From assembly GCF_011758745.1 (NCBI RefSeq), contig NZ_JAANOV010000001.1:2914001-2978000 (forward strand): a DNA stretch of 64,000 nucleotides. The letters are read 5' to 3'. The DNA comes from Amycolatopsis granulosa (GTDB lineage Bacteria; Actinomycetota; Actinomycetes; Mycobacteriales; Pseudonocardiaceae). The notes under the pieces were generated by a model that saw nothing but the letters and a program-made list of their open reading frames with translations, was not told where the DNA came from and made no database searches. The stretch's first letter is position 1; each line of letters opens with the position of its first letter. The translations under genes and the position numbers were made by a program. Shown here piece after piece: positions 1 through 64,000 of the stretch.

Positions 1-356
1 GCCCGCTGCAGCCGGCCGTCGCGTACGCGCTCGACCACGAGCTGCCGTGGGTGGAGTCGCTGCGGACGTCGCTCGCCGCCAAGCGCGACCGGTTGTCCGC
101 GGGGCTCGCCGCGGCGGGGTTCGCGGTCCGGCCGAGCCGCGGAACGTACTTCGTGTGTGCCGACGTGCGGCCGCTCGGGTTCACGGACGCGGCCGAACTC
201 GCGTGGCAGCTGCCGGAACGGGTCGGTGTCGCGGCCGTGCCGGTCGGCGCGTTCACCGATCACCCCGCGGAGTGGCAGCACGTGCTGAGGTTCGCGTTCT
301 GCAAACGGGACGACGTCCTGGACGAAGCGATCGAGCGGCTGCACAAGCTGGCTTGA
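1..356 (+). CDS. PLP-dependent aminotransferase, C-terminal part
   Basis: The frame is open from the left edge (codons begin at base 3) and stops at TGA 354-356, so about 117 C-terminal residues are present and the start lies outside. The segment GTYFVCADV and the end FAFCKRDDVLDEAIERL are typical of the small domain of fold-type I aminotransferases of the succinyldiaminopimelate/kynurenine/methionine group (Rv0858c-like). These enzymes swap an amino group between an amino acid and a 2-oxoacid with lysine-bound pyridoxal phosphate in the cytosol. The lysine is in the missing part, so the substrate cannot be named. Confidence 0.85.
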   Translation, partial: PLQPAVAYALDHELPWVESLRTSLAAKRDRLSAGLAAAGFAVRPSRGTYFVCADVRPLGFTDAAELAWQLPERVGVAAVPVGAFTDHPAEWQHVLRFAFCKRDDVLDEAIERLHKLA

Positions 357-368
357 TCACCGTTCCGC

Positions 369-914
369 TCAGGGGTGGTCGTAGCCACGCGCCTCCAGGT
401 ACCGGCGCAGCCGGTCCAGCGCGCGGCGCCGGAGCGGGCCGACGCTGCCGACCGCGATACCGAGCTCGGCCGCGATCTCGGCGTGCGTCGCGGGCGGGTC
501 ACGCAGCAGAAGCTCCGCCAGGCGCTGCTGGTGGCCCGGGAGCGCGGCGACCCCCTGCCGCAGCACCGCGTCCCGTTCGGCGATCAGCAGCACCCGCTCC
601 GGTGCCGGGCCCCGGTCCGGCCGGTCGCGCTCGACGGGGACCTCATGGCGCCGCATCTCGAGCACCCGCAGCGCATGCCGCCGGGCGGTGGTCGCCAGCC
701 AGCCGGGCAACCGGGCCGGGTCGCGCAGCTCGCGTCGCTGCGCCAGCGCCGCCCAGGTGTTCTGGCAGACGTCGGACGCGTCGGCGTCACCGAGGCGGTG
801 TGACCGCGCCACACCGAGGATGACGGCCGACAGCCCGCGCACCAGTGCGGCCCACGCCGTCTCGTCCCCCCGCCACGCGCGAGCGAGCAAATCGACGAAG
901 TCGGAATCGATCAT
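369..914 (-). CDS. ECF-type RNA polymerase sigma factor
   Basis: A 181-residue protein with sigma-70 region 2 (about residues 10-75, including DASDVCQNTWAALAQ) and a region 4 helix-turn-helix near the C-terminus (EIAAELGIAVGSV). Extracytoplasmic-function sigma factors direct RNA polymerase to a small set of stress or envelope promoters. ATG at 914 is chosen because GAGGAG lies just upstream; a longer frame upstream has no ribosome site and starts with non-family sequence. No anti-sigma gene is adjacent; the aminotransferase is convergent and an exported protein is divergent. The family is clear, the regulon is not. Confidence 0.88.
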   Translation of the reverse strand: MIDSDFVDLLARAWRGDETAWAALVRGLSAVILGVARSHRLGDADASDVCQNTWAALAQRRELRDPARLPGWLATTARRHALRVLEMRRHEVPVERDRPDRGPAPERVLLIAERDAVLRQGVAALPGHQQRLAELLLRDPPATHAEIAAELGIAVGSVGPLRRRALDRLRRYLEARGYDHP

Positions 915-1052
915 GGGACTCCTCGTGATCACCAGTCCCCACTCAGATGGCACCGGCAGTCGGAAAGCTCCCGAAAACCGCAGGTAGGCCGGAAGTTGAG
1001 TAGAAATACGCACACCGTCCGTGATCAACTAACGAACAGGCACACGGATGGC

Positions 1053-1066
1053 GGAACCAGGGTTCC
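1053..1066. promoter_or_regulatory. Inverted repeat between sigma factor and exported protein
   Basis: GGAACC-AG-GGTTCC is a perfect 6-base inverted repeat with a 2-base centre, lying between the divergent sigma factor gene and the exported protein gene. It may be an operator. GGAAC also resembles an ECF -35 element, but no matching -10 is placed at the usual distance, so promoter function is unproven. Confidence 0.3.
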
Positions 1067-1200
1067 GTCGTACGGGGCTGGATCCATCGCTTTCGAGGTG
1101 AAACACTCGCCACCGGAGCCAGAACCGGCGGACATCAGCGCACCTGATGACCAGGCCGAAACATTCTCAGACTTGTCGTTCGTGGACGGTGGTGGTGGCG

Positions 1201-2043
1201 ATGCGCGGCGCGGTGGGTGCGCGTCGGTCCGCGTGGCCACTTCCGATGGAACTCAAGCTGCTGCTCACGGGCGGATTCGTGTTCGCGGGCTGGCTGCTGT
1301 TCGCGGTGCTGGGAGCGCAACCCGCCGCCGCGGACGAGGGTCCGTCCGAACCGGACAGCGTCGTCACCGGACAGCAGCCGGGCCTCCTCGGCGCGGTCAC
1401 CGGAATCCTCGGCACCGTCGACCACGCCGTGAACAGGGTCAGCGACGCCGTTGGCACCACCCTTTCGGCCGTCACCGGAACGGTGGATGCCACGGTTCCG
1501 AGGGTGACCGAAAAGGCCGACCGGACCACGAACCCGATCAGCGACACCGTCGCCCGCACCGTCGAGACCGTGATCCCCCTGGCGCCCGAGCCGGCCGGGC
1601 ACGGGCAGACGGAAGCGGCGGTGCAGACCGGGGCGGAGCCGGTCATCACCGAACCGGTCACCGCGCCGATGGTCACCGAGCCAGCGCCGCCGCCCACCGT
1701 GCTCAGCGCACCGGTCGCCCCGGCAGCCGCACCGGCGCAGCCCGCCGTCCACCGGAGGCCGGTCACCGTGACACACGAACCGGCGCCACCGAAGCATCCG
1801 CAGGACAGCGTCGATCCGGCGCGCGCGGACAGCACGCCGCCGGCTCCGGCACCGGCCGGCCCGGGTGATCCGGGCGTGGTCATCTCCGTTTCCCACGACT
1901 CGGGCAACGGCGGCCGCGACCTGGTGGCGGTACTGGGGCCACCCGCCGCGACCATCCCGGTTCAGCCTATCGAGGGAGCGCTGACCAGCGCTTTCGTGGG
2001 TACGGCCACACCAGCGGGTCTGCCACCCACCTCGCCCGACTAG
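1201..2043 (+). CDS. Exported low-complexity protein of unknown function
   Basis: A 280-residue protein I cannot assign to a family. After an arginine-rich start comes a hydrophobic segment (LLLTGGFVFAGWLLFAVLG) and a cleavage-like AQPAAADE, so it is secreted or anchored. Residues about 60-140 hold repeated amphipathic units of the type TVDHAVNRVSDAVGTTLSAV, then a long Pro/Ala/Thr/Glu-rich tail. This layout suits a cell-wall-associated actinomycete protein. ATG 1201 is preferred; ATG 1147 and ATG 1249 are alternatives and no strong ribosome site separates them. It diverges from the ECF sigma gene, which might control it. Confidence 0.6.
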   Translation: MRGAVGARRSAWPLPMELKLLLTGGFVFAGWLLFAVLGAQPAAADEGPSEPDSVVTGQQPGLLGAVTGILGTVDHAVNRVSDAVGTTLSAVTGTVDATVPRVTEKADRTTNPISDTVARTVETVIPLAPEPAGHGQTEAAVQTGAEPVITEPVTAPMVTEPAPPPTVLSAPVAPAAAPAQPAVHRRPVTVTHEPAPPKHPQDSVDPARADSTPPAPAPAGPGDPGVVISVSHDSGNGGRDLVAVLGPPAATIPVQPIEGALTSAFVGTATPAGLPPTSPD

Positions 2044-2463
2044 ACGCGAGGCTCGTTCACACAGGCGACCCGCGTCCACAACAAGATCGAGGCGTGGGTT
2101 CGACCGGGGCGTTTTCCGCACCATCCGAGGGCCACTGAGACTTCCCGACCGGCCAACCGCGCCTGGCCGGATCGGGTGCTGGTCCCGGCGTCGCGATGCC
2201 CCCGCGACGCCGGGGCCCCAACGGGCACGTGTCCGGAGCTTCCGCTCACCGCGCCGAGCGGAAGCCCGATGCGCGCCTAGCCGCGATGGCCCGCCGGCAC
2301 GTCGAGGGGCGGTGCCGGCGGGTCACCGCGGTGCCCGGTCCGGAGGGATCCGGGCCGGGCGACCGGCAGCCGGTGCGCTGGACGTCATCCGCCGAGCTTC
2401 CTCCCTGGAGCGGCAGATCCGACGGTCCAGCGCACCGGCGGCTCCGGTGGTGAACCGGAAGCG
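2044..2463. other. Gene-free stretch downstream of two convergent genes
   Basis: About 420 bases between the convergent ends of the exported-protein gene and the yczR gene. Open frames here lack family resemblance, ribosome sites and sensible composition. The one structure I see is the hairpin at 2290-2322, listed separately. Confidence 0.6.
2290..2322. terminator. GC-rich hairpin, possible terminator
   Basis: CCCGCCGGCAC and GTGCCGGCGGG form a perfect 11-base stem around an 11-base loop. It lies between two convergent genes, where a bidirectional terminator is expected, but there is no T run and it is 140 bases past the yczR stop. Confidence 0.35.
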
Positions 2464-3891
2464 TCAGGCCACCGGTAGTTCGTCGGCCGGGGTGGCGCGG
2501 ATCGAGGCGGCCGCAAGGGCCAGCCGGGTGGTGGCCTCGGTCAGGCGGGACGCCGGCTGGGCGAACGGGAGCCGGATCCAGCGTTCCAGCCCGCCCTGGG
2601 CGCTGAACCTCGAACCGGGCGCGATCTGCACTCCGTGATTCGCCGCGGCGACCGCCAGACGGGTGCTCATCGGCTCGGGCAAGCGGCACCACAACGACGA
2701 ACCGCCGGCCGGCACGCGGAACCGCCACTCCGGCAGCTCCCGCCGCACCGCCTCCACCAGCGCGTCCCGCAGCCCGCGCAGGTCCGCGCGCCGCGCCGCC
2801 AGTGCGTCGTCACCCGCGGCGAACAACTCGGCCAGCACCAGTTGCTCGAACACCGGCGACCCCAGGTCGGAGCCGAACCGGGCCGAGGACAACCGGGTCA
2901 GCAGATCCTCCGACGCCCGGATCCAGCCGATCCGCAGACCACCCCAGTGCGACTTCGACGCCGTTCCCACGCTGATCGCCCAGTTCCCGGCGAACGCGGC
3001 CAGCGGACGGGGCCCGTCGAGCGGATCGGCCTCCAGGTCCAGCTCGACGAACGTCTCGTCGACCACCGCATGCGTTTGCGTGCGCGCCAGCAGCGCACCG
3101 AGGCGCTCCCGGCCCGGCTCGTCCAGCCGCTCCCCCGTCGGGTTGTGGAAGTCGACGATGAGGTACGCCATCCGGGGCGCGGTCTGGCGAACCGCGGCCT
3201 CCATCCCGGCGAGGTCCCACCCGTGCTCGCCGAGCGCGACCGGCACCGGCGTGGTGTGTGCGTTGCGGATCGCGTCGAGCGCGTTGGGGTAGGTCGGCTG
3301 CTCGACGAGCACGCGGTCACCGGGATGCGTCAGCATGCGCAGCGCGAGCACGAACGCGTGGTGCGCACCGTTGGTGATCATGATCTGGTCCGGGGTGGTC
3401 GGCAGGCCCCGCGCGGCGTACCGCTGCGCGATGCGCTCCCGCACCGCGGGAAGGCCGCGCCCGGTGTAGCCGTGGCCGCCGAGCTCGTCGACCAGCAGCA
3501 GCCGCGCCCGATCGACCGCGGCCGCGAGGCCCGGGATCGCCGGCGACGCGGCGCGGGCGAGGTCGATCGCCTCCGGGCTGTCCGGTGGCGCGGCGGCCGG
3601 CGGCCGGCTCCGCGGCGTGGTGATCCACGACCCCGCGCCGCGCCGGCTGGCCACCAGACCGGCCTCCCGGAGCCGGTCCAGGGCGGCCGCGACGAGCGTG
3701 CGGCTGACCTCCAGCGCCTCGGCCAGCTCGCGTTCCGACGGCAACCGGGTGCCCACCGGGAGCTGGCCGTCCAGTACCCCGAGCTCGATCGCCGCCGCGA
3801 GGTCCGCCGCACCGTGACGAGAGCCACTGCGTCGCCAAGCGCCGAGCACCAAGGCCAATCTGCGGGCGGAAATGCGGCCTATCGCGTCCAT
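2464..3891 (-). CDS. yczR: MocR-type GntR/aminotransferase regulator (YczR-like)
   Basis: A 475-residue two-domain regulator. An N-terminal GntR winged helix (about residues 15-85, LPSERELAEALEVSRTLV) is joined by a linker to a fold-type I aminotransferase-like domain with the PLP-binding region VGTASKSHWGGLRIGW, which holds the lysine. MocR proteins sense pyridoxal phosphate or an amine and usually regulate the divergent neighbour. Here that neighbour is a YczE-like membrane protein, the known YczR/YczE pairing in actinobacteria and Firmicutes. ATG 3891 is chosen over an in-frame TTG at 3900. It has no visible ribosome site and begins only 4 bases from a 20-base palindrome, so a leaderless, self-controlled transcript is likely. 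Confidence 0.85.
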   Translation of the reverse strand: MDAIGRISARRLALVLGAWRRSGSRHGAADLAAAIELGVLDGQLPVGTRLPSERELAEALEVSRTLVAAALDRLREAGLVASRRGAGSWITTPRSRPPAAAPPDSPEAIDLARAASPAIPGLAAAVDRARLLLVDELGGHGYTGRGLPAVRERIAQRYAARGLPTTPDQIMITNGAHHAFVLALRMLTHPGDRVLVEQPTYPNALDAIRNAHTTPVPVALGEHGWDLAGMEAAVRQTAPRMAYLIVDFHNPTGERLDEPGRERLGALLARTQTHAVVDETFVELDLEADPLDGPRPLAAFAGNWAISVGTASKSHWGGLRIGWIRASEDLLTRLSSARFGSDLGSPVFEQLVLAELFAAGDDALAARRADLRGLRDALVEAVRRELPEWRFRVPAGGSSLWCRLPEPMSTRLAVAAANHGVQIAPGSRFSAQGGLERWIRLPFAQPASRLTEATTRLALAAASIRATPADELPVA

Positions 3892-3895
3892 GACA

Positions 3896-3915
3896 GCCAA
3901 TTATTGCAAATTGGC
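3896..3915. promoter_or_regulatory. Palindrome between yczR and yczE, candidate YczR operator
   Basis: GCCAATT-ATTGCA-AATTGGC has perfect 7-base arms and a 6-base centre, in an AT-rich island within GC-rich DNA. It is directly upstream of the yczR start and 40 bases before the yczE start, as expected for an operator shared by both genes. Confidence 0.6.
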
Positions 3916-3954
3916 CCTGGCCGGGAACAGCCAGTTCACCGCAAAGTGGGTTTC

Positions 3955-4578
3955 GTGACTGCGATCGATCTTCGGCCGGTGCGCGTGTCGATCAGCCCCG
4001 CGCGCCGGCTCACCCAGCTGCTGGCCGGACTCGCCCTCTACGGCACGAGCATGGCGATGATGACCCGCGCCCGGCTCGGCCTCGACCCGTGGGACGTCCT
4101 GCACGAGGGCATCACCAAGCGGACCGGTCTCACGTTCGGCACGGTCGTGGGGATCGCCTCGGTCGCCGTGCTCCTGCTGTGGATCCCGCTCCGGCAGCGG
4201 CCCGGGCTCGGCACCGTGCTGAACGTGCTCGTCATCTCGGTGGTCGTGGACCTGGTGCGCGCCGTCCTGCCCGACCAGCAGGTGCTCGGCTGGCGGATCA
4301 CGTTGCTGATCGCCGGCATCCTGCTCAACGCCGTGGCTACCGCGGTCTACGTGGGCGCCCGGCTCGGCCCCGGGCCGCGCGATGGCTTGATGACCGGACT
4401 GGCGGCGCGCACGGGCTGGTCCGTCCGGCTGGTGCGCACCGGCATCGAAGTCACCGCGCTGGCGGCAGGCTGGCTGCTCGGCGGCACGGTGGGTGCGGGG
4501 ACCATCCTCTACGCGCTCGCGATCGGCCCGCTCACCCAGGCCCTGCTGCCGCACGTCGCCTGGCGCGAATCACGCTAG
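3955..4578 (+). CDS. yczE: YczE-like integral membrane protein
   Basis: A 207-residue protein with five or six hydrophobic segments (for example FGTVVGIASVAVLLLWIPL and ITLLIAGILLNAVATAVYVG). The motifs RARLGLDPWDVLHEG and GARLGPGPRDGLM are conserved features of the YczE/YyaS/YitT-like family, proposed to be small-molecule transporters. Its location divergent from a MocR regulator matches the YczR/YczE pair. GTG 3955 is chosen because it begins the conserved part, just after AGTGGG. The last 9 bases overlap the convergent Clp-N gene. The transported compound is unknown. Confidence 0.8.
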   Translation: MTAIDLRPVRVSISPARRLTQLLAGLALYGTSMAMMTRARLGLDPWDVLHEGITKRTGLTFGTVVGIASVAVLLLWIPLRQRPGLGTVLNVLVISVVVDLVRAVLPDQQVLGWRITLLIAGILLNAVATAVYVGARLGPGPRDGLMTGLAARTGWSVRLVRTGIEVTALAAGWLLGGTVGAGTILYALAIGPLTQALLPHVAWRESR

Positions 4579-5097
4579 CGCCTGCCGGACCCGCCGCGCG
4601 TCCACGTCGAACCGGGCGAGCACGTCGGCGGCGGGTCCGCGCGTCGCGGCGAGCGCGAGCAGGACGTGTTCGGTCCCGAGTTCCTTGCCGCCCAAGGAGA
4701 TCGCCTCGTTCTGGCACACCTGCAGGACCTTCTTCGACTCGGTCGAAAACGGCGTGCGCCATCGCCTCCGCCCACCGGCGCCACCGGTGAGCGCGTCCGG
4801 CCCGTGCGCCTGACCGACCCGGTCCAGGATCGCGTCCACGTCGATGCCGAACTCGCCGAGCGCCTCGGCGTCGGCCTCGGTGATCCCGCCCCGGCGCCGC
4901 ACCCGCGTGGTCTCGGCGGCCACGTCGTCGAGCGCCACGCCGAACCCGGCGAGCAGGCGCCCGGCCGTGCTGTCCGGCAGGTGCAGCAATGCCGCCAGCA
5001 GGTGCAACGGGTCGATCCGTGGCGAACCGAGGCGGATCGCGTCCTGCTGCGCCCCGGCGACCACCGCGCGGGCATCCGAGGTGAACCTCTCGAACAT
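4570..5097 (-). CDS. Clp N-terminal-domain protein (ClpC-like N domain only)
   Basis: A 175-residue protein starting MFERFTSDARAVV, the hallmark of ClpC/ClpB N domains, with two Clp-N repeats (about residues 1-75, then 105-175 starting FSTESKKVLQ). No AAA+ module follows, so it is an isolated adaptor-type domain that may bind substrate or compete for the ClpC unfoldase. Its ATG shares one base (TGATG) with the stop of the upstream HTH gene, which indicates translational coupling. Both genes are probably read from the promoter at 5313-5341. Stand-alone Clp-N proteins of this length are common in actinomycetes but poorly understood. Confidence 0.85.
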   Translation of the reverse strand: MFERFTSDARAVVAGAQQDAIRLGSPRIDPLHLLAALLHLPDSTAGRLLAGFGVALDDVAAETTRVRRRGGITEADAEALGEFGIDVDAILDRVGQAHGPDALTGGAGGRRRWRTPFSTESKKVLQVCQNEAISLGGKELGTEHVLLALAATRGPAADVLARFDVDARRVRQALA

Positions 5098-5306
5098 CAC
5101 TGCCTCCCGTACTTCTTGTGCACTGCCTGCCTGCTCACGCCCAGTTCGGCCGCGATGTCCTGCCACGACCACCCCTGGGCCCGTGCGCTGCGCACCTGGA
5201 CGGCTTCCAGCTGCTCGAGCAGCCGCCGCAACGCGGCCACCGCACGCAGGCCGACCTGGGGATCGCGGTCGCCGGCGCGGGCGGCCAGATCGGTTGCCTT
5301 TGTCAT
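5097..5306 (-). CDS. Small helix-turn-helix protein coupled to Clp-N gene
   Basis: A 69-residue protein whose C-terminal half is a homeodomain-like helix-turn-helix (SWQDIAAELGVSRQAVHKKY); the N-terminal half is a leucine-rich helix (LRRLLEQLEAVQV) that may dimerise. It is coupled to the Clp-N gene. The ATG sits 6 bases after a -10-like TAGGTT with TTGACG 17 bases further up, so its message is probably leaderless. Two palindromes overlie those elements, which suggests self-repression. Confidence 0.8.
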   Translation of the reverse strand: MTKATDLAARAGDRDPQVGLRAVAALRRLLEQLEAVQVRSARAQGWSWQDIAAELGVSRQAVHKKYGRQ

Positions 5307-5309
5307 GAC

Positions 5310-5325
5310 GTCAACCTACGTTGAC
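5310..5325. promoter_or_regulatory. GTCAAC-N4-GTTGAC box 1
   Basis: GTCAAC-CTAC-GTTGAC, perfect 6-base arms. On the minus strand it covers the -10 (TAGGTT, 5313-5318) of the HTH gene; on the plus strand its right arm supplies TTGACA (5321-5326), a consensus -35 for the PP2C-like gene. Confidence 0.65.
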
Positions 5326-5336
5326 AACGCTCGTGC

Positions 5337-5352
5337 GTCAACCATGGTTGAC
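5337..5352. promoter_or_regulatory. GTCAAC-N4-GTTGAC box 2
   Basis: GTCAACCATGGTTGAC is a perfect 16-base palindrome, 27 bases centre to centre from box 1. It overlaps the minus-strand -35 (TTGACG, complement of 5336-5341) and the probable plus-strand -10 (CATGGT, 5343-5348). Two matched boxes on facing promoters imply one regulator acting on both genes. Confidence 0.65.
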
Positions 5353-5368
5353 AGTTAGGGTCGGACGG

Positions 5369-6127
5369 ATGATCCGCACAGCCCAGCGACCCGGTGTCGG
5401 TCTCGACGGCGGCCCACGCCCGACGGAGGACCGCATCGTGGTGCTCGATCACGCGGTGGCAGTGCTCGACGGCGCCACCTCGGCCGACCCGGAACAGCCT
5501 TCCGGCGGCTGGTACGCGGACCGGCTGGCATCCCGGCTCGCCCGCGACCTCGGCGCTCCCGATGCCGGCGACCTGCGTGACGTGCTGCGCGCGGCGATCG
5601 CCGGCGTCGCGCGCGAGCACGGCCTGCGTCCCGGAGCGTCCCCGTCCAGCACGGTGGCGATGCTGCGCTGGGACGCCGAACGGGTGGACGCGCTGGTGCT
5701 CGCGGACAGTCCCATCGTCGCGTTTGGACAGAGCGTGGACGTGCTCGCCGACGATCGTCTGGTCACGCTCCGCCGCGCCGGCCGGTTGCGCACGCAGCAT
5801 GCCGTGCGGGCGCTGCGCAACCAGCCGGGCGGGTTCTGGGTGGCCGAAGCCGATCCGGACGCCGCCGCCCACGCCCTGGTTCGCAGCTGGCCCCGCGCCG
5901 CGCTGGACGCCGTGCTGCTCGCCACCGACGGGGTGTCCTGCGGCGTCGGCGACTACGGCCTGTTCACCTGGCGGGAAACCCTGTGGCTGGCGCGCACGCG
6001 AGGTGTGGACGCGGTGCTCGACACGGTCCGGGCCGCGGAGGACGGCGACCCGGACCGCATCCGCTGGCCGCGGGCCAAGCGTCACGACGACCAGGCGCTG
6101 GTGCTGGTCGAGTTCCCGCGACCCTAG
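5369..6127 (+). CDS. PP2C-like protein phosphatase domain protein
   Basis: A 252-residue protein with PP2C-type features: an early TEDRIVVLDHAVAVLDGATS segment (the Asp-Gly pair is the usual metal site), GWYADRLASRLA, a central region with the serine-rich SPSST, and LLATDGVSCGVGDYG near the end. PP2C enzymes remove phosphate from Ser/Thr with two metal ions. Spacing is looser than in classical SpoIIE or PstP proteins, so catalysis is likely but unproven. It diverges from the HTH/Clp-N pair and shares its twin operators. ATG 5369 is preferred because the frame before it reads through the operators. Confidence 0.65.
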   Translation: MIRTAQRPGVGLDGGPRPTEDRIVVLDHAVAVLDGATSADPEQPSGGWYADRLASRLARDLGAPDAGDLRDVLRAAIAGVAREHGLRPGASPSSTVAMLRWDAERVDALVLADSPIVAFGQSVDVLADDRLVTLRRAGRLRTQHAVRALRNQPGGFWVAEADPDAAAHALVRSWPRAALDAVLLATDGVSCGVGDYGLFTWRETLWLARTRGVDAVLDTVRAAEDGDPDRIRWPRAKRHDDQALVLVEFPRP

Positions 6128-6187
6128 GGGAAAGATCGGGGACTTCTCCGGATCTTGGGGACCACTTGCGGCGGAAAGCTGGGCCGC

Positions 6188-6823
6188 ATGGAGATTTCCG
6201 GAGGTACCAAGGGCGACAGAGCCCGCCCCTGGCTGCTCGCGGCGAACGTCGCGATCGGCTGGGGACTGCTGACCGTCTTCGTCCTGCACATCGTCAGCGC
6301 CCGCAACCCGGTGTGGGACACGTTGTCCAGTTACGCGCTCGTCAAGGGCGGGATCGGACTGCTGGGCGTGAGCATGATCGCCGTCGCCGCCGGATCGGTC
6401 GCGCTGCTCGCCGCATTCCGGGCCGCCGGGCACCGGCTCAGCCCGGCGGCACACGTGTTGTTCTGGACGTGGTCACTCGGACTCGTCGCGGCGGCGCTGT
6501 TCCCCGCGAGCTATCCCGAGCGGTTCCGCCCGGCAAGCGGCGAGATCCACGAATATGCTTGCGCGGCAGCGTTCCTGAGCCTCGCCGCGCTCGGCTGGAC
6601 CCTGCCCGCGCCGGTGCGCACGCACCCCGCGATCGTGCGGCTCACCCTGCTGACGCTCGGCGGCGTGCTGCTGTTCGGGGTCAGCTACCTGATGCCCGGG
6701 GTGCTGCCGATCGGGCTGACCCAGCGCCTCGCGCTCGCCGCCGACATCGGCCTGCTCGTCACGCTCGCCCGCGCGGTCGCCGTGACCGCGCCGGCAAAAC
6801 CGCGGGAGCGCGTGCCCGGCTGA
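6188..6823 (+). CDS. DUF998 family integral membrane protein
   Basis: A 211-residue protein with six predicted membrane segments, for example LLAANVAIGWGLLTVFVLHIV and LTLLTLGGVLLFGVSYLMPG. The length, the NPVWDTLSSYAL segment after the first helix and the acidic ASYPERF loop fit the DUF998 family, whose role is unknown. ATG 6188 follows a GGAAAG ribosome site; an earlier in-frame ATG at 6155 is in non-family sequence. It follows the PP2C-like gene by 60 bases and may share its transcript. Confidence 0.7.
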   Translation: MEISGGTKGDRARPWLLAANVAIGWGLLTVFVLHIVSARNPVWDTLSSYALVKGGIGLLGVSMIAVAAGSVALLAAFRAAGHRLSPAAHVLFWTWSLGLVAAALFPASYPERFRPASGEIHEYACAAAFLSLAALGWTLPAPVRTHPAIVRLTLLTLGGVLLFGVSYLMPGVLPIGLTQRLALAADIGLLVTLARAVAVTAPAKPRERVPG

Positions 6824-6862
6824 CCCGGGCCGGCCACGGACGGGACGCCGCGCCGGCCCACC

Positions 6863-7306
6863 TCAGGCGGTTCCGGTGATCCGGAAGACCGGGAAGCCGG
6901 GCGCGACGTCCCGCAACACCTCGTCCGGCGACTGGTGGTCGACACCGTCGAAGAAGCGGCTGACCTCCCACGCCCACCGCTTCAGGTAGGCCCGCAGGAT
7001 CGGCACCTTCTCCGCTTCGGTCAGCTCGGCGAACCGGAACGTCTCGACCCGGCGCCCGACCCGCAGCTGCCCCTCACCGGCCGCGCGCAGGTTGCGCACC
7101 CACTGCGTCTGGCCGCGCGGCGCGACGAGGTAGCGCTGCCCGCCGACCTTCAGCAGGTTCACCGGCGTGGACCGGATCTGCCCGGACTTGCGGCCCCGCA
7201 CCAGCAGGACCCGGCTGCCGGCCACGCTCAGGCCCAGTTTGGTCAGCACGCCCACGACGGCGTTGAACACTCCGTCGGCCTTGCCCGGCCGGAGGTAGCG
7301 GTTCAT
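6863..7306 (-). CDS. DUF385 / deazaflavin-dependent nitroreductase-family protein
   Basis: A 147-residue protein with the split-barrel fold signature of the F420-dependent Ddn family: KSGQIRSTPVNLL, then RYLVAPRGQTQWVRNLRAAG, where the GxTxW/NLRA stretch binds the deazaflavin cofactor. Members reduce quinones or nitro compounds with reduced F420. The partner TetR gene is divergent and two GAGAGC inverted repeats lie between them, the nearer one 17 bases from this start, so it is almost surely the TetR target. ATG 7306 follows GGGAG. Confidence 0.85.
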   Translation of the reverse strand: MNRYLRPGKADGVFNAVVGVLTKLGLSVAGSRVLLVRGRKSGQIRSTPVNLLKVGGQRYLVAPRGQTQWVRNLRAAGEGQLRVGRRVETFRFAELTEAEKVPILRAYLKRWAWEVSRFFDGVDHQSPDEVLRDVAPGFPVFRITGTA

Positions 7307-7322
7307 CTCGGTTCTCCCTTCC

Positions 7323-7337
7323 GAGAGCGGTGCTCTC
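7323..7337. promoter_or_regulatory. TetR operator candidate 1
   Basis: GAGAGC-GGT-GCTCTC, a perfect 15-base palindrome 17 bases upstream of the DUF385 start. It recurs as candidate 2 and, as a half-site GCTCTC, at 7403-7408. Confidence 0.6.
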
Positions 7338-7374
7338 TGTTGAGATCAGTGAACACCTCGGGGTTCGCGCTGTC

Positions 7375-7389
7375 AAGAGCGCTGCTCTC
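7375..7389. promoter_or_regulatory. TetR operator candidate 2
   Basis: AAGAGC-GCT-GCTCTC differs by one base from a perfect copy of candidate 1. It lies 42 bases upstream of the TetR start and just upstream of its putative -35, suggesting self-control. Confidence 0.6.
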
Positions 7390-7393
7390 CAAT

Positions 7394-7423
7394 TTGTGCG
7401 CCGCTCTCAGAATGTGGCAGACT
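7394..7423 (+). promoter_or_regulatory. Putative leaderless promoter of the TetR gene
   Basis: TTGTGC (7394-7399), an 18-base spacer and CAGACT (7418-7423); the ATG at 7431 lies 7 bases further on, where transcription would begin. The 11-mer TGTGGCAGACT recurs at the same place before the methyltransferase gene at 8142. Confidence 0.45.
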
Positions 7424-7430
7424 GTCCCGC

Positions 7431-8111
7431 ATGCCTGCCACCAGGACCGCCCGGGAACGCGCCCGCGCCGAACTGACCCGCGAGATCAAGGACGAGGCGC
7501 GCCGCCAGCTCGGCGAGGTCGGACCGCACGGGCTGTCCCTGCGCGCGGTCGCGCGTGAGCTCGGGATGGTCTCCTCGGCGCTCTACCGGTACTTCCCCAG
7601 CCGCGACCACCTGCTCACCGACCTGATCATCGACGCCTACAACGAGATCGGTGAGGCCGCCGAACGCGCCGACGACCCGTCCGCGAAACCCCGCGAACGG
7701 TGGATGCGCGTGTGGGCCGGCACGCGGGACTGGGCGAAGCGGAACCCGCACGAGTACTCGCTGATCTACGGCTCCCCGGTGCCCGGCTACCACGCGCCCC
7801 AGGACACCATCGCGCCCGCCGGGCGCGTCGCCGTCGCGCTGGTCCGCGTCATGGAGGCGGCCGAGCTCGGGCCCGCGATGGCCGGCCCGCCCCTGTCCGC
7901 CGAGCTGGCCGGGCAGGCCGACCGGGTCCGGACGGCCCTCGGCACCTCGCTCACGGACGACGACCTCGTCCGGCTCATCACCGCCTGGACGCACCTGTTC
8001 GGCGCGATCAGCTTCGAGTTGTTCGGCCAGTACGCCCGCACGGCGGACCCCGCGGACCACTATTTCGCCTACGCCGCAGCGCAGATGGCCGATTTCGTCG
8101 GCGTGCGGTGA
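7431..8111 (+). CDS. TetR family regulator
   Basis: A 226-residue repressor: N-terminal helix-turn-helix about residues 20-65 (SLRAVARELGMVSSALYRYF) and an all-helical C-terminal ligand domain, including the WAKRNPHEYSLIYGSPVPGY region typical of the WHG/TetR_C_13 type. It diverges from the DUF385 gene over two matching palindromes and very likely represses it and itself. The ligand is unknown; a substrate of the F420 enzyme would be a reasonable guess. The start is fixed by the leaderless promoter 7 bases upstream. Confidence 0.88.
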   Translation: MPATRTARERARAELTREIKDEARRQLGEVGPHGLSLRAVARELGMVSSALYRYFPSRDHLLTDLIIDAYNEIGEAAERADDPSAKPRERWMRVWAGTRDWAKRNPHEYSLIYGSPVPGYHAPQDTIAPAGRVAVALVRVMEAAELGPAMAGPPLSAELAGQADRVRTALGTSLTDDDLVRLITAWTHLFGAISFELFGQYARTADPADHYFAYAAAQMADFVGVR

Positions 8112-8135
8112 CACCTTCACGCGTTGTGGCAGACT
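8108..8135 (+). promoter_or_regulatory. Putative leaderless promoter of the methyltransferase gene
   Basis: GTGACA (8108-8113), a 16-base spacer and CAGACT (8130-8135), with the ATG at 8142 after 6 bases. It shares TGTGGCAGACT with the TetR promoter 712 bases upstream. Confidence 0.4.
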
Positions 8136-8141
8136 CGTCAC

Positions 8142-8984
8142 ATGGCGGCAGACGACGAGGTGCTGCGGGCTGTCGAGGGAAGCCTCGACCGGCCGTCCGC
8201 GGCACGGGTGTACGACTACTTCATCGGCGGGAACCACAACTACGCGATCGACCGCGCCTTCGGTGACAAGGTGCGCGCACGGCTGCCCCTGATCCCCGAC
8301 TCGGCGGTGGCCTGCCGCCAGTTCCTCGGCCGCGCGGTCCGGTACACCTCGAAGGCCGGCATCCGCCAGTACGTCGACATCGGCTCGGGCCTGCCCACCG
8401 CAGGCAACGTGCACGAGGTCGCCGACGAGGCCCGCCCCGAGCAGGACACCACGGTCGTCTACATCGACAACGAGCCGATCGCGCTCGCGCACTCGCAGCT
8501 GCTGCTCGCCGACACCGCGGACCCGGACCGCCACCAGGCGATCGCCGGCGACCTGCTGGAGCCGGTCAACCTGTGGCAGCGGGTCGCGGACACAGGCGTG
8601 ATCGACTTCGAGCAGCCGGTCGCGCTGGTGATCAACGCGGTGCTGCACTTCATCAAGGACGAGCAGCAACCGCACCAGGCGCTCGACTTCTACCGCGACC
8701 AGCTCGCGCCCGGCTCGATGCTGATCATGTGCCAGCTGACCGACGAGAACCCTGCCGACGACGAGGAACGCCAGGCGCTGGACGACCTCAAGGCCTACTA
8801 CGAGACCACCACCAACCCCGGGCAGTACCGCTCGCGGGAGGAGTTCCTGAAGTTCTACGGCGACTTCGAGCTGGTGGAGCCGGGGCTGGTCTTCGCGCCG
8901 GAATGGCACCCCGACGAGCACGCGCTGTTCGCCGACGCGCCGTCGAAGTCCCGCATCCTCGCCGCGGTCGGCCGCAAGCCCTAA
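8142..8984 (+). CDS. SAM-dependent methyltransferase, DUF574 family
   Basis: A 280-residue protein with the family start SAARVYDYFIGGNHNYAIDR, the cofactor loop QYVDIGSGLPTAGNVHE (motif I), an acidic strand end VVYIDNEP (motif II) and a central LVINAVLHFIKDE. This PF04672 group is abundant in actinomycetes; its substrates are largely unknown, with some members in natural product pathways. ATG 8142 matches the conserved length. The last 4 bases overlap the convergent hydrolase gene. No linked biosynthetic genes are seen. Confidence 0.88.
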   Translation: MAADDEVLRAVEGSLDRPSAARVYDYFIGGNHNYAIDRAFGDKVRARLPLIPDSAVACRQFLGRAVRYTSKAGIRQYVDIGSGLPTAGNVHEVADEARPEQDTTVVYIDNEPIALAHSQLLLADTADPDRHQAIAGDLLEPVNLWQRVADTGVIDFEQPVALVINAVLHFIKDEQQPHQALDFYRDQLAPGSMLIMCQLTDENPADDEERQALDDLKAYYETTTNPGQYRSREEFLKFYGDFELVEPGLVFAPEWHPDEHALFADAPSKSRILAAVGRKP

Positions 8985-9598
8985 CGCAGGTGGTCGCTGA
9001 ACCAGGCGGCCGCCAGCTGCGCCACGGCCTCCAGCGCGCCCGGTTCCTCGAACAGGTGCGAAGCCCCGGGGACGACCTCGATGCGGTGCGGGGCGGTCAG
9101 TTCCGCCGCCGCCCGCTGGTTCAGCCGCAGCACCTCGTCGTCGCGGGCGCCGACGATCAGCAGCGCCGGGCTCTGCACGCGGGGCAGCGCGTCGCCGGCG
9201 AGGTCGGGGCGCCCGCCGCGGGAGACGACCGCCCGCACGCGCCCGGGTTCGGCCGCGGCGGCGCGGAGTGCGGCGGCGGCACCGGTGCTCGCCCCGAACA
9301 GGCCGAGCGGCAGGTCCGCCGTCTTCTCGTGCCGGGACAGCTCGGCCATCGCCGCCCGCAGCCGTCCGGTCAGCAGATCGATGTCGAACCGCGTGCCGCC
9401 ACCGTCCTCGCCGGGGCTGAGCAGGTCGAACAGCAGCGTGGCGAACCGGTTGTCCTGCAGCTCGCGGGCCACCGCGATGTTGCGCGGGCTGCGCCGGGAA
9501 CTGCCCGAGCCGTGGGCGAACACGACGACACCGAGGGCGTCGGCCGGAACCGTCAGGTCGCCCTCCAGCCCGGGATCGACGGTGAGCGGAACGGTCAT
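8981..9598 (-). CDS. Alpha/beta hydrolase, dienelactone hydrolase-like
   Basis: A 205-residue single-domain hydrolase. VVVFAHGSGSSRRSP is the oxyanion region, GLFGASTGAAAALRAA the nucleophile elbow (Ser), LLIVGARDDEVL carries the acid and GASHLFEEPGAL the histidine, so the triad is complete. The ATG overlaps the stop of the upstream phosphoribosyltransferase gene by 4 bases (ATGA). In mycobacteria the same two domains form one protein (Rv0571c type), which supports a joint role; the substrate is unknown. Confidence 0.85.
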   Translation of the reverse strand: MTVPLTVDPGLEGDLTVPADALGVVVFAHGSGSSRRSPRNIAVARELQDNRFATLLFDLLSPGEDGGGTRFDIDLLTGRLRAAMAELSRHEKTADLPLGLFGASTGAAAALRAAAAEPGRVRAVVSRGGRPDLAGDALPRVQSPALLIVGARDDEVLRLNQRAAAELTAPHRIEVVPGASHLFEEPGALEAVAQLAAAWFSDHLR

Positions 9599-10236
9599 GG
9601 CGTCTCCAGCAACTCGAGGACCTCGTCGTCTCCGGTCTGGCGGAAATCGGTGTACCACTGCCCGACCGACCGGAACCCGTGCGGTGCCAGCAGGCACAGC
9701 ACCTCGTCGGCGTCGCTCTTCAACGCCGCCGCGGCCTCCGGGGCGCACACCGGTGCGGCGAACACGAGGCCGTGCGGGCGGTCCTCGCGCAACGACCGCA
9801 ACGCTGCCCGCGCGGTCACCCCGGTCGCGAGCCCGTCGTCGACCACGAGCACGTCCCGCCCGGCCCGCGGCACCGGCGGACGGCCACGCTGGTAGACGAC
9901 AGCGCGGCGGCGGGCCTCGGCGCGCTCGGCAAGGCACGCCGCTTCCAGTTGCGCGGGCCGCAGTCCCAGCACGGACAGCGAGTGCTCGTCGTAGTAGGGC
10001 GGGCCGTCCGGCGTCACCGCGCCGACACCGAACTCCGGCTGCCCGGGCGCACCGATCTTCCGCGCGACCGCGACGTCCAGCGGGGCGCCCAGCACCTCGG
10101 CCACCGCGTGACCGACCACCACGCCACCGCGCGCCAGGCCCAGCACCAGCGGATCGAGCCATTCGCGCTCACGCAACAGCTCGCCGAGCTGCCTGCCGGC
10201 CTCGCGGCGGTCACGGAACGTGTGTCGCCGCCTCAT
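9595..10236 (-). CDS. Phosphoribosyltransferase family protein
   Basis: A 213-residue PRTase-fold protein. The PRPP-binding signature is DVLVVDDGLATGVTARAAL (two acidic residues followed by a Gly/Thr loop) and the early loop VLGLARGGVVVGHAVAE is the pyrophosphate loop. Such stand-alone members resemble the N domain of Rv0571c and are not clearly purine or pyrimidine salvage enzymes. It is translationally coupled to the hydrolase behind it. ATG 10236 has a weak GGAGG-like context; no other start fits. Confidence 0.82.
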   Translation of the reverse strand: MRRRHTFRDRREAGRQLGELLREREWLDPLVLGLARGGVVVGHAVAEVLGAPLDVAVARKIGAPGQPEFGVGAVTPDGPPYYDEHSLSVLGLRPAQLEAACLAERAEARRRAVVYQRGRPPVPRAGRDVLVVDDGLATGVTARAALRSLREDRPHGLVFAAPVCAPEAAAALKSDADEVLCLLAPHGFRSVGQWYTDFRQTGDDEVLELLETP

Positions 10237-10265
10237 GCTCCCGGTCTACCCGTGGCCGCGGCGCG

Positions 10266-10553
10266 TCAACCCGGTTCGCCGCGGCGCTTGCGGTGCACGA
10301 CCCACAGCAGGTCGACCACCAGCCCCACCACCAGCAGGGACATCAGCACCGTCACCCACCACGCGTGGATGGTGGCGAACAGGACGGCGGTCCCGATGGC
10401 GAGGACGATGCCGATCGACGCGAGCCAGATCCGCAGGGTCAGCGCGCTGTAGGTGGGCGCCGCACCACCGAAGCCGGCCGTCGGGTCGTGGTAGCCGGGA
10501 AGGCCCCGCTCGTACTCCGCACGGGTGCGAGGCCGCTCACGCGGGAATCGCAT
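10266..10553 (-). CDS. Small two-helix membrane protein
   Basis: A 95-residue protein: charged N-terminal 40 residues (RERPRTRAEYERGLPGYHD), then two adjacent membrane helices (LRIWLASIGIVLAIGTAVLF and WWVTVLMSLLVVGLVVDLLW) and a basic end KRRGEPG. It resembles small actinobacterial membrane proteins of the DUF6343 kind, but I hold that family name loosely. Function unknown. ATG 10553 is picked because the frame upstream is low-complexity. It ends 30 bases before the phosphoribosyltransferase gene on the same strand and may be co-transcribed. Confidence 0.6.
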   Translation of the reverse strand: MRFPRERPRTRAEYERGLPGYHDPTAGFGGAAPTYSALTLRIWLASIGIVLAIGTAVLFATIHAWWVTVLMSLLVVGLVVDLLWVVHRKRRGEPG

Positions 10554-10692
10554 CCCTGCGACTACCCGTGCGCCGGCACTCGCACACGTGCGCGGGCTCA
10601 CCCGGTCCGGCCACGGCCCGGTGGACGCCCCGGGCCCTGGGTTACCGTGAGCCGCGGAAGCCATCCCGCGCCGAGAGGACCACCGAAAACCC

Positions 10693-11844
10693 ATGAGGCC
10701 GGCCCAGCCCCTGACCCGGCGACTGCTGCTCGTCCTGGCTGCCGGGGCCCTGCTCACCGCCGGCGTCGTCTACACCGGCGGCGACGAAGCCGACCAGCAG
10801 GTCCCGGCCGCACCGCCGGCACCGCAACCGCGGATCTCCGCCGTCAACGGCCCGGACGCCTGCGCCACCGTGATCAGCCAGCTCACGCCCCGCCAGCGGA
10901 TGGCCCAGCTCGTGGTCGTCGGGGTGGACGCCGCGGATCCGCGCGCCACCACCGACCTGGTCCGCTCCGAACAGGTCGGCGGGATCTTCCTCGGCGGCAA
11001 CGCGACGGCGCTGCTGGAGAACAAGGCGCTCGACGAGGTCCAGCGGGCCGCCCGGGTGCCGGTGTCCGTCGCGGTCGACGACGAGGGCGGTCGCGTCCAG
11101 CGCATCGACGACCTGGACGGGTCGATGCCCAGCGCCCGCCGGATGGCCGCCACGCTCACGCCCGCCCAGGTGCGCGACCTCGCCCGCGACCGGGGACGGG
11201 CGATGGCCGCGCGCGGGGTGACCACCGACTACGCGCCGGTGCTGGACCTCACCGACGCGGCCGCGGACGAGGTGATCGGCGACCGCTCGTTCAGCGCCGA
11301 CCCGGCGACCGCCCGGCGTTACGCGCAGGCCTTCGCCGCCGGGCTGTCCGACAGCGGTGTCCAGCCGGTGCTCAAGCACTTCCCCGGCCACGGGCACGCC
11401 ACCGGCGACTCGCACAAGGGCTCGGTCACCACGCCGCCGCTGTCGCAGCTGCGTGACGCCGACCTGCTGCCGTACCGGAACATCGGGGACTTCGGCAATG
11501 CCGCGGTCATGGTCGGCCACCTCGAGGTGCCGGACCTGACCGGCGGCGAACCCGCGTCGCTGTCCCCGGCGGCCTACCAGCTGCTGCGCGGCGACTTCGG
11601 TTTCCGCGGGCCGATCCTGACCGACGACCTGGGCGCGATGAAGGCGATCACCCAGCGCTATCCGCTGCCGCAGGCGGTGGTGAAGGCCCTGCAGTCCGGC
11701 GCCGACCAGGCGTTGTGGTCATCCGGCGGCCGGGTGTCGGCCGTGCTGGACGCGCTGGAGCAGGCGAGCACCGACGGGACCTTGCCGGGGAACCGGGTGA
11801 CGGACGCGCTCACCACGGTCCTGCGCGCCAAGCACGCGTGCTGA
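10693..11844 (+). CDS. Glycoside hydrolase family 3 beta-N-acetylhexosaminidase
   Basis: A 383-residue exported or lipid-anchored enzyme. Residues about 9-27 are a signal/anchor helix (RRLLLVLAAGALLTAGVV). The barrel carries AVDDEGGRVQRI, the NagZ signature KHFPGHG (residues 228-234, preceded by VQPVLK) and the catalytic Asp in LTDDLGAM (311-312). GH3 NagZ-type enzymes release N-acetylglucosamine from cell-wall fragments. Length fits actinobacterial lipoprotein NagZ homologues such as LpqI, but there is no lipobox cysteine, so I leave the symbol blank. A hairpin follows the stop. Confidence 0.85.
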   Translation: MRPAQPLTRRLLLVLAAGALLTAGVVYTGGDEADQQVPAAPPAPQPRISAVNGPDACATVISQLTPRQRMAQLVVVGVDAADPRATTDLVRSEQVGGIFLGGNATALLENKALDEVQRAARVPVSVAVDDEGGRVQRIDDLDGSMPSARRMAATLTPAQVRDLARDRGRAMAARGVTTDYAPVLDLTDAAADEVIGDRSFSADPATARRYAQAFAAGLSDSGVQPVLKHFPGHGHATGDSHKGSVTTPPLSQLRDADLLPYRNIGDFGNAAVMVGHLEVPDLTGGEPASLSPAAYQLLRGDFGFRGPILTDDLGAMKAITQRYPLPQAVVKALQSGADQALWSSGGRVSAVLDALEQASTDGTLPGNRVTDALTTVLRAKHAC

Positions 11845-11856
11845 GGGAGTGGGGCG

Positions 11857-11901
11857 GCTGCGCCGGCCGCTCCTCGACGCTGAGGTACCGGCCGGCGCAG
11901 C
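11857..11901 (+). terminator. Hairpin after the GH3 gene
   Basis: GCTGCGCCGGCCG and CGGCCGGCGCAGC form a perfect 13-base stem with a 19-base loop, starting 12 bases after the GH3 stop. No T run, as is common in actinomycete terminators. It also argues against a coding start for the next gene upstream of it. Confidence 0.55.
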
Positions 11902-12064
11902 GGGATCTGGGGCGTCTCGCCGCGGCAAAGTCTACGTAACCGTCGCGTCGGTTCAAGGTTTCGTGTTCGGATCGAAACAGTCCCTGGTCAGGGCGCTTCC
12001 TCATCGGCGTTTCGCCGGTTCCGGGAACCGGCGCGACCAGGCCGCCAGGGCGACTCCGCCAACG

Positions 12065-12694
12065 GTGAGCACGAGGTGCCCGGTGAGCTGCCCGGCGTTC
12101 GCGGAAGCGGTGTGGCGGCTGGCCATGCGAGGCGGACTGGAGGACGTCAGCCCGCGGCAGGTCGCCGCCGAGGCCGGCGTCTCCGCCCGCCTGCTCCAGT
12201 GCCACTTCGGCACACGGGACCAGCTGTTGCTCGGCGCACTGGAGATCCTCAACGCCGACGCCGAGCGGCGCGCCCGCGAGCGCCTCATGCACCTGGACGG
12301 AACCGGCGACATGCGCGCCATCGTGCGTGGTGTGCTGCTGGAGATGCTGCCGCTGGACGAGGAGCGACGCAGTCGCTACCTGGTGCACGTGGCGTTCTTC
12401 GTCCGCTTCCTCGCCGACGAGGACCTCGCGGAAGCCGTCCGCGACGGCCCGCGCGCCCTCGAAGACCTCGTCACCGATCTCCTCCGGCAGGGCCGGGAAC
12501 TCGGCCAGGCACGGCCCGACATCGACGCACGCGCCGAGGCCGCGTTCCTCCTCGCCGGAGCCGAAGGACTCCAGACGTCGATGCTGCTCGGCCAGCGCAC
12601 ACCGGACGAGGCGGAAGCCCTGCTGAACCACCGGATCGACCGGATCTTTCCAGGAGAACCGGCCGAGCACCCCGCAGGAGCGCGGCCGGCCTAG
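12065..12694 (+). CDS. TetR family regulator
   Basis: A 209-residue protein with a TetR helix-turn-helix (SPRQVAAEAGVSARLLQCHFG, about residues 31-50) and a helical C-terminal domain of the TetR_C_6 kind (RSRYLVHVAFFVRFLADEDL). The frame is open from 11849, but that part crosses a hairpin and has no domain, so GTG 12065 is chosen at the start of the conserved region; there is no strong ribosome site. The 12 kb region has no obvious divergent target, so its regulon is unknown. Confidence 0.75.
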   Translation: MSTRCPVSCPAFAEAVWRLAMRGGLEDVSPRQVAAEAGVSARLLQCHFGTRDQLLLGALEILNADAERRARERLMHLDGTGDMRAIVRGVLLEMLPLDEERRSRYLVHVAFFVRFLADEDLAEAVRDGPRALEDLVTDLLRQGRELGQARPDIDARAEAAFLLAGAEGLQTSMLLGQRTPDEAEALLNHRIDRIFPGEPAEHPAGARPA

Positions 12695-12734
12695 CGCACC
12701 GCGCTGGGCCGGCGCGGTGCCGGCTCCACGGGTC

Positions 12735-13049
12735 TCACTGGCGCTGCCGCCACTGTTTCGTCGCCCGCGCCGCCGCGCGCAACTCGTCCGGCGGCACGCC
12801 CAGCACCCGGCTCAGGTGCTGCTGCCAGTACGGACCGGGCACCCGTTTTCCCCGCTCCCAGCGGGAAACCTCACCGCGGCCCAGGCTTTCGTTGCCGGAG
12901 ACCAGGACGAGCTCGTCCGCGAGCTGGTACTGGGTGAGCCCGCGCCGCTGCCGGGCGGACCGGATCAGCCGTCCGATGGGGACCGCCTCCTGGGCCGCCA
13001 CCGTCTCGCCGCTCACCACCCGGGTACCGCGCGCGCCCCACCGGCGCAC
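12735..13049 (-). CDS. XRE-type helix-turn-helix DNA-binding protein
   Basis: A 104-residue Cro/CI-type regulator: residues about 26-90 form the domain (RQRRGLTQYQLADELVLVSG, then GEVSRWERGKRVPGPYW). It has no effector domain. The exact start is uncertain; GTG 13049 is the longest, with an inner GTG about 12 codons later. It lies on the same strand 47 bases downstream of the AraC-type gene and may be transcribed with it. Confidence 0.75.
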   Translation of the reverse strand: MRRWGARGTRVVSGETVAAQEAVPIGRLIRSARQRRGLTQYQLADELVLVSGNESLGRGEVSRWERGKRVPGPYWQQHLSRVLGVPPDELRAAARATKQWRQRQ

Positions 13050-13096
13050 GCTCCCCGGCGTGCCGTTCTGCTTTCGTCCCGCACGATTTCACCCCT

Positions 13097-14095
13097 TCAG
13101 ACCTCGAGTAGACGCCGCGACCGGCGGCGCAGCGTCGCGTTGGGCGACTCGCCGAACCGGTCCCGGTAGGCAGCCGCGAAACGGCCGTGGTGCATCAGCC
13201 CGTACTTGCTGGCGACCTCCCCCACCGTGGTGACCTCGACCTGGGCGGCCGACAGCTCGTCGTGCACCCGCTGCAGCCGCACCCCGCGCAGGTACTCGCC
13301 GGGCGAACTGCCGAGCTGCTCCCGGAACGCCTTCTGCAGTGCCCGCACGCTCACCCCGGCCTGGTGCGCCAGGCTGGCCGTGGTGTGCGGGGCCTCCGGC
13401 CTGCCGTGGATCAGGTCGAGCGCCGCCCGCAGCGGGCGCGAGGGCACCGGGCGGTCCCGGCCCTCGATCATCGCCGTGTAGTTGTGCGGCTGCGCCAGCA
13501 GCAACCCGGTGATCAGGTTCCGTTCGAACACCTCGACGGCGGCCGGGAGCGTGAGGATCGTGTCCGACTGGTCCAGCTCCGACACCCCGTACGCGAGCGT
13601 CCGGTACCAGCTGCGGCCGTAGCCCCGCGAGAGGTCCATGCCCGACCGGAACCGCACGGGCTCGGACACCGGGCCGTGGATGAGCTCGGCCAGGCGCGCC
13701 TCCAGCGCGGGCCGTTCGATCCGGACCACGAGCTGGACGCAGTCGGCGGACAACCGCATGCGCATGGGCTCGTCCGTGCCGACCACCGCGGCCGTGCCCG
13801 GCGTGACGGTGATCTGCTCCGGTCCGCACCGGACCACGCCTTCACCGAACACCGGAGCGAGGATCACGTAGAACGAGCCGAGCTCGCCGAGTTCGACGCG
13901 GACGTCGGTGCCGTAGGCGAGCATCGCGATCGTCACGTTCTCCAGGCGGCGGTAGTTCACCCTGGTGTTCAGCTGCGGGCCGCGGCCGACGGTGTGCATC
14001 TCGTGCGCGCAGAAGATGCGGCTCACCTGCTCGCGGGTGTCGTCCACGTCCCGCGAGTGGAAGAGCCGGTAGCGATCCAACGGCAGTACTGTCAT
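13097..14095 (-). CDS. AraC family transcriptional regulator
   Basis: A 332-residue activator-type protein with an AraC-binding-2 sensory half (about residues 10-200, TRVNYRRLENVTIAML, FYVILAPVFGEG) and a C-terminal pair of helix-turn-helix motifs (TASLAHQAGVSVRALQKAF and EVASKYGLMHHGRFAAAYRD). This layout is common for regulators of aromatic or lipid catabolism. No catabolic operon is adjacent; only a 354-base gap and a divergent EAL-GGDEF gene follow. ATG 14095 starts at the conserved N-terminus. Confidence 0.88.
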   Translation of the reverse strand: MTVLPLDRYRLFHSRDVDDTREQVSRIFCAHEMHTVGRGPQLNTRVNYRRLENVTIAMLAYGTDVRVELGELGSFYVILAPVFGEGVVRCGPEQITVTPGTAAVVGTDEPMRMRLSADCVQLVVRIERPALEARLAELIHGPVSEPVRFRSGMDLSRGYGRSWYRTLAYGVSELDQSDTILTLPAAVEVFERNLITGLLLAQPHNYTAMIEGRDRPVPSRPLRAALDLIHGRPEAPHTTASLAHQAGVSVRALQKAFREQLGSSPGEYLRGVRLQRVHDELSAAQVEVTTVGEVASKYGLMHHGRFAAAYRDRFGESPNATLRRRSRRLLEV

Positions 14096-14449
14096 GTTTC
14101 CGGGCAGTCGAGAAGGTCAACGATCGGTGGCGCCGACTCCCATACACCTCCACGGCACCACTCTCCGTTGTTCGCTGTTCAATTGCTACCGACGAACGGG
14201 CGAATTTGCGGATTGCAAATTGCATCTCGTGAGATTCCCGGCGCCGGCCAGGGCCGCGACGGCACTACTGGGGGACGGCGCCACGAACGACTCCTCCCTG
14301 GTCAGCGCGAACGACCAGACCAGCCTGGAGGGGCCGCGGCCGACCGCGGTAGGGGCCAGTTCGGAGGCATCCGAACGGAAAAGTGAGGTCAACCACAATC
14401 CGCCGACGATCTGGCCTCGTTGGCCTCGCGGCGGCGGAGGATTCAGGCT
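14096..14449. other. 354-base intergenic region with AT-rich island
   Basis: The space between the divergent AraC and EAL-GGDEF genes holds no convincing gene. It contains an AT-rich island near 14170-14225 with a perfect inverted repeat at 14203-14221, far from both starts, and GGAGG at 14436-14440, the ribosome site for the downstream gene. Confidence 0.6.
14203..14221. promoter_or_regulatory. AATTTGC-N5-GCAAATT inverted repeat
   Basis: Perfect 7-base arms with a 5-base centre, 108 bases upstream of the AraC start. The right half belongs to ATTGCAAATTG (14212-14222), an 11-mer identical to one in the yczR/yczE operator (3903-3913). Confidence 0.45.
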
Positions 14450-16144
14450 GTGGCAGCTGCGGACGGGGAGGTGGGCTTCGCCTTCCAGCCGCTGTACAGC
14501 CTCAACACCGGCGGGGTCGTCGGCGTGGAAGCCCTCGCCCGGCCGGCCGCCGGCCGCGTCCAGGACCTGCTGCGGGCGGCGCAGCGCCGCGGACGGCTGG
14601 TCCACGTCGACGCCGGGCTCGCCGCGCAGGCGGTGCTCGCCGAGGCGGCCCACGAGACGCTGCTCCCGCTGCACCTGAACCTGACCGCGCTCTCCGCCGC
14701 GGCGCCGCACCTGGTCCTCGATCCCCTGCTCGAATCTCTCGGCCGCACCGGCCGCCGTCCCCGGGAGATCGTGCTGGAGATCGGGGCGCCGTTCCACGGG
14801 GTGTCGCCGAACGCACTGCTCGCCGGAATGCACCGGTTCGGCGAACTGGGGTTCCGGCTGGCCTTCGACGGGCTCGGCTCGGGTGACCTGCCGTTGAACC
14901 TGCTCGCCGAGGCCCTGGTCGACCTGGTCAAACTGGACCGCACGGCGCTGCGGCGCTTGCCCGGCGATGCCGCCACGGTCGCGCTGGTCGAATCGCTCGT
15001 GCACTTCACCGCACGCACCGGCATCCGGCTGGCCGCCACCGGCATCGAGGCCGAGGAACAGCTCGCGACGGTGCGCCGGCTGGGGATGCGCATCGTGCAG
15101 GGCAACCTGTTCGCGCCCGCCCGCACCAGCGGCATGCCGTCCGGGCTGGTCACTGAGCCGCCCGGGCCGGCGCTGCCGGTGCCGCCGACCCCGACGACCG
15201 CGCCGCGCGTGGACGACTTCCTGCACCCGGCGACCACCCTGCCGGACGACGCGACGTGTGACGACGTCCGGCGGGTCCTGCTCGACCACGACGCGCCGAG
15301 CGGGATCGTCGGACTGGACGGCGCGCGGCGGCCGCGGTGGTCGATCGACCGCGCGCGGTTCCTGCTGGACCTGACCGGCCCGTTCGGGCACGCACTGCAC
15401 GCGAACAAGCCGGCCGCGCGGCTGGCCGACCCGCCGCGCACGATCCGCACCGGCGCCGGTGCGCTGGAACTGCTCGACCTGGTCACCGACGCCGACCTGA
15501 CCCGAACCGGCGACGACGTGATCGTGATCGGCCCGGACGGCGAGTGCCGCGGCGTGGTGTTCGTGACCGAGATCGTGCGTGCCATGGCCGAGGCGAAGAT
15601 CGAGGAAGCGGCCGCGCTGAACCCGCTGACCCGGTTGCCGGGCAGCGACGCGGTCGCCCGTGAGGTGGACCGCCGCATCGCCGAGGGCCACCCGCTCGTG
15701 GTGGCGTGGCTGGACGTCGACTCGTTCAAGCGGGTCAACGACACGGTGGGCTTCGCGGCGGGCGACGACCTGATCCGGGCGCTGGGCCGGACGCTGACGG
15801 AACTGGCGGCGAAGCTGCGCAGCGTCACGGTGAGTCACGTGGGTGGCGACGACTTCCTGATCGCGTGCGCCATCGACGAGATCCCGATCGTCGCGGACGC
15901 CCTGCTGGACACCCCGTGGACGGCCGAGCACCTGCCGGTCACCGTGTCGCTGGCGACGGTCGTGTGCGCGGGCGATGCCGCGAGGTCCTACCGCGAGGTG
16001 TCGCGGCTGCTGGCGCCGCTGAAGAAACACGCCAAGGACGTCGACGGGTCCAGCTGGGTGAACAGCTGGCCCGGGACCGATCGGTTCGAGATCCTGCGCG
16101 GGCGCGGCCACGACTCATTGCGTGAGCCGAATCAAGTCCGATGA
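14450..16144 (+). CDS. EAL-CBS-GGDEF protein with degenerate active sites
   Basis: A 564-residue protein: EAL domain (about 5-230), two CBS-like repeats (about 245-385) and GGDEF domain (about 395-555). EAL itself is present at 27-29 and QGNLFA near the end, but the metal motif usually DDFG reads DGLG (residues 140-143), and LEITE reads LEIGA, so cyclic-di-GMP hydrolysis is doubtful. The GGDEF motif is GGDDF (465-469) with DVDSFKRVND intact. It may bind rather than turn over cyclic-di-GMP, with CBS domains sensing a nucleotide. GTG 14450 is chosen because GGAGG lies 9 bases upstream; a TTG at 14420 is the alternative. No membrane segment, so it is cytosolic. Confidence 0.85.
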   Translation: MAAADGEVGFAFQPLYSLNTGGVVGVEALARPAAGRVQDLLRAAQRRGRLVHVDAGLAAQAVLAEAAHETLLPLHLNLTALSAAAPHLVLDPLLESLGRTGRRPREIVLEIGAPFHGVSPNALLAGMHRFGELGFRLAFDGLGSGDLPLNLLAEALVDLVKLDRTALRRLPGDAATVALVESLVHFTARTGIRLAATGIEAEEQLATVRRLGMRIVQGNLFAPARTSGMPSGLVTEPPGPALPVPPTPTTAPRVDDFLHPATTLPDDATCDDVRRVLLDHDAPSGIVGLDGARRPRWSIDRARFLLDLTGPFGHALHANKPAARLADPPRTIRTGAGALELLDLVTDADLTRTGDDVIVIGPDGECRGVVFVTEIVRAMAEAKIEEAAALNPLTRLPGSDAVAREVDRRIAEGHPLVVAWLDVDSFKRVNDTVGFAAGDDLIRALGRTLTELAAKLRSVTVSHVGGDDFLIACAIDEIPIVADALLDTPWTAEHLPVTVSLATVVCAGDAARSYREVSRLLAPLKKHAKDVDGSSWVNSWPGTDRFEILRGRGHDSLREPNQVR

Positions 16145-16287
16145 GAACACGGCACCGGACCGAATTCCGCCACCCGGTAGCGTGAACGCGCCGGGACGTT
16201 CATGGTCAACCCCGTCATAGCGCGCACAAGTGCATCAGGGAGCAACCGCCGAATCGGCCCCTATTAACGCCGTTCTACGTTCTCCGC

Positions 16288-16563
16288 GTGACCGTCCCAG
16301 ACTTCGACCCGAGCGGACAGCCGGGCTACCTCTACGAGATGATGGCCGAGCACCTCGCGGCCCGGATCGAGTCGGGTGAGCTGCTCCCGAACACACCTCT
16401 GCCCGCCGAACGACGGCTGGCGGCGGAGTACGGCGTGTCGCTGGGCACGGCCCGCCACGCGACGCACATCCTCCGCCAGCGCGGCCTGGTGTTCACCATC
16501 CGGGCGAAGGGCACCTTCATCGCCGACGAGGGACGCCGGCAATCCTTTTCCGGGAACTCGTGA
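16288..16563 (+). CDS. Short GntR-type winged-helix regulator
   Basis: A 91-residue protein that is only the GntR DNA-binding domain: YLYEMMAEHLAARIESGEL, then LPAERRLAAEYGVSLGTARH and the wing VFTIRAKGTFIADE. Full GntR proteins carry a ligand domain after this; here the frame ends cleanly. Small stand-alone GntR proteins of the YtrA/whiJ-neighbour kind are common in actinomycetes. GTG 16288 is chosen from the domain boundary. Confidence 0.8.
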   Translation: MTVPDFDPSGQPGYLYEMMAEHLAARIESGELLPNTPLPAERRLAAEYGVSLGTARHATHILRQRGLVFTIRAKGTFIADEGRRQSFSGNS

Positions 16564-16609
16564 CAGCGATTCGCTCGCGGGACGGCCACCGCGTCCACTG
16601 ATCGGGTCC

Positions 16610-16644
16610 GAAACGAAACCGAGACCGGTCCGGCGAAACGAAAC
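16610..16644. repeat. Direct repeat GAAACGAAAC
   Basis: Two copies of GAAACGAAAC (16610-16619 and 16635-16644), 25 bases apart, each following a GGTCCG-like stretch, in the 142-base gap before the lipase gene. It may be a regulator site; no protein can be named. Confidence 0.4.
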
Positions 16645-16705
16645 TGTCGGTAGGTCCGGTTAACCTCGCATCGAGTGGACGACCACCTCGGCGTGGAGGT
16701 GTGCG

Positions 16706-17452
16706 ATGGCGGTTCTCCGGACGGTCGCCGGCGAGATCGCGAGCGTGGTGGCGCACGCGGTCCGGTACCCGGCGGGTATCGGGCGGCGCTGGTCCGTGCG
16801 CCCGGGTGGCGCGGCGCCGGTCCGCCCGCTGGTGGTGCTGCCCGGTCTGGCCGACAACACGGCGGTCTTCACCGACCTCAAGCTCGCGCTGGAGCGCTGC
16901 GGCGCCGGGCCGGTCGTGTCGTTCAGCTACAGCCTGCTGCTGCGGGACGTCCGGTCCGCGGCGGCGCGGCTGGCCGAGCAGGTCGAGCAGCTGTGCGAGG
17001 TCACCGGCGCGACGCGGGTCGACCTGGTGGGCCACAGCCTGGGCGGCCTGATCGCCCGGTACTACGTGCAGCGGCTCGGCGGGCACCGCCGTGCCGGGAC
17101 GGTGGTCACCGTCGGCACGCCGCACGGCGGCACGGTCGCGGCGTGGTTGTTCTCGCCTCTTCCACTGGCCCGGCAGCTGCGGCCGGGCAGCGACCTGGTG
17201 GCGGAGCTGAACCAGCCCGCCCCGGGGTGCGGCACGAAGTTCGTCACGTTCTCCAGCGACGGCGACGAGGTGGTGTTGCCCAGCAGGCACGGCCGGATCG
17301 AGCACCAAGACCTGGACGTGCGCAACGTGGTGCTCCCCGGGGTCGGCCACCTGGCGCTCGCCGCACACCGCCGGGTCGTGGACGAGATCTGCGCGTTGTT
17401 CCGGCCGCTCGGCGCTCCCGGCGACGGGGAGCCGCTGAGCCGCTCGGCGTGA
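16706..17452 (+). CDS. Alpha/beta-hydrolase lipase/esterase
   Basis: A 248-residue lipase-like enzyme. LVVLPGLADNTAVF is the oxyanion strand, VDLVGHSLGGLIARYYV the nucleophile elbow with Ser, VGTPHGGT the strand after it, and VVLPGVGHLAL the active-site His region. It matches triacylglycerol lipase/EstA-like or PGAP1-like bacterial hydrolases. There is no clear signal peptide, so it may act inside or at the membrane. ATG 16706 lies after GGAGG (16695-16699), a good ribosome site. Confidence 0.82.
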   Translation: MAVLRTVAGEIASVVAHAVRYPAGIGRRWSVRPGGAAPVRPLVVLPGLADNTAVFTDLKLALERCGAGPVVSFSYSLLLRDVRSAAARLAEQVEQLCEVTGATRVDLVGHSLGGLIARYYVQRLGGHRRAGTVVTVGTPHGGTVAAWLFSPLPLARQLRPGSDLVAELNQPAPGCGTKFVTFSSDGDEVVLPSRHGRIEHQDLDVRNVVLPGVGHLALAAHRRVVDEICALFRPLGAPGDGEPLSRSA

Positions 17453-17534
17453 CACGCCGGGCAGGTCCGGGGCTTGCGCCGGACAGAAGCGGCCCTAGCC
17501 GGAGCGCGCGCGGGCCTGCTGTACCCTTCTGGGC

Positions 17535-17621
17535 GGAGGATTGGCCGAGCGGCCTAAGGCGCACGATTGGAAATCGTGTTGGGTGTAACAGCCCTCACGG
17601 GTTCGAATCCCGTATCCTCCG
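17535..17621 (+). tRNA. tRNA-Ser (anticodon GGA)
   Basis: An 87-base class II tRNA: the acceptor arms GGAGGAT and ATCCTCC pair, the anticodon stem CACGA/TCGTG encloses loop TTGGAAA with anticodon GGA, a long variable arm follows and the T-arm contains GGTTCGAATCC. It decodes UCC and UCU. No integrase or att-like duplication is near it. Confidence 0.95.
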
Positions 17622-17634
17622 CCGCTGAACAGGC

Positions 17635-17672
17635 GAAACGCCGGGCGACCCGCACAGGGCGCCCGGCGTTTC
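17635..17672 (+). terminator. Terminator after tRNA-Ser
   Basis: GAAACGCCGGGCG and CGCCCGGCGTTTC form a perfect 13-base stem with a 12-base loop, 14 bases after the tRNA and before the clpS-like start. Confidence 0.7.
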
Positions 17673-17694
17673 CCCGTTGGGGGAGTCCGGGCGC

Positions 17695-17934
17695 ATGTCG
17701 GACCAGCAGTGGGTCGTGGTGCTGCACGACGACGACGTGAACTCCCACACCACCGTCGCGTTCGCGGTCGCCCGCGCCTACGGGCTGCCCGTGGAACGCG
17801 GGTTCAAGATGGCCCACGACGTCGACACGACCGGCGAGGGCTGCCTGACCTGGTGCACCACCCGTGAGCAGGCCGAGGCCCTCGTCGCGGACCTCCAGTT
17901 GTGGGGCCTGCACGTGACGCTCCGGAGCCGGTAA
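17695..17934 (+). CDS. ClpS-like adaptor with altered substrate pocket
   Basis: A 79-residue protein of the ClpS fold: WVVVLHDDDVNSHTTVAFAV, a middle GFKMAHDVDTTGEGCL and the end AEALVADLQLWGLHVTL. ClpS hands substrates with N-terminal degrons to the ClpAP or ClpCP protease. Compared with the usual NDD-TPM and VH pocket residues, this protein has HDD, no TPM and VD, so it may not read N-degrons as the classical form does. It also lacks the usual 20-residue N-terminal extension. ATG 17695 follows GGGGGAG. A 2-base gap separates it from the DUF2017 gene, its usual partner. Confidence 0.7.
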   Translation: MSDQQWVVVLHDDDVNSHTTVAFAVARAYGLPVERGFKMAHDVDTTGEGCLTWCTTREQAEALVADLQLWGLHVTLRSR

Positions 17935-17936
17935 CG

Positions 17937-18406
17937 ATGGCGGGATACCAGTTCAGCGCACGCCCGGCCCCGGGCGGGACGGTCGAGATCAGCATGGCCG
18001 GGCCGTTCGCGGCGCGACTGCGCACGGAGGTCGCCGGTCTGCTGCGGGCGCTGGAGCCCGGCGTGTTCCGGCGCCGGCGCGGGCTGCCGGACGCCGAACT
18101 GTTCCCCGATGCCTACGACGACCAGGCGCGGAGCGCGGGCTTCCGCGAACGGCATGGTGCCGATATGCGCGCGCTGCTGATCGAAGCCGGCAGCGCGTGC
18201 TCGCGCAATGCGTTCCGGTCGACGAGCTCGTGCTCTACGACCAGGCGGTCGCGGACTGGTTCATCGTTCTCGCGCACGCCAGGAACCGGCAGCACCGGCA
18301 CGGACGGGGAGACCGGCGGCTCCGGATCCGCGACTGGCTGCGGGCGATCCAGGAGCACATCGCGCTCGCCTCCGGTGGCACCGCGTGCCCCACCTGCAGC
18401 CACTGA
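17937..18406 (+). pseudogene. DUF2017 family gene with a frameshift
   Basis: The first part (17937 to about 18185, frame of ATG 17937) and the second (about 18186-18406, shifted by one base) together read as one DUF2017-like protein of about 156 residues: FPDAYDDQARSAGF in the first part, LAQCVPVDELVLYDQAVADW and RDWLRAIQEHIALA in the second. DUF2017 genes regularly follow clpS in actinobacteria. One base is missing near 18183-18187, with no slippery heptamer to suggest programmed shifting. Either the gene is broken or the assembly has an error. Confidence 0.7.
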
Positions 18407-18539
18407 GCGGATGGTGTCCACACTTCACCCGGATGCACCAGTGCCCAGGCTCATGGTCCGGCGCGCTCTACCGATAGTTTGGTAACAGGCCGCGCACGCG
18501 GCCGGACGGACCGCTAGCTCGAGGAGAACCCGCGTCACT

Positions 18540-18800
18540 ATGGCCGGAGTGGAAGAGATCCGCGCTGGGATCGCGATGGCGAACGAGAAGTGCAATGCCG
18601 GCGTCGCAGCCCTCCAGCAGGCCGCTCAGGCACTCGAGGAGGCCCAGCAGATCCTGGGTCAGGTCACCTCGGGCAGCACGCAGCCGGAGGTGACCCAGGC
18701 GAACAGCATGCTCGCCGAGGCGCTGCAGGGCATCAGCGGGCAGCAGAACACGATCCAGGCCGCCGTGTCGTCGGCCGAGTCGTACGCCGCCCGGCTCTAG
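18540..18800 (+). CDS. Small helical protein, first gene of FtsK cassette
   Basis: An 86-residue, cysteine-poor, nearly all-helical protein rich in Ala, Gln and Glu (GVAALQQAAQALEEAQQILG, then EVTQANSMLAEALQG and a C-terminal helix) with a short Ser/Thr/Gly/Pro break near residue 47. That is the size and hairpin shape of WXG100 proteins, but there is no WxG motif. It begins a tightly packed run with the next gene (stop TAG immediately followed by ATG). I do not recognise a proven function; some actinomycete DUFs of this size behave the same way. Confidence 0.7.
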   Translation: MAGVEEIRAGIAMANEKCNAGVAALQQAAQALEEAQQILGQVTSGSTQPEVTQANSMLAEALQGISGQQNTIQAAVSSAESYAARL

Positions 18801-19049
18801 ATGTTCTCGCTCCCCGAGCTGCAGGCCCAGCTGGCCGCGTTCCGTGCGAAACTGGCCGAGGCAAGCGAACACACCAACCGTGCGGTGGAGCTCTTGGACG
18901 AAGCACGCGAAGTGATCGTCAACGCCCATGAACACGCCGAGGCGTGGGTGCCGCCGGAACTCGCGGCGGCGGCCGACCGGCTCGGCAAGGACGCCGACCG
19001 GCTGCGCGCCGCGGACGACCTGGTGAACACCTACCTGGCCCGGCTGTAG
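18801..19049 (+). CDS. Small coiled-coil protein, second gene of FtsK cassette
   Basis: An 82-residue helical protein with heptad-like spacing in LQAQLAAFRAKLAEASEHTN and AADRLGKDADRLRAADDLV and a WVPPEL break in the middle. Its ATG touches the stop of the gene before, and it ends 7 bases before the FtsK gene, so all three are translated as a unit. It probably pairs with its small neighbour or docks on the ATPase; this is inference from operon layout. Confidence 0.7.
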   Translation: MFSLPELQAQLAAFRAKLAEASEHTNRAVELLDEAREVIVNAHEHAEAWVPPELAAAADRLGKDADRLRAADDLVNTYLARL

Positions 19050-19056
19050 GCGCGCG

Positions 19057-21780
19057 ATGCCGAAGCCCAACGAGCAGAAACGCCGGGTCGTCGCGGCCCT
19101 GGGCGCCATGCGCGAGAAGCTCGGCATGGTGCTGGGCGCCGCGCAGGCCGGACGCCAGATCGCCGAGACCGAACTGGCCCGGCTGCAGCTGGAACAGCAG
19201 ATCGTGCGGGCCGGCATCGACGCCGCGGCCGGGGACGAGCACCTCGCCGCCGCACTGCGCAGCCCGGTGATGGCCGGAGTCCGGGACAAGCTCAACGCGC
19301 AGCACGCCGCGTTCTACACGGACGCGGCGACCGTGCCGGCCCGGCTGCGCGACCTGGTCGCGCAGGTCGCGCCCGGACCGGCGAGCCTGCCGCCCAGCGC
19401 GTGGCTGGGCCGGCCCGGTCGGGAACCGCTCAGCCCGCCGCCGCTGTGGCGCATCGGCTCGTCCACGATGGACTCTTCCGGCCCGTTCCCGGTGGTGGTG
19501 CCGCTGCTGGACGACTCGCACCTGGCGATCACCACCGCCGTGCACACCCGCCGCGCGGTCGAATCGCTCATCGAGGGCCTGCTGCTGCGGGTGTTCAGCG
19601 CGATGGAGCTCGGTGCGGTGCGGGTGCACCTGTGGGACGTCGCGCAGCTGACGGCCGTGCTGCCGAACCTGTATTCGCTGTCCCGCACGTCCGCGGTCAC
19701 GCTGTACGACCCGGACCAGCTCGGCGTCCTGCTCGACGAGCTCACCGGGCACATCCGCCGCATCCACGCCCAGACCATGCAGTCCGGGCACACGTCACTG
19801 CGCGGGCTGCGCGACCAGCTCGGGCAGCGGGTCGAGCCGTGGCGGATCGCGGTGCTGTTCGGCAACGGCGAGACCTGGGCGCCCGAACCGCTGCGCGAGC
19901 TCAAGCGCATCGCCGGCGCCGCGCTGGCCGCCGGCATCTCGCTGATCACCGTGGACGTCCCGGCGATCCTGGGCGGCTCCTTCGAAAACATCCGCATGCT
20001 CGACGAGCACCACGCGGCGACCAGCATGACCGGGCCCGACCTGGTCGTCGACCTGGACCCGCCGATCCCGTCGACCGAGGTCAGCGCCGCCGCCAGCCGG
20101 CTCGCCGACGCCCTGATCGAAAAGCAGGGCGGCCCGCGGTCGTTCCGCGATTTGCTGCCGGCCGAGCTGGGCCAGGAGAGCTCCGCGCGCGAGCTGCGCG
20201 CGCCGGTCGGGTTCTACGAGGGCGATCCGGTCGAGGTGGTGATCGGCGACGCGAGCCCGCACGCGCTGATCGGCGGGCCGAGCGGGTCGGGCAAGACCAA
20301 CTTCCTCTACGCCCTGCTCGGCAGCCTCGCCGCGCGCTACCCACCGGACGAGCTCGCGCTGTACCTGCTGGACTTCAAGGAGGGTGTGTCCTTCGCCGGG
20401 CTCGCGCCGGGCCGCCGCGACGCGAGCTGGCTGCCGCACGCGCGGTTGATCGGGGTGAACGTCAACACCGACCGCGAGTTCGGCCTGGCGCTGCTGCGGT
20501 TCCTCGCCGACGAACTGCGCCGCCGGTCGGCCGCGGCGAAGGAGCACGAGGTCACCGACCTGGCCGGGCTGCGCCAGCAGGACCCGGACGGGCACTGGCC
20601 GCGGATCGTGGCGGTGATCGACGAGTTCCAGTACCTATTCGCGGGCCGGGACGGCGTCACCAACCAGGCGACGGCGCTGCTCGAGGACATCGCCCGCCGC
20701 GGCCGCGCGCAGGGCATCCACCTGATCCTGGCCAGCCAGGACATCGCCGGGATCGACGCGTTCTGGGGCAAGCCGGCCGTGTTCGAGCAGTGCACGCTGC
20801 GCATCGCGATGCCCAAGGCGCGGCGCGTGCTCGCCGAGACCAACAACGCCGCCGTCGCCGCGCCGAAGTGGCACGCGGTGATCAACCACGACTCCGGAGT
20901 GGCGCACGGCAACCAGCTCGCGCACGTGCCCGACGCGAGCAGCAAGGACATCTTCTCGACGCTGCAACGGGAACTGTGGGAGCGCTACGCCCGGGAACAC
21001 GAGCGGCCACGGCTGTTCGACGGCGCGCACTCACCGGTGCTGGAGCACTCGGCCGCGTACGGCGCGCTCACCACGGGCGGGACGCCGCGGGCGCTGCTGG
21101 GCCAGTCGATCGACGTGGCCGACACCGCGTGCGCGGTCGAGCTGACCGGGGCGCCCGGCCGGAACCTGGCGGTGATGGGCACGGCGATCGCCGAGGCACT
21201 GTCCATCATGGACGCCGCGGCTCGGTCGCTCGGCAGGCAGTACCCGCCGCACGAGGTCGAGTTCCTGGTGTCCTGCCTGGTGGACCGGTGCGCGTCCGCG
21301 GTCGGCGAGCTGGCCGACGGTCTCGAGGCCGACGGGCACCGCGTGGTGCGGCTGAGTGACGTGGAGCTCGGCGAGCACATGGCGAAGCTCGCCGAGGAAC
21401 CACCCGAGCACGCCAGGATCCTGCTGCTCTACGGCGTGGACGGAGCGTTGCCCATCCTCGAGCAGAAGGCACCCGGTCAGCTGAGGAGCGGGCTCGACCA
21501 CTTCCGGGTCGTGCTCAAGCAGGGTCCCGGAAAGGGCACCCACACGATTGGCTGGTGGCGCAGCACGGCGCGGCTGAAGGACACGCTCGGGTTCGCCGGC
21601 ACCGACGACATCGGGGCATGGGCGGCACTCGACGTGCAGGGCGCGGAGCTGAGCCAGTTCGCGGCCGGACAGGTCGTGCACTGGTCGCCGCGGCCAGGAC
21701 GCGCGTTGTTCTTCGACCGCAGCACGCACGTGTCTCCCGAGGTGATGATTCCCTTCGACCGCCCGGAGCACCAGACATGA
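19057..21780 (+). CDS. FtsK/SpoIIIE-type ATPase of a small-protein cassette
   Basis: A 907-residue ATPase without membrane segments. A helical start (1-120) is followed by a P-loop-less fold (about 140-350, HLWDVAQLTAVLPNLYSL), then the active domain with Walker A GGPSGSGKTNF (406-416) and Walker B IVAVIDEFQYLF (517-528, acid pair 522-523), and a third, degenerate domain whose Walker-A position reads ELTGAPGRNLAVMG. That triple layout recalls EccC/YukB translocase motors of type VII secretion, but here only the middle domain looks able to bind ATP. Substrate may be protein or DNA. Its stop overlaps the next ATG by 4 bases. Confidence 0.88.
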   Translation: MPKPNEQKRRVVAALGAMREKLGMVLGAAQAGRQIAETELARLQLEQQIVRAGIDAAAGDEHLAAALRSPVMAGVRDKLNAQHAAFYTDAATVPARLRDLVAQVAPGPASLPPSAWLGRPGREPLSPPPLWRIGSSTMDSSGPFPVVVPLLDDSHLAITTAVHTRRAVESLIEGLLLRVFSAMELGAVRVHLWDVAQLTAVLPNLYSLSRTSAVTLYDPDQLGVLLDELTGHIRRIHAQTMQSGHTSLRGLRDQLGQRVEPWRIAVLFGNGETWAPEPLRELKRIAGAALAAGISLITVDVPAILGGSFENIRMLDEHHAATSMTGPDLVVDLDPPIPSTEVSAAASRLADALIEKQGGPRSFRDLLPAELGQESSARELRAPVGFYEGDPVEVVIGDASPHALIGGPSGSGKTNFLYALLGSLAARYPPDELALYLLDFKEGVSFAGLAPGRRDASWLPHARLIGVNVNTDREFGLALLRFLADELRRRSAAAKEHEVTDLAGLRQQDPDGHWPRIVAVIDEFQYLFAGRDGVTNQATALLEDIARRGRAQGIHLILASQDIAGIDAFWGKPAVFEQCTLRIAMPKARRVLAETNNAAVAAPKWHAVINHDSGVAHGNQLAHVPDASSKDIFSTLQRELWERYAREHERPRLFDGAHSPVLEHSAAYGALTTGGTPRALLGQSIDVADTACAVELTGAPGRNLAVMGTAIAEALSIMDAAARSLGRQYPPHEVEFLVSCLVDRCASAVGELADGLEADGHRVVRLSDVELGEHMAKLAEEPPEHARILLLYGVDGALPILEQKAPGQLRSGLDHFRVVLKQGPGKGTHTIGWWRSTARLKDTLGFAGTDDIGAWAALDVQGAELSQFAAGQVVHWSPRPGRALFFDRSTHVSPEVMIPFDRPEHQT

Positions 21781-22133
21781 ACGCCGGCCAGGAGTACAAG
21801 CAGATCGTCGGGCTGGCCGGCAAGGCGGCGCAGGAGCTGCGGGCGTGGGAGCGGCGGCGAGCCGAGGAGCTGGACGCCGAGATCGCCGCCGCGGAAGCCG
21901 CCGTGGCCGAGGCCCGGGAGCGCGAGACCCGCACCGTGCAGGGCGCGCAGCACTGGTGGCGGATGGCGCAGGACAACGTGAGCCGCCTGCCCTGGCTCGA
22001 GGTGGGCGCCGACCCCGCGCCGGCCCCGCACGCCTACGCCTCCCGGCTGGACCTGTACCTGCGCGAGGTCAAGGAGGCGTACCAGGAACTGGTCGACGCC
22101 GTACTGTCACTGGGCTGGCGCGCGCGGCGGTAG
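21777..22133 (+). CDS. Coiled-coil protein coupled to the FtsK gene
   Basis: A 118-residue protein with a long helical core (ELDAEIAAAEAAVAEARERE) and a C-terminal helical part including LYLREVKEAYQELVDAVLSL. It starts inside the ATPase stop (ATGA), so its amount is tied to the ATPase. No known domain is recognised. It may serve as a tether or adaptor. Confidence 0.75.
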   Translation: MNAGQEYKQIVGLAGKAAQELRAWERRRAEELDAEIAAAEAAVAEARERETRTVQGAQHWWRMAQDNVSRLPWLEVGADPAPAPHAYASRLDLYLREVKEAYQELVDAVLSLGWRARR

Positions 22134-22301
22134 CTAGTTGGCCGGGCGCATCCAGGTCTCCGGCTCGAGCGTGTCCGGCTTCGGTGTCGGACGGCGCACG
22201 TAGACCCGCGCCCAGGTGAGGTCGCCGCGCAGGGTGGCCGGCACCGCGGGCGCGACGTCGCGGCGGGAGAGGTGCTCGACCGTGGCTCGTGTCCAGTGCA
22301 T
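22134..22301 (-). CDS. Possible small protein convergent to the cassette
   Basis: A 55-codon frame with ATG 22301 that ends right against the coiled-coil gene's stop. It is rich in Arg, Thr and Pro (TWARVYVRRPTPKPDTLEPE). No ribosome site or family support; it could be spurious. Confidence 0.25.
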   Translation of the reverse strand: MHWTRATVEHLSRRDVAPAVPATLRGDLTWARVYVRRPTPKPDTLEPETWMRPAN

Positions 22302-22328
22302 GGTTGTCAGACGTTGCGCGGGTGTGGT

Positions 22329-22346
22329 TGGTTCCTCACGGAACCA
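22329..22346. promoter_or_regulatory. Inverted repeat upstream of YbaB-like gene
   Basis: TGGTTCC-TCAC-GGAACCA, perfect 7-base arms, 50 bases upstream of the GTG at 22396. A candidate operator for the YbaB-like gene. Confidence 0.4.
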
Positions 22347-22395
22347 CTGGGGAGTCGGTGACGGGCGATGACCGACGGAGCGAAAAGAGGTCCGG

Positions 22396-22647
22396 GTGAA
22401 CCACGATCTGACCACCAGGTCCGTCGAGGAGCAGCCGGCCGCCCGGCGCCGCCAGGCCGCGCAGCAGGTCACCACGGCCCAGGATGACTGGGGGCTGGTC
22501 GAGGTCGGTGTCTCGCCCAGTGGCGAGGTCATCGAGGTCGCCGTCAACTCGGCGCTGTTCGAGCAGGTGCAGCCGATGGACCTCGCCGAGGCGATGCTCC
22601 AGGCCGCCCGCGCCGCTCAGCGCCGGGCTCGGCAGCTGCACCGCTGA
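22396..22647 (+). CDS. YbaB/EbfC-like small protein
   Basis: An 83-residue protein with the YbaB-type strand-strand-helix: LVEVGVSPSGEVIEVAVNS, then a C-terminal helix AEAMLQAARAAQRRARQLH. YbaB proteins bind DNA as dimers; in actinomycetes similar small ones often sit beside WXG100-type genes. GTG 22396 follows AGAGG. It is separated from the FtsK cassette by about 260 bases but on the same strand, so membership in the system is likely but not shown. Confidence 0.7.
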   Translation: MNHDLTTRSVEEQPAARRRQAAQQVTTAQDDWGLVEVGVSPSGEVIEVAVNSALFEQVQPMDLAEAMLQAARAAQRRARQLHR

Positions 22648-22684
22648 CCGCCGCCGCGCTGGGGGCGGCGGCGGTCAGCTGGCG

Positions 22685-25060
22685 TCAGCGGGCCGGGCGG
22701 TAGCGGATGATCTGCGGATCGTGGTCGCTGGCCTGCTCGGCGAACTCGGCGTTGATGTGCACGACGTCGTAGTCCACCCGCGCCAGCGCGGGCGAGGTCA
22801 GGATGTGGTCGAGCACCTGCGAGTTACCCTCGTAGACGTAGCTGTACCGCTCGCCCGCGGGCAACCGGTCGATCTGATCGGTCAGCGCACCGCCGGCGGT
22901 GAGCGTGCGCAGCGCCGGGGAGAACTGGTAGTCGTTCAGGTCCCCGGCCACGACGACATCGGCCCAGGGGTCGGCGGCCAGCAGCTGGTCGACGAACCCG
23001 CGCAGCACCCGGGCCTGCTGCCCGCGCTGCACCTCGGAACCCCGGGTGGGCGGCTGGTACCGGCCGTGCACCGGCTGGTCCCCGCCCTTGGAGTTGAAGT
23101 GGTTGGCGATCACGAACACGGTGTGCCCGTGGAAGACGAACTCCCCGGCCAGCGGCTTGCGGCTGTTCGTCCACGCCGGGTTGCCCGGGTCGATCCGTCC
23201 CGGCGACACCGACAGGCGCGGCCGGCCGTGGTCCGCCACCACCGACACCGGCGTCGTCGCGTCCCCACCCGGACGGTCCACGAAGGACACCCGGTTCGGG
23301 TTGAAGAGGAAGCCGACCCGGATGTTGCCGCCCGGCTCCCCACCGTCGGTCCGATCCTGTGGGTCGATCTGGCGCCACTCGTAGCGCGGGCCGCCCGCCG
23401 CGACGATCGCGTCGGTGAACCGCTTCAGGGTTTCATCGGCGGCCACCACGCCGTCGCCGCCGGCGCCGTTGTTGTCCTGGATCTCCTCCAGGGTCACGAT
23501 GTCGGGCGCGGCGAGGTTGTCCACGACAGCGTGTGCCAGCTGGTCGAACTTCGCCTGATCGTCCACAGCGGACAGGTTCTCGACGTTGTAGGTCGCGACG
23601 GCGAGCTCGCTCGGCGACTGCTTGCGCGTCACCTCGCGCTGGATGCCGCCGTCCTTGACCTCACCCAGGGCGGTGGCCTGCACGGTGTAACCGCCGTAGC
23701 TGTCGTACTCGATCGGCCCGGAGGTGAGCCCGGTGAGCGTGTCCCCGGTGTTCGCCTGCGGGAAGGGGTGCTGCGCGAACGGGATCAGCGACTCGACCTT
23801 GAGCACGCCGGTGTTCGGCGAGTCGTATCCGGTGTAGACGGTGCCACCGCGTCCGGTCGGGTTCTCCGCCGGTTTCGTGGTCACGTAGACCTCGTGGTAG
23901 CTGGTGGACGGTCCGACGACGCGGGCGTCCGGGACCGTGACGACCTCGCCCTCGTGCGCCTCCCAGAAGTCCAGCGCGTACTTCGCCGGCTCCAGCGGCA
24001 GGTTCTCGATGTTGCCGCCCGGCTGCGGCACGAGCGCGCCCGGGACGGTGTCCGGCGTGATCACCGTCGGGGCGGGCAGCGTGTTGCCGGTGGACTGGAC
24101 GGTCCAGCGCGCACCGGTGATCTCGGTCGTGGACTGGTGAACGGAGGTGGCCGGGCTGTCCGGGTAGTACTCGGTGACGGTGCCGGACACCGTGACCGCG
24201 TCGCCGACGGCGACCGCGGGCGTGGCCGAGCCGGTGAACACCAGCACGCCCTCGCTGGTGCGCGGGTCGTTGTCGGGCCGCGGATCGGTCATGCAGAAGC
24301 CGCGCGCGGAACCGAACGCCCGCACGGCGGTGACGATGCCGGTCACGCCGGTGACCTTGGTGCCGGCCAGCGGCGAGATCCGCGTGGTGCCCTGGACGTC
24401 GTGGATCCTGGCGGGTGCGCCACCCGCGTCACCGCCGGAGGTCTGACCACGGCCGTTGACCGGGGTGGGGGCACCGGTCGCGAAGTCGGCCGCGTTGTCA
24501 TCGGTGTCGGTGAGGGCCGCCCGGGCGACCGAGGTGGTGTTCCCGGGCGCGGGGGCCGGATTGCGTTCGCGGACGGCCGCGGAGCCGTAACCGACGAGGT
24601 CACGGATACGTGGATCGGCGGCGCAGTCCGGCGCGGTGAGACAGGTCAGGGGTGTGGTGCCGTGGACGAGCGCGACGGTGCCGGACGTCGCGGCCATCGC
24701 GATCGAGCCGGTGGCGTCGGCGGCGGGCAACGGCACCGTGCCGCCCGAGCCGGTGGCCTCGGCCACCAGGTAGCGGCCGCCCGCGGCCACCGAGCCGGTC
24801 AGCGGAGTGACCTGCCAGCGGCTCGACGCGCTGGGCGAACCGGGCAGGTACTGCACACTCCAGCCGTCCAGCCCGACCGTGCCGCCCGCGGTGGCGAGTT
24901 CGATGAAATCGCTGGTCAACGTGGCGCCGCTGTTGCCACCGCCCCCGTAGACCTCGGCGATCACGACGTCGGCGCTCGCCGCCGAGGCGGGTGCCGCCGC
25001 TACCGCCGATGCGGCCAGCGCGGTGGCGGCGAGCACGCCGATTCTTCGAGTGGTCGTCAC
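22685..25060 (-). CDS. Secreted endonuclease/exonuclease/phosphatase (ExeM/NucH type)
   Basis: A 791-residue exported nuclease. Residues 1-28 are a signal peptide ending APASAASA. A lamin-tail domain (about 30-150, DVVIAEVYGGGGNSGA), an OB-like portion (about 235-340) and a C-terminal EEP catalytic domain (about 480-790) follow, with ATYNVENL, DIVTLEEIQDN, VIANHFNSKGGD, VVAGDLNDYQFSP and EQASDHDPQI, covering the metal, His and Asp-His sites. The order matches ExeM and NucH extracellular DNases, which use Mg or Mn to cut DNA. No sorting signal, so it is likely released. Confidence 0.9.
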   Translation of the reverse strand: MTTTRRIGVLAATALAASAVAAAPASAASADVVIAEVYGGGGNSGATLTSDFIELATAGGTVGLDGWSVQYLPGSPSASSRWQVTPLTGSVAAGGRYLVAEATGSGGTVPLPAADATGSIAMAATSGTVALVHGTTPLTCLTAPDCAADPRIRDLVGYGSAAVRERNPAPAPGNTTSVARAALTDTDDNAADFATGAPTPVNGRGQTSGGDAGGAPARIHDVQGTTRISPLAGTKVTGVTGIVTAVRAFGSARGFCMTDPRPDNDPRTSEGVLVFTGSATPAVAVGDAVTVSGTVTEYYPDSPATSVHQSTTEITGARWTVQSTGNTLPAPTVITPDTVPGALVPQPGGNIENLPLEPAKYALDFWEAHEGEVVTVPDARVVGPSTSYHEVYVTTKPAENPTGRGGTVYTGYDSPNTGVLKVESLIPFAQHPFPQANTGDTLTGLTSGPIEYDSYGGYTVQATALGEVKDGGIQREVTRKQSPSELAVATYNVENLSAVDDQAKFDQLAHAVVDNLAAPDIVTLEEIQDNNGAGGDGVVAADETLKRFTDAIVAAGGPRYEWRQIDPQDRTDGGEPGGNIRVGFLFNPNRVSFVDRPGGDATTPVSVVADHGRPRLSVSPGRIDPGNPAWTNSRKPLAGEFVFHGHTVFVIANHFNSKGGDQPVHGRYQPPTRGSEVQRGQQARVLRGFVDQLLAADPWADVVVAGDLNDYQFSPALRTLTAGGALTDQIDRLPAGERYSYVYEGNSQVLDHILTSPALARVDYDVVHINAEFAEQASDHDPQIIRYRPAR

Positions 25061-25182
25061 CCTGAGTCCCCTCGTCTGATCATCAGTCGAGGCATCTTCC
25101 CTCGGTGAGGTGAGGCGAAGAAAGACTCAGCGACAACAACCGGTAACGGTTCGCCCGCCCGGCCTACGACCGAGGACGGGTG

Positions 25183-25575
25183 TCAGTGGTCGTTGGTGTA
25201 TCCGCTGTGCGTGGCGTAGCCGTTGTCGCCCTTGTAGTAGAGATCGATGTAGACGCCCTCCGGCAGGTTGTAGGCGCCGCCCTCGCTCGCCCGGTGGGTG
25301 GTACAGGTGCCGAAGCCGCTGGCCACGGCTTCGTACTTCCACGGCCCGGCCCACACGTTGACGACCGCGCTGGCCCCGTTGGCCGCCGTGTCGCACACCG
25401 CGATCCGATCCCCGTACTCCTCGGCGTAAACGGTGACGCCGAGCGCCGAGAAGGTGTGGTCCCAGCCGTCCCCCGGCGGGTCGGGCATGGCGGAGGCGCT
25501 ACCGGCCGGGACGAGCACCCCGGCGGCCGCGAGGGTCACCACGGCGGACAGGGTGCGGATGTTGATCAGTGTCAT
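25183..25575 (-). CDS. Small secreted protein of unknown function
   Basis: A 130-residue protein with a signal peptide (LSAVVTLAAAGVLVPAGSASA, cleavage after residue about 30). The mature part holds two cysteines (VCDTAANGASAVVNVWAGP and GFGTCTTHRASEGG) likely to form a disulfide, plus YIDLYYKGDNGYATHSGYTN. I recognise no family. ATG 25575 is chosen over an in-frame GTG 10 codons upstream because it begins the signal peptide. It shares the strand with the nuclease but lies 120 bases upstream. Confidence 0.7.
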   Translation of the reverse strand: MTLINIRTLSAVVTLAAAGVLVPAGSASAMPDPPGDGWDHTFSALGVTVYAEEYGDRIAVCDTAANGASAVVNVWAGPWKYEAVASGFGTCTTHRASEGGAYNLPEGVYIDLYYKGDNGYATHSGYTNDH

Positions 25576-25739
25576 TGGCCGAACGTAGGCTCGCACCCCG
25601 ACCAACTGCTGACACGATCGGGTGACGACTTGCCGAGGTCAGGACCGGTCGGTGCGGGCGGGCTACGGGAATCGGCGGTCGGCGGAGAAACCGCTCCCGT
25701 ACCGCCTCAACCCACCGGTTCCGGCGGTAGCTTGGCTCC

Positions 25740-26669
25740 GTGCAGCCATCAACTCTGGAACGAGCGCGGAGCGCCGGCGGTGCTCCGGTGGATGATCCGC
25801 GAAGCTGGAGCCGCGCGCGCGAGGACCTGCGACGGGGATTCCGGTCCTGGCGGCTGTGGGGCCACCTCGGGTGGAACGACATCAGGAGCCGCTACCGTCG
25901 CTCCCTGCTGGGACCGTTCTGGATGACGGTGACGATGGGCGTCACGACCGCCGGGCTCGGCAGCGTGTTCAGCCTCATCTGGCACAGCCCGGCAGCGACG
26001 TTCTTCCCCTACGTCGGCACCGGCCTGATCGTCTGGGCCTTCATCGGAGGCTGCCTGTCCGACGGGATGGGCAGTTTCACCGAGAGCGCGGAACTCCTCT
26101 CGCAGACGTCGGCACCGCTCACCGTCTACGTGTTGCGGACCGTGTGGCGGCAAACGCTCATCCTCGCCCACAACCTGATCATTTACTTCGTCCTTCTCGC
26201 GTTCTTCTTCCGCCGGCTGCACGAGCACGGCTACACGATGGACGGGCAGGCGTGCGGGACACCGGACGGCATGGTGTGCCACCCCGGCCTCGGCTGGAAC
26301 ACGTTCCTGGTGCTCCCCGGTTTCGGGCTGGCACTGGCCGGTGGCATCGCCGCGGCGCTGATCCTGGGCATCGTCGCCACGCGGTTCCGGGACGCCCCAC
26401 CGCTGATCGGCGCGATAATCCAGCTTCTCTTCATCCTCGTCCCGATCACCTGGCCCTTGGACAAGCTGATCCAGAACGCACCGGGGAAAGCCTGGATCAT
26501 CGAGCTCAACCCGCTGTACCACTACGTGCAGATCGTGCGGCAACCCTTGATCGGACAGCAGCTGCACTGGTGGAGCTGGCTGGTGGCCGGCGGTCTGACG
26601 CTCGCCGCGTGGACGGTCGCACTCGTCATGCTGCGGAACTACCGGGCGCGTGTGCCGTACTGGATCTGA
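25740..26669 (+). CDS. ABC-2 type polysaccharide/teichoic acid export permease
   Basis: A 309-residue permease of the Wzm/TagG family. After a charged N-terminal lead come the motif WNDIRSRYRRSLLGPFW (typical for the family) and about six membrane helices, for example FFPYVGTGLIVWAFIGGCLS and ALAGGIAAALILGIVATRF. A long loop GYTMDGQACGTPDGMVCHPG holds two cysteines. It would move a lipid-linked glycan across the membrane. The ATPase partner gene is not next to it, which is unusual. GTG 25740 begins the family's N-terminal stretch. A terminator follows. Confidence 0.85.
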   Translation: MQPSTLERARSAGGAPVDDPRSWSRAREDLRRGFRSWRLWGHLGWNDIRSRYRRSLLGPFWMTVTMGVTTAGLGSVFSLIWHSPAATFFPYVGTGLIVWAFIGGCLSDGMGSFTESAELLSQTSAPLTVYVLRTVWRQTLILAHNLIIYFVLLAFFFRRLHEHGYTMDGQACGTPDGMVCHPGLGWNTFLVLPGFGLALAGGIAAALILGIVATRFRDAPPLIGAIIQLLFILVPITWPLDKLIQNAPGKAWIIELNPLYHYVQIVRQPLIGQQLHWWSWLVAGGLTLAAWTVALVMLRNYRARVPYWI

Positions 26670-26708
26670 CCGCTCCGGCTCCGCCCGCGATCCGGCCCGC
26701 GGAACGAC

Positions 26709-26747
26709 AGAACGCCCGCCCCCGTAACGAGCGGGGGCGGGCGTTCT
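26709..26747. terminator. Bidirectional terminator between permease and tRNA-Ser
   Basis: AGAACGCCCGCCCCCG and CGGGGGCGGGCGTTCT form a perfect 16-base stem with a 7-base loop, in the gap between the permease gene and the convergent tRNA gene. Confidence 0.8.
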
Positions 26748-26759
26748 GCCTGTTCGCAG

Positions 26760-26846
26760 CGGTAGCGGTGGGATTTGAACCCACGGACGGGGTCAACCGT
26801 CACACGATTTCGAGTCGTGCTCCTTCGGCCGCTCGGACACGCTACC
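26760..26846 (-). tRNA. tRNA-Ser (anticodon CGA)
   Basis: On the minus strand this reads as an 87-base class II tRNA: acceptor arms GGTAGCG and CGCTACC, anticodon stem CACGA/TCGTG around CTCGAAA (anticodon CGA), a long variable arm and T-arm GGGTTCAAATCC. It decodes UCG. It is a second serine isoacceptor, with no element inserted next to it. Confidence 0.95.
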
Positions 26847-26891
26847 GCCGACTAGGTTACTAGACGCCCGAGAGCGGCTCGCAGGCACTCC

Positions 26892-27104
26892 TCACCTGGT
26901 GCGGAAGCGGCGCTGCGCGTCGCGTGCCGCGGTGGCCGCCCAGTCCGCGACCTCGGTCGTCGTCTCACGCACGATGCCGCGGATCCGCTCGGCGCGGCCG
27001 GCCGCCTGGTGACGGCGGCTGCCGGTCAGGCGGCCGAACAGCTCCCGCGCCCCGCCCTTGGCCTGACGGGACCGGCTCGTCATCCGGTTCTTCACGACGT
27101 TCAT
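26892..27104 (-). CDS. CsbD-like small protein
   Basis: A 70-residue very basic protein with RQAKGGARELFGRLTG followed by HQAAGRAERIRGIV, close in layout to CsbD-type stress proteins (KGKAKEAVGRVTG with a second AEGKA unit). CsbD proteins are general-stress induced and of unknown action. ATG 27104 has GGAGG about 7 bases upstream (27112-27116 on the minus strand). Confidence 0.6.
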   Translation of the reverse strand: MNVVKNRMTSRSRQAKGGARELFGRLTGSRRHQAAGRAERIRGIVRETTTEVADWAATAARDAQRRFRTR

Positions 27105-27154
27105 CGACCCTCCTTCGACGCGGTCGCTCCGGGGCTACCCCGCCACCCGGCGGA

Positions 27155-27607
27155 TCACACGTCGCGGTGACCGGCGAAGAACTCGGCCAGCAACGCGACG
27201 CAGTCGGCCTCGAGCACGCCGCCGCGCACCTCCGGCCGGTGGTTGAGCCGGCGATCGCGCACCACGTCCCACAGCGACCCGACCGCGCCGGTGCGCGGCT
27301 CCCACGCCCCGAACACGACGCGGGCCACGCGCGCGAGCACCAGCGCCCCGGCGCACATCGTGCACGGCTCGACCGTCACCGCGAGGGTGCAGCCGTCCAG
27401 CCGCCAGCCGTCGCCGAACTGGCTGGCGGCCGCCCGCAGCGCCAGGATCTCCGCGTGCGCCGTCGGGTCGCCCAGCTCCTCGCGCGCGTTGTGGGCGCGG
27501 GCGAGGAGGCGGCCGTCGGGAGCGAAGACCGCAGCGCCGATCGGCACGTCCGGGCCGGCCTCCCGCGCGGCGGCCAGCGCCGCGGACACCAGGTCGGCGT
27601 CGGACAC
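27155..27607 (-). CDS. tadA: tRNA(adenine34) deaminase TadA
   Basis: A 150-residue zinc deaminase with the complete site: H51-A-E53 in TAHAEI (proton shuttle Glu) and P81-C82-T-M-C85 for zinc. TadA turns the wobble adenosine of tRNA-Arg(ACG) into inosine. It is encoded next to its usual actinobacterial partner (tadA-associated protein), the two genes one base apart, with tyrA and an M20 gene on the other side, the normal order in Pseudonocardiaceae. Confidence 0.92.
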   Translation of the reverse strand: MSDADLVSAALAAAREAGPDVPIGAAVFAPDGRLLARAHNAREELGDPTAHAEILALRAAASQFGDGWRLDGCTLAVTVEPCTMCAGALVLARVARVVFGAWEPRTGAVGSLWDVVRDRRLNHRPEVRGGVLEADCVALLAEFFAGHRDV

Positions 27608-27608
27608 G

Positions 27609-28091
27609 TCAGATCTCGTCGAGCAGCGCGGTGAACTCGCTGCCGAACCCGCAGCGCTGCGCGATCATCTGCAGCTGCTCGTCGGGGTAGAGATCGACCT
27701 CACCGGCGATCACCTCGAGCTCGGGCCCCGGCAGGCCGAGGTCGGCGAGGATGTCGAGGTCGCCCTCCGGCCAGATCGAGTCGTCCTCCTCGTCCGGCGG
27801 ATCGACCCGGAGCACGTCGAGCACGTCGGCGGCGATGTCGTAGTCCAGTGCCGCCGCCGCGTCCGAGAGCAGCAGCGACGGTCCGCGCGGGCTCGGGCGC
27901 ACGATCACGAAGAACTCGTCGTCCACCGCGAGCAGGCCGAACACGGCCCCGGTGGACCGCAACTTGGCCAGCTCGGTGATGGCGGCGTCCAGCCCCGCGA
28001 GCGCACCGGCGTCGAGCGCGCTGCAGCGCCACTTGCCGTCCTCCCGGACCACGGCCACCGCGAATCCCGAAACCGGCTCCTTCACCGACAT
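27609..28091 (-). CDS. tRNA adenosine deaminase-associated protein
   Basis: A 160-residue acidic protein (GFAVAVVREDGKWRCSALD, EFFVIVRPSPRGPSLLLSD, DLDILADLGLPGPEL). The family is found only next to tadA in actinobacteria and its role is unknown. It starts at ATG 28091 and its stop is one base before the tadA start, so the pair is read as one unit. Confidence 0.85.
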   Translation of the reverse strand: MSVKEPVSGFAVAVVREDGKWRCSALDAGALAGLDAAITELAKLRSTGAVFGLLAVDDEFFVIVRPSPRGPSLLLSDAAAALDYDIAADVLDVLRVDPPDEEDDSIWPEGDLDILADLGLPGPELEVIAGEVDLYPDEQLQMIAQRCGFGSEFTALLDEI

Positions 28092-28146
28092 AGCGCACAC
28101 CGTATACCTGGACGGATCATCGGTGCAGTCGCTCTGCGAGGATCGG

Positions 28147-29376
28147 ATGATGACGGGACCCACCGAGTTGCCCCCTTTGCCGGACACCCGGCTCGCCGTG
28201 TTGCGCTCCGAAGCCGAGGCTCTGCAACCGGCCACCGTCGCGCTGCGCCGTGAGATCCACGCCCACCCCGAGCAGGGCCTGCACCTGCCGCACACCCAGG
28301 CCGCCGTCCGCCGGGCGCTCGAGGACCTGCCGCTGGAGATCGTCGAAGGGAAGTCGACCAGCGCGCTGACCGCCGTGCTGCGCGGCGCGCAGGACGGGCC
28401 GGCGGTGCTGCTGCGCGGCGACATGGACGCGCTACCGCTGCAGGAGGACACCGGCCTGGAGTTCGCCTCCGAAGTGGACGGGACCATGCACGCGTGCGGA
28501 CACGACGGCCACACCGCGATGCTCGCCTCGGCCGCGCGGCTGCTGGCGGCGCGCCGCCACGAGCTGGCCGGCTCGGTGGTGTTCATGTTCCAGCCCGGCG
28601 AGGAGGGCTACCACGGCGCCCGGCACATGATCCACGAAGGCGTGCTCGACGCCGCCGGCTCGCGGGTGGAGCGGGCCTTCGGCATCCACCTGCTGGCGCA
28701 CGTCGAGTCCGGCCTGATCACCACGCGTCCCGGACCGCTGATGGCCTCGAACGACACCTTCACGATCCAGGTGACCGGCAAGGGCGGGCACGGTTCGAGC
28801 CCGCACATCGCGATCGACCCGATCCCCGCGGCCGCGGCGATGGTCGGCGCGTTGCAGACCATGGTGACCAGGCGGATCAGCGTGTTCGACCCGGCGGTGG
28901 TGTCGGTGACCCGGATCGCGGCCGGCACCACGACCAACATCATCCCGGAGACCGCGGAGGTGGCCGGGACGATCCGGACCCTGTCCGAGGCGACCCGGGC
29001 CCGGGTGAAGGCCGAGCTGCCGAAGGTGTGCGAGGCGGTCGGTGCGGCGCACGGCTGCCGGGTGCTGGTGGACGTCGAACCCGGCTACCCGGTGACCGTG
29101 AACGACCCGGATCAGGCGCTGCGCGTGCTCGACCTGGCCCAGCGCGTACTCGGCCGGTCGGAGCTGCTGACCGACCCGAACATGGGTGCGGAAGACTTTT
29201 CCTATGTGCTGCAACGGGTCCCCGGCGCGTTCGCGTTCCTCGGGGCGTGCCCGCCCGAGGTCGATCCGGCGGCGGCGCCAACCAACCACTCGAACCGGGT
29301 GCGCCATCACGAAGGCGCTTTCCCGGCCGGGGTCGCGATGTACGCGGCCTTCGCGCTCGACGCCCTGGCAGGATGA
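28147..29376 (+). CDS. M20 family amidohydrolase
   Basis: A 409-residue metallohydrolase. Metal-site motifs are LLRGDMDALPL, ACGHDGHTAML and FQPGEEGYHGARHM, and the lid domain is about 180-300 (TGKGGHGSSPHIAIDP). The family includes hippurate hydrolase, N-acyl amino acid deacetylase and IAA-amino acid hydrolase, so substrate is uncertain. Two starts exist: ATG 28147 and ATG 28150; GAGG at 28138-28141 serves either. It runs 6 bases ahead of tyrA and is probably co-transcribed with it. Confidence 0.88.
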   Translation: MMTGPTELPPLPDTRLAVLRSEAEALQPATVALRREIHAHPEQGLHLPHTQAAVRRALEDLPLEIVEGKSTSALTAVLRGAQDGPAVLLRGDMDALPLQEDTGLEFASEVDGTMHACGHDGHTAMLASAARLLAARRHELAGSVVFMFQPGEEGYHGARHMIHEGVLDAAGSRVERAFGIHLLAHVESGLITTRPGPLMASNDTFTIQVTGKGGHGSSPHIAIDPIPAAAAMVGALQTMVTRRISVFDPAVVSVTRIAAGTTTNIIPETAEVAGTIRTLSEATRARVKAELPKVCEAVGAAHGCRVLVDVEPGYPVTVNDPDQALRVLDLAQRVLGRSELLTDPNMGAEDFSYVLQRVPGAFAFLGACPPEVDPAAAPTNHSNRVRHHEGAFPAGVAMYAAFALDALAG

Positions 29377-29382
29377 CGCCCC

Positions 29383-30351
29383 GTGCGAGACGTATGCGTG
29401 ATCGGACTCGGGTTGATCGGCGGCTCGGTGCTCCGTGCGGCCGCCGCGGCCGGGCGGACCGTCTGGGGCGCGACGACCGCGGCGGCTGACGCGGAGGCGG
29501 CGCTCGCCGACGGCTTCGACGCCTCCACCGACGTCGTGGCCGCGCTGCGCCGGGCCGCCGACCGGGATGCGCTGGTGGTGCTGGCGGTCCCGCTGACCGC
29601 GGTCGAGGAGGTGCTGCGGACGGTCGGTGAGTGCGCGCCGTCCTGCCTGCTCACCGACGTGACCAGCGTGAAGGCCGGCGTGGTGAGGGCCGCGCGGGCG
29701 TTCGCACCGCAGGCCCGGTTCGCCGCCGGGCACCCGATGGCGGGCACCGCGGAGTCCGGCTGGCGTGCCGGCACCGCGACGTTGTTCCGGGGCGCGGCGT
29801 GGGTGGTCTGCGTCGAGGACGACACCGACCTCACGGTATGGGCCGAGGTGGCCCGGCTCGCGATCGACCTCGGCGCGCACGTGGTCCCGCTGACCGCGGC
29901 CCGGCACGACGAGGCCGTCGCGCGGATCTCCCACCTGCCGCACCTGCTGGCCGCCGTGCTCGCGGCCGTGGGCGCGGACGGCGGGCCGGTCGCGCTGGCC
30001 CTGGCCGCCGGGTCCTACACCGACGGCACGCGGGTCGCCGCGACCCGGCCGGACCTGGTGCGCGCCATGACCGAGGGCAACCGCGAGGCGCTGCTGCCGG
30101 TGCTCGACGAGGCCCTCGGCCGGCTCGGTGCGATGCGCGGATCACTGGCCTCGACCGGCGGTCTCGCCGTCAGCATCAACTCCGGTCACGAAGGCGCGCA
30201 AGCGCTGGCGAGCGCCCGGCAGGCCACGCCGTCGGGCGTCCGCGTCGCCCTGGACGCACCGGACGCCCGGAACGGCCTGCGCGCGCTCGGGGAACGCGGC
30301 GGCCGCATCACGGCTCTCGCCGACGGCACCGCCATCGGCGAGGTGCCGTAG
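29383..30351 (+). CDS. tyrA: Prephenate dehydrogenase
   Basis: A 322-residue NAD(P)-dependent dehydrogenase of tyrosine biosynthesis: Rossmann motif VCVIGLGLIGGSV at residues 4-16, TDVTSVKAGVV, GHPMAGTAESGW (the conserved HPM-AG/ES block) and ISHLPHLLAAVLA. It decarboxylates and oxidises prephenate to 4-hydroxyphenylpyruvate. There is no ACT domain, so feedback control by tyrosine may be lacking. GTG 29383 is the start, 6 bases after the M20 stop. Confidence 0.9.
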   Translation: MRDVCVIGLGLIGGSVLRAAAAAGRTVWGATTAAADAEAALADGFDASTDVVAALRRAADRDALVVLAVPLTAVEEVLRTVGECAPSCLLTDVTSVKAGVVRAARAFAPQARFAAGHPMAGTAESGWRAGTATLFRGAAWVVCVEDDTDLTVWAEVARLAIDLGAHVVPLTAARHDEAVARISHLPHLLAAVLAAVGADGGPVALALAAGSYTDGTRVAATRPDLVRAMTEGNREALLPVLDEALGRLGAMRGSLASTGGLAVSINSGHEGAQALASARQATPSGVRVALDAPDARNGLRALGERGGRITALADGTAIGEVP

Positions 30352-30354
30352 GTC

Positions 30355-30657
30355 CTACGGCTCGGTCGGTCCCGTCGGTCCTGTGGGTCCCGTCGGTCCT
30401 GTGGGTCCCGTCGGTCCTGTGGGTCCCGTCTGGGGGCCCGCCGGACCGGGACCGCCCTGCGGGTCGGAGCCGCCGCCGGACTGCTTGTGCAGGAAGTCCT
30501 TCGCCTTCGACGTCACGCTGTCGATCTTGTCCGCGTGCTGGCCGAGCTTCGACTTGGCGAACCCGCTCGCCTTGTCGATGCCGCTTTCGATCTTGTCCGC
30601 GTTCTGGTCGAGCGCCTGCTGCGCCTTCTTCTTGATGTCGTTGAAGTCGATGCCCAT
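30355..30657 (-). CDS. Rv0909-like antitoxin with collagen-like tail
   Basis: A 100-residue protein. Residues 1-59 are highly charged and match the short mycobacterial Rv0909 antitoxin type: GIDFNDIKKKAQQALDQNAD then KIESGIDKASGFAKSKLG and HADKIDSVTSKAKDFL. From residue 69 on it is Gly-Pro rich with (GPT)7 at 78-98, a collagen-like tail unusual for this family. It ends 3 bases from tyrA and diverges from an Rv0910-like gene. ATG 30657 is the family start; a TTG upstream at 30675 is less likely. Confidence 0.65.
   Translation of the reverse strand: MGIDFNDIKKKAQQALDQNADKIESGIDKASGFAKSKLGQHADKIDSVTSKAKDFLHKQSGGGSDPQGGPGPAGPQTGPTGPTGPTGPTGPTGPTGPTEP
30364..30426. repeat. Tandem repeat encoding (Gly-Pro-Thr)7
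   Basis: Seven 9-base units in two alternating forms (GGTCCCGTC and GGTCCTGTG), giving an 18-base period inside the 3' end of the antitoxin-like gene. Copy number could vary by slippage in steps of one Gly-Pro-Thr triplet without breaking the frame. Confidence 0.8.
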
Positions 30658-30749
30658 GAACCCATGAAACCCCAAGGTCAGCGGCCCCGCATCCGGTGAA
30701 GCCCTGGTTTACTGCTCGGTAACCCCGACTCCGGACGGAAAGGCCAGCA

Positions 30750-31190
30750 ATGCCGCGCAGAACGTTCTCCTTCGAGATCACCCGCACCAGCAGTGCCCCG
30801 CCGGCGACCCTGTTCCGGCTGGAGAGCGACGGCGCACGCTGGTCCGAGTGGGGAAAACCGCTCATCGTGGTGTCCCGCTGGGACCGGTGGGCAGGCCCGG
30901 GGGGCGGGGTCGGAGCGATCCGGGCCGTGGGCGCGTGGCCACTGCTGATCCGCGAGGAAACGCTGGAATACGAGCCGGACCGGCGGCACGTCTACACCTT
31001 CGCCGGCGCGGCGCCGGTGCACGACTACCGCGCCGAGGTGCTGTCCGAGCCCGACGGCAACGGCACGCGGCTGACCTGGCGCGGCTCGTTCCAGGAGAAG
31101 GTGCCGGGCACCGGGCCGATCGTGCTCGCCGCGCTGCGCATCGCGATCACGGTGCTGTCCGCACGGCTGATCAAAGCCGCCGAGCGCTGA
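30750..31190 (+). CDS. SRPBCC/polyketide-cyclase-like protein, Rv0910-like
   Basis: A 146-residue START/Bet-v-I-type protein: FSFEITRTSSAPPATLFRLE (first strand and helix), WAGPGGGVGAIRAVGAWP, RREETLEYE-type turn and YRAEVLSEPDGNGTRLTWRG, then a hydrophobic C-terminal helix. Rv0910, the toxin of the Rv0909/Rv0910 pair, has this fold, and the adjacent divergent gene is Rv0909-like. The genes are divergent rather than in one operon, so toxin function is a hypothesis. ATG 30750 follows GGAAAGG. Confidence 0.75.
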   Translation: MPRRTFSFEITRTSSAPPATLFRLESDGARWSEWGKPLIVVSRWDRWAGPGGGVGAIRAVGAWPLLIREETLEYEPDRRHVYTFAGAAPVHDYRAEVLSEPDGNGTRLTWRGSFQEKVPGTGPIVLAALRIAITVLSARLIKAAER

Positions 31191-31242
31191 CCGGTGCCGA
31201 GGAGGTCCCAGCCGCGGGCCGGTGTGCAACCACCCAACGTCC

Positions 31243-32010
31243 CTAGGACGAGCGGGTGACCGCATCCGCGAGCGTTTCGGCCCACAACCGGTACCCGGGC
31301 GGCCCGGGGTGGAAGCCGTCGGCCGCGAAGAGGGCCGGGTCGACCACCTCACGGGGTACGGCGCAGTACGTGACACCCGCCAGAGCGGCGAGCGTCGCCG
31401 CCGCCGTGTCCAGCGCTTGGCCACGCAGGCCCAGGACGAGGCGCAACGGCTGCGGAAGTGCCGGGAACGCGCCGAGCGGCGGCACCCCGGCCAACAGGAC
31501 CGGCACCGGCCCGAGCGCGCGCCGCGCGGCGACCACCAGGGCCAGCAGGTCACGCCGGTACCGGCCCGGCGAGCGCAGTTCGATGGTGTCGTTCACCCCG
31601 AGGGCGACGACGAGCAGGTCGGCCGGTTCCCGGCAGGCTTCGTTCAGCAGCTCGGACCGCACGGTGCGCGCGTTGGCACCGGTCCGGCCCGCCACACGCC
31701 AGGAAACCCCGCGGTGCAGGCGGCTTGCCAGTGCCACCGCGAGCTGCCCGGTCAGCGCGTCCTCGTGCGTCCGCGCCCCGACGCCATCCACAGTGGACTC
31801 GCCGACGACCAGCAACCGCAGCGGGTCGGGCCCGGGCACGGACCCGTGGCTTGGCCCGGCCGCCCCCGGCAGCCTCGGCGTGGTCCGGCGTACGCGCAAC
31901 CCCTGGGTCACCAGCACCGGCGCGAGCCCGGCGGTGGCGGCGAACGTCAAACCCGCTCGGAACGGAAACACTCCGGCACCCGCCTGCTTCGCACGCCGCG
32001 TCCCCGCCAT
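31243..32010 (-). CDS. SGNH/GDSL-type hydrolase
   Basis: A 255-residue esterase. The nucleophile serine lies in LLVVGESTVDGVGA (block I), the oxyanion Asn in ALGVNDTIEL (block III) and the Asp-His pair in FAADGFHPGPPGY (block V). The N-terminal 40 residues include a hydrophobic segment FAATAGLAPVLVTQG, so it may be membrane-tethered. Substrate unknown; relatives deacylate lipids or carbohydrates. It follows the oxidoreductase gene on the same strand by 18 bases. Confidence 0.85.
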   Translation of the reverse strand: MAGTRRAKQAGAGVFPFRAGLTFAATAGLAPVLVTQGLRVRRTTPRLPGAAGPSHGSVPGPDPLRLLVVGESTVDGVGARTHEDALTGQLAVALASRLHRGVSWRVAGRTGANARTVRSELLNEACREPADLLVVALGVNDTIELRSPGRYRRDLLALVVAARRALGPVPVLLAGVPPLGAFPALPQPLRLVLGLRGQALDTAAATLAALAGVTYCAVPREVVDPALFAADGFHPGPPGYRLWAETLADAVTRSS

Positions 32011-32028
32011 CCTGACCTCCGGCTCCCG

Positions 32029-32664
32029 TCAACCCTTCGCCACCGAGACGGCAACCCGGGACAGCGCGGGATCAGCGACCGCGCGCAGGATGTAGTCGGC
32101 CAGGTCGGCCCGCGAGATGGTGAAGCTCCCCCGCACGTTACCCCTGGTCTCGCTCGCGATGCGGCCGGTGTGGGGACCGTCGCTGAGCTTCGGTGGTCGC
32201 ACGATGGTCCAGTCGAGCCCGGACGCGGTGACCCGGCGCTCCATCTCGCCCATGTCCGCGTAGCTCTCCCGCAGGATGCGGATCAGGACGGGTTTGAACA
32301 CCAGCCTGGTGAACCACCCGTCCCCCTCCCGGTGCATGCCGCTGTTGCTGACCACGACCAGGCGCCGCACGCCGGCCGTCTGCATCGCGGTCATGATGCT
32401 GCTCGTCCCGTCCCGGCAGATCACGCTCGGTCCACGGCCACGCGGCCCCAGCGCGGACACGACGGCTTCGCGACCGCTGATGGCGGGCACCAGCGCGTCC
32501 GGGTCGAGCACGTCCGCCGGCACCACCTCCAGTCGCGGCTGCCCCGGCACGTCCAGGCGGGCCGGATCCCGCACCACCGCGGTCACCTGGTGGCCCGCCG
32601 TGAGCGCCTGCCGCACGACGTGCGCGCCCGTCCCACCGGTCGCACCGAACACCGTCAGTTTCAT
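32029..32664 (-). CDS. NAD(P)-binding oxidoreductase (NmrA-like)
   Basis: A 211-residue Rossmann protein with the dinucleotide motif VFGATGGTGAHVVRQAL at residues 4-20 and VSALGPRGRG and LDWTIVRPPKL further on, matching the NAD(P)-binding/NmrA-like group. The TetR gene at 32756 diverges from it across a GTGAGT palindrome and is probably its repressor. It leads the hydrolase gene in one operon. ATG 32664 has an AGGAAG ribosome site. Confidence 0.85.
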   Translation of the reverse strand: MKLTVFGATGGTGAHVVRQALTAGHQVTAVVRDPARLDVPGQPRLEVVPADVLDPDALVPAISGREAVVSALGPRGRGPSVICRDGTSSIMTAMQTAGVRRLVVVSNSGMHREGDGWFTRLVFKPVLIRILRESYADMGEMERRVTASGLDWTIVRPPKLSDGPHTGRIASETRGNVRGSFTISRADLADYILRAVADPALSRVAVSVAKG

Positions 32665-32686
32665 GGCTTCCTCCGTGGTTAGTGTT

Positions 32687-32717
32687 CACTCACCTGCTAT
32701 AGTGAGTGAGTACTCAC
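32687..32717. promoter_or_regulatory. TetR operator: CACTCAC/GTGAGTG and GTGAGTACTCAC
   Basis: CACTCAC (32687-32693) faces GTGAGTG (32702-32708) and a perfect 12-base palindrome GTGAGTACTCAC covers 32706-32717. The 92-base gap between the divergent oxidoreductase and TetR genes is just large enough for this control region. Confidence 0.6.
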
Positions 32718-32755
32718 CAACCGTCAAGCACGGCCTGAGAGAACGCTGAGGAGCG

Positions 32756-33319
32756 ATGGGAACGCGGGAGAAGATACTGGCCGCGGCCGCGGGGATCATG
32801 CGCGAGCAGGGTTATGCGCGGGCCACCACCAAGGAGATCGCCCGCGCCGCCGGCTTTTCGGAAGCCGCGCTGTACAAGCACTTCGCGGACAAGACCGAGA
32901 TCTTCCTGGGCGTGATCTCATCCCAGTTGCCGGCCCTGGACACCGCGCTGGGCGAACTGACGGCGGGGCGGCACACCCTGCGCGGCAACCTGGTCCGCAT
33001 CACCGCGACCGCGATCGACTTCTACACCGAGAGCTTTCCGATCGGCGCGTCCCTGTTCTCCTCACAGGACCTGCTGGACGCCCACCGCGCCGCGATCCGC
33101 GAACACGGGGCGACCCCCCGCACCCCGGTTGCCCGCCTCGCGGAGTACCTGCGCGCGGAGCGCACCCTCGGCCGCCTACCGTCCACTTCGGACCCGGACG
33201 CGATCGCGGCCCTCCTCCTGGGCGCCGCGTTCCAGCAGGGCTTCCTCCGGAACTGGGACGCCGAGTCCGGCGACCCGGCGGGACTGGCCCGCAAGCTGGT
33301 CAAGGCCGTGGTGCCCTAG
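32756..33319 (+). CDS. TetR family regulator
   Basis: A 187-residue protein with the helix-turn-helix TTKEIARAAGFSEAALYKHF (about 25-44) and a helical C-terminal domain typical of small TetR repressors. It diverges from the NmrA-like oxidoreductase over a palindrome. ATG 32756 has GAGGAG just upstream. Its stop TAG shares bases with the stop of the convergent MarR gene (CTAG). Confidence 0.88.
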   Translation: MGTREKILAAAAGIMREQGYARATTKEIARAAGFSEAALYKHFADKTEIFLGVISSQLPALDTALGELTAGRHTLRGNLVRITATAIDFYTESFPIGASLFSSQDLLDAHRAAIREHGATPRTPVARLAEYLRAERTLGRLPSTSDPDAIAALLLGAAFQQGFLRNWDAESGDPAGLARKLVKAVVP

Positions 33320-33780
33320 CGGTTCGCACGTTCCTTCTCCCAGCGCTCGAACAGCAACGGGAGCTGCTCGATGAGGAAGGCGAGGAAGTCCCGCATGTCG
33401 GCCAACCGCTTGCCGGCGGGCGTGTCCTCGCCCACCACCGGGATGCCCTCGACGGCCGCGTCCCGCCACAGCTCCATGAACCGGTCGCGCTTGCGCATAC
33501 TGGCGAACCACATGTCGTCGGTCACCCGGAAGTGGTCGCGGCGCGATCCGGGTTCCCGCTCCCGAACGATCATCCCAACCTGCTCCAGGTAGCGGACGGC
33601 TCCCGACACCGCGGCCGGGCTGATCTGCAGCTTCTCCCCGATCTCACCCGCGGTGAGCCGGCTTTCGTCGGTCACCACCAGGGCCGCGAACACCCGCGCG
33701 GGCATGCGCTGGAAACCGAGCTGCGTGAGCACCAGCGCCAGGCGCTCGACGTAGCGGCGCACCGCCTCCTCGTCCCGCAT
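33316..33780 (-). CDS. MarR-type (GbsR-like) transcriptional regulator
   Basis: A 154-residue winged-helix protein: MPARVFAALVVTDESRLTAG, EIGEKLQISPAAVSGAVRYL (recognition helix) and the wing MIVREREPGSRRDHFRV. It is divergent from an ABC exporter and a TTCACAA/TTGTGAA palindrome lies on the exporter promoter, so it likely represses that pump. ATG 33780 is chosen over 33819 because a minus-strand -10 (TATAGA, 33820-33825) lies downstream of the latter. Confidence 0.85.
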   Translation of the reverse strand: MRDEEAVRRYVERLALVLTQLGFQRMPARVFAALVVTDESRLTAGEIGEKLQISPAAVSGAVRYLEQVGMIVREREPGSRRDHFRVTDDMWFASMRKRDRFMELWRDAAVEGIPVVGEDTPAGKRLADMRDFLAFLIEQLPLLFERWEKERANR

Positions 33781-33837
33781 GCAGATCACCCTTCCGCAGT
33801 CGTCCAGCGCTTCAGCCAATCTATACGTTTTCCTAAC

Positions 33838-33866
33838 TTCACAACTTTGTGAAATAACTGTACGTT
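33838..33866 (+). promoter_or_regulatory. MarR operator on the ABC exporter promoter
   Basis: TTCACAA-CT-TTGTGAA (33838-33853), a perfect 7-base-arm palindrome. TTCACA (33838-33843) and TACGTT (33861-33866) are 17 bases apart and could be -35 and -10; the ATG at 33873 then falls on the transcription start, so the ATPase message is probably leaderless. The operator covers the -35. Confidence 0.6.
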
Positions 33867-33872
33867 CGGCGC

Positions 33873-34769
33873 ATGGACAACGCCATCTCCATCGCGGGCC
33901 TGCACAAGTCGTTCGGCGCGACGAAGGCCCTCGACGACCTGAACCTGCAGGTCAAGACCGGAGAAGTGCACGGCTTCCTCGGCCCCAACGGCGCCGGGAA
34001 GTCGACCACCATCCGTGTCCTGCTCGGTCTGCTGCACGCGGACCAGGGCACCGTCCGCCTCCTCGGCGGCGACCCCTGGCGCGACGCCGCGAGCCTGCAC
34101 CGCCGGCTCGCCTACGTCCCCGGTGACGTCAACCTCTGGCCCAACCTCTCCGGCGGCGAGGTCATCGACCTGCTCGGGCGGCTGCGCGGCGGACTCGACA
34201 GACGCCGCCGCGACGAGCTGATCGAACGCTTCGACCTCGACCCGAAGAAGAAGGGCCGCACCTACTCCAAGGGCAACCGGCAGAAGGTCGCGATCGTCGC
34301 GGCCCTGTCCTCCGACGTCGAGCTGCTGATCCTCGACGAGCCGACCTCCGGCCTCGACCCGCTCATGGAGGCCACCTTCCAGTACGCGATCCAGGAAGAG
34401 CGCGACAAGGGCCGCACGGTGCTGCTGTCCAGCCACATCCTCGCGGAGGTGGAGGCCCTGTGCGACCGGGTCAGCATCATCCGCAACGGGCACGCGGTCG
34501 AGACCGGCACCCTCAGCGAACTCCGCCACCTCACCCGGACGTCGATCGTGGCGGAACTCGCCGGTCACCCGAACGGCCTCGCTTCGCTGGACGAGGTGCA
34601 CGACCTGAAGGTCGAGGGCAACCGCGTCCGGTTCGACGTCGAGACCCAGTCGCTGGACGAGGTGCTGCGCAAGCTCACCGAAGTCGGCGTGCGCAGTCTG
34701 ACCAGTCAGCCCCCGACGCTGGAGGAGCTCTTCCTCCGCCACTACACGACGGAAGCGAGCGCACGATGA
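33873..34769 (+). CDS. ABC transporter ATP-binding protein
   Basis: A 298-residue ATPase. Walker [10 protein letters not shown] is at residues 37-45, the signature region reads [11 protein letters not shown] (unlike the usual LSGGQ, but standard for this DrrA/YhaQ-like subfamily), Walker B is [13 protein letters not shown] and the switch His is in [13 protein letters not shown]. It powers export with the permease behind it; their genes overlap by ATGA. Related pumps give drug or antibiotic resistance (tronasin-type exporters). Under MarR control by position. Confidence 0.9.
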
Positions 34770-36361
34770 GCGCGCTGGTCGGTACCCGGCACCTCGTCCG
34801 CCTCGCGCTGCGGCGGGACCGGGTCGTGCTGCCGATCTGGGTGCTGGTGATCGGCCTGTTGCCGGTCACCTCCGCCGGCGCCTACGGGCAGCTGTACCCG
34901 GACGCCGCGAGCCGGGCGTCCCTGACCGCGGGGATGAGCGCGAACCCGTCCATCACCCTGCTCTACGGGCCACCGTTCGACCTGTCCACGGCCGGCGGGT
35001 TCACCGCATGGCGGTACGGCGTGTTCGCGCCGCTTTTCCTGGCCCTGGCCTGCATCTTCACCGTCACACGGCACACCCGGCAGGAGGAGGACACCGGACG
35101 CCAGGAACTGCTGTCCTCGGCGGTCACCGGCCGCTACTCCGCTCTCACCGCCGCGGTGGTCACCGCGGGGATCGGCGCGGTCGCCACCGGCTTGCTGGTG
35201 GCCCTGGGCCTGACCGGAGCGGGTCTGCCCGCCGGCGGTTCGGTGGCGTTCGGTCTCGGGATCACGCTGACCGGACTGGTGTTCGCCGCGGTCGCCGCGG
35301 TCGCGGCCCAGCTGGCCGAGTACTCGCGTACCGCCAACGGCATCGCGGCAGGCGTGCTCGGGGTCGCCTTCGCGCTCCGCGCCATCGGCGACGCGGCCAC
35401 GGACGCGTCGTGGCTGTCGTGGCTGTCGCCGCTCGGCTGGGCGACCCGGCTGCGGCCCTACGCCGGAGACCGCTGGGCCGTGGCGTTGCTGCTCCTCGCC
35501 GCGGCGCTGGTGCTGGGGCTGGTGGCCTACCGCCTGCTGCCGCGCCGGGACGTCGGCATGGGCCTCTTCCCAGCCCGGCCCGGCCCGCCGGTGGCCGCAC
35601 CCGGACTGCGGTCGCCGTTCGCCCTGGCCTGGCGCCTGCACCGCGGCGCGCTGCTCGGCTGGATCGCCGGCTTCGCGGTGTTCGGCGCGATGTTCGGGTC
35701 CCTCGCGGCGGGCATCGGTGACATCGTCGGCGACAGCGCCCAGACCCAGCAGATGTTGGAGCGGCTGGGCGGGGCGCAGAACCTGATCGACACGTTCCTC
35801 GCGGCGATCGCGAACATCTTCGGGATGATCGCCTCCGTCTATGCGGTGCAGGCGACGATGCGGATGCGCGCGGAGGAGACCGCGCTACGGCTGGAACCGC
35901 TGCTGGCGACCCGGGTGCGACGCTTGCAGTGGGCCGCCGGGCACCTGGTGTTCTCGCTGCTCGGCACGGCCCTGCTGCTCGTGGTGTCCGGCCTGTTCGC
36001 CGGTCTGCTGCACGGGCTGCGGGTGGGCGACGTCGGCGGCCAGATCCCCGCGGTGATCGGGGCGACGGTGGCGCAGGTACCGGCGGTCTGGGTGGTCACC
36101 GGGATCACCGTGGTGGTCTTCGGGTTCGCGCCCAGGTTCGCGACAGCCACCTGGGCAGTGCCCGGACTGTTCGTCCTGCTGTCGCTGTTCGGCCCGGTGG
36201 TGCAGGCACCGCAGCCGGTGCTCGACATCTCGCCGTTCACCCACATTCCGAAGCTGCCCGCTGCGGAGTTCACCGCGACCCCGTTCGCGTGGCTGCTCGG
36301 GATCGCCGTGATCACCCTTGCCACGGGTCTGGCACGGTTTCGGCGGCGGGACATCGGGTAG
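34766..36361 (+). CDS. ABC exporter permease, tetronasin-type
   Basis: A 531-residue permease with about twelve membrane helices in two similar halves, for example [60 protein letters not shown] and [20 protein letters not shown]. It has the layout of the tronasin/ABC-2 exporters TnrB3 and BcrB-like partners that pair with this ATPase type. ATG 34766 overlaps the ATPase stop. A strong terminator follows 15 bases after its stop. The exported compound is unknown. Confidence 0.88.
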
Positions 36362-36375
36362 TCCTGGCGCGGGCG

Positions 36376-36426
36376 AGTGGCGGAGCCCGGACCGGTCGGG
36401 GGTCCGGGCTCCGCCACTCCGTTTTT
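36376..36426 (+). terminator. Strong terminator after the ABC exporter
   Basis: AGTGGCGGAGCCCGGACC and GGTCCGGGCTCCGCCACT pair perfectly over 18 bases with a 7-base loop, followed by a T run (36422-36426). A classical intrinsic terminator, rare in this window. Confidence 0.9.
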
Positions 36427-36474
36427 GTCGGTACCCCTCGCTAACGTCGTTCTCCTCGACGACGTGGGGGGAAC

Positions 36475-37734
36475 ATGCGATGGGGGTTACTGGGACACCC
36501 GGATTTCCGGCGTCTCTGGCTGGCCGACGCCCTGAGCCAGTTCGGCGACCGGATCAACCTGCTGGCCGTGCCGTTGCTCGCGGCGCTCACGCTGCGAGCC
36601 ACCGCCTGGGAGATGTCGCTGCTGCGGGTGCTGGAGACGCTCGCCTTCCTGCTGCTGGCCCTGCAGGTGGGCGTGTGGACCGACCGGATGCGCAAGCGGC
36701 GCGTGCTGGTCCTGGCCGATCTGGGGCGTGCGGTGGCCTTCGGATCGGTGCCGCTCGCCGCGGTGGCCGGGGTATTGACGATGACGCACCTGTACGTGGT
36801 GGTTGCCGTAGCCGGGGTGCTGTCGGTGTTCTTCGACGTCGCGCACCGGACTTACCTGCCGGGCCTGGTCGACCGCGACCGGCTGGTGGAGGGCAACGCC
36901 CGGTTGCAGGCGAACGTGTCGGTCGCGGCGGTGGCGGCGCCGAGCCTGTCGGGTTGGCTGGTGCAGCTCTTCGGCGGGGCCGCCGCGGTCGGGGTCAACG
37001 CGGTCAGCTTCCTGTGGTCCGCGTGCTGGTTGCGGCGGATCGGGGCGCCGGACCGGGTACCGGTCGCGCGGGCCCGGGCGCCGCTGCGCCGGGAGATCCG
37101 CGACGGCCTGCGGTTCGTCGGGCGGGACCCGGTGCTCCGGGCGAACGCGGCACACAGCGTCTGCGCCGGCGTGTGCCAGCAGTTCCAGGTCACGGTGGCC
37201 GCGCTGTTCCTCCTGCGCGAGGTGCACCTGTCGCCCGGCGTGATCGGATTGCTGCAGGCAGGCGGGCTGACCGGGGCCGCCCTCGGTTCGGTCGTGGCGC
37301 GGCGGCTCGGCGTCCGCTTCGGCGAGGCGCGGGTGATGTGGGCCGCCGCGCTGCTGTGGGGCGCGGGTTACCTGATGATCCCGCTGACCGCGACGGGCGC
37401 GGCGGTCGCCTGGTACCCGATCGGCAACTTCCTGACCGGGCTGAGCATCGTGGTGCTCAACGTGCACCAGCTCAGCTACCGGCAGGCGGTCACGCCGGAG
37501 TGGTTGCAGGGCCGGGTCGCGGCGACCAGCACGTTCCTGTACTTCGCTCCGGGGCCGGCCGGGAGCCTGCTGGCGGGGGTGCTGGCGACCACGGCCGGGC
37601 TGCGCGGCACATTGTGGCTGGCCGGCGCCGGAGTGGCGGCGTCGGCGCTGTGGCTGGTCTGTTCACCGCTGCGCCGGATGCGGCGGTTGCCCGAGGCATA
37701 CGAGGAGGAGCGCACGGGTAGCCACCGCGCATGA
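36475..37734 (+). CDS. MFS transporter
   Basis: A 419-residue major facilitator with about twelve helices; motifs include FRRLWLADALSQFGDRINLL, VWTDRMRKRRVLVLADLGRA (the motif-A loop between helices 2 and 3) and PGPAGSLLAGVLATTAGLRG. It belongs to the enterobactin-exporter/ENT_S-like branch often annotated as MFS drug exporters. ATG 36475 follows GGGGG. Its stop overlaps the start of the aldehyde dehydrogenase gene by 4 bases, so both come from one message. Confidence 0.87.
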   Translation: MRWGLLGHPDFRRLWLADALSQFGDRINLLAVPLLAALTLRATAWEMSLLRVLETLAFLLLALQVGVWTDRMRKRRVLVLADLGRAVAFGSVPLAAVAGVLTMTHLYVVVAVAGVLSVFFDVAHRTYLPGLVDRDRLVEGNARLQANVSVAAVAAPSLSGWLVQLFGGAAAVGVNAVSFLWSACWLRRIGAPDRVPVARARAPLRREIRDGLRFVGRDPVLRANAAHSVCAGVCQQFQVTVAALFLLREVHLSPGVIGLLQAGGLTGAALGSVVARRLGVRFGEARVMWAAALLWGAGYLMIPLTATGAAVAWYPIGNFLTGLSIVVLNVHQLSYRQAVTPEWLQGRVAATSTFLYFAPGPAGSLLAGVLATTAGLRGTLWLAGAGVAASALWLVCSPLRRMRRLPEAYEEERTGSHRA

Positions 37735-39182
37735 CCCTCGATGGAGTACCGCGTCAGCTCTTCCTCGCCGGCCAGTGGCGGGACGCCGCGGACGGCAGCC
37801 GCTTCGGCGTGCACGACCCCGGGACCGAACAGCAGCTGTGCGAGGTGTCCGACGCCCAGGACGCCGACGTCGCCGAGGCGATCGAGGCGGCCACCGCGAA
37901 GCAGGAGGAGTGGGCCGCCACGCCGCCGCGTGAGCGGGGCGAGATCCTGCGCCGCGCGTGGCAGCTGATGACCGACCGCGCCGACGAGCTGGCCCGGCTG
38001 ATGACGCTGGAGATGGGCAAGAGCCTGGCGGAGTCGGCGGCGGAGGTCACCTATGCCGCCGAGTTCTTCCGGTGGTTCTCCGAGGAAGCGGTACGCGTCG
38101 ACGGGCGGTACTCGCGCAGCCCGGCCGGAGGTGGCCGCGTCATCGTCTCCAAGCACCCGGTGGGGCCGTGCATCCTGGTGACACCGTGGAACTTCCCGCT
38201 GGCGATGGGCACGCGCAAGATCGGACCGGCCATCGCCGCGGGCTGCACGATGATCGTGAAGCCCGCGCAGCTGACGCCGTTGTCGATGCTGAACCTCGCC
38301 GGGCTGCTCAAGGAGGCCGGCCTGCCCGACGGTGTGCTGAGCGTGCTGCCCAGCACCTCCGCCAGCCGGGTGGTGAACCCCGCGCTCGCCGACCCGCGGA
38401 TCCGCAAACTGTCCTTCACCGGCTCCACCGAGGTCGGCCGCAAACTGGTCGAGCAGTGCTCGCCCAACCTGCAGCGGATGTCGATGGAACTGGGCGGCAA
38501 CGCACCGTTCCTGATGTTCGGGGACGCGGACCTGGACGCGGCCGTGCAGGGCGCGGTCACGGCGAAGATGCGCAACAACGGCGAGTCGTGCGTCGCGGCG
38601 AACCGGTTCCACGTGCACTCCTCGGTGTCCGGCGAGTTCGTGCGGCGGCTGACCGACGCCATGTCGTCGCTGAAGGTCGGGCACGGCACCGAGGACGGCG
38701 TGCAGGTCGGGCCGTTGATCAACGCCGAACAGCGGGACAAGGTCGTCGAGCTGGTCGAGGACGCCCTGTCCCGCGGCGCACGCGCCACCACCGGCGGCAA
38801 GGCGCTCGACGGTGACGGCTTCTTCTACGCGCCGACGGTGCTCGCCGACGTCCCGCCGGACGCGCGCATCCTGCGCGAGGAGGTGTTCGGCCCGGTCGCG
38901 CCCGTCACCACGTTCGAGGACGAGGACGAGGCGGTCCGGCTCGCCAACGACACCGAGTTCGGGCTGGTGGCCTACGTGTTCACCCGCGACCTCGACCGGG
39001 CCATCCGCGTCGGCGAGCGGATGGCGACCGGGATGGTGGGACTCAACACCGGTCTGGTGTCGAACGCGTCCGCGCCCTTCGGCGGCGTCAAGGCGTCCGG
39101 GTTCGGCCGCGAGGGCGGGGCCGAGGGCATCGAGGAATACCTCGACGTGAAGTACCTGGCCCTGGCGCTCAACGAAAGCTGA
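37731..39182 (+). CDS. gabD: Succinate-semialdehyde dehydrogenase-type aldehyde dehydrogenase
   Basis: A 483-residue NAD(P)-dependent ALDH. PWNFPLAMG (N of the site), FTGSTEVGRKL (cofactor loop), MELGGNAPFLMF (general base Glu) and GESCVAANRF (catalytic Cys) are all present. Closest to GabD in layout: it would oxidise succinate semialdehyde to succinate in GABA breakdown. No gabT is nearby, so other semialdehydes remain possible. It starts inside the MFS stop, an odd coupling that suggests the pump and enzyme act on related compounds. Confidence 0.85.
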   Translation: MTLDGVPRQLFLAGQWRDAADGSRFGVHDPGTEQQLCEVSDAQDADVAEAIEAATAKQEEWAATPPRERGEILRRAWQLMTDRADELARLMTLEMGKSLAESAAEVTYAAEFFRWFSEEAVRVDGRYSRSPAGGGRVIVSKHPVGPCILVTPWNFPLAMGTRKIGPAIAAGCTMIVKPAQLTPLSMLNLAGLLKEAGLPDGVLSVLPSTSASRVVNPALADPRIRKLSFTGSTEVGRKLVEQCSPNLQRMSMELGGNAPFLMFGDADLDAAVQGAVTAKMRNNGESCVAANRFHVHSSVSGEFVRRLTDAMSSLKVGHGTEDGVQVGPLINAEQRDKVVELVEDALSRGARATTGGKALDGDGFFYAPTVLADVPPDARILREEVFGPVAPVTTFEDEDEAVRLANDTEFGLVAYVFTRDLDRAIRVGERMATGMVGLNTGLVSNASAPFGGVKASGFGREGGAEGIEEYLDVKYLALALNES

Positions 39183-39207
39183 CCACCACAGTCCGGTTCG
39201 GACAGTC

Positions 39208-40011
39208 CTAGTGCGTGCCCTCCCGCAGGTGCGCGCTGACCGGGATCACCAGCGGGGTGCCGGAGACCGGATCCGGCAGGACCTTCGCCGACAGGCCGAA
39301 GACCTCGTCCAGCAGCGGTTCGGTCAGCACCTCGGACGGTGCGCCCTGCGCGAGAATGCGCCCGCCACGCATGGCGACCAGCGTGTCGGCGTAGCGGGCC
39401 GCCAGGTTGAGGTCGTGCAGGACCATCACGACCGTCGTGCCGCGGTCGCGGTGCAGGCGGTGCACCAGGTCCAGCACGTCGATCTGGTGCGCCAGGTCGA
39501 GGTAGGTGATCGGCTCGTCCAGCAGCAGGAGCCCGGTCTCCTGCGCCAGTGTCATCGAGATCCACGCGCGCTGCCGCTGCCCGCCGGACAGTTCGTCCAC
39601 CACGCGGTCGGCGAGCACGTCCATTCCGGTCAGCCGCAGCGCGGTGGAGATCGCGTCCTCGTCCGAGGACGACCACTGCCGGTACCAGCGCTGGTGCGGG
39701 TGCCGTCCGCGTGCCACCAGGTCGCCGACCGTCAGACCCTCGGGCGCGACCGGCGACTGCGGCAGCAGACCGACCACCTTCGCCACCTCACGCGTCGGCA
39801 GCTTGTCGATCCGCTTGCCGTCCAGCAGCACCGCACCCTCTCGCGGAGCCAGCAGCCGCGCCAGCGCCCGGAGCAACGTCGACTTGCCGCAGCCGTTCGG
39901 GCCGATGATCGCGGTGATCGTGCCGTCGAGGACGTCCAGGTCCAGACCGCCGACGACGAGACGCTCGCCGTACCCCAGCTTCAGGCCCTGGGCCCGCAGT
40001 CGTGACGTCAT
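39208..40011 (-). CDS. Iron-siderophore ABC transporter ATPase
   Basis: A 267-residue FepC/FecE-type ATPase: Walker A IIGPNGCGKSTLLRAL, signature ELSGGQRQRAWI and Walker B GLLLLDEPITYLDLAHQ. It powers iron-chelate uptake with the two permeases behind it in the operon. ATG 40011 overlaps the stop of the upstream permease by 4 bases. The DEPITYLD variant in place of DEPTSALD is normal in this subfamily. Confidence 0.92.
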   Translation of the reverse strand: MTSRLRAQGLKLGYGERLVVGGLDLDVLDGTITAIIGPNGCGKSTLLRALARLLAPREGAVLLDGKRIDKLPTREVAKVVGLLPQSPVAPEGLTVGDLVARGRHPHQRWYRQWSSSDEDAISTALRLTGMDVLADRVVDELSGGQRQRAWISMTLAQETGLLLLDEPITYLDLAHQIDVLDLVHRLHRDRGTTVVMVLHDLNLAARYADTLVAMRGGRILAQGAPSEVLTEPLLDEVFGLSAKVLPDPVSGTPLVIPVSAHLREGTH

Positions 40012-41057
40012 GCTCGTGCCTCCCGGCGGCTCCGGACGAACAGGAAGATCAGGTACGGCGCGCCGAGGACCGCGGTCAGCACCCCGACCGGCAGGTCCGG
40101 CAGCAGCAGCCGGGTCAGCAGGTCCGCGCCCACGGTCAGCAGCGCGCCCAGCACCATCGACCCGGCCAGCGGCGGTTGCGCGGTCTTCGCCAGCCGCATC
40201 GCAATCTGCGGTGTCGCCAGCGCGACGAACGTGATCGGCCCCGCCGCGGCGGTGGCGATCGCGGCGAGCGTGGCCGCCAGCAACAGCAGCGCGCCGCGGG
40301 CGCCGTCGACCCGGATGCCGAGGCCGCGCGCGGTGTCGTCGCCGAACTGCAGGCCGCCGACGGTCCGCCCGCACACCAGCGTGACCGGCACCAGCACGGC
40401 CAGCGCGATCGCGACCGGGCCCACCGAGTCCCATCCGGTGTCGGCGAGGTTGCCCACCAGCCACGTCGTCGCGCGTGCCGCGTCGTTCACGTCCCCGGCG
40501 GCGAGCAGCCAGTTCACGATGTTGTAGCTGATCGCCCACAGTCCGATGCCGATCAGCACCATGCGGTAGCCGTCGACGCCGCGCCGCCACGACAACGCGT
40601 ACAGCAGCACCGCCGCCAGCAGTCCGCCGAGCAGCCCGGCGACGGGCACGCCGATCGCGCTCACCATTCCGCTGACCTGACCGCGGTACCCGCCGGCGAC
40701 GATCGCGGTGACCGCGCCGACCCCCGCGCCCCACGTGATGCCCAGGATGTCCGGGCTGGCCAGCGGGTTCCGCGCGACCGACTGGAACAACGCGCCGGAC
40801 AGCCCGAGCGCGGCGCCCACCAGCACGCCGGCGAGCGTGCGCGGCAGGCGCAGGTCGAAGATGATCCCGCGTTCCCGGCGGGTCCCGCCGCCGAGCAGGG
40901 TCTCCAGTACGTCCCAGATCCCGATGCGCGAACTGCCCATGCCGATGTTGATCGCGGCGACGAGCACCAGCAGCACCGCCGCGACGACCACGACCGCGAT
41001 CACCCGCGGCTTGACCGTCCACGCCACCGGCCCGGCGGCCAGCACCTTGCGCGTCAT
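40008..41057 (-). CDS. Iron-siderophore ABC permease, second subunit
   Basis: A 349-residue FecCD-family permease with about nine helices, for example VIAVVVVAAVLLVLVAAINI and GALLLLAATLAAIATAAAGP. LRLPRTLAGVLVGAALGLSG is the typical RLPR motif and AGPITFVALATPQIAMRLAK the ATPase-coupling loop. With the next gene it forms the heterodimeric channel. It overlaps both neighbours by 4 bases. Confidence 0.92.
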   Translation of the reverse strand: MTRKVLAAGPVAWTVKPRVIAVVVVAAVLLVLVAAINIGMGSSRIGIWDVLETLLGGGTRRERGIIFDLRLPRTLAGVLVGAALGLSGALFQSVARNPLASPDILGITWGAGVGAVTAIVAGGYRGQVSGMVSAIGVPVAGLLGGLLAAVLLYALSWRRGVDGYRMVLIGIGLWAISYNIVNWLLAAGDVNDAARATTWLVGNLADTGWDSVGPVAIALAVLVPVTLVCGRTVGGLQFGDDTARGLGIRVDGARGALLLLAATLAAIATAAAGPITFVALATPQIAMRLAKTAQPPLAGSMVLGALLTVGADLLTRLLLPDLPVGVLTAVLGAPYLIFLFVRSRREARA

Positions 41058-42079
41058 ACCTTGCTCAGCCCCCGCCGCCGCACCAGCACGATGAACACCG
41101 GCGCCCCGATGATCGCGAGCAGGATGCCCACCTCGAAGTCGTCACCGGTCAGCACTCGCCCCAGCACGTCGGCCGTCAGCAGCAGCACCGCGCCGAGGAG
41201 CCCGGCCACCGGCACCAGCCAGCGGTAGTCCGGGCCGGTGATCGCGCGGGCGAGGTGCGGCACGACGAGCCCGAGGAACGCGATCGGCCCGCACGCGGCG
41301 ACCGCCGAGCCGGTCAGCAGCGTGATCGCCGCGACGCCGAGCACACGCGTGCGCAGCACCCGCTGGCCGAGCGCGGTCGCGACGTCCTCGCCGAGCGCCA
41401 GCGTGTTGAGGCCGGGCGTGTTGATCAGCGCGAGCAGCAGGCCGGCCACCAGGAACGGCGCGATCTGCCCGGTGATCGCGAAATCGCGCCCGGCGATCGA
41501 CCCGATCCGCCAGAACCGGTAGATCTCCATGCCGCGCTCGTCGCCGAGGATGATCGCCGACACCAGCCCGTGCAGCAGCGCGCTCACCGCGGCCCCGGCG
41601 AGCGCGAGCGTCACCGGTGTCGCGCCCTTGCCGCCGACCGCGCCGAGCAGGAACACCGCGACGCTGGCCAGCAGGGCACCGGCGAACCCGAACCAGATGG
41701 ACCCGTAGAGCCCGTCGATCCCGAGCACCACGACCGCGAACACGACCGCGAGCGCGGCGCCGTGGGTGACGCCGAGCAGGCCGGGATCGGCGAGCGGATT
41801 GCGCGTGTGGCCCTGCATGAGCGCGCCGGCGACGCCGATCGCGAGCCCGACGAGCAGGCCGAGCACCGTGCGCGGCACCCGCAGCGACCGGACGATGATG
41901 TCCGGTTCGGACCCGGCGGGGTGGGTGAGCGCCGTCCACACCTGCCCGAGCGGGATCGTTTTCGTACCCAGCGCGACGCTCGCCGCGCAGACGAGGACCA
42001 GCAGCACGGCGAGCACGCCGATACCGGCCAGCCGGCGCTGCCTGCGCGTCCGTGGCCGGGCTGTCGCCACCACCGTCAC
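41054..42079 (-). CDS. Iron-siderophore ABC permease, first subunit
   Basis: A 341-residue FecCD-family permease; RSLRVPRTVLGLLVGLAIG is the RLPR motif, GHTRNPLADPGLLGVTHGA the first loop and CGPIAFLGLVVPHLARAITG the ATPase-coupling loop. It heads the minus-strand operon and diverges from the binding-protein gene. The gap between them carries the IdeR-type box at 42139-42157. Confidence 0.92.
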   Translation of the reverse strand: MTVVATARPRTRRQRRLAGIGVLAVLLVLVCAASVALGTKTIPLGQVWTALTHPAGSEPDIIVRSLRVPRTVLGLLVGLAIGVAGALMQGHTRNPLADPGLLGVTHGAALAVVFAVVVLGIDGLYGSIWFGFAGALLASVAVFLLGAVGGKGATPVTLALAGAAVSALLHGLVSAIILGDERGMEIYRFWRIGSIAGRDFAITGQIAPFLVAGLLLALINTPGLNTLALGEDVATALGQRVLRTRVLGVAAITLLTGSAVAACGPIAFLGLVVPHLARAITGPDYRWLVPVAGLLGAVLLLTADVLGRVLTGDDFEVGILLAIIGAPVFIVLVRRRGLSKV

Positions 42080-42138
42080 TGCTGTCGCCTATCCAACTCG
42101 ATCTTCCAAACGGGACGAACCGCATCTTATGCTTCTCG

Positions 42139-42157
42139 TTAGGCTAGGCTAACCGAA
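42139..42157. promoter_or_regulatory. IdeR/DmdR iron box
   Basis: TTAGGCTAGGCTAACCGAA matches the actinobacterial iron box TTAGGTTAGGCTAACCTAA in 17 of 19 positions. It lies between the -10-like TATGCT (42128-42133) and the SBP start, so iron-loaded IdeR/DmdR would block transcription of the binding-protein gene, and perhaps of the divergent permease operon. Confidence 0.88.
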
Positions 42158-42169
42158 AGAGAGATGCCG

Positions 42170-43147
42170 ATGACGAGACCGTGGCGAGCAGCACTGGCGC
42201 TGGCGGTGACCGCGTGCCTGACCCTGACCGCGTGTGGCGGCGGCGCCGGAGAATCCGCGCAGCAGAGCGGGGCGAGCCAGGCGGGCTATCCGCGCACCAT
42301 CCAGCACGCGATGGGTTCGACCGTGCTGGAGACGCAGCCGAAGACCGTCGCCGCGCTCGACACCAGCTACGTGGACGCCGCGCTCGCGCTGGAAACCCAG
42401 GTCGTGGCGTACACGAAGTACCGCAACTACGACCAGCTGCCCGACTACCTCGGCGACGACCGCAGGTTCGGCGCGGGCGCCAAGGTGATCGGCCCGCTGG
42501 AGAGCCCGGACGTCGAGCAGCTCTACGACATCAAGCCGGACGTGATCGTCTCGGCGAAGGTGCGCCACGAGAAGTACTACGACCAGTTCACCGGGGTCGC
42601 CCCGACGGTCTTCTCGACGACGACCGGCGCGATGTGGAAGGACAACACCCGGCTGCTCGCGCGGGTCCTCGGCAAGGAGTCCCTGGCCGAGCAGAAGATC
42701 GGCGCCTACGAGCAGCGGGCGCAGCGGATCGGCCAGGAGATCGCCGCGAAGCTCGGCCGCACGCCGACGGTGTCCATCGTGCGGTTCGTCGAGGGCGAGC
42801 CGACCGTCCGGCTCTACAGCAGCACGTCCTACCCCGGCGTCGTGATGGCCGATGCCAAGCTGTCGCGTCCGGCCGGCCAGCCGGACGCGGCCGACAAGAT
42901 CTCGGTGAACCTCAGCCAGGAGGACATCGCGAAGCTGGACGCGGACATCATCTTCGTGTCGTCGTACTCGGACGAGACGAAGACGGCGGAGGACCCGAAG
43001 GCGAAGTTCCAGGCCAACCCCCTGTGGGCGACGCTGAAGGGCAAGATCGTCGATGTCTCCGACACGACGTGGTTCAGCGCGGTGAGCCTGCAGGGCGCCT
43101 CGGCGATGCTGACGGACCTGGCGAACCAGTTCGGCGTGACGCCGTGA
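42170..43147 (+). CDS. Iron-siderophore ABC transporter binding lipoprotein
   Basis: A 325-residue lipoprotein: signal peptide with lipobox LTLTAC (Cys about residue 21), then a TroA/FhuD-type binding domain (KTVAALDTSYVDAALALETQ, DVEQLYDIKPDVIVSAKV, NPLWATLKGKIVDVSDTTWF). It captures a ferric siderophore for the divergent permease-ATPase operon. Start ATG 42170 has AAGAGAG at a good distance; ATG 42164 is closer than a normal spacer. A terminator follows. Confidence 0.9.
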   Translation: MTRPWRAALALAVTACLTLTACGGGAGESAQQSGASQAGYPRTIQHAMGSTVLETQPKTVAALDTSYVDAALALETQVVAYTKYRNYDQLPDYLGDDRRFGAGAKVIGPLESPDVEQLYDIKPDVIVSAKVRHEKYYDQFTGVAPTVFSTTTGAMWKDNTRLLARVLGKESLAEQKIGAYEQRAQRIGQEIAAKLGRTPTVSIVRFVEGEPTVRLYSSTSYPGVVMADAKLSRPAGQPDAADKISVNLSQEDIAKLDADIIFVSSYSDETKTAEDPKAKFQANPLWATLKGKIVDVSDTTWFSAVSLQGASAMLTDLANQFGVTP

Positions 43148-43151
43148 CCCG

Positions 43152-43186
43152 GGCGGGGCCGCGTCCGGTGTGGACGCGGCCCCGCC
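43152..43186 (+). terminator. Terminator after the binding-protein gene
   Basis: GGCGGGGCCGCGTCC and GGACGCGGCCCCGCC form a perfect 15-base stem with a 5-base loop, starting 5 bases after the stop. No T run. Confidence 0.75.
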
Positions 43187-43202
43187 GCTCTACGGTGGAC
43201 CC

Positions 43203-43529
43203 ATGATTTTCATCACCGCGAAGTTCCGCATCCTGCCGAAGCACGCCGACGACTGGCCCGCGATCGCGCGGGACTTCACCCTCGCCACCCGCGCCGAGGA
43301 CGGGTGCCTGTGGTTCGACTGGTCCCGCAGCGTCGAGGACCCGACGGAGTACGTGCTGGTCGAAGCCTTCCGCGACGGCGAAGCGGGTGCGGCGCACCTC
43401 CGGTCCAGCCACTTCGAGACCGCCCAGCGGACCCTGCCGCCCTACCTGGCGGAGACACCGCGGATCGTCAACTTCGAGGTGCCCCAGGACGACTGGTCCG
43501 AGCTGGGCGAGCTGGCCGTGCAGCGCTAG
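43203..43529 (+). CDS. Antibiotic biosynthesis monooxygenase (ABM) fold protein
   Basis: A 108-residue ferredoxin-like ABM protein: MIFITAKFRILPKHADDW, GCLWFDWSRSVEDPTEYVLV and a conserved HLRSSHFETAQRTLPPYLAE. The family covers quinol monooxygenases and heme-handling IsdG-like proteins; members act as dimers without a cofactor. It is convergent to the TetR gene, stops overlapping. Probably a detoxification enzyme rather than a biosynthetic one, given the lone setting. Confidence 0.85.
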   Translation: MIFITAKFRILPKHADDWPAIARDFTLATRAEDGCLWFDWSRSVEDPTEYVLVEAFRDGEAGAAHLRSSHFETAQRTLPPYLAETPRIVNFEVPQDDWSELGELAVQR

Positions 43530-44086
43530 GCGCGCAGACCGTCGGCGATGATCCGCGTCAGCGGCCGGCCCGCCGGGGCCCGCCGCCGCATCGCCAGGTA
43601 CCCCGCCAGCAGCGCGGTCAGGTCACCGGGCTCCACGTCCGCCCGGACCGCGCCGGCCGCCTGCGCGCGGCGCAGCAGGTCGCCGAACGCGGCGCGGAAC
43701 TCGCTCCGTTCGTCCGGCGCCGCCGCGAACGGGGTGCCGGTGCTCGCCCCGAGGGCGTCGCACAGGGCCTTGTTCAGCAGCGCCTGTTCAGCCACCACAT
43801 CGAAGAACTCGAAGAACGCCCCGCCCGGGTCGGCCGCGTCGAGCCGGTCGCGTGCCTGCCCGGCGAGCCACTCGATGCGGTCGAGCACGACCGCCTCGAA
43901 CAGCATCTCCTTGCTGGGGAAGTGCCGGTAGACCGTTCCCGCGCCCACCCCGGCGCGCCGCGCGATCTCGTCCAGCGGCACCGACGGGCCCTCGTCGGCG
44001 AACGCCTCCTGAGCGGCGGCCAGCACGCGCGCTCGGTTGCGGCGCGCGTCGGCACGCAGCCCGGTGCGGCCCGCGGAACCAGTCAT
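43526..44086 (-). CDS. TetR family regulator
   Basis: A 186-residue TetR protein: helix-turn-helix PLDEIARRAGVGAGTVYRHF and helical sensor domain with AEQALLNKALCDALGAST. It lies between the ABM gene (convergent) and a membrane hydrolase (same strand, upstream). No palindrome is obvious. The DUF457 gene upstream is a possible target. Confidence 0.87.
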   Translation of the reverse strand: MTGSAGRTGLRADARRNRARVLAAAQEAFADEGPSVPLDEIARRAGVGAGTVYRHFPSKEMLFEAVVLDRIEWLAGQARDRLDAADPGGAFFEFFDVVAEQALLNKALCDALGASTGTPFAAAPDERSEFRAAFGDLLRRAQAAGAVRADVEPGDLTALLAGYLAMRRRAPAGRPLTRIIADGLRA

Positions 44087-44101
44087 CGGAAGCGATTCTA
44101 G

Positions 44102-44869
44102 TCAGCGGCCGGCCGCGACGACCGGTTCGGCGAACAGCCCGACCAGCCCGGACCACGCACCGGGCACCAGCACCACCGCCAGCACCGTGAACACCGGCAC
44201 GATCAGGAACTTCTCCACGCCCTTGCCGGTGCGGAAACGCAGGAACCCGGGCGGCCGCAGCTCGTACCAGGTCTCACCGGCGATCGGCACCGGGAACAGG
44301 AACGGGCACCCGGCCTCGGTGAGCGCGTCACCGAGGCAATGCGTGACGCAACCGGCCGCGACCGCGATCCCCAGCCAGCCGGTCAGCTGGGACAGCTCCG
44401 CCGCCGCGCTCGCGGTCAGCGCCCACCAGGCCACCCCGCCACCCGCGACCAGCAGCAACCAGTCCCCCAGCGCGTCCGCGGCGAGCAGCAACGCGAACAG
44501 CACCACGGCGGTGACCACGTACCAGCCACCCGCCCGGGTGCCGGCCGTCGTCGCCGCGCCTGTCCCGAGCGCGAACAGCAATGTGTGTGACAGGTGCCGG
44601 TGGCTGCCCCGGCGCCGCTCGTCACGCGGCCCCTTCGTCACCGCGTACAGGCCCGCGGAAGCGTGCCGCAGCAACCAGCACACCATCCCGGTGATCGGGC
44701 CGAGCAGTTTCGAGGCGCGGGCACCGGGGTGGTCCAGGTCCGGCAGCAGCGCGAAGCCGGCGGTCGTCGCGGCGAACGCGAGTGCCTGGTGGACGGAGCC
44801 GGCGCCGATGGCCGGGGCGAGGGCGAGACCGGCGCACCAGCCGGTCAGCGCGTGGGTGGAACCCATCAT
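44102..44869 (-). CDS. YdjM-like (DUF457) membrane metal-dependent hydrolase
   Basis: A 255-residue membrane protein with about five helices and histidine-rich conserved points: THALTGWCAGLALAP (His), LLPDLDHPGARASKLLGPIT (Asp-His), HRHLSHTLLFALG and THCLGDALTEAGC. This spacing is the DUF457/YdjM family, in which some members are LexA-regulated. ATG 44869 (adjacent ATG at 44866) has a weak ribosome site. It ends 16 bases before the TetR gene. Confidence 0.85.
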   Translation of the reverse strand: MMGSTHALTGWCAGLALAPAIGAGSVHQALAFAATTAGFALLPDLDHPGARASKLLGPITGMVCWLLRHASAGLYAVTKGPRDERRRGSHRHLSHTLLFALGTGAATTAGTRAGGWYVVTAVVLFALLLAADALGDWLLLVAGGGVAWWALTASAAAELSQLTGWLGIAVAAGCVTHCLGDALTEAGCPFLFPVPIAGETWYELRPPGFLRFRTGKGVEKFLIVPVFTVLAVVLVPGAWSGLVGLFAEPVVAAGR

Positions 44870-44917
44870 GGAAGAGATCTTGGCAAGATGGACCGGGACG
44901 GATGCGAAGGGACGGGC

Positions 44918-45316
44918 ATGATCACGACCACGGCAGCGCCCAGCGACGAGCTGCGGGCGTTCTGGGCGGAGCGGCACCTGTGCCTGCTCACCACGCTCCG
45001 CCCGGACGGCGGACCCCACGTCGTGCCGGTCGGTGTCACGGTCGACGAGGACTTCACGACGGCGCGGGTGATCTGCCGCCGCGGCAGCGTCAAGGCCCGC
45101 AACGTCCGGCGCGGTGACCCCGCGCTCGCCGTGGTGAGCCAGGTCGACGGCCGCCGTTGGTCGAGTTTGGAGGGAACCGCGGTGATCCGGGAGGATCCGG
45201 AATCGGTGGCCGACGCGGAAAACCGGTACGCCGTGCGCTACCACCGCCGGCCGGCGCCGCACCCGGAGCGGGTGGTGATCGAGATCAGCATCGGCCGCCG
45301 GCTGGGCATGAGGTAA
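44918..45316 (+). CDS. PPOX-class F420-dependent enzyme
   Basis: A 132-residue split-barrel flavin/F420-binding protein: RAFWAERHLCLLTTLRPDGG (first strands), VVPVGVTVDEDFTTARVICR and the conserved GSVKARNVRRGDPALAV. It is of the Rv1155-like family, which reduces or binds coenzyme F420; function of individual members is mostly unknown. ATG 44918 is chosen from the domain boundary. It is divergent from the DUF457 gene. Confidence 0.85.
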   Translation: MITTTAAPSDELRAFWAERHLCLLTTLRPDGGPHVVPVGVTVDEDFTTARVICRRGSVKARNVRRGDPALAVVSQVDGRRWSSLEGTAVIREDPESVADAENRYAVRYHRRPAPHPERVVIEISIGRRLGMR

Positions 45317-45369
45317 AGCACACCGATGGCGGGTTGCGGGCGAACCGGAAGATAAGGCAGTAATTCAGG

Positions 45370-45915
45370 GTGCGGACCGTGAAGACCCTCAAGATCGACA
45401 GCCCGTTCGCGGGCGGCACGACGTGGGACGTCGTCGATCGGACCGTGATCGGCGCACTCGCGCCGTCGATGATCAGCACCCTGCGCCGGGGTTCCGAGGA
45501 CTTCCTGTGGTTCGCCGAGCGGCGCATCGCCGGGCACCAGCTCGGCCGGCCCGGTCGCTGGGACCACCCGGTGGAGCGGGAACTGCTCGGATGGCGTTCC
45601 CGGCTGGCCTTCGCACTCGACCCGCCCGTCGCGATCCCGGAGATCGACCTCAAGCTGTCCCACTGGGTCCGCAACACGCACGCGGTGTTCCTGCGCCGCC
45701 TGCCCGAGACCGGCGGCGTGGTGCAGCTGGAGAGCGTCCAGGACGTGGACGCCTGGCTGCACACGCTGATCGACCACTACAAGGCGGTGAAGGCCGCCGG
45801 CGAGCAGCAGCTCGACCCGGACGCGCGGGCCACGTTGATGGCGTGGTTCCGGAACACGTTCTTCAAGATCCGCCAAGCCGCCGATCGGGTGGGCCTGTCG
45901 AGAGTGCGTCCCTGA
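45370..45915 (+). CDS. Conserved-looking protein of unknown function
   Basis: A 181-residue cytosolic protein with no family I can name. It has aromatic and His-rich segments (LWFAERRIAGHQLGRPGRWD, HWVRNTHAVFLRRLPETGG, WLHTLIDHYKAVKAAGEQQL and WFRNTFFKIRQAADRVG), a mixed alpha/beta look and no signal peptide. GTG 45370 follows AATTCAGG. Positioned convergent to the MBL hydrolase. Confidence 0.55.
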   Translation: MRTVKTLKIDSPFAGGTTWDVVDRTVIGALAPSMISTLRRGSEDFLWFAERRIAGHQLGRPGRWDHPVERELLGWRSRLAFALDPPVAIPEIDLKLSHWVRNTHAVFLRRLPETGGVVQLESVQDVDAWLHTLIDHYKAVKAAGEQQLDPDARATLMAWFRNTFFKIRQAADRVGLSRVRP

Positions 45916-45938
45916 GGTCCACCCGCCGGGCCTTGCGA

Positions 45939-47018
45939 TCAGCCGATCGGCTGCCACCAGGGATCGACCGGTGGCGGGCTGTCCACGTCGATCCGCTCGC
46001 CGGGGCGGGGGATCGCCAGCGTCACGTCGTGGGCCTTGGCCTCGCGCCACACCCGTTCGGCGGGTTCGCTCCAGCCGTGCATCGCGAGGCGGAACGTTCC
46101 CCAGTGCACCGGGATCAGCAACCCGCCACGGGCGTCGAGGTGGGCGGCGACTCCCTCCTCGGGTGTCATGTGGATGTCGGGCCACGCCGGGTGGTAGGCG
46201 CCGATCTGCACGAGTGCCACGTCGAACGGCCCGTGCTTCGCACCGATCTCGCGGTAGCCGTCGAAGTAGCCCGAGTCCGCCGTGTAGAAGGCCTTCCGGC
46301 CGGCTCGCGACACGATCCACGACGCCCACAACGTGTTGTTCCGCGTGAACGCGCGGCCCGAGAAGTGCTGCGCCGCCGCCGCGGTCACCTCGACACCGGC
46401 CACCGAAACCGACTCGTCCCAGTCCAGCTCGATGATCCGGTCCGCCGGGATCCGCCACCGGCGCAGGTGCGCGCCCACCCCGAGCGGCACCACGAACGGC
46501 GCGCGCTGGGTGCGGGCCAGCCGCACCACCGTCGGCCGGTCCAGGTGGTCGTAATGATCGTGCGAGACGATGATGACGTCCAGCTCGGGCAGGTCGGCCA
46601 GCTGGTGCGGCGGCCGGTGCAGCCGCTTCGGTCCGGCGAACCGGGACGGCGACACCCGCTCGCCCCACACCGGGTCCACCAGCACCTTCCGGCCGTCGAT
46701 CTCGATCAGCGACGAGGCGTGACCGAACCAGGTGACGTGCAGCCCCGCATCTGCGGGCGCGCCGGGCGGCACCAGCGGAACCGGCCCGGTCGGCTTGCGC
46801 TGCTGCTTGCCGAAGAGCATCTCGCCGACCAGGTCGCGGGCGCGGGCGGGCTGCACGAGCGGCGGGGCGAGGTTCCGGAACCGTCCGTCGTGGAACTGCG
46901 GGGACCGCCGCATGCGCTCCGGGTCGGGCTTGCCGCCGAAGGAGACCGGGATCTCCCCCAGCGCCCACACCGCCGCGCCGAGCAGCGCGGGGAGGGACCA
47001 CCGGATCATCTTCGCCAT
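45939..47018 (-). CDS. MBL-fold metallo-hydrolase (UlaG/NAPE-PLD-like)
   Basis: A 359-residue zinc hydrolase. A short hydrophobic N-terminal helix (SLPALLGAAVWALGEIP) suggests membrane anchoring. WFGHASSLIEIDGRKVLVDP and SHDHYDHLDRPTV form the metal site; LIPVHWGTFRLAMHGW carries the last His. The layout fits the N-acyl phosphatidylethanolamine-hydrolysing branch. ATG 47018 is preferred; upstream codons are non-family. The phospholipid role is inferred. Confidence 0.85.
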   Translation of the reverse strand: MAKMIRWSLPALLGAAVWALGEIPVSFGGKPDPERMRRSPQFHDGRFRNLAPPLVQPARARDLVGEMLFGKQQRKPTGPVPLVPPGAPADAGLHVTWFGHASSLIEIDGRKVLVDPVWGERVSPSRFAGPKRLHRPPHQLADLPELDVIIVSHDHYDHLDRPTVVRLARTQRAPFVVPLGVGAHLRRWRIPADRIIELDWDESVSVAGVEVTAAAAQHFSGRAFTRNNTLWASWIVSRAGRKAFYTADSGYFDGYREIGAKHGPFDVALVQIGAYHPAWPDIHMTPEEGVAAHLDARGGLLIPVHWGTFRLAMHGWSEPAERVWREAKAHDVTLAIPRPGERIDVDSPPPVDPWWQPIG

Positions 47019-47133
47019 GACCTCGAAACTACGCGGGGCCCGGTGAAGTTCCCACCGGAGCAGCCGGGCGGGGCGGGGCGGGCGCGGCGCGATGCCGGGA
47101 CCGTCCACTTGGCACGGTCGTGACCCGCGCCGG

Positions 47134-47457
47134 TCACGCCGGCCTGGTCTCCGCGATCAGCCACTCGAGGTACTCCGCGCTGCCGCCCTCGATGGGCGTC
47201 GCGATGATCTCCGGCACCTCGTAGTTGTGCTGCCGCTTGATCAGCTCGACCAGGGGGGCCACCCGGTCGGCCGCGGTCTTGATCTCGACCCGCCATTCGG
47301 GGTCGGCGTGCACCTCGCCGTCCCAGCGGTAGACGCTGACGATCGGGCCCACGATCTGCGCGCAGGCACCCAGCCGTGCCTCGACGGCCCGCGCGGCCAG
47401 CTCACGAGCCGTCGTCTCGCTGTCGGTCGTGGCGGCCACGATCACGTGTTCACGCAT
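47134..47457 (-). CDS. cutA: Divalent cation tolerance protein CutA
   Basis: A 107-residue protein with the CutA1 hallmarks: ELAARAVEARLGACAQIVGP with its Cys, SVYRWDGEVHADPEWRVEIK and NYEVPEIIATPIEGGSAEYL at the end. CutA forms a very stable trimer and has been linked to metal tolerance and membrane signalling. It stands alone with no metal transporter next to it. Confidence 0.93.
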   Translation of the reverse strand: MREHVIVAATTDSETTARELAARAVEARLGACAQIVGPIVSVYRWDGEVHADPEWRVEIKTAADRVAPLVELIKRQHNYEVPEIIATPIEGGSAEYLEWLIAETRPA

Positions 47458-47484
47458 GGGCAGGATTACAGCACCGGACCCGGC

Positions 47485-47847
47485 TCAGACCCAGCCCGCC
47501 TGCCGGCCCTCGCGTTGTTCGTCGGCGTCGGCGCCGGCTTTGTGGGTGAGTGCGGCGACCGCTTGCGCCATTTCGGTGCGCACCTGGTCGCCGTCGGTGC
47601 GGCGGGTGTGCACCGTCATCGCGATCTCGCACTGCGCCGGCCCGCGGTCGATGACGTGCAACTCACCGCAGTCGTCGCCCTCGCTCTCGGTGCCCCACGC
47701 CAGTTGCCTGCTCGCCGCATCCGCGCGTAGCCAGCCCTCCGCAAGGTCCTGCGGGAGGAAGCGGGGCAGGTTGGGCGCATCGGAGATGAACGCGAACGCC
47801 TCGTCGGCGGGCAGATCGGCGGTCGCGGTGTAGCTGTACGTCTCCAT
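47485..47847 (-). CDS. SRPBCC-fold protein
   Basis: A 120-residue START-type protein: METYSYTATADLPADEAFAF, DAPNLPRFLPQDLAEGWLRA and CGELHVIDRGPAQCEIAMTV. This is the polyketide cyclase/CoxG-like fold that binds hydrophobic ligands; the role here is unknown. ATG 47847 begins the family. It diverges from ppx. Confidence 0.75.
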   Translation of the reverse strand: METYSYTATADLPADEAFAFISDAPNLPRFLPQDLAEGWLRADAASRQLAWGTESEGDDCGELHVIDRGPAQCEIAMTVHTRRTDGDQVRTEMAQAVAALTHKAGADADEQREGRQAGWV

Positions 47848-47899
47848 GACGTCGGAAATAGCCGTGTGACAGAGGGATAAACGGGGTACGCCGGACCTT

Positions 47900-48928
47900 A
47901 TGCGACTCGGCGTGCTCGACATCGGTTCGAACTCCGCGCAACTCCAGATCGTGGATGCCCACCCGGGGGCCCCGCCATTACCCGCATTGGCTGTGAAAGA
48001 GCCCACACGGCTGGCCGAGCAGATCGACGAGACGGGAGCGATCGCGGAGGAGGGCGTGTGCCGCGCGGTGGACGCCGTGGAGTCGGCGCTCGCCGCGGCC
48101 CGGCTGCACCGGGTGGAGCAGCTGTTCCTGTTCGCGACGTCGGCGATCCGCGACGCGGCCAACCGCGACGAGATCATCAACCGGATCGAGGAACGCACCG
48201 GAGTGCGCCCGCAGTTCCTCACCGGTGAGGACGAGGCCAGGCTGACCTACTCCGCGGCGCACCGCTGGTACGGCTGGTCGGCGGGCCGACTGCTGCTGCT
48301 CGACATCGGCGGCGGGTCGCTGGAGATCGCGCTGGGACGGGACGCCGAACCGCAGCTCACCCTGTCCCTGCCGCTCGGCGCCGGGCGGCTGACGCGGATG
48401 TTCCTGACCGACGACCCGCCGACGGCCAAGCAGGTCAAGGCGATGCGCCGGCACGTGCGGGACATGCTGCGCGAGGTCGCCGACCGGCTGAGATGGGAGG
48501 GTGTGCCGGCGCGCGCGGTCGCCACCTCCAAGACGTTCAAGCAGCTGGCCCGGCTGGCCGGCGCACCGCCGCAGCGGCGCGGTCCGTTCGTGCGGCGCAC
48601 GCTCACCGTCGACGCGCTCAACTCGTGGATCCCCCGTCTGGCCGAGATGAAGGCGTCCGAACGGGCGCGGCTGCGTGGCGTGTCCGCGCCGCGCGCGCGG
48701 CAGATCCTGGCCGGCGCGATCGTGGCCAAGGCGACCATGGACACGCTCGACATCCGCAAGGTCGACGTGTGCCCGTGGGCGCTGCGCGAGGGGATCATGC
48801 TGCACCACCTGCACACCCTCCAGGTCTACGACGGTCTGCCGCTCCAGGCGATCAGCACCGCGGGGCCGGAGGTGTCGGGCCGGGGTCTGCCGGGTAAGCC
48901 GCTGGTGGGACTGAGCCGAGGAGCGTGA
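47900..48928 (+). CDS. ppx: Exopolyphosphatase / guanosine pentaphosphate phosphohydrolase
   Basis: A 342-residue Ppx/GppA-type actin-fold enzyme: LGVLDIGSNSAQLQIVDAHP, LLLLDIGGGSLEIALGR and an FLFATSAIRDAANRDEIINR block. Such enzymes shorten polyphosphate or turn pppGpp into ppGpp; length points to the short, Rv0496-like form without HD extension. ATG 47900 has an acceptable context. It runs 10 bases before the TPP-enzyme gene with AGGAG in between, so the two are likely co-transcribed. Confidence 0.88.
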   Translation: MRLGVLDIGSNSAQLQIVDAHPGAPPLPALAVKEPTRLAEQIDETGAIAEEGVCRAVDAVESALAAARLHRVEQLFLFATSAIRDAANRDEIINRIEERTGVRPQFLTGEDEARLTYSAAHRWYGWSAGRLLLLDIGGGSLEIALGRDAEPQLTLSLPLGAGRLTRMFLTDDPPTAKQVKAMRRHVRDMLREVADRLRWEGVPARAVATSKTFKQLARLAGAPPQRRGPFVRRTLTVDALNSWIPRLAEMKASERARLRGVSAPRARQILAGAIVAKATMDTLDIRKVDVCPWALREGIMLHHLHTLQVYDGLPLQAISTAGPEVSGRGLPGKPLVGLSRGA

Positions 48929-48938
48929 GGAGTTTTCC

Positions 48939-50726
48939 ATGTCGGAGACGGTCGGCGACTACCTGCTGCGGCGCCTGCGGGAATGGGATGTGGAGCAGGT
49001 TTTCGCCTACCCGGGCGACGGGATCAACGGGATCGTCGCCGCGTTCGGCAAGGCGGACGACCGGCCCCGGTTCGTGCAGGCCCGTCATGAGGAGATGGCC
49101 GCGTTCGAGGCGGTGGGGTACGCCAAGTTCAGCGGGCACGTCGGGGTGTGCATGGCGACCTCGGGGCCGGGCGCCATCCATCTGCTCAACGGGCTCTACG
49201 ACGCCAAGCTCGACCACGTCCCGGTGGTGGCGATCGTGGGACAGACCGCGCGCAGCGCCATGGGCGGCAGCTACCAGCAGGAAGTCGACCTGCAGCCGTT
49301 GTTCAAGGACGTCGCGAGCGAATACCTGGTCGAGGTCAACGTCGCCGAGCAGCTCCCCAACGCGCTGGACCGGGCTATCCGCACGGCACTGGCGAAACGG
49401 GCACCGACCGCGCTGATCATCCCAGCCGATCTGCAGGAGCAGCCGTACACGCCGCCGAAGCACGCGTTCAAGCAGGTGCCCTCCAGCCCGCCCGGGTTCC
49501 CGCACCCGGTGGTGATCCCGCCGGAGGACGAGCTCGCCCGTGCCGCCGAGGTGCTGGGCGCCGGGGAGAAGGTGGCGATCCTGGTCGGCCAGGGGGCGCG
49601 CAACGCCGCCGCCGAGGTCCGGGAGATCGCGGAGCTGACCGGCGCCGGTGTGGCGAAGGCGTTGCTGGGCAAGGACGTCCTGCCCGACGACCTGCCCTAC
49701 GTCACCGGCTCGATCGGGCTGCTCGGCACCCGGCCGAGCTACGAGATGATGCGCGACTGCGACACGCTGCTGATCGTGGGCTCGAACTTCCCGTACAGCC
49801 AGTTCCTGCCCGAGTTCGGCCAGGCCCGCGCCGTCCAGATCGACATCGACGGCAGCATGATCGGCATGCGTTACCCGACCGAGGTGAACCTGGTCGGCGA
49901 GGCGAAGGGGACGCTGCGGGCGTTGCTGCCGATGGTGCACCGCAAGGACGACCGCGCGTGGCGGGAGAAGATCGAGAAGAACGTCGCGTCCTGGTGGGAG
50001 ACCGTCGAGCAGCAGGCGATGGTCGACGCCGACCCGGTGAACCCGATGCGGGTGGTGCACGAGCTGTCGAAGCGCATTCCCGTGGACGCGATCGTCACGG
50101 CCGACTCGGGGTCGTCGACCAACTGGTACGCGCGGAACCTCCGCATCCGCGGGCGGATGCGGGGCTCGTTGTCCGGCACCCTGGCCACCATGGGACCGGG
50201 TGTGCCGTACGCGATCGGGGCGAAGTTCGCCTGCCCCGACCGGCCGGTGATCGCGCTGGTCGGCGACGGCGCGATGCAGATGAACGGCCTGGCCGAGCTG
50301 CTCACGATCCGCCGCTACCGGCAGCTGTGGTCCGATCCGCGGCTGGTGGTGTGCGTGTTCCACAACAACGACCTCAACCAGGTCACCTGGGAGCTGCGGT
50401 CGATGGGCGGCGCGCCGAAGTTCGAGCAGTCGCAGTCGCTGCCCGAGTTCTCCTACGCCGGGTTCGCCCGGTCGCTGGGGTTCGAGGCGGTCGCCGTGGA
50501 CGACCCGGACCAGCTCGGCCCGGCGTGGGAGCGGGCGCTGTCGGCGGACCGGCCCGCGCTGCTGGACGTGCGTTGTGATCCGGAGGTGCCGCCGATCCCG
50601 CCGCACGCCACGTTCGAGCAGATCAAGTCGACCACCGAGGCGATGCTCAAGGGCGACCGCGACGCGTGGCACATCCTGGTCGAGGGGCTGAAAACCAAGG
50701 CGCAGGAGCTGCTGCCCAACCGCTGA
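48939..50726 (+). CDS. Thiamine-diphosphate-dependent enzyme (pyruvate oxidase-like)
   Basis: A 595-residue three-domain enzyme: N-terminal pyrimidine domain with the activating Glu (VQARHEEMAAFEAVGYAKFS), FAD/NAD-like middle domain and C-terminal PP domain with ALVGDGAMQMNGLAELLTI (GDG-N motif). It is close to PoxB-type pyruvate dehydrogenase (quinone) and acetolactate synthase relatives; the substrate is inferred to be pyruvate. ATG 48939 follows GAGGAG. Coupled to ppx by spacing. A 90-base gap follows. Confidence 0.85.
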   Translation: MSETVGDYLLRRLREWDVEQVFAYPGDGINGIVAAFGKADDRPRFVQARHEEMAAFEAVGYAKFSGHVGVCMATSGPGAIHLLNGLYDAKLDHVPVVAIVGQTARSAMGGSYQQEVDLQPLFKDVASEYLVEVNVAEQLPNALDRAIRTALAKRAPTALIIPADLQEQPYTPPKHAFKQVPSSPPGFPHPVVIPPEDELARAAEVLGAGEKVAILVGQGARNAAAEVREIAELTGAGVAKALLGKDVLPDDLPYVTGSIGLLGTRPSYEMMRDCDTLLIVGSNFPYSQFLPEFGQARAVQIDIDGSMIGMRYPTEVNLVGEAKGTLRALLPMVHRKDDRAWREKIEKNVASWWETVEQQAMVDADPVNPMRVVHELSKRIPVDAIVTADSGSSTNWYARNLRIRGRMRGSLSGTLATMGPGVPYAIGAKFACPDRPVIALVGDGAMQMNGLAELLTIRRYRQLWSDPRLVVCVFHNNDLNQVTWELRSMGGAPKFEQSQSLPEFSYAGFARSLGFEAVAVDDPDQLGPAWERALSADRPALLDVRCDPEVPPIPPHATFEQIKSTTEAMLKGDRDAWHILVEGLKTKAQELLPNR

Positions 50727-50817
50727 GACGTGGTCCGGACATGGCTTTGCGTGGCGGCGCGGGTAGCGGTGCCGGCTGACGGCCCACCGCAAGCGGCTCC
50801 GCCGCAAACAACAGAAT

Positions 50818-51960
50818 CTAGACGCCGTCCTTGAGCCAGCTTCGGACCTCGTCGGTGTGCTCGCCCAGCCGGGGCGGCGCCTGGCGGTAGGCCGGCGGTG
50901 TCTTCGCCAGCCCGATCGGGTTGCGCACGACATCCAGCCCGCCGAGCGGGACGCGTGGCGCGAGCCCGAGCCGGTCGGCGAGCTGGAAGGCCTCGGCGAG
51001 GTCGTTCACCGGGCCGCACGGCACACCCAGGGGCGTGAGCAGCTCGAACCACTCGTCGGCGGGCCGGGCCCGCAGCCGGGCGCCCAGCAGGTCGGCGAGC
51101 TCGCCGACGTGCGCGACCCGCTGCGAGTTGGTGGTGAACCGCTCGTCGGCCGCCAGGTCCGGCACGCCGAGGGCCGCGGTGAAGGCCGCGAACTGCCGGT
51201 CGTTGCCGACCGCGACGACGATCGGCCGGTCGGCGGCCTGGAACACCTCGTACGGCGCGATGGACGGGTGCCGGTTGCCCATGATGCCGGGGACCACGCC
51301 CGCCATGACGTGGTTCGCGCTCTGGTTGACCATGCTGGACAGCAGCGCGCCGAGCAGGCTGATCTCCATCAGCTGGCCCTCGCCGGTCGCGTCGCGGTGA
51401 CGCAGCGCGGACAGGATGCCGACGGCCGCGTGCAGCCCGGTCAGCACGTCGACGAGCGCGACCCCGACCTTGGTCGGCTCGCCCGGGGCCGGCCCGGTCA
51501 CGCTCATCAGCCCGCCCACGGCCTGCAGCAGCAGGTCGTAGCCGGGCAGGTCCGCCCCGGCGCCGCTGCCGAACCCGGAGATCGAGCAGTACACCAGGCC
51601 GGGGTTGGCCGGGGCGAGGTCGTCGTAGCCGAGGCCGTAGCGCGCCATGGTGCCCGGGCGGAAGTTCTCGACCAGCACGTCGGCGCGCGCGGCGAGCTCC
51701 TTGGCCGTGGCCAGGTCCGCCGGATCGGTGAGGTCGAGCGCGATCGAGCGCTTGTTGCGGTTGACCGACCGGAAGTAGACGGCCTCGCCGTCGGCGTGCG
51801 GTGGCCCCCACGCGCGGGTGTCGTCCCCGCTGCCCGGCCGCTCGACCTTGATCACCTCGGCGCCGAGGTCGGCGAGCAGCATGGTCGCGTAGGGCGCGGC
51901 GAGCACCCGGCTGAAGTCGGCGATGACGACGCCGGACAGCGCCCCGGTTCGATCGGTCAC
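50818..51960 (-). CDS. Family III CoA-transferase homologue lacking the catalytic Asp
   Basis: A 380-residue CaiB/BaiF fold protein: VIADFSRVLAAPYATMLLAD, VIKVERPGSGDDTRAWGPPH, FRSVNRNKRSIALDLTD. The catalytic Asp normally sits in a SLxDAL motif; here residue 204 is Gly (EISLLGALLSSM, codon GGC), so an aspartyl-CoA intermediate cannot form in the usual way. It may be an inactive relative, or use another residue, or carry an error. It ends with the FAD gene upstream by 10 bases on the same strand. Confidence 0.82.
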   Translation of the reverse strand: MTDRTGALSGVVIADFSRVLAAPYATMLLADLGAEVIKVERPGSGDDTRAWGPPHADGEAVYFRSVNRNKRSIALDLTDPADLATAKELAARADVLVENFRPGTMARYGLGYDDLAPANPGLVYCSISGFGSGAGADLPGYDLLLQAVGGLMSVTGPAPGEPTKVGVALVDVLTGLHAAVGILSALRHRDATGEGQLMEISLLGALLSSMVNQSANHVMAGVVPGIMGNRHPSIAPYEVFQAADRPIVVAVGNDRQFAAFTAALGVPDLAADERFTTNSQRVAHVGELADLLGARLRARPADEWFELLTPLGVPCGPVNDLAEAFQLADRLGLAPRVPLGGLDVVRNPIGLAKTPPAYRQAPPRLGEHTDEVRSWLKDGV

Positions 51961-51970
51961 ACCGTCCCTT

Positions 51971-53002
51971 CTACCTCATCGGGGCCAGCTTCCGGACCAC
52001 GTACCGCGCGTCGCGGCCGACGCCGCGCAGGCTCGCGGACACCAGCGTGCTCTGCCACTCCAGCCCGACGTACCCGAGGCCGGGCACCGACGTGGACACG
52101 CCGCGCCGGTGCTTCGGCACGCCGCGCCCGTCCAGCGCGCCGAGGCCGTCGAGGTAGGGCATGTCCGGCCGGTACCCGGTGGCGAGCAGGAGCGTGTCGA
52201 CGGGTTCGCGGTGGCCATCGGACCACACGACGTGGTTGCCGTCGAGGCGGGTGAACATCGGGCGGCGGTCCGGCTGCCCGGCGCGGATCAGCCCGCGGTA
52301 GTGGCCGGTGTCGATCACCGGCACGGTCGGCGGCTCGCCCTTGATGCGCCGCGGCAGGTACGCGACACCGGTGACCGAGAACCAGAACTGCAGGTCCTTG
52401 CCCAGCGGCCGTTGCGGCGCGTACCGCACCGGCCTGCGGGTCGCGAGCGTCACCAACGCGACCTCGGCCAGCTCCGCGGCGATCTGCACGCCGGAGTTGC
52501 CCGCGCCGACCACGACGATCCGCTGCCCGGCGAACGCGCTCGGCTCGCGGTAGTCCGCCGCGTGGATCACCTTGCCCGCGAAGGACTCCAGCCCGGGCAA
52601 CGCCGGCGTGTGCGGCTTGCCGAACCACCCGCTGGCTGCCACTACGACCGGCACCTCGAACTCCTCCCCGGCGCGCACGACGAAATTCCCGTTGTGGCGC
52701 ACGGATTCCACCCGGTGCCCGGTGCGGATGTCCACGTCCAGCCCGGCGGCGTAGTCCCGCAGGTAGGCGACCACCTCGTCGCGCACCGGGTAGTGCCGCG
52801 GATCGCCGGGAAAACGCTTGCCCGGCAGGGAACTGTAGCCCGCGGGCGAGAACAACGTGAGGCTGTCGTAGTAGCGCGGCCAGGATCCGACCGGCTCCGC
52901 TCCCGCCTCCAGCACCACCGGCTTCAGCCCGGCCTCCCGCAGCGCGTGGGCCGCGGCGAGACCGGACTGGCCGCCTCCGATCACGATCGCGTCGGGCATC
53001 AC
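51971..53002 (-). CDS. Flavin-containing monooxygenase (CzcO-like)
   Basis: A 343-residue FAD/NADPH enzyme with two GxGxxG motifs: VIGGGQSGLAAAHALREAGL at residue 5-24, and VVGAGNSGVQIAAELAEVAL near 170, plus the LLLATGYRPDMPYL motif near 285. It may oxidise a soft nucleophile or act as a redox regulator. ATG 53002 begins the first motif. It is followed by the CoA-transferase-like gene in one operon; the joint job is unknown. Confidence 0.87.
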   Translation of the reverse strand: MMPDAIVIGGGQSGLAAAHALREAGLKPVVLEAGAEPVGSWPRYYDSLTLFSPAGYSSLPGKRFPGDPRHYPVRDEVVAYLRDYAAGLDVDIRTGHRVESVRHNGNFVVRAGEEFEVPVVVAASGWFGKPHTPALPGLESFAGKVIHAADYREPSAFAGQRIVVVGAGNSGVQIAAELAEVALVTLATRRPVRYAPQRPLGKDLQFWFSVTGVAYLPRRIKGEPPTVPVIDTGHYRGLIRAGQPDRRPMFTRLDGNHVVWSDGHREPVDTLLLATGYRPDMPYLDGLGALDGRGVPKHRRGVSTSVPGLGYVGLEWQSTLVSASLRGVGRDARYVVRKLAPMR

Positions 53003-53065
53003 GCCTCCCCAGGTCCGAAACCGCTACGGTAGTCGGCTCCTGGGGAGGCGCGAATGGTTACTTCC

Positions 53066-55261
53066 CTACGAGAACGCGCGCAGCCGCAGCGAATTGGTCA
53101 CCACGAAGACCGAGCTCAGCGCCATCGCCGCCCCGGCGATCATCGGGTTGAGCAGGCCGAGCGCGGCCAGCGGCAGCGCCGCCACATTGTAGGCGAACGC
53201 CCAGAACAGGTTGCCCTTGATCGTGCCGAGGGTGCGCCGCGCGAGCCGGATCGCGTCCGCGGCGACGCGCAGGTCGGCCCGCACGAGTGTCAGATCGCTC
53301 GCCTCGATCGCCACGTCGGTGCCGGTGCCCATCGCCAGACCGAGGTCGGCCTGCGCGAGCGCGGCCGCGTCGTTGACCCCGTCCCCGACCATCGCGACCC
53401 GGCGGCCCTGGTCCTGCAGGCGTTTCACCACCTCGACCTTGTCGGCCGGCAGCACCCCGGCGATCACCTCGGTGACGCCGACCGCGCGAGCCACCGCCCG
53501 CGCGACCGTCTCGTGGTCGCCGGTCAGCAGCACTGGACGCAACCCGAGAGCCCGGAGCTGCCGCACCGCTTCCGCCGAGGACGGCTTGACCGTGTCGGCC
53601 ACCGCCAGGGCCGCGCGCACCTGGCCGTCCCAGCCGACCGCGACCACGGTCCGCCCGAGTTCCTCCGCCCGGGCCTTCGCCCGCGCGAGCGCGTCCGGAA
53701 GGTGCAGACCCCGCTCGGCGAGCAAGGCGCCGCGCCCGGCGACGACGGCACGGCCGTCGACCACGCCTTCCACGCCGAGACCTTCCAGGTTCCGGAACTC
53801 CGTCACCGGCACGTGGTCGTCCACGGCGGCCGCGACGGCTCGGGCGATCGGGTGCTCGGACGCGTGCTCCAGCGAACCGGCCAGCCGCAGCACCTCGCCG
53901 CGGTCTTCGCCGTCGGCGAGGCACACGTCCACCAGCGCCATCCGCCCGCTGGTGACGGTGCCGGTCTTGTCCAGCAGGATCGTGTCGATCCGCCGCGTCG
54001 ACTCCAGCACCTCGGGGCCCTTGATCAGGATGCCGAGCTGCGCGCCCCGGCCGGTGCCCACCAGCAGCGCGGTCGGCGTGGCGAGCCCGAGCGCGCAGGG
54101 ACAGGCGATGATCAGCACCGCGACCGCCGCGGTGAACGCCGCCGCGGGCGGCCCGCCGAGGGAGAGCCAGGTGATCAGGGTGCCCAGGGCGAGCACCAGC
54201 ACGATCGGCACGAAGACGCCGGCGACCCGGTCGGCCAGCCGCTGGACCTGGGCTTTCCCGGTCTGCGCCTGCTCGACGAGCTTGGCCATCTGCGCGAGCT
54301 GCGTGTCCGAGCCGACGCGGGTGGCGCGGACGACGAGCCTGCCGCCCGCGTTGACGGTCGCGCCGACGACGGCATCCCCCTGCCCGACCTCGACCGGCAC
54401 GGACTCGCCGGTCAGCATGCTCACGTCGACCGCGGACGAGCCCTCCTCGACCTCGCCGTCGGTGGCGATCTTCTCGCCCGGCCGCACGACGAACCGGTCC
54501 CCCACCACCAGTTGCCCTGCCGGGATCCGCACCTCGGCGCCGTCCCGCAGCACGGCGACGTCCTTCGCCCCCAGCTCGAGCAGCGCCCGCAACGCGGCAC
54601 CGGCGCGGCGCTTGGCGCGGGCCTCGAAGTAGCGCCCGGCCAGGATGAACGTGGTCACCGCCGTGGCGACCTCGAGGTAGATGCGGCTGTCACCGCCGCG
54701 GGCCAGGGTGAACTCGAACGGGTGGCGCATCCCGATCTCCCCTGCGCCGGTGAACACGAGCGCGTACAGCGACCACAGGTAGGCCGCCAGGGTGCCGACG
54801 GAGATCAGCGTGTCCATCGTCGCGGCACGGTGCCTGAGGTTCGTCCACGCCGCCGTGTGAAACGGCAGGCCGGCGCCGAACACCACCGGGGTGGCCAGCG
54901 CCAGTGAGATCCACTGCCAGTAGTCGACCTGCCAGGCCGGGACCATCGCCAGGACGACCACCGGCAGCGACAGGACCGCCGCGGCGATCACCCGGTCGCG
55001 CAGGCCGGTCACCTGTTCGCCGCCCCCGTCGCCGGGCTGCGGCAGCGTGGCCGAGTACCCGGCGGCGACAACCGTGTCGACCAGCTCCCGCGGGTCGAGT
55101 TCCGCGGGGAAGCTGACCTTGGCCTTCTCGGTGGCGTAGTTCACCGTGGCGGTGACGCGGTCGAGCTTGTTCAGCTTCCGCTCGATGCGGTTCGCGCACG
55201 CGGCGCAGGTCATGCCGCCGATGGCCAGTTCGACCTCGGTGAGCTCGGGGGCGGCGGTCAT
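53066..55261 (-). CDS. copA: Heavy-metal translocating P-type ATPase (copper)
   Basis: A 731-residue P1B-type ATPase. N-terminal metal-binding domain with [10 protein letters not shown]; then six to eight helices; phosphatase loop [11 protein letters not shown]; the metal-channel motif [10 protein letters not shown]; the phosphorylation motif [19 protein letters not shown] and [15 protein letters not shown] marks Cu(I)/Ag(I) export. It stands 4 bases behind copZ, and ATG 55261 starts the metal-binding domain. A CsoR-type box precedes copZ. Confidence 0.93.
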
Positions 55262-55265
55262 CGGG

Positions 55266-55475
55266 TCACCGCGGGGCGAGTGCGTACCCGGCCTCGTCGA
55301 CGGCGGCGCGGATCGCGTCATCGCTCAGCTCTCCGGCGCTCACGACGGTGACCGCGCCGGTCGGCAGGTCGACCTTGACGTCCTGGACGCCCTCGATCCT
55401 GCCGACCTCCTCGGTGACGGACGCGACGCAGTGCTGGCAGGTCATCCCGGTGACGGTGTAGACGGTCTCAGTCAT
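55266..55475 (-). CDS. copZ: Copper chaperone CopZ (HMA domain)
   Basis: A 69-residue single heavy-metal-associated domain: [20 protein letters not shown] carries the MxCxxC copper site. It passes Cu(I) to CopA, encoded right behind it. ATG 55475 is close to a probable promoter ending in TATA (55485-55488). The CsoR-like box lies 10 to 34 bases upstream. Confidence 0.92.
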
Positions 55476-55485
55476 GCCGGAACTA

Positions 55486-55509
55486 TACCCCCTACCCGTA
55501 CAGGGGCTA
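55486..55509. promoter_or_regulatory. CsoR-type operator before copZA
   Basis: TACCCCC-N8-CAGGGGCTA, an approximate inverted repeat with C-tract and G-tract, the usual shape of CsoR sites. It lies between the NiCoT stop and copZ. Cu-loaded CsoR would release it. Confidence 0.5.
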
Positions 55510-56580
55510 CTCGGCGTCGGCGGTCCAGCGCTCCTCGATGCGCCCCAGCCGCCACACCAGCCAGGCGACCACCCAGGTGAACGCGAACAGACCCACGATC
55601 ACGAACCCGGCGTGGTCGAGGTTGATCTCGGCGATCGACGCCAGCGGGCCACTCGTGATGCCGGTCCGGTCCACGACCACCGAGATCAGCTCGATCACGC
55701 CGATCACCAGCGCCACCACGACGGACAGTGCGGTGACGGCGATGTTGTAGAAGATCTTGCGGGCCGGCCGGGCGAACGCCCAGCCGTAGGCGTAGTTCAT
55801 CAAGAACCCGTCGGCCGCGTCGAACAGGGTCATGCCCGCCGCGAACAGGATCGGCAGCACGAGGACGGCGTACCAGGGCAGGGCGAACGCGGCCGCGCCA
55901 CCGGCCAGGACCAGCAGGCCGACCTCGGTCGCGGTGTCGAAACCGAGGCCGAACAGGACGCCCACCGGGTAGATGTGCCACGGTTTCCGCACCGCCGCGG
56001 TGACCCGGCCGAGGACGCGGTTGAGCAGGCCCCGGCCGGCGAGCCGGGCCTCGAGCTCGGCCTCGTCGAACCGGCCGCCACGCAGGTCGCGGGCGAGACG
56101 GAGGATGCCGACCAGGACGACCAGGTTGATCACGCCGAGCAGGCACAGGAACGTGCCGGAGACCGACAGGCCGATCACGCCGGTGACGTCGTGCAGCGTG
56201 GAGGAGCCGTCCTCGACCTCGCCGGCCAGCGCGCGCACGCCGAGCGAGAGCAGCAGGCACAAGCCGAAGACGATCGTGGAATGCCCGAGGGAGAACCAGA
56301 AGCCGACGGTGAGCGGACGCCGTCCCTCCGCGATGAGCTTGCGGGTGGTGTTGTCGATCGCCGCGATGTGGTCGGCGTCGAACGCGTGACGCATGCCGAG
56401 GGTGAACGCGGTGACCCCCAGGCCCACCCCGAAGACGCCGGACGCGCCGATCGCGAAGTGCCGCGGCACGACCAGCAGGAGGAGCACCCCCCACCCGGCG
56501 ACGTTGAGCGCCAGGATGCAGCAGGCCATCGCGGCCACCGACAGGCGTTCCCGCCTGCCGAGGGGAACTCCACCCCGCAC
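55507..56580 (-). CDS. NiCoT family nickel/cobalt transporter
   Basis: A 357-residue permease with eight helices. The family signature is TLGMRHAFDADHIAAIDNTT (HX4DH) in helix 2, and LFGLGFDTATEVGLLVLAGG is the second motif. It moves Ni2+ or Co2+ inward at high affinity. GTG 56580 is chosen because GGGAGG is 5 bases upstream; a GTG 15 bases further up is the alternative. It stops just inside the copZ control region. The nearby CsoR may not regulate it, since that protein has a Cu-type site. Confidence 0.88.
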   Translation of the reverse strand: MRGGVPLGRRERLSVAAMACCILALNVAGWGVLLLLVVPRHFAIGASGVFGVGLGVTAFTLGMRHAFDADHIAAIDNTTRKLIAEGRRPLTVGFWFSLGHSTIVFGLCLLLSLGVRALAGEVEDGSSTLHDVTGVIGLSVSGTFLCLLGVINLVVLVGILRLARDLRGGRFDEAELEARLAGRGLLNRVLGRVTAAVRKPWHIYPVGVLFGLGFDTATEVGLLVLAGGAAAFALPWYAVLVLPILFAAGMTLFDAADGFLMNYAYGWAFARPARKIFYNIAVTALSVVVALVIGVIELISVVVDRTGITSGPLASIAEINLDHAGFVIVGLFAFTWVVAWLVWRLGRIEERWTADAE

Positions 56581-56591
56581 CGGAACCTCCC

Positions 56592-56615
56592 TCACCTGCT
56601 CAGGTACTCAGGTGA
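56592..56615. promoter_or_regulatory. Inverted repeat at the NiCoT start
   Basis: TCACCTG (56592-56598) and CAGGTGA (56609-56615) are perfect arms around a 10-base centre containing CAGGTACT. It lies 11-35 bases upstream of the chosen NiCoT start codon, a place for a repressor. Confidence 0.4.
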
Positions 56616-56695
56616 ACAGATGCCCCCGGTTGACGCAAGGGTGTACATACGGGGAGCGGGTATGATGGCCCGGAGTGCCGAGAGCGGAGGCGGAC

Positions 56696-56977
56696 ATGGC
56701 GAGCTACAGCGGTGACAAGGACGCCTACCTCAAGCGACTGCGCCGGGTGGAGGGCCAGATCCGTGGCCTGCAGCGGATGGTCGAAGAGGACAAGTACTGC
56801 ATCGACATCCTGACGCAGGTCTCCGCGGCGACGAAGGCGCTGCAGGCGTTCTCCCTCGAACTGCTGGAGGAGCACCTCTCGGGCTGCGTGGTGGACGCGG
56901 CGCGCGCGGGCGGCCGCGAGGCCGAGGTGAAGGTCCGCGAGGCCAGCGACGCCATCGCCCGGCTGGTCAAGTCCTGA
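56696..56977 (+). CDS. csoR: Copper-sensing repressor CsoR
   Basis: A 93-residue all-helical DUF156 repressor. The Cu(I)-binding triad is C35 (DKYCIDIL), H60 and C64 (EEHLSGCV), the C-H-C set of copper sensors rather than the His-rich set of Ni sensors. ATG 56696 has GGAGG at 56686-56690; a GTG at 56675 is less likely. It diverges from the NiCoT gene and likely controls copZA. Confidence 0.9.
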   Translation: MASYSGDKDAYLKRLRRVEGQIRGLQRMVEEDKYCIDILTQVSAATKALQAFSLELLEEHLSGCVVDAARAGGREAEVKVREASDAIARLVKS

Positions 56978-57040
56978 CGCGTCGCGTCCAGCCCGTCCAC
57001 TCCGCGCGGTTCCCCTGGGCAGCGGGAGCTGGACCCGGCG

Positions 57041-57583
57041 TCACCCGCCGAGCAGGGCAGTCGCGATGGCCTTGGCCCGCAGCGCCGGTTCCGCACTGCG
57101 CTCCCGCAGCGCCGTGACCAGCGCGCCGTCGATCAGCAGCATCAACTGGGCGGCGAGCGTCTCGCTCTCCCGGTAGCCCGCCTTGTCCAGCAGTCCGGCC
57201 AGGTATTCGGTCACCGCCGCCTTGTGCGCGCGGGCCAGCTCGTAGACGGCCGCGTCCGCGTCGCCGACCTCGGCCATCGCGTTGATGAACGCGCAGCCCC
57301 GGTAGTCGGCGCGCGCGAACCGCTCGGCCAGGAAGTCGAAGACCGCCAGCGGGTGGCCGCCGCGCGCCGCGACGCCCTCGGCCAGCAACCGGCGCCACGC
57401 CTGGTCCCGCTCGGTGAGCACCGTCTCGACCAGGTCGTCCTTGCTCGCGAAGTGCCGGTAGAACGAGGCGCGCCCGACGCCGGACGCCTCCAGCAGCCGC
57501 TCGACACCCACCGCGCGGATGCCATCGGCGTAGAACAGGTCCTCCGCGGTCTGCACGAGTCGTTCACGGGCACGAGTGGGCAT
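57041..57583 (-). CDS. TetR family regulator
   Basis: A 180-residue TetR protein: helix-turn-helix GVERLLEASGVGRASFYRHF at about 21-40 and a helical sensor domain (FARADYRGCAFINAMAEVGD) of the YcdC-like or AcrR branch. It faces the MFS gene across an 85-base gap with two near-identical operators. ATG 57583 lies at the usual family start. Confidence 0.9.
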   Translation of the reverse strand: MPTRARERLVQTAEDLFYADGIRAVGVERLLEASGVGRASFYRHFASKDDLVETVLTERDQAWRRLLAEGVAARGGHPLAVFDFLAERFARADYRGCAFINAMAEVGDADAAVYELARAHKAAVTEYLAGLLDKAGYRESETLAAQLMLLIDGALVTALRERSAEPALRAKAIATALLGG

Positions 57584-57611
57584 GTCCCCACCATATCCGA
57601 GCTTGACCGAA

Positions 57612-57633
57612 AACGGAACTAATCAGTACCGTT
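57612..57633. promoter_or_regulatory. TetR/MFS operator 1
   Basis: AACGGAAC-TAATCA-GTACCGTT is an inverted repeat with one mismatch at the fifth pair. It lies in the divergent gap, 28 bases before the TetR start. Confidence 0.65.
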
Positions 57634-57635
57634 AA

Positions 57636-57657
57636 TACGGAACCGATCAGTACCGTT
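57636..57657. promoter_or_regulatory. TetR/MFS operator 2
   Basis: TACGGAAC-CGATCA-GTACCGTT repeats operator 1 24 bases on (two-turn spacing) and ends 12 bases before the MFS start. Confidence 0.65.
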
Positions 57658-57668
57658 TTGAGGGGCTC

Positions 57669-58826
57669 ATGACCACCACGACCCGCCTGCCCGCCCGGAT
57701 CGGCGTGCTGACCGTCGCGACGTTCGCCGTCGGCACGGACGCCTTCGTCGTCAACGGCGTCCTGCCGGAGCTGGCCCGATCCCTGGACGTGAGCGTCGGC
57801 CAGGCCGGCCAGCTCGTGTCCGTCTTCGCGATCGCCTACGCCGTGTTGTCCCCAGTGCTCGCCGCCGCTACCGGGAACTGGCCACGACGCACCGTCCTGC
57901 TGGCGGCGCTCGGCGTCTTCGTCCTGGGCAACGCCGTCACCGCGCTCGCGCCGGACTACGGCCTGGCACTGGCCTCGCGGGTGATCGCCGCGGCCGGTGC
58001 CGCCGCCATCACACCGACGGCCGCCACCGCCGCGGCCGCCCTGGCCCCACCGGACCGCCGTGGCCGCGCGATGTCGCTGGTCACGCTGGGCCTGGTGTCA
58101 TCGACGGCGCTGGGCGTGCCGATCGGGACACTGCTCGGTTCCGTGGCGAGCTGGCGGCAGACCATGTGGCTGGTCGCCGCGCTCGGCGTGGTCGCCGCGG
58201 CCGGTGTCGCGCTCTGGCTGCCGCCGGTGCCGAACCCGCCGGCGACCACCCTGCGGGAGCGCCTGGCGCCGCTGCGGGACCGGGCCGTCGTGCTCATCCT
58301 CGCCGCGACCGTGGCCATGTTCACCGGGATCTACCTGGTCACGATCTACCTCAGTGTGATCGTCGAAGGCGCGACCTCGGGCGACGGCGTCCGCCTCACC
58401 GTCCTGCTGTTCGCCGCCGGAGTGGCCGGCACCATCAGCAACATGGTCACCGGCGGCTGGACGGACCGCTTCGGCCCGATGCGGGTCATCACCGTCGCGA
58501 TGACCCTCGGCGTGCTCGACTACGCGTTCATGCCGTGGACCACCGCGACGTTCACCGGCGCCCTGATCGCCGTCGTGGCCTACGGTCTCGCGTCATGGGC
58601 CGTGATGGTCCCGCAACAACACCAGCTGATCGCCGCGGCGCCGGCGACACCGTCCCTGGTCGTGTCGCTGAACGCGTCGGCGGTCTACCTCGCGGTGTCC
58701 CTCGCCGGAGTGCTCGGCGCCGGCGCGCTCGAGCTGGTGCGCGCCGCTTTCCTGCCGTGGTTCGCGGCCGTGTTCCTCCTCGCCGGGCTCGCCGCTGCCG
58801 CCGCGGCGGCGAAGTTTAAACGTTGA
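57669..58826 (+). CDS. MFS efflux transporter
   Basis: A 385-residue 12-helix major facilitator of the DHA1 (AraJ/Cmr-like) type: VGTDAFVVNGVLPELARSLD at the start, then LAAATGNWPRRTVLLAALGV (motif-A region, degenerate) and ASRVIAAAGAAAITPTAATA. It probably expels a toxic compound, the inducer of the divergent TetR repressor. ATG 57669 follows GAGGGG. Confidence 0.88.
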   Translation: MTTTTRLPARIGVLTVATFAVGTDAFVVNGVLPELARSLDVSVGQAGQLVSVFAIAYAVLSPVLAAATGNWPRRTVLLAALGVFVLGNAVTALAPDYGLALASRVIAAAGAAAITPTAATAAAALAPPDRRGRAMSLVTLGLVSSTALGVPIGTLLGSVASWRQTMWLVAALGVVAAAGVALWLPPVPNPPATTLRERLAPLRDRAVVLILAATVAMFTGIYLVTIYLSVIVEGATSGDGVRLTVLLFAAGVAGTISNMVTGGWTDRFGPMRVITVAMTLGVLDYAFMPWTTATFTGALIAVVAYGLASWAVMVPQQHQLIAAAPATPSLVVSLNASAVYLAVSLAGVLGAGALELVRAAFLPWFAAVFLLAGLAAAAAAAKFKR

Positions 58827-58848
58827 ACCACAGGCAATTCCCCTGCGC

Positions 58849-59457
58849 ATGAGCGCGTCCACCCTTCCCAACGTGGCGCGTGGACACCTGGACATCCTGG
58901 ACGAGACGCTGAGCGCGCTCCGCCGGCAGACGGGGCGCCTCACGCGCTGGGGTCAGGCGCTCGCCGAGCGGCTGGGCGAAGGCAACCGGCTGCTCGCGGC
59001 GGGCAACGGCGGCTCCGCCGCCGAGGCCCAGCAGCTCACCGCGGAGCTGCTGGGCCGCTACCACGACGACCGGCCACCGTTCTCGGCGATCGCCCTGCGC
59101 GCGGACACCTCCAGCTTCACGGCCGTGGGCGACGAATACGAGTACGACCACGCCGAGGTGTTCGCCCGGCAGGTGCGGGCACACGCACGCCCGCGCGACG
59201 TCCTCCTGCTGCTGTCGGCCAGCGGCCGCAGCCGCAACCTGGTGCGGGCGGCCGAGGAAGGCGCACGCGCCGGGGCAACGGTGTGGGCGCTGACCGGCCC
59301 GACGCCCAATCCGCTCGCCAACGTCGCCGCGGACGCCCTGTGCCTGCCCGGCACGGCCGCCACCGTGCAGGAAGCTCACCTGGTCGCCATCCACATCCTG
59401 TGCGCGGAGGTGGAGAACGTGCTGGCCGGCGGGGGCGCCGAGCGGCGCGTCTCCTGA
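58849..59457 (+). CDS. gmhA: SIS-domain isomerase (GmhA-like)
   Basis: A 202-residue sugar isomerase with a SIS fold: LLAAGNGGSAAEAQQLTAEL (phosphate-binding P-loop-like), the middle DTSSFTAVGDEYEYDHAEVF and LLLLSASGRSRNLVRAAEEG. These features match sedoheptulose-7-phosphate isomerase (GmhA), the first step of heptose synthesis. Without hldE or other heptose genes nearby, a DiaA-like or other SIS role remains possible. ATG 58849 is 22 bases past the MFS stop. Confidence 0.8.
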   Translation: MSASTLPNVARGHLDILDETLSALRRQTGRLTRWGQALAERLGEGNRLLAAGNGGSAAEAQQLTAELLGRYHDDRPPFSAIALRADTSSFTAVGDEYEYDHAEVFARQVRAHARPRDVLLLLSASGRSRNLVRAAEEGARAGATVWALTGPTPNPLANVAADALCLPGTAATVQEAHLVAIHILCAEVENVLAGGGAERRVS

Positions 59458-59639
59458 CCACATCCCGCCGCGCAGCCGGCCTCGCGGCGGTAAGCGCGCG
59501 GCGCACCGCCGTTCCCCGCGAGGCGGCCGGGCGAAATCCGTGGCCGCCGGATCGGAAGCGGCCGAGATTGTCAGACCCCACCCCTAATCTCGAACCCGTG
59601 TTCGACCACCTCACCCCCGGCAGCGAGCCGCCGGGCACC

Positions 59640-59861
59640 TCACCCCGGAGCGGGCAGCGGATCGTCGCCGTAGAGCCGCCTGCCCTCGATCGATCCGTCT
59701 CGTCGCTGGATCCTGAGCACACTCGGGCGGTCGGCGCGCGCCAGCTTCGCGGCCGCACGCACCGCGTCCCGCTTGCGCTCGTGGTGCGACAGCACCTCCC
59801 CGCCCCGCCTGACGTCCCAGCTGCCCAGCATGGGCGAGACCCAGTAAACGACCCGCGACAT
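59640..59861 (-). CDS. DUF2188 small protein
   Basis: A 73-residue basic protein with the DUF2188 layout: VVYWVSPMLGSWDVRRGGEV, then HERKRDAVRAAAKLARADRP and the strand IQRRDGSIEGRRLYGDDP. The family is tiny and of unknown role. ATG 59861 is chosen over an in-frame codon 13 residues before. It faces the XRE-ImmA pair over twin TGTTGC operators; the putative -10 (TAATAC) and -35 (TTGCGG) of this gene fall around them. Confidence 0.7.
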   Translation of the reverse strand: MSRVVYWVSPMLGSWDVRRGGEVLSHHERKRDAVRAAAKLARADRPSVLRIQRRDGSIEGRRLYGDDPLPAPG

Positions 59862-59881
59862 GATCCGGCTCCCTCCTCCAC

Positions 59882-59899
59882 TGTTGCACACCTGCAACA
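59882..59899. promoter_or_regulatory. XRE operator 1: TGTTGC-N6-GCAACA
   Basis: Perfect 6-base arms and 6-base centre, just downstream of the expected DUF2188 transcription start and over the plus-strand -35 region (TTGCAC). Confidence 0.65.
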
Positions 59900-59919
59900 C
59901 TGTCCCAGTATTACACCAC

Positions 59920-59937
59920 TGTTGCTCCTCCGCAACG
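59920..59937. promoter_or_regulatory. XRE operator 2: TGTTGC-N6-GCAACG
   Basis: Differs from operator 1 by one base, 38 bases centre to centre. It covers the minus-strand -35 and lies just downstream of the expected plus-strand start. A further half-site GCAACA is at 59943-59948. Confidence 0.6.
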
Positions 59938-59980
59938 GTTCGGCAACACTGCGACGCGACGAGAGGCGGAGGTGGGCCAC

Positions 59981-60355
59981 ATGGGCGGACGACTGGACAC
60001 GAGCAGGCTGTACGCGGCGCTGGACGCGGAGCGGGAGTCTCGCGGCCTGTCCTGGCGGCAGCTCGCGGCCGAGGCCGGGGTGAGCGCGTCCCTCGTCAGC
60101 CGGATGAGCAACGGCCACCGGCCGGACCTGGACGGGTTCATCGCGCTCGTCCAGTGGCTCGGCATGCCCGCCGAGACGTTCATGGTGTGGCCGGAGGGTG
60201 AGCCCGACGGGCGGCGCCGGCCCTCGCTCGAAGCGCAGCTCGCGCCGCTGCTCCGGGCCGAGGAAGAACTCAGTGCGGCCGACCAGCAGCACGTGATCGA
60301 CGTGGTCGGCCTGACCATGCGACACATCCGCGCAAGGAACAAGGAGCTGCAATGA
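59981..60355 (+). CDS. XRE family regulator
   Basis: A 124-residue Cro/CI-type protein: helix-turn-helix LSWRQLAAEAGVSASLVSRM (about 23-42) with HRPDLDGFIALVQWLGMPAE, and a C-terminal segment with LSAADQQHVIDVVGLTM. ATG 59981 has GGAGG 8 bases upstream. It overlaps the ImmA-like gene by 4 bases. XRE-ImmA pairs release repression when the protease cleaves the XRE protein; they appear in ICEs, prophages and toxin-antitoxin-like stress modules. Confidence 0.87.
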   Translation: MGGRLDTSRLYAALDAERESRGLSWRQLAAEAGVSASLVSRMSNGHRPDLDGFIALVQWLGMPAETFMVWPEGEPDGRRRPSLEAQLAPLLRAEEELSAADQQHVIDVVGLTMRHIRARNKELQ

Positions 60356-60945
60356 CCCTCCGCCGGGGTTTCAAGAAGCAGGCCAGGGAACTCGCCCTGG
60401 AGGTCCGCGCCGAGCTGGGCCTGCCGGTCTTCGCGCCGCTGGATCCGTGGGCGCTGGCCGAGCTCTACGGCATCGAGGTGTTCGACCTGTCCAACCCGAT
60501 CCTGCCGCCGGAGTCCGTGCGCTACCTGACCGAGGAGCGCCCGCACGTGTTCTCCGCAGCGCTGGTGCCGCTCCAGCCCAGCGGCGCGGTGATCATCGAG
60601 AACCACGTGCACCCGCCGCGCCGCAGGCGGTCCACGATCGCGCACGAGATGGCGCACGTGCTCCTGGAACACCCGTTCGGTCCCACGCTGACCGACGAGA
60701 ACGGCTGCCGCTCGGCGGTGGCCGAGATCGAGGAAGAGGCCGCCGAGCTCTCCGGCGAACTCCTGATCCCCACCGACGCCGCGCGCGTGGCCGCGTTCAA
60801 GGGCTGGTCGGATCACTCGGTGGCCAACCACTTCCGGGTCAGCGTCGCGATGGCCACGTGGCGCATGAACATGAGCGCCGGCCGACGGATCGCCGCACGC
60901 ACACGCGGCAAGGAGGAGACGGCCCACTACGCGACACCCGCCTGA
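60352..60945 (+). CDS. ImmA/IrrE-type zinc metallopeptidase
   Basis: A 197-residue protein with the zinc motif HEMAH (98-102) followed by VLLEHPFG, and a C-terminal helical part including SDHSVANHFRVSVAMATWRM. ImmA/IrrE proteases cleave a partner XRE repressor upon stress. The gene starts in the stop of that XRE gene (ATGA). No phage or ICE genes are adjacent, so it is probably a chromosomal stress switch. Substrate is inferred from pairing. Confidence 0.87.
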   Translation: MTLRRGFKKQARELALEVRAELGLPVFAPLDPWALAELYGIEVFDLSNPILPPESVRYLTEERPHVFSAALVPLQPSGAVIIENHVHPPRRRRSTIAHEMAHVLLEHPFGPTLTDENGCRSAVAEIEEEAAELSGELLIPTDAARVAAFKGWSDHSVANHFRVSVAMATWRMNMSAGRRIAARTRGKEETAHYATPA

Positions 60946-60946
60946 G

Positions 60947-60990
60947 GTTGTCCACAAACCGATCCACAGGTGCCCAAATCTGTGGACAAC
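60947..60990. other. DnaA-box-like 10-base inverted repeat
   Basis: GTTGTCCACA (60947-60956) and TGTGGACAAC (60981-60990) face each other across 24 bases, and both contain TTGTCCACA, the actinobacterial DnaA box. A degenerate third copy, CGATCCACA, is at 60960-60968. It lies between the ImmA gene and the HNH nuclease gene. It may bind DnaA or act as hairpin/terminator. Confidence 0.55.
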
Positions 60991-61069
60991 TCGTCTGTCC
61001 ATTGAGGACGCGCGTGCGTGGCCGGACACCGCCGCTCCCACTAGCGGGTTAATTCTGGTAGAAGAACTT

Positions 61070-61960
61070 GTGGACCTTGAAGCAGAAGTCGACGTCCGGC
61101 ATCGGATCATGGCGCGGCTTCAGGAGGCTGTCGATGCGTCGCCGTCGGGGACGTTGAGTCGTCGAGAATTGAGCGCGTTCGAGGTCGACGGACGCACTTG
61201 GCGACTGCTCGACCAAGGACGCGGCATTCGCAATCCCAAGGACCTGCAGGCCACGCTCACGATCATGACGTCGTTGCACGGTCCCTACGGCGATGAGCCG
61301 ATGGAAAGCGGCTTGTTCCGCTATCACTACCAGTCGTCATCCGACGCCGGCGACAACACCAAGCTCAGAAGGGCGTGTGAGCTGCAGCTCCCCTTGATCC
61401 TCTTCTGGATGTTGGAGCCGGGGCTGTACGTGCCCGTGTTCCCGGTGTACGTGGTCGCGGACGACCGGCCGAACCGGGTGTTCCTCATCGCCTTGGACGA
61501 AGGACTGCGATTCCTCCCCGATCCAATGGACCCCGGTGAAGCCGCGAAGCGGTACGCTCATCGAATAGCGCGGCGACGGCTGCACCAACCCGTGTTCCGC
61601 GCGAGCGTGCTCCGGGCATACGAAGTGCGCTGCGCGGTGTGTCGGCTCCAGCACGGAAACCTGCTCGACGCCGCTCACATCATCCCCGACGGTGCTGATC
61701 ACGGCGCTCCGATCGTGTCGAACGGGCTCAGCCTGTGCAAGATCCACCACGCCGCCTACGACAACCAGCAGCTCGGCATTTCACCGGACTATCGCGTCCA
61801 CATCGCGCCCGACCTCCTCGTCGAGGTGGATGGGCCGATGCTGCGACACGGACTGCAGGAAATGCACGGCCAACTCATCGGGTTGCCGTCGCGCCCCAAG
61901 GAGCGCCCTGACCGCGACCGGCTGGACGAGCGTTACCAACAGTTCCTCCGCGCGTCCTGA
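61070..61960 (+). CDS. HNH endonuclease, possible phosphorothioate-reading type IV restriction enzyme
   Basis: A 296-residue protein. The C-terminal part has the HNH fold: C188 and C191 (RCAVCRLQHG), LLDAAHIIPDGADHGA (His 203) and SLCKIHHAAYDNQQLGI. The N-terminal part (about 30-140) has TWRLLDQGRGIRNPKDLQAT, LFRYHYQ and DNTKLRRACELQLPLILFW, like the sulfur-binding domain joined to HNH in ScoMcrA/SprMcrA-type proteins (COG3440). Such enzymes cut foreign DNA carrying phosphorothioate marks. The DNA is less GC-rich than its surroundings, a hint of transfer. GTG 61070 follows AGAAGAA. No dnd genes are here. Confidence 0.75.
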   Translation: MDLEAEVDVRHRIMARLQEAVDASPSGTLSRRELSAFEVDGRTWRLLDQGRGIRNPKDLQATLTIMTSLHGPYGDEPMESGLFRYHYQSSSDAGDNTKLRRACELQLPLILFWMLEPGLYVPVFPVYVVADDRPNRVFLIALDEGLRFLPDPMDPGEAAKRYAHRIARRRLHQPVFRASVLRAYEVRCAVCRLQHGNLLDAAHIIPDGADHGAPIVSNGLSLCKIHHAAYDNQQLGISPDYRVHIAPDLLVEVDGPMLRHGLQEMHGQLIGLPSRPKERPDRDRLDERYQQFLRAS

Positions 61961-61966
61961 CGTTGT

Positions 61967-62467
61967 TCACGCGGCGGGGATGGATTCCTCGCCGAAGAGT
62001 TCGGCGACCGCGCGCGCCCGGAGCCGTTCCAGGCGCGTCGCCTGGCTGCGGGCGTTCGCGATCAGTTCGTCGAGGCGGTCGGCGTCCAGGCGCGAGTCCG
62101 CGGTGGCCCGCGCGCGCAGCGTTCGCCAGGTGGCGACCTTGCCCTCGACGCCGAGCCGGAGGCCTTCGAGTTCGACCACGCGGCTCAGTGGCGACCGGCT
62201 CAGGAGGCGGCCGTTCAGCTTCAGCCTGCCCGCCTTCTCCAGCAGCCGGCCTGCCCACTGCCCGGCCGGGCGGGCGGCTTCGCCGAGCGTGCGCATCATC
62301 TCGACCAGGGCGTCGCGGTCCTCGGCCATTTCCTCGGCGAGCCGGTCGAGCTTCCCGTTGCCGGCCCATTCCGCCTCGGCACGCGCCAGCCGCCGCGCCA
62401 GTTCGGCGCAGGCCGTCACCACGACGACGTGGTCGTTGAGGTAAATCCCGAGCAACGTGCGACCCAT
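61967..62467 (-). CDS. Helical protein of unknown function
   Basis: A 166-residue protein without a recognised family: LGIYLNDHVVVVTACAELAR at the start, then helices with LARRLARAEAEWAGNGKLDR and RLDADRLDELIANARSQATR. It is cytosolic, Arg/Leu/Ala-rich and might be a coiled-coil actinobacterial protein of unknown purpose. It lies just behind the convergent HNH gene (6 bases apart). ATG 62467 is the only sensible start. Confidence 0.6.
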   Translation of the reverse strand: MGRTLLGIYLNDHVVVVTACAELARRLARAEAEWAGNGKLDRLAEEMAEDRDALVEMMRTLGEAARPAGQWAGRLLEKAGRLKLNGRLLSRSPLSRVVELEGLRLGVEGKVATWRTLRARATADSRLDADRLDELIANARSQATRLERLRARAVAELFGEESIPAA

Positions 62468-62542
62468 ACCGGTGAGTACCCCACGACGCGGAGATCAATC
62501 CAGGTCACTGCCTGCCCGCGACGCGATCCGGCGGGCCCGCGC

Positions 62543-63724
62543 TCACACCACCCCGTCCGCGCGCAGCCGCGCGATCTCCGCCGGCGCGTGGCCCAGCTCG
62601 GTGAGGATCGCGTCCGTCTGGCCGCCCACCTGCGGCACCGGGTCCATCCGCGGTTCCACTCCGGCCATGATCACCGGCGGCAGCAGCGCCGCCATCGTCC
62701 CGCCGGGGATCGGCACCTCCCGCCACCGGTCGCGCTCGGCGAGCACCGGGTGGTCCAGGAACTCGTGCACCGAATTCACCCCGGCGTTCGCGACCCCGAT
62801 CCCGTCCAGCAGCGCCATGACCTTCTCGCTGTCCAGCTCCCGGAACCGGGCCGCCACGACCGCGTTCAGCTCGTCCCGGTGCGCCACGCGCGCGGACCCG
62901 GTCGCGAAGCGCGGGTCGTCGGCGAGCTCGGGCCGCTGCAGGAAGTGGGTGCACAGCGCCACCCACTCCGGCTCGTTCTGGATCGAGAACAGCACGTCCT
63001 TGCCGTCGGCCGCGGTGTAGGCCCCGTACGGCGCGATCGTGGCGTGCTGGGTGCCGACCCGCGGCGGCTGGGTGCCGCCGTAGCGGGTGTAGTAGGCAGG
63101 CTGTCCCATCCACTCCGACAGCGCGTCGAACAGCGACACCTCCACCGGCCGCGCCTCGCCCGTGGTGGCCCGCGTGAACAGGGCCGTGAGGATGCCCGAG
63201 TAGGCGTACATGCCGCCCGCGATGTCGGCCACCGAAATTCCGGCCCGTGCCGCGCCCTCCGGGGTGCCGGTCAGCGACACCAGACCGGTCTGGCACTGCA
63301 CCAGCAGGTCGTACGCCTTGCGCCCGGCCCACGGGCCGTCCGTGCCGTATCCGCTGACCGTGCACGGGATCAGCCCCGGGTACCGTTCGCCCAGCGCCGC
63401 CGGCTCCAGCCCCAGCCGCGCGGCTGCCCCGGGCGCGAGGTTCTGCACGAACACGTCGGCCCCGGCGAGCAACCGGTCGAGGATCTCGCGGCCGCGCGGG
63501 TCCTTGACGTCGAGCGTCAGCGACTCCTTGGAGCGGTTCAGCCAGACGAAGTAGCTGGACTGCCCGTGCACGGTGGTGTCGTAGCGGCGCGCGAAGTCGC
63601 CGCCGCCCGGCCGCTCGACCTTGATCACGCGGGCGCCGAGGTCGGCCAGCTGACGCGTGGCGAACGGCGCCGCGACCGCCTGTTCCAGGCTGACGACGGT
63701 GATCCCGGCGAGCGGCCGGGTCAC
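62543..63724 (-). CDS. Family III CoA-transferase
   Basis: A 393-residue CaiB/BaiF protein: TVVSLEQAVAAPFATRQLAD, VIKVERPGGGDFARRYDTTV and VEVSLFDALSEWMGQPAYY, where D is the catalytic Asp that forms the acyl/CoA intermediate, in contrast to the homologue at 50818. GTG 63724 overlaps the stop of the upstream monooxygenase gene by 4 bases (GTGA). It likely moves CoA from one acid to another in an acid breakdown path. Confidence 0.88.
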   Translation of the reverse strand: MTRPLAGITVVSLEQAVAAPFATRQLADLGARVIKVERPGGGDFARRYDTTVHGQSSYFVWLNRSKESLTLDVKDPRGREILDRLLAGADVFVQNLAPGAAARLGLEPAALGERYPGLIPCTVSGYGTDGPWAGRKAYDLLVQCQTGLVSLTGTPEGAARAGISVADIAGGMYAYSGILTALFTRATTGEARPVEVSLFDALSEWMGQPAYYTRYGGTQPPRVGTQHATIAPYGAYTAADGKDVLFSIQNEPEWVALCTHFLQRPELADDPRFATGSARVAHRDELNAVVAARFRELDSEKVMALLDGIGVANAGVNSVHEFLDHPVLAERDRWREVPIPGGTMAALLPPVIMAGVEPRMDPVPQVGGQTDAILTELGHAPAEIARLRADGVV

Positions 63725-64000
63725 AACGCGCCCAGCTGCGGGTCCCCGTCCGGCAGCGGCGTCAGGAACTGCAGGTCCATCGGCTTGGCGAGCAGCCCGT
63801 CCAGTGTCTTGCCCAGCTCGGCGAGCGCGGGGCCCTTGCCGTGCACGCGCAGCGCCTGGCCGGAGGCCCACTTCTCCACCATCACGAACGTCGACGGCGA
63901 GCTGGAGCCGCGGTGCAGCGCATAGCGTTCACACCCCGGCTCGGCGTGCACCGCCCGCACCGCCGTGCGCAGCGCCTCCTCGACCTGGGATTCCTTGCCC
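63721..64000 (-). CDS. ABM-fold monooxygenase, 3' part only (start outside)
   Basis: The frame is open to the right window edge and ends at TGA 63721-63723. It has VRAVHAEPGCERYALHRGSS and FVMVEKWASGQALRVHGKGP, the antibiotic biosynthesis monooxygenase signature with the conserved GCERY. Dimers act on quinols or related substrates. It overlaps the CoA-transferase gene behind it, so both are translated together. The 5' end is outside the window. Confidence 0.8.
   Translation of the reverse strand, partial: GKESQVEEALRTAVRAVHAEPGCERYALHRGSSSPSTFVMVEKWASGQALRVHGKGPALAELGKTLDGLLAKPMDLQFLTPLPDGDPQLGAL

Follow-up and report, generated by a model that had tools for sequence, protein, structure and literature searches.

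A soluble EccC-like ATPase and its helical hairpin partners form a conserved, probable toxin-handling cassette in Pseudonocardiaceae

Results

Gene content of the cassette

The window analysed here is a 64,000-nucleotide stretch of the Amycolatopsis granulosa chromosome. Near genome position ~2932540 it carries a unit of four genes (18540-22133 in the window), encoding two paralogous helical hairpins, an FtsK/EccC-like ATPase and a coiled-coil protein (Table 1). The tight coupling given in the preliminary description, with the stop codon of one small helical ORF touching the start of the next and an ATGA overlap in front of the coiled-coil gene, was found as stated. The leader in front of hairpin 1, recognised from the sequence, is presumed to be the start of the operon; a promoter scan found no sigma-70-like promoter for it. 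A tRNA-Ser(GGA) lies upstream of the cassette in 7 of 20 scanned loci (from Amycolatopsis, Prauserella and Qaidamihabitans). It is absent from one Amycolatopsis and from all other loci scanned, and is therefore regarded as local synteny.

Table 1. Coordinates of the cassette genes and adjoining features in the window
Feature	Position	Strand	Remarks
Leader, ribosome-binding-site-like GAGGAGAA, upstream of hairpin 1	18518..18539	+	from sequence
Hairpin protein 1 (P0001)	18540..18800	+	86 aa; TAG touches ATG of hairpin 2
Hairpin protein 2 (P0002)	18801..19049	+	82 aa; paralogue of hairpin 1
Soluble FtsK/EccC-like ATPase (P0003)	19057..21780	+	907 aa
Coiled-coil protein (P0006)	21777..22133	+	118 aa; ATGA-coupled to ATPase
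Small conserved gene between P0006 and YbaB-like gene	22134-22301	other strand	overlooked in the preliminary description
YbaB-like ORF	22396-22647		83 aa; PF02575, 1.4e-6

P0001 is modelled with a pLDDT of 90.9 as two helices (residues 4-42 and 49-85) joined by a GS turn, and ends in SYAARL. P0002 has the turn AWVPPEL and the end TYLARL, and its hhalign probability of 94.8 against hairpin 1 identifies the two as paralogues. The conserved C-terminal end of the hairpins can be written [YF]xx[R/S]L. No WxG motif is present in either, as had been claimed, and hhalign gave no link to WXG100 profiles (probabilities 0.8 and 1.3); TIGR03930 matched P0002 with an E-value of only 0.078. A direct sequence link between the hairpins and WXG100 proteins was dropped, since these profile comparisons gave none. 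The fold search with P0001 returned nothing but generic helical hairpins, among them 3fav (CFP10-ESAT6, E 0.70) and 4lws (EsxA:EsxB, E 1.8) together with many unrelated structures. Against the hairpins of a distant branch, P0001 reached a probability of only 29.9, over the C-terminal half.

The ATPase P0003 starts with a long helix or coiled coil (residues ~4-104) in the place of the EccC membrane helices. This is followed by a degenerate EccC-DUF-like domain (~130-357), an active domain (~379-584) and a degenerate D3-like domain (~653-904). The active domain holds the Walker A motif GPSGSGKT (407-414) and the Walker B motif IVAVIDEF. The single G-x4-GK[ST] of the chain, at residue 407, and the three alpha/beta domains of the AlphaFold model (pTM 0.45) bear out the proposal of one intact P-loop between two degenerate ATPase folds. 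The protein was also correctly described as free of membrane helices: no 19-residue stretch exceeds a Kyte-Doolittle value of 1.84. Pfam reports FtsK_SpoIIIE and weak generic ATPase models, with no gamma domain. The best whole-chain structural match of the model is EccC, and the two degenerate folds match the DUF and D3 domains of EccC by structure. However, the whole-chain superposition is poor (TM 0.37, rmsd 16.8 A), so the resemblance holds domain by domain. In alignment A1 the ATPase is 23% identical to a CoCoNuT-type protein of Caballeronia. An anti-phage defence label was rejected because the PADLOC matches (SspH, mad8) span only the central ATPase domain. Hydropathy indicates no membrane helix in P0006, whereas the proteins encoded at the same position in five distant relatives have a C-terminal membrane-helix-like stretch.

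Occurrence and conservation

All four genes are present in 89 of the 93 distinct loci, more often than chance would give, and are seldom found apart. The coiled-coil gene occurs in 91/93 loci by tblastn, the figure used here; an automatic ORF count gave 70/93 because it overlooked ORFs whose starts lie far upstream. Of 150 Pseudonocardiaceae genomes, 119 have the ATPase, and hairpin 1 is found in exactly these. The ATPase, mostly in single copy, extends over 35 of the 46 genera sampled. It is not paired with an ordinary FtsK cell-division locus, since the best FtsK match of the genome is another, distant gene. In three of four groups hairpin 1 is better conserved than the ATPase (72.7% versus 69.0% in the largest group), which is unlike a fast-evolving effector. 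The cassette is a compact unit, as first described, and a stable, vertically inherited one, but the YbaB-like gene is not a member of it. By tblastn this gene is present at 13 of 87 loci (some of which represent the same genome twice, and many of which have only 1.5 kb of flank), and the ATPase of every such locus is at least 79% identical. Only two carry it among the 62 distinct loci whose downstream flank is 2.5 kb or longer. The gene is retained only in some near relatives.

The hairpin module in toxins

Over its whole length, P0001 shares homology with the domain at the N-terminus of DddA-like (SCP1.201) deaminase toxins (hhalign probability 98.7). These toxins carry PF14428 and have Imm1 (PF14430) partner genes, and their hairpins end in [YF]xxx[LIVM]. 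No Pfam family scored above its cut-off in the N-terminal hairpin of the proteins scanned, one of which gave a weak LXG match (E 0.0054). The toxin sample consists of loci found by PF14428 only, replacing an earlier count that included hairpin-chosen loci, and leaves out 8 ORFs too short to judge. In this sample, the hairpin is present in 51 of 70 DddA-like toxins from ATPase-positive genomes, the remaining 19 not scoring as hairpin. In contrast, it is present in none of 11 from ATPase-negative genomes, and 10 of these have a membrane/signal-like segment, a feature sought only in ORFs not scoring as hairpin. Since these 11 toxins represent only 4 genomes from 2 genera, very few evolutionary events may account for the contrast. 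In the reverse direction, a profile of the toxin hairpins recovers the ATPase-linked gene throughout the class, with 32 of 39 matches at most 3 kb from an ATPase, although 7 of its 13 rows came from loci first chosen for likeness to hairpin 1.

Some proteins of putative integrative elements likewise carry hairpin domains, there at the C-terminus. The genome of the window has no DddA-like gene, and its only other hairpin match lies on such a putative element. Counted by eye, more than one hairpin match occurs in only ~65 of 116 genomes with a match, leaving many cassettes with no cargo in sight. Neither the hairpin module nor its link to the ATPase is described in the passages surveyed, which come mostly from open literature (including PMC11217815, PMC12839542 and PMC7159879).

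Discussion

The small partner of the ATPase is a module attached to antibacterial toxins in many relatives, and for this reason the cassette is probably an unrecognised toxin-handling machine. More specifically, we interpret it, with a probability of roughly 0.6, as the core of a type VII-like machine for toxin delivery, comprising a soluble ATPase as motor together with its adaptors. The preliminary description, a type VII motor with substrates and no channel, came close: EccC is the best whole-chain match and the hairpin is fused to toxins. Pfam recognised no channel protein, and no EccD, EccE or mycosin, among the four cassette proteins. EccB is likewise absent from the unit, the only EccB matches of the genome lying far away at 2639341 and 1454504.

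Comparison with known systems may place the cassette more precisely. Soluble three-domain EssC/YueA-like FtsK ATPases accompanied by WXG100 proteins were described by Zhang et al. (2012, PMC3482391) as 'mobile versions of T7SS', and were extended to type III-A CoCoNuTs in PMC11090510, citing Anantharaman et al. 2012. The cassette ATPase shares with them three FtsK-like domains of which only the middle one is active (one G-x4-GK[ST]), an N-terminal coiled coil and the lack of a membrane helix. There are also differences. First, a WXG100 protein is the neighbour there, while the cassette hairpins have neither WxG nor a profile link to WXG100 and carry the distinct [YF]xx[R/S]L tail. Second, those systems are mobile and sporadic, while the cassette is widespread in one family. 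Third, DddA-like toxins encoded at other sites in many of these genomes carry the cassette hairpin as their N-terminal module. The best reading is therefore a WXG-less, vertically inherited variant of the known soluble ATPases. A 'stripped' secretion system, as first suggested, is not quite right, as this is a stable form of ATPases already described (PMC3482391, PMC11090510).

EccC (ESX/T7SSa) and EssC (T7SSb) have the same fold order of DUF, ATPase and D3, but the cassette ATPase lacks their membrane helices and has one ATPase domain fewer; unlike ESX, the unit contains neither EccB nor a WXG100 partner. According to PMC9600955, Lap1 and Lap2 of T7SSb are targeting factors of LXG toxins, a small WXG100-like helical pair with an FxxxD motif. 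The resemblance, one of description and not of sequence, lies in the pair of small helical proteins, the short aromatic motif ([YF]xxxL here, ending in Leu and not in Asp/Glu) and the toxins, which combine a conserved N-terminal domain with a variable C-terminus; the hairpins, however, sit with the motor and not with each toxin. With polymorphic toxin delivery systems the cassette shares a trafficking module common to the machine and to toxins with immunity partners.

On these likenesses, a mechanism can be outlined. In it, the hairpins would take the role that Lap/EsxB partner proteins have in type VII systems, with [YF]xx[R/S]L as the recognition arm at their C-terminal end. The catalytically dead D3-like domain may read this arm as EccC reads its signal peptide, and its binding would activate the central ATPase, which could then unfold or thread the toxin. 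The coiled coils may anchor the motor to a membrane component that is either encoded at another locus or still to be recognised, and the putative outcome is exit of the toxin from the cell.

Alternatively, the hairpin toxins might leave through ordinary ESX (T7SSa), with the ATPase and hairpins handing them over, either as a cytosolic chaperone acting before secretion or as an alternative subunit of EccC type. Some ESX systems naturally have EccC as two chains, one in the membrane and one soluble (EccCa/EccCb), the ATPase fold is EccC-like, and EccB is present in 149 of the 150 family genomes, none of the 119 with the ATPase lacking it. The same near-universality means that EccB does not explain the association of hairpin and ATPase: EccB occurs in 30 of the 31 genomes without the ATPase, yet no hairpin was matched in any of the 31 at E 1e-5. 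Given also the distance of the cassette from both EccB genes of its own genome, and hairpins with neither WxG nor a WXG100 profile match, we consider this route unlikely.

Next in probability, and again unlikely, is an intracellular conflict or quality-control machine, in which the ATPase gathers hairpin-tagged nucleic-acid-acting proteins in the cytosol without export. It could be argued from the lack of a membrane helix in the ATPase, from the hairpin domains in proteins of putative integrative elements, and from CoCoNuT-, TerD- and Hsp70-linked relatives of the ATPase, which adjoin CARF/VWA/PP2C/kinase, TerD or Hsp70/GrpE genes. However, Imm1 partners such as those of the deaminase fusions typically belong to antagonism between cells, and where the ATPase is absent, toxins of the same family have membrane/signal-like N-termini. 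The membrane-helix-like stretch of the coiled-coil partner in five distant relatives also speaks against such a machine.

A housekeeping protein-remodelling complex, from which toxins and mobile elements later took over the hairpin as a docking tag, would suit a chromosomal, mostly single-copy and taxonomically broad cassette with a highly conserved hairpin 1 and, in many genomes, no other hairpin match. It is nevertheless quite improbable: the ATPase was not found in 31 of the 150 family genomes, so the cassette is not essential to Pseudonocardiaceae, and homologues elsewhere lie in conflict-type loci. An FtsK-type DNA translocase, or the DNA-processing machine of the preliminary description, has nothing in its favour beyond the shared FtsK fold and is very improbable, since the membrane and gamma domains of FtsK/SpoIIIE are missing, EccC is the best whole-chain match, the D3-like and DUF-like domains are retained despite having no intact P-loop, and the partner module is fused to toxins.

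Returning to the type VII-like delivery machine, we tentatively extend it to a proposal that we place somewhat short of even odds. The cassette may represent an unrecognised Pseudonocardiaceae/Frankia-like secretion system, in which a new hairpin module with a C-terminal [YF]xx[R/S]L arm is recognised by a soluble EccC-like motor, and polymorphic toxins tagged with it, including DddA-type DNA deaminases, are exported by that motor without an EccB/D/E channel, while integrative elements carry the module to use or block the machine.

Conclusions

The soluble 'mobile T7SS' ATPases, known since 2012 from gene neighbourhoods, would gain a testable cargo and recognition signal. DddA-like deaminases are the family behind mitochondrial base editors, and the cassette offers a proposal for how many of them may be handled in actinomycetes. 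It also prompts the question of how secretion could rely on a type VII-like motor that lacks membrane helices.

Gene content of the locus

The genome that contains the window is complete (5.62 Mb). The cassette in it consists of two small hairpin proteins, a soluble FtsK/EccC-like ATPase and a coiled-coil protein; the ATPase shares 94% identity with its counterpart in Amycolatopsis methanolica, which makes it probable that the organism belongs to that group. The plus-strand genes stand as they were read in the preliminary description, which overlooked a small conserved gene on the minus strand and counted the YbaB-like gene as part of the cassette. This membership is not borne out, as the YbaB-like gene is present at 13 of 87 loci, each of which encodes an ATPase of 79% identity or more, and at 2 of 62 distinct loci for which 2.5 kb or more of downstream sequence is available. 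The minus-strand gene mostly occurs where the YbaB-like gene does.

Features of the cassette locus and of one hairpin fusion elsewhere in the same genome
Feature	Position	Strand	Remark
Hairpin 1	18540-18800	+	86 aa, ORF reading
Hairpin 2	18801-19049	+	82 aa, ORF reading
ATPase	19057-21780	+	907 aa, ORF reading
Coiled-coil protein (P0006)	21777-22133	+	118 aa, ORF reading
Small conserved gene between cassette and YbaB-like gene	22134-22301	-	ORF reading
YbaB-like gene	22396-22647	+	ORF reading
Protein with C-terminal hairpin-1 homologue	L219:4558-5430 (G000:C1:2752000-2768000)		290 aa; putative integrative conjugative element in the window's genome

Positions 17695-18406 of the window hold a ClpS-like gene (PF02617, 7.7e-8) and, after it, a second gene, which is frame-shifted in the window and open in a sibling locus, L010 (ATPase 98% identical). 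The frame-shifted fragment gave no Pfam match. Together these two neighbours are suggestive of the ClpS/DUF2017 pair. Among loci L009-L095 they are present only in the window's genome (L009) and in L010.

Conservation of the unit

ATPase relatives were gathered with their flanks at 57 loci from named genomes and at loci from further genomes. An ATPase of the cassette type (tblastn score of at least 580) is encoded at 97 distinct loci, 93 of which have enough flank on both sides. Among these 93, both hairpins are kept at 91, the coiled coil at 91 (tblastn), and all three at 89. In the family Pseudonocardiaceae, the ATPase profile matches 119 of 150 genomes (worst best-match E 2.6e-216), the hairpin-1 profile matches the same 119, and profile searches did not find the cassette in the other 31. 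The cassette is therefore a stable part of the chromosome in most of the Pseudonocardiaceae sampled. A hairpin again adjoins the second ATPase copy in two genomes (G463 and G495); for the weaker second copies in G453, G488 and G565, no hairpin of this type is among the matches listed.

Several variations were seen around the unit. In genome G050, a second ATPase copy (L103:6947-9868) has neither the P-loop (GRSDADRS) nor the Walker B Glu and is a pseudo-ATPase of the family. The same genome encodes a hairpin 2 lengthened by a proline-rich linker and a C-terminal domain of unassigned kind (L104:9919-10998). Outside Amycolatopsis, the cassette often lies downstream of a gene that carries a conserved DCSDEEPGC motif (L107, L108, L109, L111, L112 and L309), and at some loci a GNAT-like gene, recognized by eye, follows it.

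The hairpin proteins

The AlphaFold model of hairpin 1 (pLDDT 90.9) has helices at residues 4-42 and 49-85 with a GS turn between them. Hairpins 1 and 2 are paralogous (hhalign probability 94.8 over 79 columns), and hhalign gave no link from either to the WXG100 proteins of related loci (probabilities 0.8 and 1.3). A W-x-P-P turn is frequent in hairpin 2. Counting distinct tails, 51 of 55 for hairpin 1 and 64 of 74 for hairpin 2 have the C-terminal ending [YF]xx[RSTKQE]L, which none of 601 control ORFs from the same flanks has, these controls being mostly chance frames. The ending is shared by the six hairpins that were aligned from a more distant branch, whose ATPase has about 30% identity. 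Stand-alone 86-aa hairpin genes also occur in tandem away from the cassette, three at L223:6965-7846 and two at L226:7239-7805.

Hairpins in longer proteins

The hairpin-1 profile also matched longer ORFs, which on reading are of two kinds. In the first, the hairpin is C-terminal. The surroundings read at L219 (in the window's genome), L220 and L222 resemble integrative conjugative elements, and from the FtsK-like gene and its neighbours we consider them putative elements of this type; their Pfam support is confined to DUF3987 and a sub-threshold FtsK match. An in-frame GGAGG-type ribosome-binding sequence and start codon, in L219 an ATG, precede the hairpin in all six ORFs inspected (L219, L220, L222, L224, L230 and L242), and therefore the free hairpin may also be produced.

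In the second kind, the hairpin is N-terminal in a protein of about 230-320 aa that ends in a DddA-like dsDNA deaminase toxin domain (PF14428; E 6e-15 to 7e-29 in the four proteins scanned). An overlapping downstream gene accompanies 8 of the 11 toxins inspected. Seven of these eight genes were scanned and all seven are of the Imm1 immunity family, six beside hairpin toxins and one beside a signal-type toxin. Further hairpin proteins have C-terminal domains of two other kinds. The first gave no Pfam match in L373 and L360, with which L359, L361-L363 and L374 were grouped by eye. The second gave nothing above the Pfam threshold in L368, where all matches were sub-threshold, and L367 was placed with it by eye. 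NCBIfam gave no match for L373 or L368. Both unassigned hairpin-fused domains are candidate new toxin domains.

A 13-row profile of toxin hairpins, built without operon proteins and with 7 rows from loci first noticed by their likeness to hairpin 1, can be aligned to the hairpin-1 profile along the full 86 columns (probability 98.7, E 3.6e-16). The motif [YF]xxx[LIVM] stands at the end of helix 2 in 37 of 51 toxin hairpins, where shuffling would give 10, and in none of them does it occupy the corresponding position of helix 1.

Hairpin toxins and the presence of the ATPase

PF14428 was searched in the 150 family genomes regardless of hairpins and was found in 75. Among the matches listed, 90 loci were examined, of which the search itself supplied 30 and the other 60 were picked by hand; 81 distinct ORFs were judged and 8 were too short. 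Where the genome encodes the ATPase, 51 of 70 toxins carry the hairpin and, of the rest, none is membrane- or signal-like and 19 are neither; the hairpin-1 profile alone already detects 46 of the 70. Where the ATPase is absent, none of 11 toxins carries the hairpin, 10 are membrane- or signal-like and one is neither, such an N-terminal segment mostly standing in for the hairpin in these Pseudonocardiaceae toxins (L274-L285). No reversed decoy passed the hairpin scoring. Fisher values are 4.5e-6 and 5.9e-12 with kinship ignored, and the 11 ATPase-negative toxins come from 4 genomes of 2 genera, so that the contrast may rest on few independent losses (PF14428 occurs in 7 of the 31 ATPase-negative genomes).

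The toxin-hairpin profile has matches in 116 of the 150 genomes, all within the 119 ATPase-positive ones, although in many the match is hairpin 1 itself, and about 65 of the 116, counted by eye, have more than one match. It has none in the 31 ATPase-negative genomes. Over 394 genomes of the class it gave 39 matches in 38 genomes: 32 less than 3 kb from the ATPase, 6 in fragmented genomes, on separate contigs, and one copy in the putative integrative element of the window's genome. Deaminase-type hairpin toxins are absent from that genome. EccB of ordinary type VII secretion (ESX) is present in 149 of the 150 genomes (119 of 119 ATPase-positive and 30 of 31 ATPase-negative), and ESX therefore cannot account for the contrast between the two groups of toxins.

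Distant ATPase relatives

In alignment A1, wider relatives have 22-31% identity to the cassette ATPase. The relative on a Rhodococcus plasmid (L096) adjoins Hsp70, TPR and GrpE genes, that on a Caballeronia plasmid (L097) adjoins WXG100, VWA, CARF, PP2C and kinase genes, and that on a Helicobacter plasmid (L099) adjoins a WHH nuclease gene and a SUKH immunity gene. An Hsp70-like start was also seen by eye upstream in L101, L102 and L105. In this Hsp70-linked branch, partly on plasmids, the order is Hsp70, ATPase, coiled coil and small hairpin. The C-terminus of the coiled-coil neighbour is strongly hydrophobic in L096, L101, L102, L105 and L172 (Kyte-Doolittle 2.5-3.2), a stretch absent from P0006 (0.19). 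The probably Frankia-like genomes of family f32 have a single hairpin, downstream of the ATPase.

A possible type VII-like machine

Tests of membership place the cassette outside ESX, and it differs from the mobile T7SS (Zhang et al. 2012, PMC3482391), in which a soluble three-domain EssC/YueA-like FtsK ATPase goes with WXG100 proteins, in having no WXG100 neighbour and in not being mobile. The CoCoNuT paper (PMC11090510) describes similar EssC-like ATPases, which begin with a coiled coil and have no membrane helices, and suggests for them defensive secretion by a different mechanism. Klein et al. 2022 (PMC9600955) show that LXG toxins of T7SSb depend on an FxxxD motif and on two targeting proteins that resemble WXG100. 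The cassette would work like the mobile T7SS and CoCoNuT-type ATPases and the LXG targeting pairs.

The computation establishes a conserved unit, an EccC-like fold order, a shared hairpin and a link between hairpin toxins and the presence of the ATPase. No channel protein was recognized among the four cassette proteins. We put at roughly 60% the probability that the cassette provides the motor and adaptors with which a type VII-like machine handles, and probably exports, toxins. In such a machine, the hairpin tail would bind the degenerate C-terminal (D3-like) domain of the ATPase, threading would be driven by ATP, and the toxin would be exported.
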